In this document: piece by piece, positions 1-33,200 of the stretch
How the letters are laid out: each line of letters begins with the position of its first letter
Position numbering within the stretch: position 1 is the first letter of the stretch
NCBI GenBank assembly: GCA_947624395.1
Contig: CANQKA010000016.1
Location: 1 to 33,200, forward strand
DNA: 33,200 bases
Source: an uncultured Oscillospiraceae bacterium
Lineage (GTDB): Bacteria; Bacillota; Clostridia; Oscillospirales; Oscillospiraceae
Direction of reading: 5' to 3'
Program-made: the position numbers and the translations under genes
Notes under the pieces: generated by a model
Told to the model about the DNA's origin: nothing
Seen by the model: only the letters and a program-made list of their open reading frames with translations
The model's database searches: none

Positions 1-129
1 GTCCGCAACGCCCAGGCCATCGTGGTCATCGAGCACGGCAAGATCGTGGAGCGGGGCAGCCACGAGGACCTTTTGCAACAAAAAGGCCGGTACTACATGC
101 TCTACACCGGCCAGAGCGAGCTGGATTAA
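1..129 (+). CDS. ABC transporter ATP-binding protein, C-terminal end (partial)
   Basis: The first 42 codons form an open frame that enters from outside the window and stops with TAA. The peptide reads [20 protein letters not shown] and continues to a short LYTGQ-type tail. This is the usual end of the nucleotide-binding domain of MsbA/LmrA-type exporters, just after the H-loop (HRLST), which must lie upstream of the window. It would power export of an unknown substrate at the cytoplasmic membrane. The uracil-DNA glycosylase gene starts three bases after the stop, so the two are probably co-transcribed. The substrate and the membrane domain cannot be seen. Confidence 0.85.
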
Positions 130-132
130 GCC

Positions 133-717
133 ATGGACTTTTTCAAGGACAACACACCGGAGGACAGCTGGGAAAAGCTGCGTTCCGACTGCGCCGGGTG
201 CATGCGCTGCGAGCTGGGCCGGACGCGGACGAATCTTGTGTTCGGCGTAGGGCTGGAAACGGCGGACGTGATGTTCATCGGCGAGGGCCCCGGCGAGCAG
301 GAGGACCTGCAGGGCGAGCCATTCGTAGGCCCTGCGGGCAAGCTGCTGGACACGATGCTTGAGATCATCGACCTGGACCGGACGAAAGTCTACATCGCCA
401 ACATCGTCAAGTGCCGCCCGCCCCGGAACCGGGACCCTCTGCCCGACGAGCAGAACGCCTGTATCGGCTGGCTCCGCCGGCAGATGGACCTGGTGGACCC
501 GAAAATCCTGGTCTTTCTGGGCCGTATCGCCGCCCAGGTCTTCATCCGGCCGGACTTTCGCATCTCCCGGGAGCACGGCCAGTGGTTCGACGTGGAGGGC
601 CGCCGCGCCATGGCCATCTACCACCCCTCCGCCCTGCTGCGGGACCCCTCCAAGCGTCCGGAGACCTTCGTGGACCTGAAAGCTTTGCAGCGCCAGATCG
701 AGAGCCTCCATGATTGA
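133..717 (+). CDS. Family 4 uracil-DNA glycosylase
   Basis: This 194-residue protein would remove uracil from DNA as the first step of base excision repair. It has the family-4 iron-sulfur pattern: C23 and C26, then C94 in KCRPPRNR and C110 in NACIG, which together would bind a 4Fe-4S cluster. The first active-site motif is GEGPG at residues 50-54, followed by FVGPAGKLL. The third motif, HPS, is at 164-166. The length is normal for the family, and the N-terminal phage-polymerase-like form is absent. The gene ends inside the next one (ATG at 710, stop at 715-717), which points to translational coupling. The function is well supported by motifs. Confidence 0.93.
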
Positions 718-1612
718 CCTGCACCCTGTCACATTGGCCGACAAGGCCTGGATAGACCCGCTGGTCCTGGCGGAGAATTCCCCCAGCGCGGACTATAACT
801 TCGGCAACATCTTCCTCTGGGACGGGACCTACCGCCAGCAGGTGGGCCAGCTTGCCGGGCGCATGATCTGCATGCCCTGTTACGGCCCGGAGCCCTTTTT
901 CGCCTGGCCCATCGGCAGCGGGGACCTTGCCCCGGTGCTGGCCGAGATGGGCGCGTACGCCAGGGGGAATGGCTTTCCCTTCGTCCTGCGGGGCGTGACG
1001 GCGGAGCATCTTCCCTTGATACAGGCCCTCTTTGGCGAACGCTTTACCGCGGAGCCGGAGCGGGACCTGTGGGACTATCTCTACGCCGCCGAAAAGCTGG
1101 ACGCCCTCACCGGTAAGCACCTGCACGGCAAGCGCAATCACATCCACCGCTTCGAGCAGGAAAACGACTGGACCTTCTCTCCCATGACCGCCGGGGACAT
1201 CCCCGCGTGCCGGGACATGCTGGATAAGTGGATGGCCGCCTGCGGCGAGGACGAGCAGGACGGCATCGACGCGGAATACCGGGCCATCGACCGGGCCTTT
1301 GCAAGCTTTGACGCGCTGGGTCTGGACGGGGGACTTCTCTGGTCCGGGTCAACGCTGGTGGCCTTCTCCATGGGGGAGATGACAAGCCTTGACACCTTCG
1401 ACATCCATTTTGAAAAAGCCTTCGCGGACATCAACGGCGCCTATGCCATGGTCAACCGCCAGTTCGTCCGCGCCATCCGCGCCGCCCATCCCCGGGTGCG
1501 GTGGATAAACCGGGAGGACGACATGGGCCGTCCCTCTCTCCGACAGTCCAAACTCAGCTACCATCCGGACCGGATGGTGGAAAAATACAAGGTGGTGCTG
1601 CCAAATGGATAA
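710..1612 (+). CDS. DUF2156 / phosphatidylglycerol lysyltransferase C-terminal-like protein
   Basis: This 300-residue protein belongs to the DUF2156 group, which shares a double GNAT-like fold with the soluble domain of MprF lysyltransferases. The typical motif is visible at about residues 122-147: a tyrosine-rich DYLYAAEKL followed by GKHLHGKRNHIHRF. There is no membrane segment, so this is the stand-alone soluble form found in many Clostridia, whose substrate is not established. It overlaps the glycosylase upstream and the GNAT gene downstream by eight bases each, so it lies in the middle of a coupled operon. An aminoacyl-tRNA-dependent transfer is possible by family but cannot be shown here. 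Confidence 0.85.
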   Translation: MIDLHPVTLADKAWIDPLVLAENSPSADYNFGNIFLWDGTYRQQVGQLAGRMICMPCYGPEPFFAWPIGSGDLAPVLAEMGAYARGNGFPFVLRGVTAEHLPLIQALFGERFTAEPERDLWDYLYAAEKLDALTGKHLHGKRNHIHRFEQENDWTFSPMTAGDIPACRDMLDKWMAACGEDEQDGIDAEYRAIDRAFASFDALGLDGGLLWSGSTLVAFSMGEMTSLDTFDIHFEKAFADINGAYAMVNRQFVRAIRAAHPRVRWINREDDMGRPSLRQSKLSYHPDRMVEKYKVVLPNG

Positions 1613-2459
1613 CGTGACGATACGCCCCTGGCGGGAGGCTGACCGCCCCCGTTTGATCGAACTTTGGCGGGAGGGTTTTTCCGACAGCGACGACTACATA
1701 CGCGCCTACCACGCCATGTTTTTAAAGCCCGAGCGGTGCATGGTGGCGGAGGCGGACGGTAAAGTCGTCTCGGCCATGTACATCATGAACGGCCCTTTGA
1801 TGTTCCCGCCCTCCGGCCAGTCTCTGACCACGGCGTACACCTACGCCCTGGCCACGGACAGCGCCTACCGTGGCCGCGGCATCGGCACGGCGGTGTACAA
1901 AGCATGCGTGGCCGAGGCCGGCAAGTGGTCCCACGCGGTGTGCGTCATGCCGGGGGAGCAGGCCATGTACGGCTTTTATGAAAAGGCCGCCGGCTGCGTG
2001 CCCGTCAGCTATATCCGGGAGGCGTTTCTCGGCCCCGCCGAGATAACCGGCGTGCCCCGTGAAGAGGCTGTATCCATCTCCGCGGGGGAATATTACCTGC
2101 GCCGTAAAGCCCTGCTGCGGGGCCGGCCCTACGCCGTCATGGGCCCGGAGCTATTGAGCCTGGAAAGCCAGCACATGCGCCGCTTTGGCGGCAGCATGCT
2201 GGACCTGAACGGGGACATCGCCGCCGTGGAGCTGGACGGGGACACGTGCCGTGTCCTGGAGCTTCTGGCCCCGGAGGGCGACTGGGCCGACGTTCTGGCC
2301 TCGGTGGCGGCCCGTTTTCCGGCGGAGCGCTATGAGGTCCGCACGCCCCTATTCTACCCCGGCCCCGGCAAGGCCCGCCCATTCGTGCTGGGCACACTTG
2401 GCCCCGACGTGCGCGAGCCTCTGCCTGACGAGCTGTGGTGGGGCTTTGCCTTCGACTGA
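1605..2459 (+). CDS. GNAT family N-acetyltransferase with extra C-terminal domain
   Basis: The protein has 284 residues. The N-terminal half is a GNAT domain: TIRPWREADRPRLIELW at the start and the acetyl-CoA pyrophosphate loop YRGRGIGTAVYKA near residues 87-99. The C-terminal half (about 160-284) has no motif I recognise; its layout recalls the two-lobed Eis-like acetyltransferases, but the protein is shorter than those. The start codon lies inside the end of the DUF2156 gene and the stop overlaps the next start (TGATG at 2457-2461). Two consecutive GNAT-fold proteins beside a ribosome-directed GTPase could suggest a translation-related target, but that is only context. The substrate is unknown. 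Confidence 0.85.
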   Translation: MDNVTIRPWREADRPRLIELWREGFSDSDDYIRAYHAMFLKPERCMVAEADGKVVSAMYIMNGPLMFPPSGQSLTTAYTYALATDSAYRGRGIGTAVYKACVAEAGKWSHAVCVMPGEQAMYGFYEKAAGCVPVSYIREAFLGPAEITGVPREEAVSISAGEYYLRRKALLRGRPYAVMGPELLSLESQHMRRFGGSMLDLNGDIAAVELDGDTCRVLELLAPEGDWADVLASVAARFPAERYEVRTPLFYPGPGKARPFVLGTLGPDVREPLPDELWWGFAFD

Positions 2460-5014
2460 TGAAGAAGCTGACCGTCGGCATTTTGGCCCACGTGGACGCG
2501 GGCAAGACCACCCTCTCCGAGGGCATGCTGTACCTGACGAGCCGTATCCGCAAGCTGGGCCGGGTGGACCACCGGGACACCTTTCTGGACACCCACGACC
2601 TGGAGCGGGCCCGCGGCATCACCATCTTCTCCAAACAGGCCATCCTGTCCCTGGGCGACACAGAGCTTACGCTGCTGGACACCCCCGGCCACGTGGACTT
2701 CTCCCCGGAGGCGGAACGGGTGCTGCGGGTGCTGGACTACGCCATTTTGGTGATAAGCGGCACGGACGGCGTTCAGGCCCACACCCGGACCCTCTGGGGC
2801 CTTCTGGCCCGGTACCATATCCCCACGTTCCTGTTCGTCACCAAGATGGACGTTTCCGGCACGGACAAAGCCGCCCTGCTGGCCGATATCCGCGCCCGTC
2901 TGGGGGACGCCTGCGTGGACTTTTCCGCCCCGGCCGGCGACCGGGACGAACAGATAGCCCTGCTGGACGAGGCGGCGCTGGACGCCTATATGGAAACCGG
3001 CGCGGTGTCTGACTTGGACGCGGCGCGGCTTATCAGGCAGAGGAAGCTTTTCCCCTGCTTTTTCGGCTCTGGCTTAAAGCTGGACGGCGTAGAAGACTTT
3101 CTCGCCGCCCTGGACAAATATACCCTCTCCCCCACCTGGCCCGCCGCGCCATTCGCCGCACGGGTCTATAAAATTGGCCGGGACAGCCGGGGCGAGCGGC
3201 TCACGTATTTAAAAATCACCGGCGGCGCATTATCCGTGCGTATGCCGGTACGTTATCTGCCCCTGAACGGCTCCGAGCCATTGGAGGAAAAGGTGGGCCA
3301 GATACGGCTCTACTCCGGCGTCAAATTCGACGCCGCCGACACTGTCCCGGCGGGCACTGTCTGCGCCGTGACGGGCCTTTCCGCCACCTGGCCCGGCCAG
3401 GGCCTTGGAGCAGAGCCGGACGGCGGCGCGCCCTATTTAATTCCCGCCATGGGCTACCGCATCGTGCTTCCCAAGGGCACGGACCCACAGACCATGCTGC
3501 CCAAGCTGAAAATGCTGGAGGAGGAAGAGCCCCAGCTGCACATCCTCTGGCAGGAGGGTCTGGGAGAGATACACGTGCAGCTCATGGGCGCGGTGCAGAT
3601 CGAAATTCTGAAAAGCCTCATCAAGGACCGGTTCGACGTGGACGTGGACATAGACGCGGGCCGTGTCCTGTACCGGGAGACCATTGAAAACGCGGTGGAG
3701 GGCGTGGGCCACTTTGAGCCCCTGCGCCACTACGCGGAGGTCCACCTGCTCTTAGAACCCGCCGCTCCCGGCAGCGGTATCCAGGTGGACACGGTCTGCT
3801 CCGAGGACGTACTGGACCGGAACTGGCAGCGGCTCATCCTGACCCATTTGGAGGAAAAACAGCACCTTGGCGTGCTCACCGGCTCGCCCCTGACGGATGT
3901 GAAGATCACGCTGCTCACCGGCCGGGCCCACTTAAAGCACACCGAGGGCGGGGACTTCCGCCAGGCGACCTACCGCGCCGTGCGCCAGGGGCTGATGCAG
4001 GCCAAGAGCGTGCTGCTGGAACCCTACTACGCCTTCCACCTGGAGGTCCCCACGGCCCAGATAGGCCGGGCCATCACGGACGTGCGGGCCATGGGCGGCG
4101 TGCACGAAAGCCCCGTGACCCAGGGGGACATGACCGTGCTGGAGGGCCACGCCCCCGTTTCCGCCATGGGCGATTACGCCGCGCAGGTGGCGGCGTACAC
4201 CGGCGGCCGCGGCCGGTTTTCCTGTCGTGTGGACGGCTGCCGGCCCTGCCACGACGCCCAGGCCGTCATCGCCGCGCTGGACTACGACCCGGAGGCGGAC
4301 CTGGAAAACACCCCGGACAGCGTCTTCTGCGCCCACGGCGGCGGCTTTACGGTGAAGTGGAACAAGGTCCCCGAGTACATGCACCTGGAAAGCGCCCTCA
4401 AAAAATTGGACGCGCCCGACGAGATCGCCGAACCCAAGCTCCGGCGGCAAAACCTGGACATCGACGAGAAAGAGCTGGAGGCCATCATGGTCCGGGAGTT
4501 CGGCCCCATCCGCCGCAAACAGTACGCCGCCCCCCAGATCAACAGCGCCGTGGGAATCCAAATGCAAGCCCGCAAGACCCGCGAGCACATCATCGTGGAC
4601 GGGTACAATGTGATCTTCGCCTGGGACGAGTTGAAATCCCTGGCCGCTCAGGGGCTGGACATGGCCCGGGACAAGCTTTTGGACATTCTGGCCAACTACC
4701 AGGGCTACACCAAGTGCGACCTGGCGGTGGTCTTTGACGCCTACAAGGTCCCCGGCGGCGCCGGCAGCCGGGACAGCCGCGCCAACGTGCGCGTGGCCTA
4801 CACCAAGGAGGGCGAGACGGCGGACATGTACATCGAGCGCCTGGTGGACGAGATAGGCAAGAACGAGACGGTCCGGGTCGTCACCTCCGACCGCCTTGTC
4901 CAGCTTGGCGCCTTCCGCTCCGGGGTGCTGCGCACGTCCTCCGGCGAGTTCAAGTCCGAGGTCGATTGGGTCCTGGACCAGATCGCCCAGGCCGTAAAAC
5001 GGTCCCAGTTTTAA
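2459..5014 (+). CDS. Tet(M)-like ribosomal GTPase fused to a YacP/Rae1-type NYN nuclease domain
   Basis: I place the start at 2459, overlapping the previous stop, which gives 851 residues. The N-terminal 640 or so follow the EF-G/Tet(M) plan: G1 AHVDAGKTT at 10-18, RGITI, DTPGHVDF, TKMD, then the later domains ending in a GRGRFS segment. A cysteine-rich patch follows (C589, C594, C597, C624, H626) that could bind zinc. The last 140 residues are a NYN/PIN-type domain like Bacillus YacP (Rae1), a ribosome A-site endoribonuclease. Its four acidic residues are present: D714 in VDGYNVI, D760 in FDAYKV, D789 in ETADMY and D811 in TSDRL. Tet(M) also works at the A site, so the fusion suggests delivery of a nuclease to stalled or marked ribosomes. 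That role is inference. A true tetracycline-resistance function is unlikely given the divergent sequence and chromosomal setting. Confidence 0.88.
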   Translation: MKKLTVGILAHVDAGKTTLSEGMLYLTSRIRKLGRVDHRDTFLDTHDLERARGITIFSKQAILSLGDTELTLLDTPGHVDFSPEAERVLRVLDYAILVISGTDGVQAHTRTLWGLLARYHIPTFLFVTKMDVSGTDKAALLADIRARLGDACVDFSAPAGDRDEQIALLDEAALDAYMETGAVSDLDAARLIRQRKLFPCFFGSGLKLDGVEDFLAALDKYTLSPTWPAAPFAARVYKIGRDSRGERLTYLKITGGALSVRMPVRYLPLNGSEPLEEKVGQIRLYSGVKFDAADTVPAGTVCAVTGLSATWPGQGLGAEPDGGAPYLIPAMGYRIVLPKGTDPQTMLPKLKMLEEEEPQLHILWQEGLGEIHVQLMGAVQIEILKSLIKDRFDVDVDIDAGRVLYRETIENAVEGVGHFEPLRHYAEVHLLLEPAAPGSGIQVDTVCSEDVLDRNWQRLILTHLEEKQHLGVLTGSPLTDVKITLLTGRAHLKHTEGGDFRQATYRAVRQGLMQAKSVLLEPYYAFHLEVPTAQIGRAITDVRAMGGVHESPVTQGDMTVLEGHAPVSAMGDYAAQVAAYTGGRGRFSCRVDGCRPCHDAQAVIAALDYDPEADLENTPDSVFCAHGGGFTVKWNKVPEYMHLESALKKLDAPDEIAEPKLRRQNLDIDEKELEAIMVREFGPIRRKQYAAPQINSAVGIQMQARKTREHIIVDGYNVIFAWDELKSLAAQGLDMARDKLLDILANYQGYTKCDLAVVFDAYKVPGGAGSRDSRANVRVAYTKEGETADMYIERLVDEIGKNETVRVVTSDRLVQLGAFRSGVLRTSSGEFKSEVDWVLDQIAQAVKRSQF

Positions 5015-5032
5015 AGGAGGAAACGATGGCGT

Positions 5033-5227
5033 ATGAATAAAATTCACGTGCTGCAGATCGTCTTTTTGGCCGTGCAGGTCCTCGCGGCCGTCCTGTTGAC
5101 GGCGGCGGTGTTCGGTGATATGGACCCCGCCGTCATGTCCGCTTCCGCGATCGTGATCGGCGTGGGCCTGCTGGGAAACGCCGTCTGCACGATCCTCCGC
5201 GCCGCTCAAGGCCCGAAAAAGAAATAA
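5033..5227 (+). CDS. Small two-helix membrane protein
   Basis: This 64-residue protein has two hydrophobic stretches (about residues 6-27 and 33-55) and a basic PKKK tail, so it is probably a small inner-membrane protein. I do not recognise the family. The start is uncertain. A strong AAAGGAGG at 5013-5020 is only five bases before another ATG at 5026, which opens a four-codon frame (MAYE, stop at 5038-5040) that overlaps the chosen ATG at 5033. The chosen start is twelve bases from the Shine-Dalgarno, which is long. It follows the GTPase-NYN gene by 18 bases and probably ends that transcript. Confidence 0.6.
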   Translation: MNKIHVLQIVFLAVQVLAAVLLTAAVFGDMDPAVMSASAIVIGVGLLGNAVCTILRAAQGPKKK

Positions 5228-5257
5228 ATCTCCATGTTTCGCGCCACCGCTTTGAAA

Positions 5258-5290
5258 GGCCCCCTTGTGTAAAGGGGGCTGTCAGCGCCA
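5258..5290 (+). repeat. Truncated A-family structured repeat
   Basis: It holds the first hairpin of family A (CCCCCTTGTGTAAAGGGGG) and the left arm of the second (GTCAGCGCC), then loses homology, so the second hairpin cannot form. It lies directly after the small membrane protein gene and just before a complete copy. Confidence 0.8.
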
Positions 5291-5305
5291 AAGGCATCCC
5301 ACCCC

Positions 5306-5359
5306 AAAGCCCCCCTTGTGTAAAGGGGGGTGGCCCGAAGGGCCGGGGGGATTGTTACC
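5306..5359 (+). repeat. A-family structured repeat, GGCC variant
   Basis: A C6/G6 hairpin with a TTGTGTAAA centre is followed by a second hairpin built from TGGCCC and GGGCCG, and then the A tail GGGGGGATTGTTACC. The second stem differs in sequence from most copies but still pairs. The tail's TTGTTACC is mirrored by GGTAACAA at 5384-5391, so a third, looser stem is possible. Confidence 0.8.
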
Positions 5360-5392
5360 AAACTGGGATGTATGACCAAGACTGGTAACAAC

Positions 5393-5456
5393 CCCTCCGA
5401 GCCGTCGTCGCCGCTCGCTGGGCTAGGCCGGAATTCGCCGCAAGCGACAAATCCCC
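5393..5456 (+). repeat. Partial C-family repeat
   Basis: The segment with GTCGTCGCC, GGGCTAGG and ATTCGCCGCAAGCG closely matches the copy at 26065-26171, but it ends at AATCCCC and lacks the right half. It sits immediately upstream of the YlmH gene, whose promoter I could not find. Confidence 0.65.
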
Positions 5457-5472
5457 ATGACAGAGGCACATC

Positions 5473-6219
5473 ATGGACAAAGACCTGGAAAAGCGCATAG
5501 AAGAGCTCTCCGCCCGGTGCGAGCGCAGCAGCCTTGTGACCGCCACCGGCTTTCTCACCATGCCGGAGCAGGCGGAGGTCGCCGCGTGGGCGAAACGTCT
5601 CGGGGACGTGACGCTGCACTTAAACGGCGGCAGCGCCGCCTGCGAGCGCAAGTGCGCCTTCTTCCTGCCCTACTACATGACCGACGCCGACTTTGACCCC
5701 GCCGAACACATCCGCGCCCTGCGCGTCACGGCCTATTTCGGCGAACCCACCCACCGGGACTATATGGGCGCGGCCCTGGGCCTTGGCATCCGCCGGGAGT
5801 GGATCGGGGACTTCTGGGTCAACGGCGATACGGCCACCATCTTTTGTCTGCCCACGGTGGAAAAGCTTCTCACCGACGAGCTGACGCAGGTTGGCCGCTG
5901 CACGGTGAAGACCGTCCCCATCGCCCTGGCGGAGGTCCAGGCCCCGGAGCGCAAGACCAGAAAGCGCACGTTCACGGTGAAGAGCCTGCGGCTGGACGCG
6001 GTGGCGGGGAACATGTTCGGCCTGTCCCGGACAGCGGCGGCGGAGCTCATTCGGGCCGGGGCCGTGCAATTGAACTACGTCCAGTGTCTGCATGTGGACG
6101 CGCCCATATCTCAGGGCGACGTGATCTCCATCCACGGCAGGGGCAAGGGCGCGGTGACGGCCCTTGGCGGTCAGTCCCGCAAGGACCGGACGTTTCTGGA
6201 GACGGAAATTTATCTATAA
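5473..6219 (+). CDS. ylmH: YlmH-family S4-domain RNA-binding protein
   Basis: This 248-residue protein has the full YlmH layout: an N-terminal alpha/beta domain (about residues 5-160) with GGSAACERKCAFFLP and FGEPTHRDYMGALLG-like segments, then an S4 RNA-binding domain at about 172-232, including AVAGNMFGLSRTAAAELI and GAVQLNY. YlmH proteins bind the large ribosomal subunit. They are related to RqcP and have been linked to ribosome quality control and, in cocci, to cell division. In many Firmicutes the gene sits in the sepF-ylmG-ylmH-divIVA cluster; here it stands alone, behind repeats and convergent with an amidase gene. An AGAGGC about 8 bases upstream is the likely ribosome binding site. 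Confidence 0.9.
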   Translation: MDKDLEKRIEELSARCERSSLVTATGFLTMPEQAEVAAWAKRLGDVTLHLNGGSAACERKCAFFLPYYMTDADFDPAEHIRALRVTAYFGEPTHRDYMGAALGLGIRREWIGDFWVNGDTATIFCLPTVEKLLTDELTQVGRCTVKTVPIALAEVQAPERKTRKRTFTVKSLRLDAVAGNMFGLSRTAAAELIRAGAVQLNYVQCLHVDAPISQGDVISIHGRGKGAVTALGGQSRKDRTFLETEIYL

Positions 6220-6255
6220 AAATCACCCCCGGCTCAACAGGGCCGGGGGATTGCT
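6218..6255. terminator. Bidirectional terminator between ylmH and the amidase gene
   Basis: CCCCCGGC at 6226-6233 pairs with GCCGGGGG at 6242-6249 across an 8-base loop. On the minus strand the stem is followed by TTTTT (6218-6222), which suits the amidase gene. On the plus strand only a weak T-rich tail follows. Confidence 0.8.
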
Positions 6256-6269
6256 TTATGATTTGACTT

Positions 6270-8852
6270 TTACGGCGCTACGCCAAGGCGCTCGTTCACG
6301 ATGGCCGCGATCTCTTCCTCGTGGGTATAGAGATATGTACCCGGACAGTTCTTGGTGTAAAAGTCCCGGTGACATGTCATATTGACGCCGTTCAGGTGAT
6401 TGACCCGCTCGTTGGTGTCGTAGGACCACACCAGCTTTTCGATGCCGTTGCGCTGGCAGATATCGGTCACCAGGTCCAGCAGCGCGCTGTACGCCGCGGG
6501 CGTGACCCAGTAGGGCTCATGGTCATCGCTGGAAACCTCTATGGTGATGGCCCGGTTGTCGTTGGGCCGGTTGGACGAGCACCAGGAGCAGTCCTTTTCA
6601 TCCACGTACAGTCCGATAACGCCGTCCTTGCCGATGCCGTAGTTGGCGGAGGCCAGCTTCGAGGGCATGGCGAACATGTTGCCCATGGATTGGGCGTAGC
6701 CCTGACCGGCCGTGCAGTGAATGGTGATGGTGTCGATGATATTGTTCCGGTCCGTATCCTTGTTGGGGCTGATGATCACCACATCCGCCAGGGGGCTGTT
6801 GGTGAAGATCATGGACCGCCTCTCCTCGGAATAGCCGCTGACCGTCCCGTCATCGGCGACGGCCCGGACCCGGAAGGTATACTTGGCGGTGCTGTCCGGG
6901 TCTGTGAGGTACATGCTGGTCTTGGCCGTCTCGCCCAGCAGCTCCCACTGGCCTTCCTCGTCGATACCCACCTTGTAATAGACCTCGTACTTATCCGCGC
7001 CCACATCGTCCCAGTTGACCCGGATGCCGCCGTTTCGGTTGGCGGTCTCGTCGATGGTCGGCGTGGCCAGATAGTGCATCCGCAGGCCGGCGGTATCGTA
7101 GAAGCTGGTGTAGCTCTTCCCGTCGGCGCTCAGGCACCGGACCGTGAAGGCGTAGGTGGGACCGCTCTTGGCGTCGGTCCAGGTATAGCTTGTCTTTTTG
7201 GTGTCCGCCAGCTTTTTCCACCCGCCGGTGGTCTTGTAAAACACCCGGTATTGCGCCGCGCCGGGCACGGCCTCCCACCGGATGACAAGACCATTCGTCC
7301 CGCTGCTCACCCGGTCCATCACCGGCGCGGGGAAATACGTAGCCGCCTTGCCCGTATTGTCATATGGTCCCCCCACGCCGTCGGCGTCAAAGGCCCGCAC
7401 GGTGTAATAATATTCCGTCCCGCTCTCGGCTCCGGTCCACTCGTAGCTGGTCCCGGCCGTCTCCGCGATGCGGGTCCAGCTTCCGCCACCGGTCTTGGCA
7501 TAGACCCGGTACTTTTCCGCGCCGCCCACCGCGTTCCAGCGCACATTTACGCCGTCGGCCGTCTGGGCCAGCTCCGCGATCTTCGGCGCGCTCAGGCACA
7601 GCACGCCCACCCCGGCCGTATCGTACGCGGTGGTGTAGCTCTTCCCGTCGGCGCTCAGGCACCGGACCGTAAAGGCGTACTTCGTGCCGCTCTTGGCCCC
7701 GGCCCAGGTGTAGCTGGTCCCGGTGGTGTCGGCCAGTCTCGTCCACCCGCCGGTGGTCTTATAAAACACCCGGTATTTCGCCGCGCCGGACACGGCCTTC
7801 CACTTGATCTGCACGCCGCCGGTGGTATTGGTCGCGCCCGTCAGCACCGGCGGGCCCATATAGACCGCGCTGAGGCCCGTCTTGTCATAATCGGTGGTCA
7901 CGCCCCGGCCGTTGTCGGTCAGGCCCCGGACGGTAAACGTGTACCGCTTGCCGCTTGTCGCCCCGGCCCATGTATAGCTGGTCCCGGCCGTGTCCGCCAG
8001 CACGTTCCACCCGCCTGTAGTCTTGTAATAGAGCCGGTACAGCGTCGCGCCCGGTGCGGCCTTCCACTTGATCTGCATGCCGCCCGGCTCGCTGGAAACG
8101 CCGGTGAGCTTGGGAGCCGCGGCATTTTTGGGCGTGAGACCGGGCCTTTCATAGTCGCTGGTCTTCACCTTGCCCGCGCTGTCCATGCACCGGACCGTGA
8201 AGGTATAGACCGTCCCGGCCTTGCCCTTTGTCCAGGTAAAGCTGGTCTTGGCGGTATCTCCCGCCATGACCCAGCCGCTACCGCCGGTGCTGTAATAGAC
8301 CCGGTACTTTGCCGCGCCGGCCACCGCCTTCCAGCTCACCGTGACAGAGCTGCCGCTCCACTTGGCGGCGGTCAGCTTTGGCGTGGCCAGATAGCGGGTG
8401 ACGGCCAGACCCGTCCCGTCATAGGCCCCGGCCGCGCCCAACTCGTCAAAGGCTTTCACCGTGATGGTGTACGCCGTACCGGGTTTGCCCTTTGTCCAGG
8501 TATAGGCGGTACCCGTGGTATCCCCCGCCATCGTCCAGCCGCTCCCGGCTGTCTTATAGTACACCCGGTATTTTGCCGCGCCGGCCACCGCCTCCCATGC
8601 CACGGCAATGCCCTCGTCGGTATTGGCCGCGCTTGTCAGCACCGGCGCCGCCAGCTTCTGGGGCGCAGGCTCCGGCGTCGCGGTGGGCTCCGGTACCGCC
8701 GTTTCCTCCGGCGCCTGGGTCACGTCGGGCGCGGCGGCCTCTTCCGCCGCCACAGGCGCGTCCGCCACGCTCTCTTCCGCCGCGAACGCCGGCGCGCCAA
8801 GACCCAACGCCGCCGCCAGCGCCAGGAGCAGACACATGATACGCTTTGCCAT
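6270..8852 (-). CDS. Secreted N-acetylmuramoyl-L-alanine amidase with seven FnIII repeats
   Basis: From the ATG at 8852 (a GTG two codons earlier is too close to the ribosome binding site) the protein has 860 residues. It has a signal peptide (about 1-25, ending near APAFA), an Ala/Glu/Pro-rich spacer, seven fibronectin type III repeats (about 67-680; each begins with a phrase such as LATPKLTA or MGPPVLTG and carries KYRVYYKT), and a C-terminal Amidase_2 domain. In that domain the zinc ligands are probably H712 (IHCTAG) and H828 (TCHRDF), followed by NCPG. It would cut the amide bond between muramic acid and the stem peptide outside the membrane, with the FnIII array as stalk or adhesion arm. 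Sequence similarity among the repeats suggests recent duplication. No cell-wall binding or sorting motif is visible. Confidence 0.9.
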   Translation of the reverse strand: MAKRIMCLLLALAAALGLGAPAFAAEESVADAPVAAEEAAAPDVTQAPEETAVPEPTATPEPAPQKLAAPVLTSAANTDEGIAVAWEAVAGAAKYRVYYKTAGSGWTMAGDTTGTAYTWTKGKPGTAYTITVKAFDELGAAGAYDGTGLAVTRYLATPKLTAAKWSGSSVTVSWKAVAGAAKYRVYYSTGGSGWVMAGDTAKTSFTWTKGKAGTVYTFTVRCMDSAGKVKTSDYERPGLTPKNAAAPKLTGVSSEPGGMQIKWKAAPGATLYRLYYKTTGGWNVLADTAGTSYTWAGATSGKRYTFTVRGLTDNGRGVTTDYDKTGLSAVYMGPPVLTGATNTTGGVQIKWKAVSGAAKYRVFYKTTGGWTRLADTTGTSYTWAGAKSGTKYAFTVRCLSADGKSYTTAYDTAGVGVLCLSAPKIAELAQTADGVNVRWNAVGGAEKYRVYAKTGGGSWTRIAETAGTSYEWTGAESGTEYYYTVRAFDADGVGGPYDNTGKAATYFPAPVMDRVSSGTNGLVIRWEAVPGAAQYRVFYKTTGGWKKLADTKKTSYTWTDAKSGPTYAFTVRCLSADGKSYTSFYDTAGLRMHYLATPTIDETANRNGGIRVNWDDVGADKYEVYYKVGIDEEGQWELLGETAKTSMYLTDPDSTAKYTFRVRAVADDGTVSGYSEERRSMIFTNSPLADVVIISPNKDTDRNNIIDTITIHCTAGQGYAQSMGNMFAMPSKLASANYGIGKDGVIGLYVDEKDCSWCSSNRPNDNRAITIEVSSDDHEPYWVTPAAYSALLDLVTDICQRNGIEKLVWSYDTNERVNHLNGVNMTCHRDFYTKNCPGTYLYTHEEEIAAIVNERLGVAP

Positions 8853-8897
8853 ATGCACCCATCCTCTTCTCTGCCGTTGTTTGTCGTAACTAAGTGA

Positions 8898-8927
8898 ATT
8901 TTATCCCCTGGCATTTCTATTTGTCAA
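8898..8927 (-). promoter_or_regulatory. SigA-type promoter of the amidase gene
   Basis: On the minus strand TTGACA (8922-8927) and TAAAAT (8898-8903) are separated by 18 bases and lie about 45 bases before the amidase start. The region just upstream is very AT-rich and could act as an UP element. Confidence 0.75.
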
Positions 8928-8931
8928 CAGA

Positions 8932-8958
8932 GAATATTAAGAATATTAAGAATCTTAA
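8932..8958. repeat. Three tandem 9-mers (GAATATTAA)
   Basis: GAATATTAA occurs at 8932 and 8941 and as GAATCTTAA at 8950. The array lies directly upstream of the amidase promoter's -35 box and also holds the stop codon of the acyltransferase remnant. It could be an UP element or a regulator site. Confidence 0.6.
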
Positions 8959-9950
8959 GATTTCCGAAATTTACCCCTCGCCCCGCTGTCCCCGGGAAGA
9001 TAGAACGCCTCTTTCAGTCCTGGCACGCTCTTCCGCCAAACCCGGAGCAGCCCTGTAGTGACGAAACAGTGGCCCACCGCCGTATACACGACCGCCGCCG
9101 TCACCGCTCCCACGTGGGCGTAGAGCACGTCTGTGTCCGGATAGCGAGCCCCAAAATATTGGAGCACCGGCCAGTGGACAAGGTAGACGCTGAAGCTGAT
9201 CTTTCCCAGCCAGTCGGTGAACCGGGATATCCGCTGTAATGCGCGCTCCCAGAGGCTGTGGCCGGACAGGGATATGGCCGTGGCCGCGAAAAACGCCAGC
9301 AGCACGCACAAATGACGCCGGTACTTTTGCGCCGCAAGCGGCGCAAAAGTCCTCGCTCCGCTCGCCGCGCAAAGCGCGGGGCGTCAGATCCCATTCGAGG
9401 CGGGACTGGCGTCCCCCTCGAGCTCCCCCTTGCGCAAAACCAACGTTTGTGCATTCTTTGACAGCGGCATCACGATCTGCACGAACGCCCGTCTATCCCT
9501 GGCCCAGCACCCCGCCATCACGATCTCTACCAGCAGCATGCAGCTCACCGTCCATGCGGGACGATTCAACAGGTGCTTGTCCTGATTCATCCCGTTCATC
9601 TTTATCATCAGCATTTCCCATATATCCCCACTGAAGGACCTGGCCAGCGACGCCGGGGTTTGCCCGTTGATGACGACGCGAATGACAACGAACGCGAAAA
9701 CGAACGCAGTAGCCGTCCAGGGGAAAAACCGCCAAAAACGCCTGACGATATACTTTCGGGGCGACTGCCCCTCGCTTCTTTCCATCGCCCGGAAAAAATA
9801 CGCCCCCGCTGTTAGCAGAAAAAACTCCACGGCGTAACGCCCGCTTATAAAGTGCCCATGGGTGTCAAAATAGAAATGATAATACGCCACAAACCAGGCG
9901 TATACGAACTTCATGACATCGATCGACCCGTTCCGTTTTTCCACGCACAC
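8955..9950 (-). pseudogene. Acyltransferase-3 family membrane protein, interrupted
   Basis: The 5' part (9950 to about 9440) encodes the start of an acyltransferase-3 membrane protein: SIDVMKFVYAWFVAYYHF, then GRYAVEFFLLTAGAYFF, then several membrane helices to NRPAWTVSCMLL. The 3' part (9311 to 8955) encodes the end, with WLGKISFSVYLVHWPVL, which is the typical last catalytic-region helix. Between them lies a hairpin-rich element (about 9315-9440) that brings an in-frame TGA at 9384-9386. Both halves are in the same frame, but roughly 50-100 residues expected in the middle are missing. Such enzymes O-acetylate cell-surface sugars. The promoter is intact, so the loss may be recent. A very short split-gene product cannot be excluded. 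Confidence 0.75.
9315..9440 (+). repeat. D-family hairpin element inside the acyltransferase gene
   Basis: It contains a perfect stem, ACTTTTGCGCCGC with GCGGCGCAAAAGT (9323-9350), a second short stem of CGCGC and GCGCG, and a G/C-run tail around GACTGGCGTCCCCCTCGAG. The edges are set by where the acyltransferase homology stops, so they are approximate. It encodes no transposase. It looks like a small non-autonomous insertion. Confidence 0.6.
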
Positions 9951-9977
9951 ACCCTCTTATCTGCCGGCATTTTGCTC

Positions 9978-10006
9978 ATAATACCCCAGTTATTTGGGCA
10001 TGTCAA
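9978..10006 (-). promoter_or_regulatory. Promoter of the acyltransferase remnant
   Basis: On the minus strand TTGACA (10001-10006) is followed after exactly 17 bases by TATTAT (9978-9983), a near-consensus SigA promoter. It abuts the palindrome at 10011-10029. Confidence 0.75.
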
Positions 10007-10010
10007 TTAT

Positions 10011-10029
10011 AATTATCATAATGATAATT
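10011..10029. promoter_or_regulatory. AT-rich palindromic operator candidate
   Basis: AATTATCAT-A-ATGATAATT is a perfect 9-1-9 inverted repeat. It lies just upstream of the acyltransferase -35 box and 55 bases before the XRE start, so it could serve the divergent pair. It contains GATAAT units as in Fur boxes, so Fur control is an alternative to autoregulation by the XRE protein. Confidence 0.5.
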
Positions 10030-10084
10030 AAATTTCTATTCCTATCAGGTATCATACAACCAAACCGTGGAGAGGGATGATACT

Positions 10085-10384
10085 ATGGTGGCGGACCGTA
10101 TCAAACGCCTGCGCGAGCAAAGCGGCATGACCCAGGCCGCGTTGGCGAAGCATCTTGGCATAACGAGGGCCAGCGTGAACGCCTGGGAGATGGGCATATC
10201 TGTCCCGTCCACCCAATACGTCACCGCCCTGGCCGGCGTTTTTGCCGTATCCACCGACTATCTTCTGGGCGTGGACGCCACCAGCAGCGTCAGCGTGGCT
10301 GGTCTCACGGACGACGATATCGCCCTTGTCCACGCCCTTGTGGACCACCTGCGGGAGAAGAACAAGCGCATCCCCCGTCCGTGA
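10085..10384 (+). CDS. XRE-family helix-turn-helix transcriptional regulator
   Basis: From the ATG at 10085, preceded by GAGAGGG at good spacing, the protein has 99 residues. Residues 4-60 are a Cro/CI-type helix-turn-helix: RIKRLREQSGMTQAALAKHL, then TRASVNAWEMGISVPS, then the common STDYLLG end. The rest (about 70-99) is a short helical tail with DDDIALVHALVDHL, perhaps for dimerisation. A GTG six codons earlier is possible but has no ribosome binding site. It is divergent from the acyltransferase remnant and shares the palindrome at 10011-10029, a likely site for autoregulation. A strong terminator follows, so it is a one-gene unit. Its other targets are unknown. Confidence 0.88.
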   Translation: MVADRIKRLREQSGMTQAALAKHLGITRASVNAWEMGISVPSTQYVTALAGVFAVSTDYLLGVDATSSVSVAGLTDDDIALVHALVDHLREKNKRIPRP

Positions 10385-10401
10385 CGCTCAAAAAACGAAA
10401 T

Positions 10402-10436
10402 GCCGGGAAGAATTTCTTCCCGGCCCGTATTTTTTT
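10402..10436 (+). terminator. Rho-independent terminator of the XRE gene
   Basis: GCCGGGAAGAA pairs with TTCTTCCCGGC (10402-10424) and a T-run follows from about 10430. It lies 37 bases before the spoVAD start. Confidence 0.9.
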
Positions 10437-10460
10437 CTCCCCGCCGCGCACACTACGGTC

Positions 10461-11480
10461 ATGGAAACGAAACGACTTGGAAAACAGACCGTCCGCCTTA
10501 CCATGCAGCCGGGCGTCGCCGCGGCGGCGTGCGTGGGCGGCAAAAAAGAGAGCGAAGGCCCTCTGCGGAAATATTTTGACTACCTGAGCGAGGACTCCCG
10601 CTTTGGCGCGAAAAGCTGGGAGAAGGCGGAGAGCGCCATGCTCAAGATGTGCTACGCCATCGCCTGCGACAAGGCCAAGACCCCGCCGGGGGACGTGGAA
10701 TACGTCTTTTCCGGTGACCTTCTGAACCAGTGCGCCGGCTCGGCCTACGCCATGCGGGAGTGCGGCGTGCCCTACTTTGGCCTGTACGGGGCCTGCTCCA
10801 CCATGGCCGAGGGGTTATCTCTCGCCGCCATGATGATCGACGGCGGCTTTTGCAACATCGCCGCCGCGGCCACGAGCTCCCATTTCTGCTCGGCGGAGCG
10901 CCAGTACCGCTTCCCCCTGCAATACGGCAACCAGCGGCCGCCCACGGCTCAGTGGACCGTCACCGGCGCTGGCGCTTTGATATTAAAAGCCGACGGCCCC
11001 GCCCCCTACGTGACCCACATCACCACCGGCGTGATCACCGACGCGGGTGTGACGGACATGAACAACATGGGCGCGGCCATGGCCCCGGCGGCTTACGAGA
11101 CGCTGAAAGCCCATTTTGCGGACACGGGCCGTGGCCCGGACTACTACGACGCCATCGTCACCGGCGACCTGGGCGCGGTGGGCGCCGGCATCCTGGCGGA
11201 CCTGTTCCGCCGGGACGGCGTAGACCTGGGCGTACGGTACATGGACTGCGGCCGGCTCATCTATGCCACCCGTGGCCAGGACGCCCACGCCGGCGGCTCC
11301 GGCTGCGGCTGCTCGGCGTCGGTGCTGTGCGGCCATCTTCTGCACGGCATGCTGGAGCACAACTGGAACAAGCTGCTTTTCGCCGCCACAGGGGCCATGA
11401 TGAGCCCCACCACCAACCAGCAGGGCGAGAGCATCCCCGCCATCTGCCACGCGGTGGCGCTGGAAAATAACAGGTGTTGA
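10461..11480 (+). CDS. spoVAD: Stage V sporulation protein AD
   Basis: From the ATG at 10461 the protein has 339 residues, matching SpoVAD. The thiolase-like fold is visible: a LYGACSTMAEGLSLAAMMI block, PTAQWTVTGAGA, TDAGVTDMNNMGAAMAPAA, and a GGSGCGCSASVLCG segment near the end. SpoVAD is part of the SpoVA channel that moves dipicolinic acid and calcium into the forespore and out at germination; in Bacillus it binds dipicolinic acid directly. The start has no clear Shine-Dalgarno, which is odd, and spoVAC, usually just upstream, is not here. spoVAE follows after 133 bases occupied by a repeat. Expression is probably forespore-specific, but I see no clear SigG site. Confidence 0.95.
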   Translation: METKRLGKQTVRLTMQPGVAAAACVGGKKESEGPLRKYFDYLSEDSRFGAKSWEKAESAMLKMCYAIACDKAKTPPGDVEYVFSGDLLNQCAGSAYAMRECGVPYFGLYGACSTMAEGLSLAAMMIDGGFCNIAAAATSSHFCSAERQYRFPLQYGNQRPPTAQWTVTGAGALILKADGPAPYVTHITTGVITDAGVTDMNNMGAAMAPAAYETLKAHFADTGRGPDYYDAIVTGDLGAVGAGILADLFRRDGVDLGVRYMDCGRLIYATRGQDAHAGGSGCGCSASVLCGHLLHGMLEHNWNKLLFAATGAMMSPTTNQQGESIPAICHAVALENNRC

Positions 11481-11481
11481 C

Positions 11482-11595
11482 GTCGGAGCACGCAAGCTAG
11501 CTCTCCCTTTGCCGCCAGCGGCAAAGCTCAAATAGCTCGCGGCTCCTCCTTTCCCCACACGACCCGCTACGCTGGGCTCGTGCGGGGACCCCATC
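11482..11595 (+). repeat. C-family repeat between spoVAD and spoVAE
   Basis: It contains CTTTGCCGCCAGCGGCAAAG (a hairpin), then AGCTCGCGGCTCCTCCTTTCC, shared with the copy at 26065-26171, then a CCCCACACGA/TCGTGCGGGG hairpin and the family end GGGGACCCC. It fills the gap between two genes that are normally almost touching. Confidence 0.65.
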
Positions 11596-11613
11596 AGTAA
11601 AGTAGGGATTTGA

Positions 11614-11985
11614 ATGAATGAAACTGTAATGACATTTCTGAAGACGTTTCTGGTTGGCGGGGCGCTGTGCCTGATAGGCCAGCTTCTCATCGACCTGACC
11701 CGGCTGACCCCGGCCCGCATCCTGACTGCCTACGTGGTGGCGGGGGTGATACTGGGCGCCATAGGGCTTTACCAGCCCCTTGTGGATTGGGCCGGGGCCG
11801 GCGCCACGGTGCCCCTGACGGGCTTTGGCAACCTTCTGGCAAAGGGCGTAAAAGAAGCCGTGGCGGAAAAGGGCGTACTTGGCGCCTTCACGGGTGGCTT
11901 CACCTCCGCCGCCGGCGGCATCTGCGCCGCCATCTTCTTCGGCCTTTTAGTCGCCTCCCTCTTCAAGAGCAAGGAAAAATACTGA
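11614..11985 (+). CDS. spoVAE: Stage V sporulation protein AE
   Basis: This 123-residue, very hydrophobic protein has about four membrane helices and the SpoVAE(b) pattern: FLVGGALCLIGQLLIDLT near the start, then LTGFGNLLAKGVKEAV and AFTGGFTSAAGGICAAI. It would sit in the inner spore membrane as a part of the SpoVA dipicolinate channel with SpoVAC and SpoVAD. It follows spoVAD, separated by a C-family repeat that may affect how the two are expressed together. The ribosome binding site is weak (GTAGGG). A terminator-like hairpin follows at 11996. Confidence 0.93.
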   Translation: MNETVMTFLKTFLVGGALCLIGQLLIDLTRLTPARILTAYVVAGVILGAIGLYQPLVDWAGAGATVPLTGFGNLLAKGVKEAVAEKGVLGAFTGGFTSAAGGICAAIFFGLLVASLFKSKEKY

Positions 11986-11995
11986 TCAATATCGA

Positions 11996-12025
11996 AAGCC
12001 CCCCTGACGGGGGCTTCGCATTTTC
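11996..12025 (+). terminator. Terminator after spoVAE
   Basis: AAGCCCCC pairs with GGGGGCTT (11996-12016) and is followed by CGCATTTTCT. The C-run/G-run form resembles the first hairpin of the nearby repeats. Confidence 0.75.
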
Positions 12026-12043
12026 TGCCTACGTATAGAATCC

Positions 12044-12104
12044 GGCCCCCTCTGACGAGGGGGCTGTCACGCGCAAGCGTGACTGGGGGAGAGATATTTT
12101 AATC
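12044..12104 (+). repeat. B-family structured repeat
   Basis: First hairpin CCCCCTCTGACGAGGGGG, second hairpin GTCACGCG with CGCGTGAC (arms share the central GCG), tail TGGGGGAGAGATATTTTAATC. The second stem has its own sequence in this copy. It is followed 13 bases later by an A copy. Confidence 0.8.
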
Positions 12105-12117
12105 CTACATTATCGAA

Positions 12118-12176
12118 GGCCCCCTTGTGTAAAGGGGGCTGTCAGCGCCTATGGCGCTGACTGGGGGATTGTTACC
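12118..12176 (+). repeat. A-family structured repeat
   Basis: First hairpin CCCCCTTGTGTAAAGGGGG, second hairpin GTCAGCGCC/GGCGCTGAC with loop TAT, tail TGGGGGATTGTTACC. It is the second half of a B-A pair in the gap between the convergent spoVAE and regulator genes. Confidence 0.85.
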
Positions 12177-12212
12177 AGTCCCCAAGTCTGGCAACGCCCC
12201 CTCGCTGTTTTC

Positions 12213-12974
12213 CTACTTCCTCCCCGGCACATAGATCGCCGCCAGCAGCCCCGCCAGGGACCCCATGGGCAGATACGCCGCCAGCGGTCCCGGCCCGAAC
12301 AGCCATTTTGCCAGCGCGCACACCGCCCCGCTCAGCGCCATCGTCAGCAGCGCCCACACCCGCAGGCCCCGCAGCATATCTGGCCAGGTGCGGTTATTGA
12401 ACCGCACCCCGGGCATATTGATACGCACCGGGCCGTCTTGATAAAATCCGATATCGTCCGCGTCGTAATACCAGGGCAGCCGCGTCCGCGCAAACAGACA
12501 AAAGTACAGCCCGAACACGCAAGCCAACACCGTCATCACCGCCGCGGGTTGGTACGTGAGCCAGTGGTCCGCGTCATCCGCCATCCCGCGCACGAGCCAC
12601 CACATGGAAGCCGCCGCCGGGACCAGGCACAGGGCATACCGTAACCCCCACTTCTTCCGGTCCGGCCCGCCGCGGGACTGCTCCTGGTCGGACATGGTCA
12701 GCACCCGCCGCACCATCGCCTCCGCCTCGTCCGCGCTCACGGCGGTCTGCGCCGCTGTCCGACGGCCCTGCAAAAGCTCCGTCACCGTCACGTCCAGCGC
12801 CTCCGCCAGGGGGATGAGCAGCGCGATGTCCGGCAGCCCCGCGGACCGTTCCCACTTGCTCACCGCCTTGTCGGACACATGGATACGCTGGGCAAGCTCC
12901 TTTTGGGTCAGCCCCTTTTCTTTTCGCAGCTTTGCCACGAATGGTCCGAACCGCTCCCGGTCGATCCCGTCCAT
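12213..12974 (-). CDS. XRE regulator with membrane-spanning C-terminal half
   Basis: The 253-residue protein starts with an XRE helix-turn-helix (about residues 10-68): LRKEKGLTQKELAQRIHVSD, then KAVSKWERSAGLPDIALL. The C-terminal half has about four hydrophobic segments (near 112-130, 142-162, 205-222 and 230-248), separated by a loop with WYYDADDIGFYQDG. This plan is common in Firmicutes, where a DNA-binding head is tethered to the membrane and may sense envelope state. The start is supported by GAGGTGAT upstream and the promoter at 12992-13021. Its targets are unknown; no transporter gene is adjacent, although this class often controls one. Confidence 0.87.
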   Translation of the reverse strand: MDGIDRERFGPFVAKLRKEKGLTQKELAQRIHVSDKAVSKWERSAGLPDIALLIPLAEALDVTVTELLQGRRTAAQTAVSADEAEAMVRRVLTMSDQEQSRGGPDRKKWGLRYALCLVPAAASMWWLVRGMADDADHWLTYQPAAVMTVLACVFGLYFCLFARTRLPWYYDADDIGFYQDGPVRINMPGVRFNNRTWPDMLRGLRVWALLTMALSGAVCALAKWLFGPGPLAAYLPMGSLAGLLAAIYVPGRK

Positions 12975-12991
12975 ATCATCACCTCGCCGTC

Positions 12992-13021
12992 AGTATACCG
13001 CCAGACAGGCTCTCTTGACAA
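12992..13021 (-). promoter_or_regulatory. Promoter of the membrane-anchored XRE regulator
   Basis: On the minus strand TTGTCA (13016-13021) and TATACT (12992-12997) are 18 bases apart, about 18 bases before the start codon, so the leader is very short. Confidence 0.7.
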
Positions 13022-13057
13022 CCGACGCAGCGTAGACCCGCACAATGTATAGAATAT

Positions 13058-13139
13058 GGCCCCCTCTGACGAGGGGGCTGTCAGCGCTCCGCGCTGACTG
13101 GGGGAGAGATATTTAAATCGCGCCGCAGGCGCACATTAT
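13058..13139 (+). repeat. B-family structured repeat with third hairpin
   Basis: First hairpin CCCCCTCTGACGAGGGGG, second GTCAGCGC/GCGCTGAC, tail GGGGGAGAGATATTTAAATC, then a third small hairpin GCGCC-GCA-GGCGC and CACATTAT. The third hairpin and CACATTAT recur after the B copy at 26054. Together with the A copy at 13144 it fills most of the 305-base gap from 12975 to 13279; no gene was seen there. Confidence 0.8.
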
Positions 13140-13143
13140 GGAT

Positions 13144-13202
13144 GGCCCCTTTGTGTAAAGGGGGCTGTCGCCGCCGATAGGCGGTGACTGGGGGATTGTA
13201 AC
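13144..13202 (+). repeat. A-family structured repeat, covarying second stem
   Basis: First hairpin CCCCTTTGTGTAAAGGGG. The second stem is GTCGCCGCC with GGCGGTGAC, so the usual GTCAGCGCC pairing is replaced by another paired sequence with one G-T pair. The tail is TGGGGGATTGTAAC. Confidence 0.85.
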
Positions 13203-13225
13203 GTTGGTCGAGCACCCATCGCCCG

Positions 13226-13259
13226 AAAAACGGAACGCGCCGCCCTTCCTGGGCGGCGC
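13226..13259 (-). terminator. Terminator of the ECF S-component gene
   Basis: On the minus strand GCGCCGCCC pairs with GGGCGGCGC (13237-13259) and is followed by GTTCCGTTTTT, ending at 13226. Confidence 0.85.
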
Positions 13260-13279
13260 ATCTTCTCCTATCCAATTTT

Positions 13280-13849
13280 TTACGCGTTGGCCTTTTGTGC
13301 CTTTTCCTCCCGGCGGAAGCGGACCATGCCGGCCTTATCCAGCGCCACCATGACGGCGGGGATGAGCACCAGCTGCAAGATGATACCGGGGATGGCGGTG
13401 GTGATGGCTCCGGACAGGAACATCTGCCAGGTGAACGCCGAGTCGGACACGCCGCTCATGACCACCCGTGCCACGGCCCAGACCAGCCGTCCGGCCACCA
13501 TGGCGGCCACCAGGGCCTTGTAGAGCGCCAGCACGCACTGCCAGCGGGAGCGGCTATACAGCCACCCGGCCACGGCCCCGTACGTCGCCAGCTCAAAGGC
13601 CATGGACACCGCCTGGGGATACATGGGCGGCATGCCGAACAGCACCGACCGCAGCAGCGGCAGGATGAAGCCCACCGCCAGACCGTACTGCCACCCGCAT
13701 ATGAGCCCGCACAAAAACACGGGCAGGTGCATGGGCAGGAGCATGTTGCCGATCTGCTGGATCTGGCCCGTCAGAAAGGGCAGCACCAGGCCGATGGCCA
13801 TGAACATAGCCGCCAGGACAAGGTTTTTCAACGATTTGGTTTTCTGCAT
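13280..13849 (-). CDS. ECF transporter S component, substrate unknown
   Basis: This 189-residue protein has about five or six membrane helices and the pattern of ECF substrate-binding (S) subunits: KNLVLAAMFMAIGLVLPFL at the start, then LLPMHLPVFLCGLICGW and AVGFILPLLRSVLFGMPPM. It would bind a vitamin or small metabolite and work with the shared EcfA/A'/T energising module, which is not in the window. The basic C-terminus (about 175-189) is cytoplasmic. It comes 121 bases after the uridine-kinase-like gene, with a small ACGGTC/GACCGT hairpin between them. Neighbours in nucleoside salvage hint at a related substrate, but this is weak. GAAGGAG lies about 12 bases before the start. Confidence 0.82.
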   Translation of the reverse strand: MQKTKSLKNLVLAAMFMAIGLVLPFLTGQIQQIGNMLLPMHLPVFLCGLICGWQYGLAVGFILPLLRSVLFGMPPMYPQAVSMAFELATYGAVAGWLYSRSRWQCVLALYKALVAAMVAGRLVWAVARVVMSGVSDSAFTWQMFLSGAITTAIPGIILQLVLIPAVMVALDKAGMVRFRREEKAQKANA

Positions 13850-13970
13850 GCTGAGAATTCTCCTTCAAAAGTCTTTTGGCCGCGCCTTCTGGACGGCATC
13901 GCCTTCCTGGCTTTTTTCGGAGCGCTGGGGTTATTTTATATCCACGGTCTTCCTGACCGTTGCCTATAAA

Positions 13971-14555
13971 TTAAAACCACGACGTGGTGTCCATGAGCAG
14001 CCCGCCCCGGCCGATGTCGTACCGGTCGATATAGGCCTCCTCCAATGGTATCCAGAGCTGTTCAAAGTCCCGGTAATGGTCGCCCTCCCGGGCCATGAGC
14101 CGCTCTTTCTGGGCCTGGGGCGAGCAGGTGAGAAATATCTTCAGATCGCACAGCCACGCCAGCTCTTTGTTATGGCTGTAGCTGCCCTCGATCAGCAGCA
14201 CATCCCCCGGCGGGACGATCCTGGCCGGCTTATACGTCCCGCTTTTGCAGTCGTATGGCCGGTAAGAACCGGCCTGTCCGGCCAAAAACGGCTCCAATAC
14301 CTCCTGCCGCAGCCGCATAAGGTCCATATTGGCGCAGGGTATCTTCCGCCAGTCCGGCACCCGTTTTTCCATGGGCAGATAATAATCGTCCGTATGTATG
14401 ACCCTGCAGGCCACATTTTCCGCCAGCCGCCGCGCCAGATCGGACTTGCCACTGCCGGAGCGGCCGTCGATGGCGACCACAAAGGGCTTTCCCGGCGGCG
14501 CGCCCAGTATGAGCTCCGTCACCAGACGAAGCGTGTTTTCGTATACCGCCGTCAT
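13971..14555 (-). CDS. Uridine kinase-like P-loop protein
   Basis: The 194-residue protein has a Walker A motif, GRSGSGKS, at residues 31-38, a DDYYLP motif shortly after, and a GDVLLIEGSYS segment near 115-125, as in uridine/phosphoribulokinase-like kinases. Uridine kinase would phosphorylate uridine or cytidine with ATP or GTP. The match is to the looser family rather than to canonical Udk, so the true substrate could be another nucleoside or a sugar-like alcohol. It starts inside the end of the DUF3842 gene (ATGA overlap at 14552-14555) and lies downstream of pyrimidine-nucleoside phosphorylase, which favours a nucleoside role. Confidence 0.82.
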   Translation of the reverse strand: MTAVYENTLRLVTELILGAPPGKPFVVAIDGRSGSGKSDLARRLAENVACRVIHTDDYYLPMEKRVPDWRKIPCANMDLMRLRQEVLEPFLAGQAGSYRPYDCKSGTYKPARIVPPGDVLLIEGSYSHNKELAWLCDLKIFLTCSPQAQKERLMAREGDHYRDFEQLWIPLEEAYIDRYDIGRGGLLMDTTSWF

Positions 14556-14971
14556 GAGGCCATCACGGCCCTGGCCTGTTCTACTGCCAGACGCAGATAG
14601 TCCTCCAGCCGAAGCTCTTCCGTCCCGGCCACGTAAACGCCGCAGGTGGACGTGGGTATCAAGATCTTCACCGCCGCCGAGCCGGACACCGCCGCCGCCA
14701 TGGCGGGGGATACCTCCCCCAAAATGCCGTTGGCCAGCAGCACGCCGATAGGGCCCATGATCAGGTCTGCCCGAGCGGCGTTATAGACCACGGCGTTCTC
14801 CCCCGTGGCCCCCTGGGACGCGCCGGCCCGGAGCATCGCCCCCGTGGCCGTCACATTGGTCCCCACGGCGATAAGCTCCCAGCCCGCCGGCAATTCCTTT
14901 GCCAGCATTTTCGCCAGCTGCGCGCCGATGCCGCCGCCCTGTCCGTCCACGATGAGCGCCCGTCTTGCCAT
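14552..14971 (-). CDS. DUF3842 family protein
   Basis: This 139-residue protein matches the DUF3842 pattern: ALIVDGQGGGIGAQLAKML at the N-terminus and a GPIGVLLANGILGEVSPAM block near residues 72-90, followed by ILIPTSTCGVYVAGT. The glycine-rich start looks like a nucleotide-binding turn of a Rossmann-like fold, but no function is known for the family. It has its own promoter and an inverted repeat upstream, and it is translationally coupled to the uridine-kinase-like gene through an ATGA overlap. That coupling suggests a shared pathway or complex. Confidence 0.85.
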   Translation of the reverse strand: MARRALIVDGQGGGIGAQLAKMLAKELPAGWELIAVGTNVTATGAMLRAGASQGATGENAVVYNAARADLIMGPIGVLLANGILGEVSPAMAAAVSGSAAVKILIPTSTCGVYVAGTEELRLEDYLRLAVEQARAVMAS

Positions 14972-14988
14972 ACCTTAGTCCTCCTGTG

Positions 14989-15029
14989 AATTTCCTTGGT
15001 TATTATACAAGGAAATTTGAAAAAAGCAA
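14989..15029 (-). promoter_or_regulatory. Promoter and inverted-repeat operator of the DUF3842-kinase unit
   Basis: On the minus strand TTGCTT (15024-15029) and TATAAT (15002-15007) are 16 bases apart. A perfect 10-base inverted repeat, AATTTCCTTG (14989-14998) and CAAGGAAATT (15008-15017), surrounds the -10 box. A bound repressor would block the promoter. No T-run follows, so a terminator is unlikely. Confidence 0.65.
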
Positions 15030-15032
15030 GCC

Positions 15033-16337
15033 TTACCGCACCACGCCCTTGATGAACGGGGCCCGCTCCGCCTTTTCCGGTCCGATCTCGAAGCATGCCC
15101 GCAGCATGTCCGCCGCCTCTTTGGCGGCCTTTTCCGTCCGGGCGTGTATGGTCCCCAGGCTCTCGCCCGCGGCCACGGCGTCGCCCACCTTTTTGTGCAG
15201 CACCACGCCCACGGCCAGGTCGATAACATCGTCCTTGGCCGCCCGGCCGCCGCCCAGGCGCATGCTGGTAAGGCCCACGTCCTCGGCGTGGATACGCTTG
15301 ACCCAGCCCCCGTCAACAGCCGCCACTTCCAGCTTCACCGGCGCCTCGGGCAGCAGTGACGGGTCGTACACCGCCGACGCGTCGCCCCCCTGGGCGGTGA
15401 CGAATTGGGCGAACTTCTCCAGCGCCGCGCCGCTTTCGATGGCGTGCTCCAGCATTGCTTTGGCCTCCGCGTCGTCCTTTGCCACGCCGCCCTCCCGGAG
15501 GATCTGGGTCCCCAGGGTCAGGCACAGCTCCAAAAGATCGCCCTTATACTCGCCCCGCAGCGCGGCCAACGCCTCCTTGACCTCCAACGCGTTGCCCACG
15601 GCGTTGCCCAGCGGCTCGTCCATGTCCGTGACCACGGCCACCACCTTTTTCCCTGCCCGACGGCCTACTTCCGTCAGGCCCTTTGCCAGGTCGAAAGCGG
15701 CTTCCTCCGTCTGCATGAACGCCCCGGACCCGGTCTTTACGTCCAGCACGATCACGTCCGCCCCGGCCGCCAGCTTCTTGCACAAAATGCTGCTGACGAT
15801 CAGCGGCCTGGACGCCACCGTAGCCGTCACGTCCCGCAGGGCGTAGAGCTTCTTGTCCGCCGGGCACAGCTCCGCCGTCTGGCCCGCGATGGCGAAGCCC
15901 ACCTCGTTCACCTGCCGGATGAACGCGTCCTCTGCGATGGCGGTGGAAAAGCCGGGAAAGCTCTCCAGCTTGTCTATCGTCCCGCCGGTGTGGCCCAGGC
16001 CACGGCCCGACAGCTTTGCCATATGCACCCCGCATGCCGCCACCATGGGGCACAGTACCAGACTTGTCTTGTCCCCCACGCCGCCGGTGGAATGCTTGTC
16101 GGCCTTCACGCCCTGAACGCCGCCCAGATCGATCTTGTCCCCGGAGTCCAGCATCGCCATGGTCAGCTCGTACGTCTCCTCCATGTCCATGCCCTGGTAA
16201 TAGATCGCCATACACATGGCGCTCATCTGATAATCGGGTATATCTCCTTTCGTATACCCCTCGATCATCCACCGTATCTCGTCCCGGCTGAGCGCGCCGC
16301 CGTCCCGTTTTTTGCCTATCAGGTCCGTCATTCGCAT
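15033..16337 (-). CDS. pdp: Pyrimidine-nucleoside phosphorylase
   Basis: The 434-residue protein would split uridine, deoxyuridine or thymidine with phosphate to give the base and (deoxy)ribose 1-phosphate. The phosphate-binding loop KHSTGGVGDK is at residues 81-90, and the family signature SGRGLGHTGGTIDKLE follows about 20 residues later. The C-terminal third is the usual alpha/beta domain with GGGRAAKDD. Length and motifs fit the Gram-positive Pdp group. The start is supported by GAGGTG seven bases upstream and by the promoter at 16382-16387. The DUF3842, kinase and ECF genes follow on the same strand, which makes a pyrimidine salvage neighbourhood. Confidence 0.95.
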   Translation of the reverse strand: MRMTDLIGKKRDGGALSRDEIRWMIEGYTKGDIPDYQMSAMCMAIYYQGMDMEETYELTMAMLDSGDKIDLGGVQGVKADKHSTGGVGDKTSLVLCPMVAACGVHMAKLSGRGLGHTGGTIDKLESFPGFSTAIAEDAFIRQVNEVGFAIAGQTAELCPADKKLYALRDVTATVASRPLIVSSILCKKLAAGADVIVLDVKTGSGAFMQTEEAAFDLAKGLTEVGRRAGKKVVAVVTDMDEPLGNAVGNALEVKEALAALRGEYKGDLLELCLTLGTQILREGGVAKDDAEAKAMLEHAIESGAALEKFAQFVTAQGGDASAVYDPSLLPEAPVKLEVAAVDGGWVKRIHAEDVGLTSMRLGGGRAAKDDVIDLAVGVVLHKKVGDAVAAGESLGTIHARTEKAAKEAADMLRACFEIGPEKAERAPFIKGVVR

Positions 16338-16381
16338 AGCAAGTCACCTCATTTGTGCAATTTGCGCAATTATTTTCTCAC

Positions 16382-16410
16382 AGTATAGCACACTTTCCAC
16401 CATTTAGCTA
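16382..16410 (-). promoter_or_regulatory. Probable promoter of pdp
   Basis: On the minus strand a good -10 box, TATACT (16382-16387), has a poor -35 (TAGCTA, 17 bases upstream). An imperfect palindrome around TTGCGCAA lies between it and the start codon. Confidence 0.5.
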
Positions 16411-16767
16411 CTAAAAATAATAGGGCTTGCCGCCCATCCAGAGCACGTGGCGTTTCTCACCCGGCTCTTCCTTGGGCGGCTCCGGCGCGCTTGGCTGCAC
16501 GCCCCTGCCCGGCAAAGGCCGCTCGGCGGCGTACTCGATACGCTGGGGAAAGCGCAGCATGTCCAGATTGGTGAACCGCCTTGTCAGCCGCAGCCTCCCG
16601 TCCTGTGGCTCCGGCACCCCCAGATACCCGCTCTTTTCCCCGTATACGGAGAGCCGCACCACCCGGCCCACGTCCCGCATGTCGGCCCGCATCACCGTCA
16701 ACGCCCCCTGGCGCTCCACGGTCAGGGTACCCTCCTGGTTGCCGTCGATATAAATTGGCAATAACAT
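16411..16767 (-). CDS. Hypothetical protein, 118 residues
   Basis: I do not recognise this protein. It has no signal peptide or membrane segment. The N-terminal 80 residues are a mix of short beta-like segments (LPIYIDGNQEGTLTVERQGA; RLSVYGEKSGYLGVPEPQDG), then comes a Pro/Glu-rich linker (about 88-103) and an aromatic end, HVLWMGGKPYYF. The ATG at 16767 lies only a few bases after the T-run of the upstream terminator and has only the terminator's own G-run as a possible ribosome binding site. Translation may therefore depend on readthrough from mazF, or the true start may be further in. It fills most of the gap between mazF and pdp. Confidence 0.6.
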   Translation of the reverse strand: MLLPIYIDGNQEGTLTVERQGALTVMRADMRDVGRVVRLSVYGEKSGYLGVPEPQDGRLRLTRRFTNLDMLRFPQRIEYAAERPLPGRGVQPSAPEPPKEEPGEKRHVLWMGGKPYYF

Positions 16768-16770
16768 AAT

Positions 16771-16807
16771 AAAAACCCCCAGTCACACTCATTGTATGAC
16801 CGGGGGT
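16771..16807 (-). terminator. Terminator of mazF
   Basis: On the minus strand ACCCCC-GGTCA pairs with TGACT-GGGGGT (16775-16807) and is followed by TTTTTATTA. The start codon of the next gene lies only a few bases further. Confidence 0.75.
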
Positions 16808-16813
16808 CTGGTT

Positions 16814-17182
16814 TTACGACTGCGGCGCGTTCAGATTGAGCCCGAAGCTGACGGCTATGGCGTCGTCCACCCGGGTCATGGCGTCGCCGCTCAATTTCCC
16901 CATCCGCTCCCGCAGACGGGATTTGTCCAGCGTGCGCACCTGTTCCAGCAGTATCACGCTGTCCCGTGTAAGGCCGCTGTCGGGGGCCTGTATCTCGATA
17001 TGGGTGGGCAGTCTTGCCTTACCCACCTGGGACGTGATGGCCGCCGCGATCACCGTAGGGCTGTGGCGGTTGCCCGTGTCGTTTTGTATGATGAGCACCG
17101 GCCGCAAGCCGCCCTGTTCCGAGCCCACCACGGGGCTGAGATCGGCATAATAGATGTCTCCGCGTCGAACCGGATTTGTCAT
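16814..17182 (-). CDS. ndoA: MazF/PemK-family endoribonuclease toxin (EndoA-like)
   Basis: This 122-residue protein matches the MazF/EndoA family of sequence-specific mRNA interferases: [20 protein letters not shown] with the basic GDIYYADL start, [20 protein letters not shown] and the [17 protein letters not shown] block. EndoA of Bacillus cuts single-stranded mRNA and is held by the antitoxin EndoAI, which is encoded between alr and endoA. Here alr lies directly upstream as in Bacillus, but the 92-base gap holds no antitoxin gene. The start has GGAAGGTG five bases upstream. Activity would therefore need an antitoxin elsewhere, or be low. A terminator follows at once. Confidence 0.92.
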
Positions 17183-17274
17183 GTGAGCACCTTCCGTGAA
17201 AGAGTCGCCCGGTACATTCTATGTACGGACATGCCTCTATTCTCCCACGGAGGCGGGATTTTTATACCTGCCCC

Positions 17275-18396
17275 TTACGCCGTGTAAACGCGGGGCACCC
17301 GGGGGCTGACGGCGCACAGCAGCTCGTAGTGTATGGTTTCGGCCAGGGCCGCCACGTCGCCGCAGTTGATATGCCGGCCGAATATCTCCGCCACATCGCC
17401 GGGTCTCACGTCCAGGCCCGTCACGTCTGCCATGCACATGTCCATGCAAATGCGCCCCACCTGCTTTGCCCGACGGCCCTCAAAGTCCACGGTGAGCTTG
17501 TTGGAAAGCACCCGGTGCAGTCCGTCGGCGTAGCCAATGGGCAGCACGGCGATAACGCTGGGCTTTTCCACGGTGAACGTCCGGCCATAGCTGATGGTAT
17601 CCCCCGGCTCATGCTTTTCCAGGCACGCCACCCGGCTTTTCAGCGTCATGGCCGGGATGAGGTCCAGCTCGCCCTTATCCGACCCGGGGTACATCCCGTA
17701 CAGCGCCACACCTGGCCGCACCATGTCCATATACGTTTCCGGAAATGCGATCATCGCCCCGGAATTTGTGCAGTGGTGAATAACGAATTTCCGTCCGGCT
17801 TTCGCCTCCACGGCCTCGAACCCGGCCTTGAAGCGCTTCAATTGCTCCCAGGTGAAGTCCCGCTCCCCGACCTGCCCGTCGGACCAGCAGAAGTGGGTGA
17901 ACACCCCCTCCGGCTCCAAGTGCGGCAAATTTACCGCCTTTGCCGCGTCGGCCAGCGCGTCGTCGCCGTAGGCCCGGAACCCGGTCCGGCCCATACCCGT
18001 TTCCAGCTTAAAGTGTACCTTCAGCGTCAGGCCCGTCCCGGCCAGGGCATTGGACAGCGCCTGGGCCATCGCCAAACTCCCCACCGCCTGGGTCACGGCG
18101 TTTTCCGCCAGCACCTGCGCGTACGCCGGCGGCGTATAGCCCAGTATCAAAACCGGCAGCTTTATCCCCGCCCTGCGCAGCTCCAATGCCTCGTCCAGGC
18201 ACGCCACGGCCAGATAGTCGCAGCCCAGGTCCTCCAACAGCCGCGACACCCGCACCGCCCCGTGGCCATAGGCGTTGGCCTTCACGATGCCCATGTACCT
18301 TGTCCCGGCCGCCAGCTTTTCCCGCATAGCCCGGTAGTTGTGCTCGATGGCCCCCAGGCTCACCTCCGCCCAGGTCCGCTTTGTCAGATCGTCCAT
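17275..18396 (-). CDS. alr: Alanine racemase
   Basis: The 373-residue PLP enzyme converts L- to D-alanine for peptidoglycan. The PLP lysine is K39 in VKANAYGHG, and the second catalytic residue is Y270 in SYGRTF. The C-terminal domain includes GRICMDMCMADVT. Length is standard. It lies between a GerS-like lipoprotein gene (28 bases upstream) and mazF (92 bases downstream). The pairing of a GerS-type gene with an alanine racemase gene recalls gerS-alr2 of Clostridioides difficile, so a sporulation role (limiting alanine-driven germination) is possible besides cell-wall supply. A GGAG site precedes the start. Confidence 0.95.
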   Translation of the reverse strand: MDDLTKRTWAEVSLGAIEHNYRAMREKLAAGTRYMGIVKANAYGHGAVRVSRLLEDLGCDYLAVACLDEALELRRAGIKLPVLILGYTPPAYAQVLAENAVTQAVGSLAMAQALSNALAGTGLTLKVHFKLETGMGRTGFRAYGDDALADAAKAVNLPHLEPEGVFTHFCWSDGQVGERDFTWEQLKRFKAGFEAVEAKAGRKFVIHHCTNSGAMIAFPETYMDMVRPGVALYGMYPGSDKGELDLIPAMTLKSRVACLEKHEPGDTISYGRTFTVEKPSVIAVLPIGYADGLHRVLSNKLTVDFEGRRAKQVGRICMDMCMADVTGLDVRPGDVAEIFGRHINCGDVAALAETIHYELLCAVSPRVPRVYTA

Positions 18397-18424
18397 TGCT
18401 GTCTGTCTCCTGTGTATAATTATG

Positions 18425-18985
18425 TCAACTTATCTCCCAGCCCTCGACGTGTACCGTTGCCACGGTCCGCCCCTCTGCGGCGATCTCCGCCGCCGTGGGC
18501 GCGAGACTTTGCCCGTCCAGCCACACCGTGAGCACGGAATTTTCCCCCACGTACAGCCGCGCCGCCATTATCTCGCCGTCCCACCAGAGAAGCTCCACGT
18601 ACCCGCTGGCCAGCGCGTCCAGCATGGCCGGCAGCACGCCCACCGGCGTCAGGCCCTCTCCGTCCAGCGGTCCGGCCCCCAGCATGACCCCGTCGTAGCC
18701 CACCTGGCTCTCGCCTCTTGTTACGACGGCCTTCACCCCTGCCAGAATTTCCGGCGTGAGAAGTTCGATGGTGGTCTGGCTGCCATCATAGGATACGTTC
18801 ATGGTGTATTCCGCCGCGCTGTCGCCATAATCGGCGGTGACAGCCGCCCGGAACCGGATGCTCTGGGCCGCCGTCACGGCGTCCCGCAGGGCCTGAAAGC
18901 CCTCCTCCAACCGTTTCTCCCGCTCACCGCATCCGGGTAAGAGCAGGAGGATCATCATCAGTGCGGAAACGACTCTTTTCCGCAT
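18425..18985 (-). CDS. Lipoprotein, GerS-like by position
   Basis: The 186-residue protein has a lipoprotein signal: basic start MRKR, a hydrophobic run and the lipobox LLPGC with C19 as the lipid-bearing residue. The mature part is about 165 residues, rich in beta segments (RFRAAVTADY; YTMNVSYDGS; QVGYDGVMLGAGPLDG), which fits a LolA/GerS-like half-barrel. In C. difficile GerS is a lipoprotein encoded just before alr2 that works with the amidase CwlD to make the spore cortex ready for degradation. Position and size match, but sequence alone does not prove it; other small LolA-like lipoproteins are possible. nnrD ends six bases upstream, so the two are coupled. Confidence 0.72.
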   Translation of the reverse strand: MRKRVVSALMMILLLLPGCGEREKRLEEGFQALRDAVTAAQSIRFRAAVTADYGDSAAEYTMNVSYDGSQTTIELLTPEILAGVKAVVTRGESQVGYDGVMLGAGPLDGEGLTPVGVLPAMLDALASGYVELLWWDGEIMAARLYVGENSVLTVWLDGQSLAPTAAEIAAEGRTVATVHVEGWEIS

Positions 18986-18991
18986 GCGCGT

Positions 18992-19873
18992 TTAACTCCC
19001 TTGTCCTGTGATCTCCTTTTCCGCCTGGGGCAGCAGCTCGATGACATCCCCGGCCTTCAAGGCGTACTGGCCGTATTTTTCCGCCGCCAGATCCCCCGCA
19101 CGGCCGTGGAGCCAGCAGGCGGTCACCACCGCCCGCCCGGAAAGCAGCTGTCCCAGCAGCGCGCCCAGCACCCCCGCCAGCACGTCCCCCGTGCCGCCGG
19201 TGGCCATACCGGGGTTGCCCACGTCCGGTATGTACGCCCTGCCGTTGGGAAAGGCGCACACGGTCCTGTGGCCCTTCAGCACCACCGCGCACCGGTGCTC
19301 TCTTGCGAAGTCCCGAGCGTCCGTGAGCCTATCCTGTACGGGCCGGCCCAGCAGCCGTGCAAACTCCCCCTCGTGGGGCGTCAGCACCACGGGGCACTGG
19401 GCCTGCTTCAAAAGGGGCAGATTCCGGCTCACGGCCCACAGCGCGTCCGCGTCCAGCACCAGCGGCCCCTGTGACGCCCGCAGCACCGCCGCCGTCACCG
19501 CCGCGGTGTCCCCGTCCCGGCCCAGACCGGGCCCCAGCACGCACACGTCGCAGCGCTCCAGACCCTGTTCGATGACGCCGATGGCGTCCGCGCTCACCCG
19601 GCCACGGCCGTTGCACGCCAGGGGGAACACCATCGCCTCGTCGTTCTTGACGGCCTCTATCTCATATATATCCTCCGGCACGCCCAGATAGACCAGTCCC
19701 GCTCCGGCCCGGACGGCCCCTTTGGCGCACAGGCTGGCCGCCCCGGTATAGCCCACGGCCCCGGCCAGGACCAGCACCTTGCCGTAGTCGCCCTTGTGGG
19801 TCATCGGGTCCCTCGCGGGCAAATACACATCCTGCCTGCGTATATCCCGTACGTCGGTCGTTTCCACGCCCAT
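18992..19873 (-). CDS. nnrD: ADP/ATP-dependent (S)-NAD(P)H-hydrate dehydratase
   Basis: The protein (293 residues from the ATG at 19873) repairs hydrated NADH and NADPH. Visible family motifs are KVLVLAGAVGYTGAASL near the start, VLGPGLGRDGD, LTPHEGEFARLLG, and the nucleotide-binding GMATGGTGDVLAGVLGALLG near the C-terminus. It lacks the epimerase (NnrE) domain to which it is often fused, so the epimerase must be elsewhere or absent. The start is uncertain: a GTG at 19876 and another at 19867 are alternatives around the AAGGGGG site. It leads a run with the lipoprotein, alr and mazF; nnrD next to alr is common in Firmicutes. A promoter lies at 19889-19916. Confidence 0.92.
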   Translation of the reverse strand: MGVETTDVRDIRRQDVYLPARDPMTHKGDYGKVLVLAGAVGYTGAASLCAKGAVRAGAGLVYLGVPEDIYEIEAVKNDEAMVFPLACNGRGRVSADAIGVIEQGLERCDVCVLGPGLGRDGDTAAVTAAVLRASQGPLVLDADALWAVSRNLPLLKQAQCPVVLTPHEGEFARLLGRPVQDRLTDARDFAREHRCAVVLKGHRTVCAFPNGRAYIPDVGNPGMATGGTGDVLAGVLGALLGQLLSGRAVVTACWLHGRAGDLAAEKYGQYALKAGDVIELLPQAEKEITGQGS

Positions 19874-19888
19874 CACCCCCTTTGACGT

Positions 19889-19916
19889 ATTATATCACCC
19901 ACAAATAATTCGTCAA
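19889..19916 (-). promoter_or_regulatory. Promoter of the nnrD-lipoprotein-alr-mazF run
   Basis: On the minus strand TTGACG (19911-19916) and a perfect TATAAT (19889-19894) are 16 bases apart, shortly before the nnrD start. Confidence 0.75.
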
Positions 19917-19931
19917 ATTCAATTCCGCCCG

Positions 19932-19960
19932 TTGCGAAACGCGGAAAATTGTGTTATAAG
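19932..19960 (+). promoter_or_regulatory. Promoter of pheST
   Basis: TTGCGA (19932-19937) and TATAAG (19955-19960) are 17 bases apart. The leader to the pheS start is only about 40 bases, too short for a T-box, and no T-box motif is seen. Confidence 0.6.
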
Positions 19961-20004
19961 TTAAGGTTAGCATTAATTCTCTCTAAAACACAAAGGAGCA
20001 GACC

Positions 20005-21033
20005 ATGATGGAAGAAAAACTGCGGCAGCTGCGGGAGGCCTCCCTGCAGGCCATCCGGGACGCGGGCGCTTTAGATGCGCTGGACGCCGTGCGCGTGAAA
20101 TACCTGGGCAAGAAGGGCGAGCTCACCGCCGTGCTCAAGCAGATGGGCGGTCTGTCCGCCGAGGAACGGCCCAAGATGGGCCAGCTTGCCAACGCCATCC
20201 GGGAGGAGCTGACCGCCGCCCTGGAGGAGGGCAAGAGGCGCCTGAGCGAAAAGGCCCTGGAAATGCGTCTGGCCGCCGAGCGTGAGGACGTGACCATCCC
20301 CGGCACACCGGTGACATTGGGCCGGCCTCACCCCCTGAACCGGGTGATAAGCGAGTTTTCCGAGATCGCCATCGGCATGGGCTTCACCATCGCCGAGGGC
20401 CCGGAGGTAGAGCTTTCCAGCTACAACTTCGACAAGCTCAACACCCCCGACGGCCACCCCGCCCGGGACCGGCAGGACACCTTTTATTTCACCGACGACG
20501 ATTCCGTGCTTCTTCGCACCCAGACCAGCCCCGTGCAGATACACGTGATGGAAAATTACCCCCTGCCCATCCGCATCATCGCCCCCGGCCGTGTCTACCG
20601 CAAGGACGAGGTAGACGCCACCCACAGCCCCATGTTCCACCAGATCGAGGGTCTGGTCATCGACGAGGGCATCACCTTCGGGGACTTAAAGGGCACGTTG
20701 AACGAGCTTGTCCACCGCCTTTACGGCAGCGACCTGAAGACCCGCTTCCGGCCCCACCACTTCCCCTTCACCGAGCCCAGCTGCGAGATGGACGTGGAGT
20801 GCTTCAAGTGCCACGGCGCCGGCTGCCCCGTCTGCAAGGGCGAGGGCTGGGTCGAACTCCTGGGCGGCGGCATGGTCCACCCCAAGGTGCTGGAGGGCTG
20901 CGGCATCGACACGGAGAAATATTCCGGCTTCGCCTTTGGCTTCGGCTCGGACCGGCTGGCCATGTTCCGCTTCAACATCAGCGACCTGCGGCTGCTGTTT
21001 GAAAACGACGTGCGGTTCCTGGAACAGTTCTGA
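20005..21033 (+). CDS. pheS: Phenylalanine--tRNA ligase alpha subunit
   Basis: The 342-residue alpha chain carries the class II catalytic core of the alpha2-beta2 enzyme that charges tRNA-Phe. The N-terminal coiled coil (about 1-85) contains VKYLGKKGELTAVLK. Class II motifs follow: HPLNRVISEF; the substrate-pocket region LLRTQTSPVQ; motif 2 around RIIAPGRVYRKDE; and motif 3 GFAFGFGSDRLAMFRF near the end. A cysteine cluster, CFKCHGAGCPVC, is inserted near 265-276, as in many Firmicute PheS chains. Two adjacent ATGs (20005 and 20008) follow AAGGAG, and I chose the first. pheT follows after 16 bases. Confidence 0.97.
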   Translation: MMEEKLRQLREASLQAIRDAGALDALDAVRVKYLGKKGELTAVLKQMGGLSAEERPKMGQLANAIREELTAALEEGKRRLSEKALEMRLAAEREDVTIPGTPVTLGRPHPLNRVISEFSEIAIGMGFTIAEGPEVELSSYNFDKLNTPDGHPARDRQDTFYFTDDDSVLLRTQTSPVQIHVMENYPLPIRIIAPGRVYRKDEVDATHSPMFHQIEGLVIDEGITFGDLKGTLNELVHRLYGSDLKTRFRPHHFPFTEPSCEMDVECFKCHGAGCPVCKGEGWVELLGGGMVHPKVLEGCGIDTEKYSGFAFGFGSDRLAMFRFNISDLRLLFENDVRFLEQF

Positions 21034-21049
21034 GGGAGGTTGAGGAAAA

Positions 21050-23428
21050 ATGGATCTATCAAGAAACTGGCTGGGTGATTTCACCCATATCGACGCGTCG
21101 GACAAGGCTTTCTGCGACGCGATGACCATGTCCGGCTCCAAGGTGGAGAGCCTCTCCGTCACCGGCGGCGAGATCGAAAACGTGGTGGCCGGCAAGGTCA
21201 CCTTCATGAGCCCCCACCCGGACTCCGACCATATGTGGGTCTGCAAGATAGACGTGGGCGGGACCCACGACCTGACCATCGTCACCGGCGCGCAAAACGT
21301 GTCCGTGGACGATATGGTCCCCGTGGCCCTGGACGGGTCCAAGCTCCCCGGCGGGAAAGAGATACACACCAGCAAGCTCCGCGGCGTTGTCAGCGAGGGC
21401 ATGCTCTGCTCTCTTTCCGAGCTGGGGCTGGACACCCACGACTACCCCTACGCCATCGAAAACGGCATCTTCATCATGCGCGAGCCCTGCGAGCCCGGTG
21501 ACGACATCAAAAAGGTCCTGGGCCTGGGGGACAGCGTGGTGGAGTTTGAGATAACCAACAACCGGCCCGACTGCCTGAGCGTGATCGGTCTGGCCCGTGA
21601 GGCGGCCGCCACCTTCGGCACAGAGCTGAACATCCCCACGCCTCAGGTGAAGGGCTCCGGCGACGATATCCGCAAGTACCTCACCGTGCGCATCGACGAG
21701 CCCGGGCTCTGCCCCCGGTACACCGCCCGCATGGTGAAGAACATCAAGATCGAGCCCTCCCCCGCGTGGCTGCGCCGGCGGCTTCGCGCCTGCGGCATCC
21801 GGCCCATCAACAACATCGTGGACATCACCAACTACGTGATGCAGGAATACGGCCAGCCCATGCACGCTTTTGACTACAGCTGCGTGCACGGCAACACCAT
21901 CGTGGTCCGCCGCGCCGCTCCCGGCGAGTCGCTGGTGACCCTGGACGGCAACACCCGCAGTCTCACCCCCAACATGCTTGTTATCGCCGACGACGAAAAG
22001 CCCATCGGCGTGGCTGGCGTCATGGGCGGCGGCAACTCCGAGATCGTGGACGACACCAAAACCATCGTGTTCGAGTCCGCCAACTTCAACGGCACCTCCA
22101 TCCGCAAGACCGCCATCGCCCTGGGCATGCGCACCGACGCCTCCGGCAAATTTGAAAAGGGTCTGGACCCGGAGGGGACCGTCCCCGCCGTGCAGCGGGC
22201 CTGCGAGCTGGTAGAACTGCTGGGCTGCGGCGAGGTGATAGACGGGACCATCGACGCCGTGGCCGCGCCATACGTGGAAAAGACGGTGCTCTTGGAGCCG
22301 GACAAGATAAACGCCCTTTTGGGCACGAACATCGACCGGGCTTTCATGGTCCGGGTCCTGGAAAAGCTGGGCTTCACCCTGACCGGCGACGTCATCCACG
22401 TCCCCTCCTGGCGCAGCGACATCGAGCACTACTCCGACATCGCCGAGGAAGTGGCCCGGTTCTACGGCTACGATACGGTCCAGTCCACCATGATCCGGGG
22501 CCGGACCTCCCAGGGCGGCTGGAACGAAAAGCAGCGCTTTGAAAACCGGCTGAACAGCCTGTGTCAGGCCATGGGCTTCAACGAGATACTGACCTACTCC
22601 TTTGGCAGCAAGTCCGCCTGGGACAAGGTACGTCTGCCCGCCGACTCCCCCCTGCGTCAGGCCCTGATCATCCAGAACCCCCTGGGCGAGGACCGGAGCG
22701 TCATGCGCACCACCCCCATGCCCTCCATGCTGGAGATAATGTCCAACAACGCCGCCCGCCGCAATCCGGCTGTCCGGCTTTATGAGCGCGCTAAAGTGTT
22801 CCACCCGCAACAGGAAAGCCCTCTGGCCGATGAAGAGACGTGGCTGGTCCTGGGCGAGTATGGGGACAAGGCCGATTTCTTCCAGCTCAAGGGCTGCGTG
22901 GAGGCCATTTTGCGCGACGCCCGTGTGCAGGACGTGGCCTTCGCCGCCGAGACCGGCGAGGCCGCCTTCCACCCCGGCCGCTGCGCCCGGATAACCGCCG
23001 GCGGGGACACCATCGGCTACGTAGGCCAGGTCCACCCCACCGTCTGCGCCACCTACGGCCTGGACGCCGGCAGCTTCTACGCCCAGCTGAACATTGCCGC
23101 CATGCGCGCCCACCAGGGCCCGGAGCGGACCTTCACGGCCCTGCCCCGCTTCCCGGCCGTCAGCCGGGACATCGCCCTTGTCTGCGCCGATGAGGTCTCC
23201 GTGGCGGAGCTGTCCCACACGATAACCGCCGCCGGCAAGCCCTATCTGGAGAGCGTGCGGTTCTTCGACATGTACAAGGGCGCGCCCATCCCGGACGGCC
23301 AGAAGAGCGTGGCATTCTCCCTGACGCTGCGTGCCGCGGACCAGACCCTGACCGAGGACCACGCCGCCGAGACCATGAACGCCATCCTGACGGCCCTGAA
23401 GGAAAAGCACGGCGCAGTCATCCGCTGA
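21050..23428 (+). CDS. pheT: Phenylalanine--tRNA ligase beta subunit
   Basis: The 792-residue beta chain has the full bacterial domain order: MDLSRNWLGDF start, an OB-fold tRNA-binding (EMAP-like) domain at about 40-150 with LTIVTGAQNV, the B3/B4 editing domain at about 210-385 with HAFDY and GVMGGGNSEIV, the B5 domain at about 400-470, a catalytic-like core, and the anticodon-binding FDX-ACB domain at the end (ALPRFPAVSRDIALVC, SVAFSLTLRAADQTL). It pairs with PheS and removes mischarged tyrosine. It has GAGGTTGAGG upstream and is co-transcribed with pheS. The sequence after the stop is AT-rich, with no clear terminator. Confidence 0.97.
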   Translation: MDLSRNWLGDFTHIDASDKAFCDAMTMSGSKVESLSVTGGEIENVVAGKVTFMSPHPDSDHMWVCKIDVGGTHDLTIVTGAQNVSVDDMVPVALDGSKLPGGKEIHTSKLRGVVSEGMLCSLSELGLDTHDYPYAIENGIFIMREPCEPGDDIKKVLGLGDSVVEFEITNNRPDCLSVIGLAREAAATFGTELNIPTPQVKGSGDDIRKYLTVRIDEPGLCPRYTARMVKNIKIEPSPAWLRRRLRACGIRPINNIVDITNYVMQEYGQPMHAFDYSCVHGNTIVVRRAAPGESLVTLDGNTRSLTPNMLVIADDEKPIGVAGVMGGGNSEIVDDTKTIVFESANFNGTSIRKTAIALGMRTDASGKFEKGLDPEGTVPAVQRACELVELLGCGEVIDGTIDAVAAPYVEKTVLLEPDKINALLGTNIDRAFMVRVLEKLGFTLTGDVIHVPSWRSDIEHYSDIAEEVARFYGYDTVQSTMIRGRTSQGGWNEKQRFENRLNSLCQAMGFNEILTYSFGSKSAWDKVRLPADSPLRQALIIQNPLGEDRSVMRTTPMPSMLEIMSNNAARRNPAVRLYERAKVFHPQQESPLADEETWLVLGEYGDKADFFQLKGCVEAILRDARVQDVAFAAETGEAAFHPGRCARITAGGDTIGYVGQVHPTVCATYGLDAGSFYAQLNIAAMRAHQGPERTFTALPRFPAVSRDIALVCADEVSVAELSHTITAAGKPYLESVRFFDMYKGAPIPDGQKSVAFSLTLRAADQTLTEDHAAETMNAILTALKEKHGAVIR

Positions 23429-23492
23429 GTTTCACTTAAATAAAATAGACACAATTTTTAATACTTTTGTAATATCTTCCCGTGCATAAATG

Positions 23493-23501
23493 TGGTATAC
23501 T
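23493..23501 (+). promoter_or_regulatory. Extended -10 promoter of ireB
   Basis: TGGTATACT is an extended -10 (TGn plus TATACT at 23496-23501), 31 bases before the ireB start. No good -35 is seen, as is usual for extended -10 promoters. Confidence 0.55.
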
Positions 23502-23532
23502 TCCAACAGTGGCACAAAGGAGGTGTACGAGC

Positions 23533-23775
23533 ATGGAAGAGTCCACCCGCAAGTTCAAGGTCATGGACCACAGCGCGGAGATCCGGGAGATCATGGCGAG
23601 CGTATACAGCTCTCTGCTTGTGAAGGGCTATAACCCCATCAACCAGATCGTGGGGTACATTCTCTCCGAGGACCCCACCTACATCACCAACTACAACAAT
23701 GCCCGTGCGCTCATCTGCCGCCTGGATCGGGACGATTTGCTGCAGGAACTTGTTTCCTCCTATCTGCAAAAGTAA
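23533..23775 (+). CDS. ireB: IreB family regulatory phosphoprotein (UPF0297)
   Basis: The 80-residue protein is nearly the family consensus: EESTRKFKVMDHSAEIREIM, then VYSSLLVKGYNPINQIVGYI, SEDPTYITNYNNAR and the RDDLLQELVSSYL end. IreB of Enterococcus is a substrate of the kinase IreK, phosphorylated on threonines near the N-terminus, and tunes cephalosporin resistance. The threonine at position 5 (in the N-terminal STRKF) is a possible site. An AAGGAGGTG precedes the start. In most Firmicutes ireB is followed by ruvX (yrrK); here it is followed by a macrodomain gene, so the usual order is broken. Confidence 0.95.
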   Translation: MEESTRKFKVMDHSAEIREIMASVYSSLLVKGYNPINQIVGYILSEDPTYITNYNNARALICRLDRDDLLQELVSSYLQK

Positions 23776-23792
23776 AAAGCAACAAGCAAAGA

Positions 23793-23827
23793 CCCCCTGT
23801 GAGCGTTTTGTTCACAGGGGGCTTGTT
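23793..23827 (+). terminator. Hairpin after ireB, weak terminator
   Basis: CCCCCTGTGA pairs perfectly with TCACAGGGGG (23793-23802 and 23812-23821). Only CTTGTTT follows, so termination may be partial. The macrodomain start is 24 bases after the stem, leaving little room for a promoter. Confidence 0.7.
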
Positions 23828-23844
23828 TCCATGACGGGAGGCGA

Positions 23845-24612
23845 ATGCCCATGACCCACGAAGAAAAGCGGAGCTTCCTCATCGAAAGGCTGCTGGCTGA
23901 GCAGCCCCAATACCGGCCCACGTCAATCCCCACCGACGAGGGGTCGCAAAAGCGGCTTCTCCGCTCGCTGATGAACGTCCGGCCCCCAAAGCCCATGGAC
24001 GAGGACTTTCTCACGGTCCAGGACGAATACCTGCGGGAGGCCGCCGCCCGCAAGCATATCACGGACGCGGCCGATCTGGCGCCCCTGGAACCGGGCGTCT
24101 GCCTCTGGCAGGGGGACATCACCGCCCTCCGCTGCGGCGCCATCGTGAACGCCGCCAATTCCGGCCTGACCGGCTGCTATGTGCCCTGCCACAACTGCAT
24201 CGACAACTGCATCCACACCTACGCCGGTATCCGTCTGCGCCTTGCCTGCGCCGAACTCATGGAGCGGCAGGGCCACGCCGAACCAACCGGCCAGGCCAAG
24301 CTCACCCCGGCTTACGCCCTGCCCTGCCAATACGTGCTCCACACCGTGGGCCCCATCGTGGACGGCCCGCTCACGGACCGCCACAAACAGGAGCTTGCGT
24401 CCTGTTACCGCTCCTGTCTGGCCCTGGCCCAGGAGCATCATGTGGACAGCGTGGCCTTTTGCTGCATCTCCACCGGCGTGTTCGGCTTTCCAAAGCCGGA
24501 GGCTGCCCGCATCGCCGTGGACGCCGTGCGCCGGTACAAAAACGACACGAAGGTGATATTCAATGTGCACAACCAGACCGACTATGCCCTCTACCGCCAG
24601 CTTCTTGGATAG
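23845..24612 (+). CDS. Zinc-type macrodomain ADP-ribosyl hydrolase
   Basis: The 255-residue protein has an N-terminal helical extension (about 1-75), then a macrodomain. The ADP-ribose site shows CLWQGDITALRCGAIVNAAN followed by SGLTGCY, and the loop CCISTGVFGFPKPEAA near 210-225. The special feature is C115-H116-N117-C118-x3-C122-x-H124 (YVPCHNCIDNCIH), which marks the zinc-containing macrodomain class found beside SirTM sirtuins in staphylococci and streptococci. That class removes ADP-ribose from proteins. The gene overlaps the sirtuin gene by 50 bases, so the two are translationally coupled: one adds, the other removes. The start has GGGAGG upstream. Transcription may read through from ireB. 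Confidence 0.92.
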   Translation: MPMTHEEKRSFLIERLLAEQPQYRPTSIPTDEGSQKRLLRSLMNVRPPKPMDEDFLTVQDEYLREAAARKHITDAADLAPLEPGVCLWQGDITALRCGAIVNAANSGLTGCYVPCHNCIDNCIHTYAGIRLRLACAELMERQGHAEPTGQAKLTPAYALPCQYVLHTVGPIVDGPLTDRHKQELASCYRSCLALAQEHHVDSVAFCCISTGVFGFPKPEAARIAVDAVRRYKNDTKVIFNVHNQTDYALYRQLLG

Positions 24613-25429
24613 CATCGCCCGCCTGCGCCGCGCCCTGGACGAGGCGCAGGCCGTGCTGATTGGCGCGGGCTCCGGCCTGTCCACCGCGGCGGGGTTTATA
24701 TACACCGGCGACCGGTTCGAGCAGTACTTCTCCGACTTTGCCGCCAAATACGGCTTCCGGGACATGTACTCCGGCGGCTTTTACCCCTTTGCCGCGCCGG
24801 AGGAATTCTGGGCCTATTGGAGCCGGTACATCTTCATCAACCGGTACATGGACCCGCCCAAGCCGGTGTACGAGACCCTTTACGCCCTGGTGCGGGACAA
24901 GGACTATTTCGTCCTGACCACCAACGTGGACCACTGCTTCCAGAAAGCGGGCTTTGACAAGCGGCGGCTTTTCTACACACAAGGCGACTACGGCCTTTTC
25001 CAGTGCTCCCAGCCCTGCTGCCAGGAGACCTTTGACAACGAGGCCACCATCCGCCAGATGATGGCCCAGCAGCGAAACATGCGCGTGCCCACGGCCCTTC
25101 TGCCCACGTGCCCCCACTGCGGCAAGCCCCTGACCATGAACCTGCGCTCGGACGACAGGTTCGTGCAGGACGCGGGCTGGGACGCCGCCGCGGCGCGCTA
25201 CGAAAACTTTCTGCGCACCCACTTGGGCAAAAAGACGCTCTATTTTGAGCTGGGCGTGGGCTGCAACACCCCCGGCATCATCAAATACCCCTTCTGGCGC
25301 ATGACGGCGCAGGACCCCCAAGCCGTGTACGCCTGCGTGAACCGCAGCCACGCAAACTGCCCGGCGAATATCGCTGGGCAGAGCGTGTGCATCAACGCCG
25401 ATATCGGGCGGGTCCTGGCCGCGCTTTGA
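24563..25429 (+). CDS. Class M sirtuin (SirTM), protein ADP-ribosyltransferase
   Basis: The 288-residue protein has the sirtuin NAD-binding start GAGSGLSTAAGF at 34-45 and TTNVDHCF around N121. Instead of the catalytic histidine of deacetylase sirtuins it has Q140 in TQGDYG, and R195 follows in MNLRSDD. From memory these correspond to N118, Q137 and R192 described for Streptococcus pyogenes SirTM; all three are offset by exactly three. C-x4-C and CPHC motifs between them probably hold zinc. SirTM modifies the lipoylated carrier GcvH-L in pathogens; neither GcvH-L nor its lipoate ligase is in this window. The start at 24563 has AAGGTG upstream; an ATG at 24584 is the alternative. Confidence 0.92.
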   Translation: MCTTRPTMPSTASFLDSIARLRRALDEAQAVLIGAGSGLSTAAGFIYTGDRFEQYFSDFAAKYGFRDMYSGGFYPFAAPEEFWAYWSRYIFINRYMDPPKPVYETLYALVRDKDYFVLTTNVDHCFQKAGFDKRRLFYTQGDYGLFQCSQPCCQETFDNEATIRQMMAQQRNMRVPTALLPTCPHCGKPLTMNLRSDDRFVQDAGWDAAAARYENFLRTHLGKKTLYFELGVGCNTPGIIKYPFWRMTAQDPQAVYACVNRSHANCPANIAGQSVCINADIGRVLAAL

Positions 25430-25465
25430 CCCGCCACCACCGACATAGCGGCGGCGAACCAAATG

Positions 25466-25510
25466 TGTCCCCCAGTCAGCGCCCTTGGCGCTGACTGAGG
25501 GAGAGATATT
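25466..25510. repeat. Palindromic repeat remnant after the peptide genes
   Basis: The hairpin GTCAGCGCC/GGCGCTGAC is flanked by CCCCCA on the left and by the B tail TGAGGGAGAGATATT on the right. The left flank looks like an inverted A/B tail, so the copy reads similarly on both strands. It overlaps the last bases of the peptide B gene and could end that transcript. Confidence 0.6.
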
Positions 25511-25676
25511 ACGGCTTCAAATTCCCATCCACGACCAACTGTCCATTTACCTGGTCCTTGGTCTCATTCGCATCCAGCGATTCGTAGTGAAATTGCGGCT
25601 GCACCCAGTTCAATCCCCCGGAGACGGCTTCCAGTTCGCTCTCGTCCAGCGCGGCAGTCTTCTTTTCCTCGTTCAT
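25509..25676 (-). CDS. Small peptide B with double-glycine leader motif
   Basis: This 55-residue gene starts at ATG 25676 with GAGGAG about nine bases upstream. The N-terminal 21 residues (MNEEKKTAALDESELEAVSGG, split here as MNEEKKTAA plus LDESELEAVSGG) fit the leader of peptides exported and cut by C39-type transporters: an L-S/E-x-x-E-L-x-x-V-x-G-G pattern. The 34-residue core is acidic and has one Trp and one Tyr (NWVQPQFHYESL near its start) and no cysteine. Its ATG overlaps the stop of peptide A (ATGA, 25673-25676), so the two are coupled. No transporter or modifying enzyme is adjacent. It may be a bacteriocin-like or signalling peptide; that is inference from the leader only. Confidence 0.62.
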   Translation of the reverse strand: MNEEKKTAALDESELEAVSGGLNWVQPQFHYESLDANETKDQVNGQLVVDGNLKP

Positions 25677-25863
25677 GGCTGCTGCTCCTCATCCACGCCG
25701 AATTCCTTCTTTACCAAGTCCCAGGCCTTGTCTGCCCACGTTTTCGACTTGATGTCCTGTCCCTTCTCTTCCCAGGAGTTCGTCGTCCCGCCGGTCACAT
25801 CGTTCAGGGCGGCGTCACTTAGTTCTGGGGTTACCCCCCGTGGATTTTTTGCTTTTCGTTCAT
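25673..25863 (-). pseudogene. Small peptide A with double-glycine leader, frame broken at a G6 run
   Basis: The ATG at 25863 has a strong AAGGAGG upstream and a promoter, but its frame stops after ten codons (MNEKQKIHGG, TAA at 25831-25833). One extra G in the G6 run just before this stop would join it to the open frame below. That frame reads VTPELSDAALNDVTGG, a classic double-glycine leader end, then a 37-residue core with three Trp residues and many Lys and Glu (NSWEEKGQDIKSKTW). The joined product would be 63 residues. Both peptides begin with MNE(E/K) followed by a short basic stretch, so they look like related leaders. The break may be a mutation, slippage at the G6 (an A6 is nearby), or a sequencing error. 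Confidence 0.55.
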
Positions 25864-25898
25864 CGTGGTTCCTCCTTGTGGTAATATCTTACGCTATC

Positions 25899-25927
25899 AT
25901 ACTACCGGAACGCCCCGCGTCCGTCAA
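25899..25927 (-). promoter_or_regulatory. Promoter of the GG-leader peptide pair
   Basis: On the minus strand TTGACG (25922-25927) and TAGTAT (25899-25904) are exactly 17 bases apart, 36 bases before the peptide A start. TATGAT overlaps the -10 as an alternative. Confidence 0.65.
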
Positions 25928-25982
25928 CATTTTTGTCCCGAATTGACAAAATCCCGACCCGAATTGCATCTTAACGCGGCGT

Positions 25983-26031
25983 CAGCCGCTTCCTTATCGA
26001 AAGCCCCCCTTGTCAAAGAGGGAGGCTTTTT
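25983..26031 (+). repeat. Degenerate A-family repeat or terminator-like hairpin
   Basis: CAGCCGCTTCCTTATCGAA precedes AAGCCCCCCTTGTCAAAGAGGG and AGGCTTTTTA. The first part recurs at 26358-26377 before a full A copy, so this is probably an A copy reduced to its first hairpin, now looking like a terminator. The 600-base stretch 25864-26465 holds the peptide promoter and repeats only; I see no gene in it. Confidence 0.55.
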
Positions 26032-26053
26032 AAATGAATTATCCTTATAAAAA

Positions 26054-26239
26054 GGCCCCCTCTGTCGTCGTCGCCCGCATGGCTAGGTCGGGATTCGCCG
26101 CAAGCGGCAAACCCCGAATAGCCCGCGGCTCCTCCTCTCCCCAAAAGGCAAGCGTGCCTTTTGGGGACCCCAAGGGGCTGTCAGCGCTCCGCGCTGACTG
26201 GGGGAGAGACATTTTGATCGCGCCGCAGGCGCACATTAT
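26054..26239 (+). repeat. B-family repeat split by a nested C-family element
   Basis: The left end GGCCCCCTCTG (26054-26064) and the right part AGGGGCTGTCAGCGCTCCGC onward are two halves of a B repeat. About 107 bases of family C (26065-26171) lie between them. The B tail GGGGGAGAGACATTTTGATC and the third hairpin GCGCC/GGCGC with CACATTAT follow, as at 13058-13139. Confidence 0.75.
26065..26171 (+). repeat. C-family repeat, complete nested copy
   Basis: It runs from TCGTCGTCGCC through GATTCGCCGCAAGCGGCAAA and AGCCCGCGGCTCCTCCTC to a CCCCAAAAGGCA/TGCCTTTTGGGG hairpin and GGGGACCCC. Related copies are at 5393-5456 (partial) and 11482-11595. Confidence 0.65.
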
Positions 26240-26243
26240 TGAC

Positions 26244-26296
26244 GCCCCCCTTGTCAAAGGGGGGTGGCCGCCATTGGCGGCCGGGGGGATTGTAAC
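26244..26296 (+). repeat. A-family repeat, GGCC variant
   Basis: First hairpin CCCCCCTTGTCAAAGGGGGG, second hairpin TGGCCGCC/GGCGGCCG, tail GGGGGGATTGTAAC. Like the copy at 5306 it uses a different but still paired second stem. Confidence 0.8.
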
Positions 26297-26377
26297 AGTA
26301 GTGCGCCGCCGCAAAAAAGGTTGCCGCCCATTGGGCGGCAATTTGATTTAGCGGCGCCAGCCGCTTCCTTATCGAAC

Positions 26378-26436
26378 GGCCCCTTTGTGTAAAGGGGGCT
26401 GTCGCCGCCTCTGGCGGCGACTGGGGGATTGTCACC
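26378..26436 (+). repeat. A-family repeat, GCCGCC variant
   Basis: First hairpin CCCCTTTGTGTAAAGGGG, second hairpin GTCGCCGCC/GGCGGCGAC with loop TCT, tail TGGGGGATTGTCACC. It lies downstream of the stop of the minus-strand membrane protein gene. Confidence 0.8.
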
Positions 26437-26465
26437 CTCGCGCCGCCGTGCAGAGTAAGTGACCG

Positions 26466-28133
26466 TCACCCCGCCACCACCGACATGGCGGCGGCATACC
26501 AGTTGTCGCCGGAGCGGACGAATGCCACCTCGTAGGCGTTTTGCATGTCGTAGTTATATTGCTGATACCAGGACTGGGCCGCGAAATCGGCCTTGTACCG
26601 GATGGTGCAGGTGAAGCAGTTGTCCCCCACACGGGCGAAGTCCCCGAAGGTCAGCTCGTCGTAGCTCACCTGGGTAGCGGAGGCCCAGATCATGGCGTCC
26701 CGGCTGTTCTGCACGTAGCTGTAAAGCCCTGTACCCTGCAAAATGCAGGACAGCAGCGCGTTCTGCCTGTCGTAACTGAACTGCTGGGAGGAATAGTTCA
26801 TATACCGGTCGAAGAACTCCTGCACCCGGCCTTCTACCTCGGCCGCCAAAGCGTCGTCCTGGGGCGGGAAGAAGATGAGCTCACCCTTTTCGTTGACCAG
26901 CGGGGTCAGCGTCTGCCCATCCGGGCCGGTGGCGGTGACCTCCGGGGGCTGGCGCAGATCGAGGACCGTATACGTGACCGTCTGATAGCCCGCGCCGCCG
27001 GTATAGTCCCCCAACCCGGCCAATATGCCGTCCTCGGTGGTGAACACCTGCTCGTCGTCCAGCGCCGCGCCGTTGACGGCCACGGTCACCGTGGACGGCG
27101 CCCGGACGGTGACAGAGTAGTCCTTGGACTCATGCAGCACGTAGCGGACCAGCCCGTCTTCCTCCGTCTCCGGGTCCAGCACCCGAAGCTGGGCATCCGT
27201 GACCACGATGTCCCCGTACATAGCCCCCACCCGGTAGCGCACGTACGTGGGCGGCTGGGTAAAGCGGCTTTCCAGCTCCGTCATGTCCGCCGCGGGCACT
27301 TCCTCGGCAATGTAAGCGCTGTCCAGGGGCACGCCGTTCAGGCATACCTCCGCGTCTTTAGGCGCGTCTACCTCCACGGCCACGCTGTCCAGCTTGCCCA
27401 GGGAGAACACGGACTCGACCTTGTCCACCTGCCAAAGCTGGCGGCCAAAGCCGGCGGCGTCCTGGCCCTTGGGCGTCAAATACACCAGGCACAGGTCCAG
27501 CCCGCCGCCCCGGACCTTGTACACCGGGGCCATATCCGTATAGTGTTCCAGGTCCTTCCAATAGGACAGGGGCTTGCCCCGGACCGCCGCGTCGTAATAG
27601 GACTGGAACAGCTCGTCCCCGTCCTCGAAGGCGGACACGGGGATGTCCGCCCCATTGCGGACATACTCGCACCACTCATCCTCGGTGGTATCCGCCATCA
27701 GCGCGTCCATCACGTGCTCCGGCAGGGACGCCTCATAGGCCCCGGTGTACCGGTACAGCACATAGCACCCCACCGCCCCGGCGACCAAAAACAGCACCGA
27801 ATATACCAGCAGGAATATCCGCCAGCGGCGCTTGCCCCGGCGGACTTTTTCCGTCCTGTCCGGTTTTTCCTCCGGCTTACTATTTTCACGCCGGCGCCTG
27901 ACCGGCGTTTCCTCCGGCGTTTCTTCCGGCACTTCCTCCGGTTCTTCTACCGGTTCTTCCACCGTCACTTCTTCCGGCTTCTCTACCGGCTTCTCTACCG
28001 GCTTCTCTACCGGCTTTTGCACCGGCGCGGGCGCAGGGGCGGGCGCAGGGGCGGGCGTTTGCTTTGCCTTATTGTTATATGCCTCCCAGGGGTCGTAATC
28101 GTCCCAGAGGTCGTTACTGTTCCGTTCAGCCAT
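26466..28133 (-). CDS. Proline-rich single-pass membrane protein of unknown function
   Basis: From the ATG at 28133 (AGGAGG nine bases upstream) the protein has 555 residues. The cytoplasmic N-terminus is low-complexity: an Ala-Pro run (APAPAPAPAP), then KPVEKPVEKPVEKPEE and Glu/Pro repeats to about residue 75, then a basic stretch. One membrane helix (RIFLLVYSVLFLVAGAVGCYVLY, in two parts RIFLLVYSVLFL and VAGAVGCYVLY) lies near 105-128. The remaining 420 residues are outside and contain beta-rich regions, with a C-terminal domain (about 425-555) resembling NTF2-like secreted folds only loosely. I do not recognise the family. It overlaps the phosphodiester glycosidase gene by eight bases, so both probably act at the envelope together. 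Confidence 0.8.
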   Translation of the reverse strand: MAERNSNDLWDDYDPWEAYNNKAKQTPAPAPAPAPAPVQKPVEKPVEKPVEKPEEVTVEEPVEEPEEVPEETPEETPVRRRRENSKPEEKPDRTEKVRRGKRRWRIFLLVYSVLFLVAGAVGCYVLYRYTGAYEASLPEHVMDALMADTTEDEWCEYVRNGADIPVSAFEDGDELFQSYYDAAVRGKPLSYWKDLEHYTDMAPVYKVRGGGLDLCLVYLTPKGQDAAGFGRQLWQVDKVESVFSLGKLDSVAVEVDAPKDAEVCLNGVPLDSAYIAEEVPAADMTELESRFTQPPTYVRYRVGAMYGDIVVTDAQLRVLDPETEEDGLVRYVLHESKDYSVTVRAPSTVTVAVNGAALDDEQVFTTEDGILAGLGDYTGGAGYQTVTYTVLDLRQPPEVTATGPDGQTLTPLVNEKGELIFFPPQDDALAAEVEGRVQEFFDRYMNYSSQQFSYDRQNALLSCILQGTGLYSYVQNSRDAMIWASATQVSYDELTFGDFARVGDNCFTCTIRYKADFAAQSWYQQYNYDMQNAYEVAFVRSGDNWYAAAMSVVAG

Positions 28134-29199
28134 TGGACCCGTCCTCCTGCAGCACCACAAAGCCTGTGGGGATATTCCTCGGTCCCGTGACCGAGGCGCA
28201 GTTGTTGATGATCTCGCCCTGGTACACCATGACGGTGGAGGACCCGCCGTCCAGATTCCCGGCGTTCACCGCGCCGTATTTCAGCATCACGTCGCACACG
28301 TTTTCCATGGTGGCGCCCAGGGTATTGATGGACCGGCCGTCCAGCACCAGCAGCAGCACCGCGCCGTCCTCCCTTTGGCCTATGGCGGTCCGGGGGTTGA
28401 CGCCGCTGGCCAGGTTCTGGGTCTGGACCTCCCCGTTGATGATGAGGGAGGACGCCAGCCCGTCGTGGGTGACGAAGCTCACCGCGTCCCGGATGCCCAG
28501 GTCCATGGCCTCCTGGCCGCTCATGCGGCCCACATGCAAAATATTGTCGCTGTCAAAGCCAATGACGTTGTATGTATTCCCGGCGCTGCCCCACACGAGC
28601 TGCCCGCCGGTTATGACCAGGCCCTGCGGTATGCCCCCGTTGCCCAGGCCGTTTTCGTCGTTAAAGCCCCCGGCGTTGATACCGGCCACGCCGTCATATT
28701 TCGCCACCAGGTCCGTCAGCTGCAACCCCGCCTGATGGCCCAGGTTGTCGGACGTTCCAAGTATCACCCGGGAGGGGTCCCGGACGATGAGCAGCTTGCC
28801 TTTTATGGTCCCGTCGGCGATGTCGATGACCTCCAGCGCGGGGACCTCCTCCGCCTCCTCCTGCTCCTCGGCGGGCCCGTCGCCCTGGGCGATGTGGATA
28901 AGCGAGGTATTCACCGCCTGGGTCTGCACGTCCTGGGTATCCGTGCTCTTGAGCGCGTCGATCTCCTCGTCGGACAGGAAGATATTCGGTATCCAGCGGA
29001 TGGCGCTTGTCTCCCGCATGGACCGGCAGAAGGTGGCCGTCAGCGTAGGCGATGGACCTTTTTCCATCACCCATATCACGCCAAAAAGGACCCCCACCGT
29101 CAAGATCAGGGTCCACAACAGGAAAAACGCCGTCCGTCCCAGCCAGCGCACCGCCGCGTTGCCGGGGGACTTTTTCTTTTCTTTCACTTCTCGGCTCAT
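28126..29199 (-). CDS. Phosphodiester glycosidase family protein (NAGPA/DUF2233), membrane-anchored
   Basis: The 357-residue protein has a basic N-terminus, one membrane helix (about 23-45) and an outer domain. The NAGPA-type motifs are in the C-terminal half: AGINAGGFND, NPRTAIGQ, VLDGRSINTLGATM and NLDGGSSTVMVY. Relatives cut the phosphodiester bond between a sugar and another group, and in bacteria are often linked to exopolysaccharide or teichoic-acid-like polymers. An acidic linker (EEQEEAEEVP) separates the helix region from the catalytic domain. It has a consensus-like promoter and leads a two-gene unit with the proline-rich membrane protein, divergent from an LCP gene, which supports a role in surface polymers. 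Confidence 0.9.
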   Translation of the reverse strand: MSREVKEKKKSPGNAAVRWLGRTAFFLLWTLILTVGVLFGVIWVMEKGPSPTLTATFCRSMRETSAIRWIPNIFLSDEEIDALKSTDTQDVQTQAVNTSLIHIAQGDGPAEEQEEAEEVPALEVIDIADGTIKGKLLIVRDPSRVILGTSDNLGHQAGLQLTDLVAKYDGVAGINAGGFNDENGLGNGGIPQGLVITGGQLVWGSAGNTYNVIGFDSDNILHVGRMSGQEAMDLGIRDAVSFVTHDGLASSLIINGEVQTQNLASGVNPRTAIGQREDGAVLLLVLDGRSINTLGATMENVCDVMLKYGAVNAGNLDGGSSTVMVYQGEIINNCASVTGPRNIPTGFVVLQEDGSNG

Positions 29200-29233
29200 G
29201 ACTGTCCCTCATGTTTACAAAATAGACCCTCCT

Positions 29234-29262
29234 ATTATATTGACTCCTTCCCACAAATGCAA
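29234..29262 (-). promoter_or_regulatory. Promoter of the phosphodiester glycosidase unit
   Basis: On the minus strand TTGCAT (29257-29262) and a perfect TATAAT (29234-29239) are 17 bases apart, 35 bases before the start codon. Confidence 0.75.
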
Positions 29263-29315
29263 GTGGGTCCGTCCAAAAATTCCAGCCATTGACAGACCCG
29301 CCCGCGTTTTTTTCA

Positions 29316-29344
29316 TCGACTTTTCCCATACGCTGTGATATAAT
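29316..29344 (+). promoter_or_regulatory. Promoter of the LCP gene
   Basis: TCGACT (29316-29321) and a perfect TATAAT (29339-29344) are 17 bases apart, 63 bases before the LCP start. It is divergent from the promoter at 29234-29262. Confidence 0.75.
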
Positions 29345-29406
29345 GGCTATAATTTTTGTAAAGCAGCCATCCATCCTGCCCGCAGAACCATAATGGAGGT
29401 ATCGTT

Positions 29407-30612
29407 ATGACTGAAAAACGCATCCGCATCATCCTCACCGTGGCCGTGGCCGCGTGCGGCGCGGCGCTGTTCGCCGCCGTCGCCGCCACGAAGCTGCTCC
29501 CGGCGTCTTATCTGGCCGCGCTGGGCGGCGCTCTGGCGCTGCTGGCGGGGCTGATCGCCCTCATCCTCCGCGGCGGAAGAAAGCTGCGGCTTTGCGCCGG
29601 CGTGCTGCTGGCCGCGCCGTACATATTCCTGACCCTCAGCGGCTTCACCCTGGCCAACCGGACCGCCCGTGTCCTGCACGACGCCGTGGTGAGCATCTCC
29701 CCCACCATGCCCCCCGTGGCCACGGCCGAGCCCACCGCCGAACCCACGGCCGAGCCCACGCCGGAGCCCACGGAAGAGCCGTCTCAGTTCCCGGAGACCT
29801 TCACCGTCTACGTCAGCGGCATCGACAGCCGCCACGGCATGGTAGACCTGTGCTACTCCGACGTGAACATGATTTTCACCGTGAACCGGACCACCCACCA
29901 GATCCTCGTTGTCACCACCCCCCGGGACGGTTTTCTCTGCGTACCCGGCCAGGGCGAGACGCGGGACAAGCTGACCCACATCGGCAACTTTGGCGGTATC
30001 GACATGCTGATGCAGACCATGGAGTCCCAGTACGGTGACATCGACTACTGGTTCCGTATCGGCTTCACTGGCTTTGAGGACGTGGTAGACGCCCTTGGCG
30101 GCGTTACCGTTGACTCTGACTACACCTTCACCTCCTGGGAGTTCGACTTTGCCGACCAGGTGTACACCTTCCCCCAGGGGGAGAACACCCTCAACGGCGA
30201 CCAGGCCCTTGTGTTCGCCCGTGAGCGCAAATCCTTCCCGGACGGGGACATCCAGCGTGGCCGTGACCAGATGAAGCTGGTGAAGGGCATGATCGAAAAG
30301 GTCCTGTCTCCGGACCTTCTGGCGAACTGGTCCGCGGTGCTGGACGGCCTGGAGGGCGAGTATGAGACGACGGTGCCTTACGACCTGCTGGCCGAGCTTG
30401 TCCGGGACCAGCTGGCCAACGGCGGCGACTGGAACGTGGTGTGCTACACCCTGGTGCACAGCGTGGAGGGCCACCAGGTGACCTACTCCCTGCCCGACTC
30501 CGGCCCCCAATTCGTCTTCTGGCTGAGCGACGATGATATCGCCTTTGCCAAGGACATGATGGCCAAAGTCCGCGCCGGCGAGATCATCGAGCAGCCCGAC
30601 ATCTATTCCTGA
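29407..30612 (+). CDS. LytR-CpsA-Psr (LCP) family protein
   Basis: The 401-residue protein has three N-terminal hydrophobic segments (about 7-28, 33-53 and 60-80), a Thr/Glu/Pro repeat linker (AEPTAEPTAEPTPEPTEEP near 107-125) and an extracellular LCP domain (about 132-300). Family signatures include YVSGIDSR, SDVNMIFTVN, LVVTTPRDGFLCVPG, GFTGFEDVVDALGGVTVDSD and ALVFARERKSFPDGDIQRGR. LCP enzymes move teichoic acids or other polymers from a lipid carrier to peptidoglycan. The arginines in TPRDG and ARERK are the expected phosphate-binding ones. GGAGG lies about 12 bases upstream. The divergent glycosidase unit suggests a joint surface-polymer task. Confidence 0.94.
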   Translation: MTEKRIRIILTVAVAACGAALFAAVAATKLLPASYLAALGGALALLAGLIALILRGGRKLRLCAGVLLAAPYIFLTLSGFTLANRTARVLHDAVVSISPTMPPVATAEPTAEPTAEPTPEPTEEPSQFPETFTVYVSGIDSRHGMVDLCYSDVNMIFTVNRTTHQILVVTTPRDGFLCVPGQGETRDKLTHIGNFGGIDMLMQTMESQYGDIDYWFRIGFTGFEDVVDALGGVTVDSDYTFTSWEFDFADQVYTFPQGENTLNGDQALVFARERKSFPDGDIQRGRDQMKLVKGMIEKVLSPDLLANWSAVLDGLEGEYETTVPYDLLAELVRDQLANGGDWNVVCYTLVHSVEGHQVTYSLPDSGPQFVFWLSDDDIAFAKDMMAKVRAGEIIEQPDIYS

Positions 30613-30630
30613 CAGGAAGGTTTCAGCCCT

Positions 30631-31515
30631 ATGCCCGATCAATACACCCGACGGCGCATGACGGACCGGAAGGACGGCCGCCGTCTGCGCACGATCTCCC
30701 CGCTGTTCCAGCTCTCCCCCTTCACCGTCCTGACCCCGGCTGACGCCGCCGGCAGCTTTTATGACGCGGCGGACGTGACAGCGATAGAATCCTGGCTGAA
30801 AAGCCGCCGTGCCGCCGGGGATGAGAGCATGTCGCTGCTGCACGTGGTCATCGCGGCCTACGTGCGCATGCTGGCCCTGCGCCCTGCCATGAACCGCTTT
30901 GTCTCCGGCCGCTTCCTCTATTCGCGGGACGATATCGACATCGTACTTTCCTCCGGCGGCAGCGGCGCGGCGGACGCCGGCGGCATGAACGTGACCGTCC
31001 GCTTCCAGCCCACGGACACCATCTCCGACGTGTACCGGAAGATCAACACCCAGGTGGACAACCTAAAGGCCGACCAGTCCGCGGACCGGCTGGAGCGGGT
31101 GGCCTCCACCCTTGTCAAGACGCCCCGGTTCGTCCTGCGTTTCGCCATCGCCGTGCTGCGCTGGCTGGACTACCACGGCCTTCTGCGCCGGAGCCTGACG
31201 GAGAAGAGCCCCTACCACGGCTCGGCGCTCATCTCCGACGAGGGCGGCTTCCACCTGCCACCGGTCCGCCGGAGCCTCAATAGCACCGGCGCCCTGCCCG
31301 TAACGCTGTCCGTAGGCCGTATCCGCACGGTGACGGAGCTGGACCGGCTTGGCAAGCCCCAGGAGCGCAAGTACATGGACTTTGCCGTGACCTACGATAC
31401 CCGCATCGCGGAGAGCTCCTACGTGGGCTCGGCCTTCCGCTATTTCCGCTATTACCTGGCCAACCCTGACGCCCTGGAGCATCCCCCCGAGCGTGTGAAC
31501 GAGGATGCATTGTAA
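30631..31515 (+). CDS. E2/CAT-like acyltransferase-fold protein lacking the usual DHR motif
   Basis: The 294-residue protein resembles the catalytic domain of 2-oxoacid dehydrogenase E2 and chloramphenicol acetyltransferase: SMSLLHVVIAAYVRMLALRP and NRFVSGRFLYSRDDIDIVLS in the first half, and MDFAVTYDTRIAESSYVGSA near 251-270. In true E2 enzymes the last motif is DHRxxDG with a catalytic histidine; here it reads DTRIAES. There is no lipoyl or subunit-binding domain. So it is either a non-catalytic member or uses another mechanism. It follows the LCP gene by 18 bases with AGGAAGG upstream, so it is probably co-transcribed and may serve the envelope pathway. No dehydrogenase genes are near. Confidence 0.75.
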   Translation: MPDQYTRRRMTDRKDGRRLRTISPLFQLSPFTVLTPADAAGSFYDAADVTAIESWLKSRRAAGDESMSLLHVVIAAYVRMLALRPAMNRFVSGRFLYSRDDIDIVLSSGGSGAADAGGMNVTVRFQPTDTISDVYRKINTQVDNLKADQSADRLERVASTLVKTPRFVLRFAIAVLRWLDYHGLLRRSLTEKSPYHGSALISDEGGFHLPPVRRSLNSTGALPVTLSVGRIRTVTELDRLGKPQERKYMDFAVTYDTRIAESSYVGSAFRYFRYYLANPDALEHPPERVNEDAL

Positions 31516-31545
31516 CCCCCCGGATTCGGCCCTCCGGGCCGCGAG

Positions 31546-31580
31546 TTTGAGAAAGATATTTAAATCCTCTTCCTCTTTCA
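31546..31580 (+). repeat. B-family tail fragment
   Basis: GAGAAAGATATTTAAATCC and CTCTTCCTCTTTCAA match the tail and linker of B copies, without the hairpins. It directly precedes a complete B copy. Confidence 0.6.
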
Positions 31581-31582
31581 AC

Positions 31583-31646
31583 GGCCCCCTCTGACGAGGG
31601 GGCTGTCAGCGCCTTTGGCGCTGACTGAGGGAGAGATATTTAAATC
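31583..31646 (+). repeat. B-family structured repeat
   Basis: First hairpin CCCCCTCTGACGAGGGGG, second GTCAGCGCC/GGCGCTGAC, tail TGAGGGAGAGATATTTAAATC. It is followed 16 bases later by an A copy through the linker CTTCCTTATCGAAA. Confidence 0.85.
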
Positions 31647-31662
31647 CTCTTCCTTATCGAAA

Positions 31663-31721
31663 GGCCCCCTTGTGTAAAGGGGGCTGTCAGCGCCTTTGGC
31701 GCTGACTGGGGGATTGTCGCC
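31663..31721 (+). repeat. A-family structured repeat
   Basis: First hairpin CCCCCTTGTGTAAAGGGGG, second GTCAGCGCC/GGCGCTGAC, tail TGGGGGATTGTCGCC. It forms a B-A pair with the copy at 31583 between two convergent genes. Confidence 0.85.
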
Positions 31722-31734
31722 TTCCATGCCATAC

Positions 31735-31779
31735 AAAAATCGCCCCGGAGAGCTCGTCTCTCCGGGGCGCTGCTTTTTA
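31735..31779. terminator. Bidirectional terminator, mainly for pepT
   Basis: CGCCCCGGAGAG pairs with CTCTCCGGGGCG (31741-31769). On the minus strand ATTTTTG follows; on the plus strand CTGCTTTTTATTTT follows. Confidence 0.9.
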
Positions 31780-31786
31780 TTTTATT

Positions 31787-33007
31787 TCACTTGCCGCTGT
31801 ACAGCTTCACGATGTTCAATATGATCTCCACCATCGTGTCCATTTCCTCCGCCACGGCCAGCTCCATGGGCCCGTGGCAGTTATACCCGCCGGTGCCAAG
31901 ATTGGGGCACGGCAGACCCATGAAGCTCAGTCTCGCCCCATCGGTGCCGCCCCGTATGGCCTCCACCACCGGCTCTACCCCGGCCATCCTGGCGGCCTCA
32001 TTGGCGTTGTCGATGAGATGCATGCACCCGGCCAGCTTTTCCTTCATGTTGTAATAGCTGTCCTTCATGTCCAGGCTCACCTTGGCCGTGGGATGATTTT
32101 TGCCCACCCGGTCGCAGATATCGGCCATCATGGCCTTGCGGGCCTCGAACTTCTCCTTGTCGTGGTCCCGGATGATGTACCCCATCCTTGCCTGGGCGGC
32201 GGTACCCGTGAGCCCGTCCAGATGGAAAAAGCCCTCGTACCCCTCCGTCCGGCCCGGTATCTCGTCCGGCGGCAGCTGGGCGTTTATCTCCTGGGCGATG
32301 AGCAGGGCGTTTTCCATGATGCCCTTGGCGGTGCCGGGGTGGACCGACACGCCCTCGATGGTCACCACCGCGCTGGCGGCGTTAAAGTTCTCGTACTCGA
32401 TGGACCCGGCCCTGCCACCGTCCACGGTGTAGGCGTATTTTGCCCCGAAAGCGGCCACGTCGAAGTGATCCGGCCCCTGGCCGATCTCCTCGTCGGGGGT
32501 AAACGCCACGCACACCCGCCCGTGGGGCATGTCCGACGCCAGCAGCCTTTCGCACGCGGTCACGATCTCCGCCACGCCGGCCTTGTCGTCCGCCCCCAGC
32601 AGGGTGGACCCGTCGGCGGTGATGATGGTCTTGCCCACAAGACCCTTCAAAAACGGGAAGTCCGCTACCCGGATGACCCGCCCTTCTTTGGGCAGCTCCA
32701 GATCGCCCCCGTCGTAATGCTCATGCACCACCGGCGTCACGTTCTGGCCGGAGAAGGCCGGGGACGTGTCCATGTGGGCCAGAAAGCCCAGCGCCGGCGC
32801 GTCCTCGCACCCGGCCGTGGCCGGTATCCATGCCGTGACGATGCAGTTTTCATCCACGCCGGCCTTTTCCAGCCCCAGCGCTTTCAGTTCCTCCGCCAGC
32901 GCTCTTGCCAGATCCCACTGGCACGCCGTGGACGGCGTGGTCCCCGTATCATCGTCCGACTTTGTGTTGACTTTCACATACCCCAAAAACCGTTCATACG
33001 CTCTCAT
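31787..33007 (-). CDS. pepT: Peptidase T (tripeptide aminopeptidase)
   Basis: The 406-residue metallopeptidase removes the N-terminal residue from tripeptides in the cytoplasm. The di-zinc site of the M20B family is complete by motif: H78 and D80 in LAHMDTSP, D140 in GADDKAG, the catalytic glutamate pair in FTPDEEIGQG, the aspartate in YTVDGG, and the last histidine in GGYNCHGPMELA. The numbering of H78, D80 and D140 equals that of E. coli PepT. The dimerisation domain lies in the middle (about 210-320). GGGAGG seven bases upstream supports the start. It is a single-gene unit with a strong terminator, and its upstream region enters a tandem array of B repeats. Confidence 0.96.
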   Translation of the reverse strand: MRAYERFLGYVKVNTKSDDDTGTTPSTACQWDLARALAEELKALGLEKAGVDENCIVTAWIPATAGCEDAPALGFLAHMDTSPAFSGQNVTPVVHEHYDGGDLELPKEGRVIRVADFPFLKGLVGKTIITADGSTLLGADDKAGVAEIVTACERLLASDMPHGRVCVAFTPDEEIGQGPDHFDVAAFGAKYAYTVDGGRAGSIEYENFNAASAVVTIEGVSVHPGTAKGIMENALLIAQEINAQLPPDEIPGRTEGYEGFFHLDGLTGTAAQARMGYIIRDHDKEKFEARKAMMADICDRVGKNHPTAKVSLDMKDSYYNMKEKLAGCMHLIDNANEAARMAGVEPVVEAIRGGTDGARLSFMGLPCPNLGTGGYNCHGPMELAVAEEMDTMVEIILNIVKLYSGK

Positions 33008-33040
33008 AATATTCCTCCCAAAGGTGTCTCCGCTTTAAAC

Positions 33041-33123
33041 GGCCCCCTCTGACGAGGGGGCTGTCAGCGCCTTTGGCGCTGACTGGGGGAGAGACTATTT
33101 TAAATCCCTCTTCCTCTTTCAAA
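33041..33123 (+). repeat. B-family repeat, first unit of a tandem array
   Basis: First hairpin CCCCCTCTGACGAGGGGG, second GTCAGCGCC/GGCGCTGAC, tail GGGGGAGAGACTATTTTAAA followed by TCCCTCTTCCTCTTTCAAA. The next unit begins exactly 83 bases later. Confidence 0.85.
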
Positions 33124-33200
33124 GGCCCCCTCTGACGAGGGGGCTGTCAGCGCCTTTGGCGCTGACTGGGGGAGAGACTATTTTAAATCCCTCTTCCTCT
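33124..33200 (+). repeat. B-family repeat, second unit, cut by the window end
   Basis: It is identical to the unit at 33041 over all 77 visible bases, so the duplication is recent or kept uniform. The array may continue beyond the window. Confidence 0.85.

Follow-up and report, generated by a model that had tools for sequence, protein, structure and literature searches.

Double-glycine (GG) leader peptide genes with homopolymer runs near their 5′ ends are known from the nap island of Neisseria gonorrhoeae (PMC11798529). There napR has a poly-G run of 6–12 residues, the commonest allele of which loses the GG leader, and napC is mostly OFF, with a C39 peptidase encoded in the same island; phase-variable GG peptides are therefore not new in principle. 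For the pili of Bifidobacterium breve, replication slippage at an intragenic G-tract has been demonstrated by deep sequencing (PMC9187656). Among the open-licence papers listed there was the Neisseria work and no report of phase-variable GG peptides from Firmicutes, which is weak evidence of absence. Here we analyse a pair of small genes in a 33,200-nt stretch (the window) of an uncultured Oscillospiraceae genome (GCA_947624395.1, contig CANQKA010000016.1), together with related genes in its genus. We think it probable, from comparison of assembled sequences, that these are poly-G contingency loci at which slipped-strand phase variation acts on exported GG peptides, and that the window holds an OFF copy.

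Layout of the gene pair

Both genes lie on the minus strand. Gene B (25509..25676) encodes a 55-residue GG-leader precursor, and its double-glycine leader, MNEEKKTAALDESELEAVSGG, stands in an open frame, followed by an acidic core. Gene A had been taken for a second such gene because it was read across a run of G residues. Its ATG at 25863 in fact opens a frame of 10 codons, MNEKQKIHGG* (25831..25863), that terminates at a G6 run (25834..25839), the proposed switch on the basis of sequence and of the pattern and census comparisons below. The run separates this start frame from the frame of the gene A leader, VTPELSDAALNDVTGG, and core, TTNSW...EQQP* (25673..25834). The pair is thus real and gene B open, but gene A is not a single reading frame, as its ALNDVTGG leader and core sit in another frame past the run. 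An alternative start in the leader frame was ruled out, there being no plausible start codon ahead of the leader at this locus (L002). Gene A is OFF in the window assembly.

The overlap, the promoter and the gene A ribosome binding site proposed for the pair were recovered. The stop of A and the start of B overlap as ATGA, the ribosome binding site AAGGAGG (25871..25877) places AGGAGG directly ahead of the gene A start, and the promoter-like sequence TTGACG-17-TAGTAT (25899..25927, minus strand) is a single match at 25927-25899, against a mean of 0.2 in shuffled sequence. Short genes of this type are plausibly overlooked by annotation.

Poly-G peptide genes in related genomes

Homologous A and B genes are present in sister species, the gene B homologue in one relative (G009) being 78% identical. 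Searches with gene B at E 0.001 gave matches in 5 of 60 genomes, its own included, and an alignment-based search at E 0.1 in 14 of 35 genomes of the genus. Copies are concentrated in six genomes, with 36 matches in G014, 32 in G034, 28 in G009, 24 in G027, 19 in G031 and 6 in the window assembly (G000). The same six copy-rich genomes, of the 35, carry the pattern of a ribosome binding site, start codon, short N-terminus and at least six G, while its reversed version occurs in none of the 35; together with the A and B homologues of sister species, this indicates more than chance. At the level of the order, 394 genomes were sampled: the start-plus-G-run pattern matched the window's own and was absent from the 393 others.

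In the loci retrieved from these six genomes, which rather than entire genomes are what the run census covers, 28 GG-peptide genes have a run of G6–G12 between start and leader. The first census of 30 rows lost four that were leaderless (L131, L160 and L175, the last twice) and gained two genes; the recount, again of 30 rows, contained two second start codons of genes already counted, leaving 28. Of a contig set of 71 stretches, 19 were rabbit MAGs with the GG-peptide family, the remaining 52 being swept by script only. None of 21 stretches from an IMG/VR scan was kept by the census script, the only check applied to them.

Run length sets the frame of the conserved product in these genes, 11 being in frame and 17 out, with ten in one wrong frame and seven in the other, a distribution to be expected from switching but not from a single fixed frameshift. 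Sorted by core, the in-frame genes are two of 15 A-type (Trp-containing) and nine of 12 Cys-rich; the one gene outside these classes is out of frame. The excess of A-type copies out of frame (13/15 versus 3/12, Fisher P 0.002) refers to classes picked post hoc and to non-independent copies. We count the mostly OFF state of A-type copies against switching; random thirds would give two or fewer of 15 in frame with P ∼0.08. An open leader frame to the stop in all 26 genes of the core-type comparison follows from the way they were picked, and we give it no weight. The A-type stop overlaps the next ATG by 4 nt in 13 of 14 genes, and a GG-leader partner is missing beside 3 of 14.

In Cys-rich GG peptides, runs of 9–10 G were also seen right at the GG cleavage site (L097 5856, 6091; L099 4791, 5012, 5223, minus strand), three of the five genes reading through to 66–73 residues and two ending at 25–26, which makes this another type of run position within the GG-peptide family. 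Further runs of 9–10 G were noted in two settings: shortly ahead of a gene for a LytTR-type regulator, and close to the 3′ end of one for a membrane protein of 475–477 residues, which lies upstream of a gene encoding a Sel1-like repeat protein (L298 2761, L299 2539, minus strand; L300 3137, L301 3533).

Run length and selection in close relatives

Close relatives can differ in run length: of six ortholog pairs whose downstream DNA is at least 96% identical, two have unequal runs and hence unequal frames, and four have runs of equal length. The differing pairs have 9 versus 10 G and 9 versus 7 G, their downstream DNA being 99.5% and 97.5% identical, respectively. Two paralogs within G009 have runs of 7 (out of frame) and 8 (in frame), and no gap occurs downstream of the run in any of the 11 gene pairs with more than 80% identity. 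Against this we set the 4.8-kb block around the 9 versus 10 pair, in which the run is just one of 26 gaps. Codon bias does not easily explain the G runs, since in 14 genes of the window 24% of glycines are encoded by GGG. Genome-wide, neither the window assembly nor G009 has a run of nine G, whereas such runs occur in 27 of the 35 genus genomes; their lack in these two is either a species trait or an assembly effect.

In 14 A-type copies, the final 14 codons of the leader give a pN roughly half of pS (0.20 and 0.43), and almost the same values are obtained from OFF A-type copies only (pN 0.19, pS 0.41). Cys-rich leaders are less constrained (pS 0.31, pN 0.26). Neither in four A-type core pairs (pS 0.094, pN 0.087) nor in four Cys-rich core pairs (pS 0.008, pN 0.027) could we detect purifying selection, and gene B of the window differs from that of G009 in 17 of 54 codons, 12 of them nonsynonymous. 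The preliminary description had made its reading depend on conserved frames and on unequal rates of synonymous and nonsynonymous change: frames and leaders are indeed kept in relatives, but in the cores nonsynonymous change is at least as fast as synonymous, a result that, for this part of its own test, speaks against the pair being conserved. Sequence comparison thus points to conserved frames and leaders, with cores that appear to change freely or under diversifying selection.

Class IIb two-peptide bacteriocins are made from two intact adjacent precursors with cationic cores that contain GxxxG, and have a linked immunity gene. The suggestion that the present pair is one of these is not supported: gene A is out of frame, the cores of A and B each have a net charge of −3 and lack GxxxG in the window, GG-leader partners are missing beside some A-type genes as noted above, and no immunity gene was recognised in the open reading frame lists or among the few Pfam-scanned neighbours. 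Every A-type core examined, 14 in all, has a negative net charge, from −1 to −5. Among relatives, GxxxG is present in two A cores and three partner cores, of 14 each. As to function, antagonism fits the fast-evolving cores and signalling fits acidic short peptides.

Candidate export system

Gene B, and the gene A leader in its own frame, have the features of GG-peptide precursors, being short with a conserved hydrophobic leader ending in GG. None of the peptides submitted exceeded the cut-off of a Pfam or NCBIfam model, leader models included, and the assignment as NHLP/Nif11 precursors found no support, as no nitrile-hydratase- or Nif11-like leader model matched them. The preliminary description found no C39 transporter or immunity gene nearby, and none is recognisable in the window's open reading frame lists or the few neighbours scanned; the check it proposed elsewhere in the genome did however locate a C39 transporter. 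The genome's single C39 domain belongs to an NHLM_micro_ABC1 protein (952 bits against a cut-off of 853) encoded on contig C8, not the contig of the pair, and followed by NHLM_micro_ABC2 (724 bits, cut-off 709). A short HlyD-like gene precedes these two (37 bits, below the cut-off of 156), and three GG-leader peptides are encoded directly behind them (L089 12475-13099).

NHLM ABC1 exceeds its cut-off in 13 of the 35 genus genomes, and at least 8 of the 13 loci have a GG hit within ∼5 kb. At E 0.1, 11 of the 13 ABC1 genomes have GG hits versus 3 of 22 others (P 5e-5), and at E 0.001, 8 of 13 versus 3 of 22 (P 0.007), both values being uncorrected for kinship and incompleteness. Counted against our overall reading is G009, with its 28 GG matches yet no NHLM ABC1 over the cut-off, in an assembly that is 78% complete. 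Leaders conserved in relatives, and an NHLM-type C39 exporter with adjoining GG peptides in the same genome, support the view that the pair encodes predicted exported GG peptides.

Upstream element and genomic surroundings

Ahead of the promoter lies an element of two direct repeats spaced 21 nt, ATTCGGG-N14-ATTCGGGACAA (25933..25964, minus strand), with one match in the window and none in 100 shuffles. In the genus, the repeat pair (ATTCRGG twice, 21 nt apart) was located at 17 sites, spread over 7 of 35 genomes, and its reversed control at none. Eleven of the 17 precede GG-peptide genes, while the other six precede genes for an OPT transporter, a secreted protein of 373 residues and four related secreted proteins of 469–473 residues, whose first 160 residues have no Pfam match. 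The company of GG peptides, OPT transporter and secreted proteins makes it likely that nutrient- or signal-controlled transcription acts on top of the frame switch; LytTR genes, present in 6 of 6 genomes, are candidate regulators only. The OPT transporter is an oligopeptide transporter. In G014 (C2) and G034 (C8) the element stands ahead of a GG peptide, behind which comes a gene for an M15 D-Ala-D-Ala dipeptidase.

A dispersed repeat with the core GACAGCCCCC occurs at ten places in the window (5274-33148) and also flanks GG loci of relatives, and a GG pair in G009 (C15) matches the window over ∼370 nt, without the neighbouring genes, which hints at mobility. A macro-domain gene (Pfam match) followed by a 288-residue gene without a Pfam match occupies 23845-25429; the latter looks Sir2-like.

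Proposed phase variation and its alternatives

What we observed directly comprises the run, the frames, the conserved leaders, the transporter genes and the unequal run lengths of orthologs; on this basis we propose the following. The pair would be part of one family, at the level of the genus, of small GG precursors, of which many have poly-G between start and leader, and gain or loss of G during replication in living populations would shift leader and core into or out of the start frame. Translation in OFF cells would end after ∼10 codons, and that of gene B may fall too through coupling, as the two genes overlap where A stops and B starts. Precursors made in ON cells would be cut after GG and probably exported by the unlinked NHLM-type C39 ABC transporter. 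As start and leader are kept in different frames, and both wrong frames and in-frame copies are found among relatives, slippage at the G run is the simplest account, drawn from one metagenome-type assembly per species.

Similar arrangements could arise if RNA polymerase or ribosomes slip on the run, so that DNA of OFF length, itself unchanged, yields some full-length precursor. OFF copies do keep their downstream frames and leaders, and G9–G12 runs followed by CCCC could form a small hairpin (predicted by folding three copies, without controls), but a single programmed frameshift was rejected because both wrong frames occur, so that slippage in both directions would be needed, and 11 of the 28 genes require no shift at all; we regard such recoding as unlikely. 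Homopolymer errors of sequencing or assembly, the other less likely explanation, must be considered as the data all come from metagenome-type assemblies and two of these have no nine-G run. Frame nevertheless tracks run length consistently among several genomes, and the unequal share of out-of-frame copies in A-type and Cys-rich genes, post hoc as those classes are, is unlike random error, making this reading very improbable.

Decay bears on the window copy itself. A pseudogene or locked-off gene A beside a working gene B and other working members, in a family that may still phase-vary, is a real alternative there, if one to which we give a small share of our belief. The run is just six G in an assembly without any run of nine, which we count against switching of this copy, most A-type genes are out of frame, some have lost their GG partner, and core pN is near pS; gene A of the window may thus be locked off. 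Yet it retains start, ribosome binding site, leader, stop overlap and open core, leader constraint persists in OFF copies, and the G009 copy with similar flanks is in frame. Slipped-strand phase variation of the family remains our preferred reading.

Comparison with known systems

A broader proposal, which we hold tentatively, is a 'peptide phasome' in a gut lineage, with tens of dispersed GG peptide genes per genome, many independently switched by poly-G, one shared unlinked NHLM exporter and, for some, a common upstream control element. If so, cells of one clone would secrete differing sets of fast-evolving peptides, as weapons or signals, offering a clear test of why clones randomise secreted peptides, and homopolymer phase variation of exported GG peptides, known from one small island in Neisseria, would be extended to a large repertoire in gut Oscillospiraceae. 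OFF alleles would be lost by gene finders and bacteriocin miners because start and leader are in different frames. The window alone holds a smaller lesson, of one intact peptide gene and one out of frame.

Like class II/IIb bacteriocins and ComC-type GG peptides, the pair has a short GG leader of LxxxELxxVxGG type and adjacent overlapping genes, but the peptides submitted fall below all Pfam and NCBIfam cut-offs, and differ in their acidic cores and in having no recognised immunity gene. NHLP/NHLM export (TIGR03796/TIGR03797) is matched by the genome's own ABC1 and ABC2, both above curated cut-offs and with GG peptides adjoining, and departs from the present case in that our peptides match no NHLP/Nif11 leader model and the HlyD-like gene is short and below its cut-off. 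The B. breve switch shares intragenic G-tract slippage in a Gram-positive gut commensal, here inferred from assemblies, but governs pili, whereas the present runs sit in genes for predicted exported peptides. The closest precedent is the nap island, alike in the 5′-proximal homopolymer runs of its GG-leader peptide genes. There, however, one island holds three peptide genes and napR, and its peptides are cationic and from another phylum, whereas the present family has dozens of dispersed copies encoding acidic or Cys-rich peptides, with an unlinked transporter. The present case is set apart from known systems by its lineage, its unlinked exporter and a repertoire of this size and spread.
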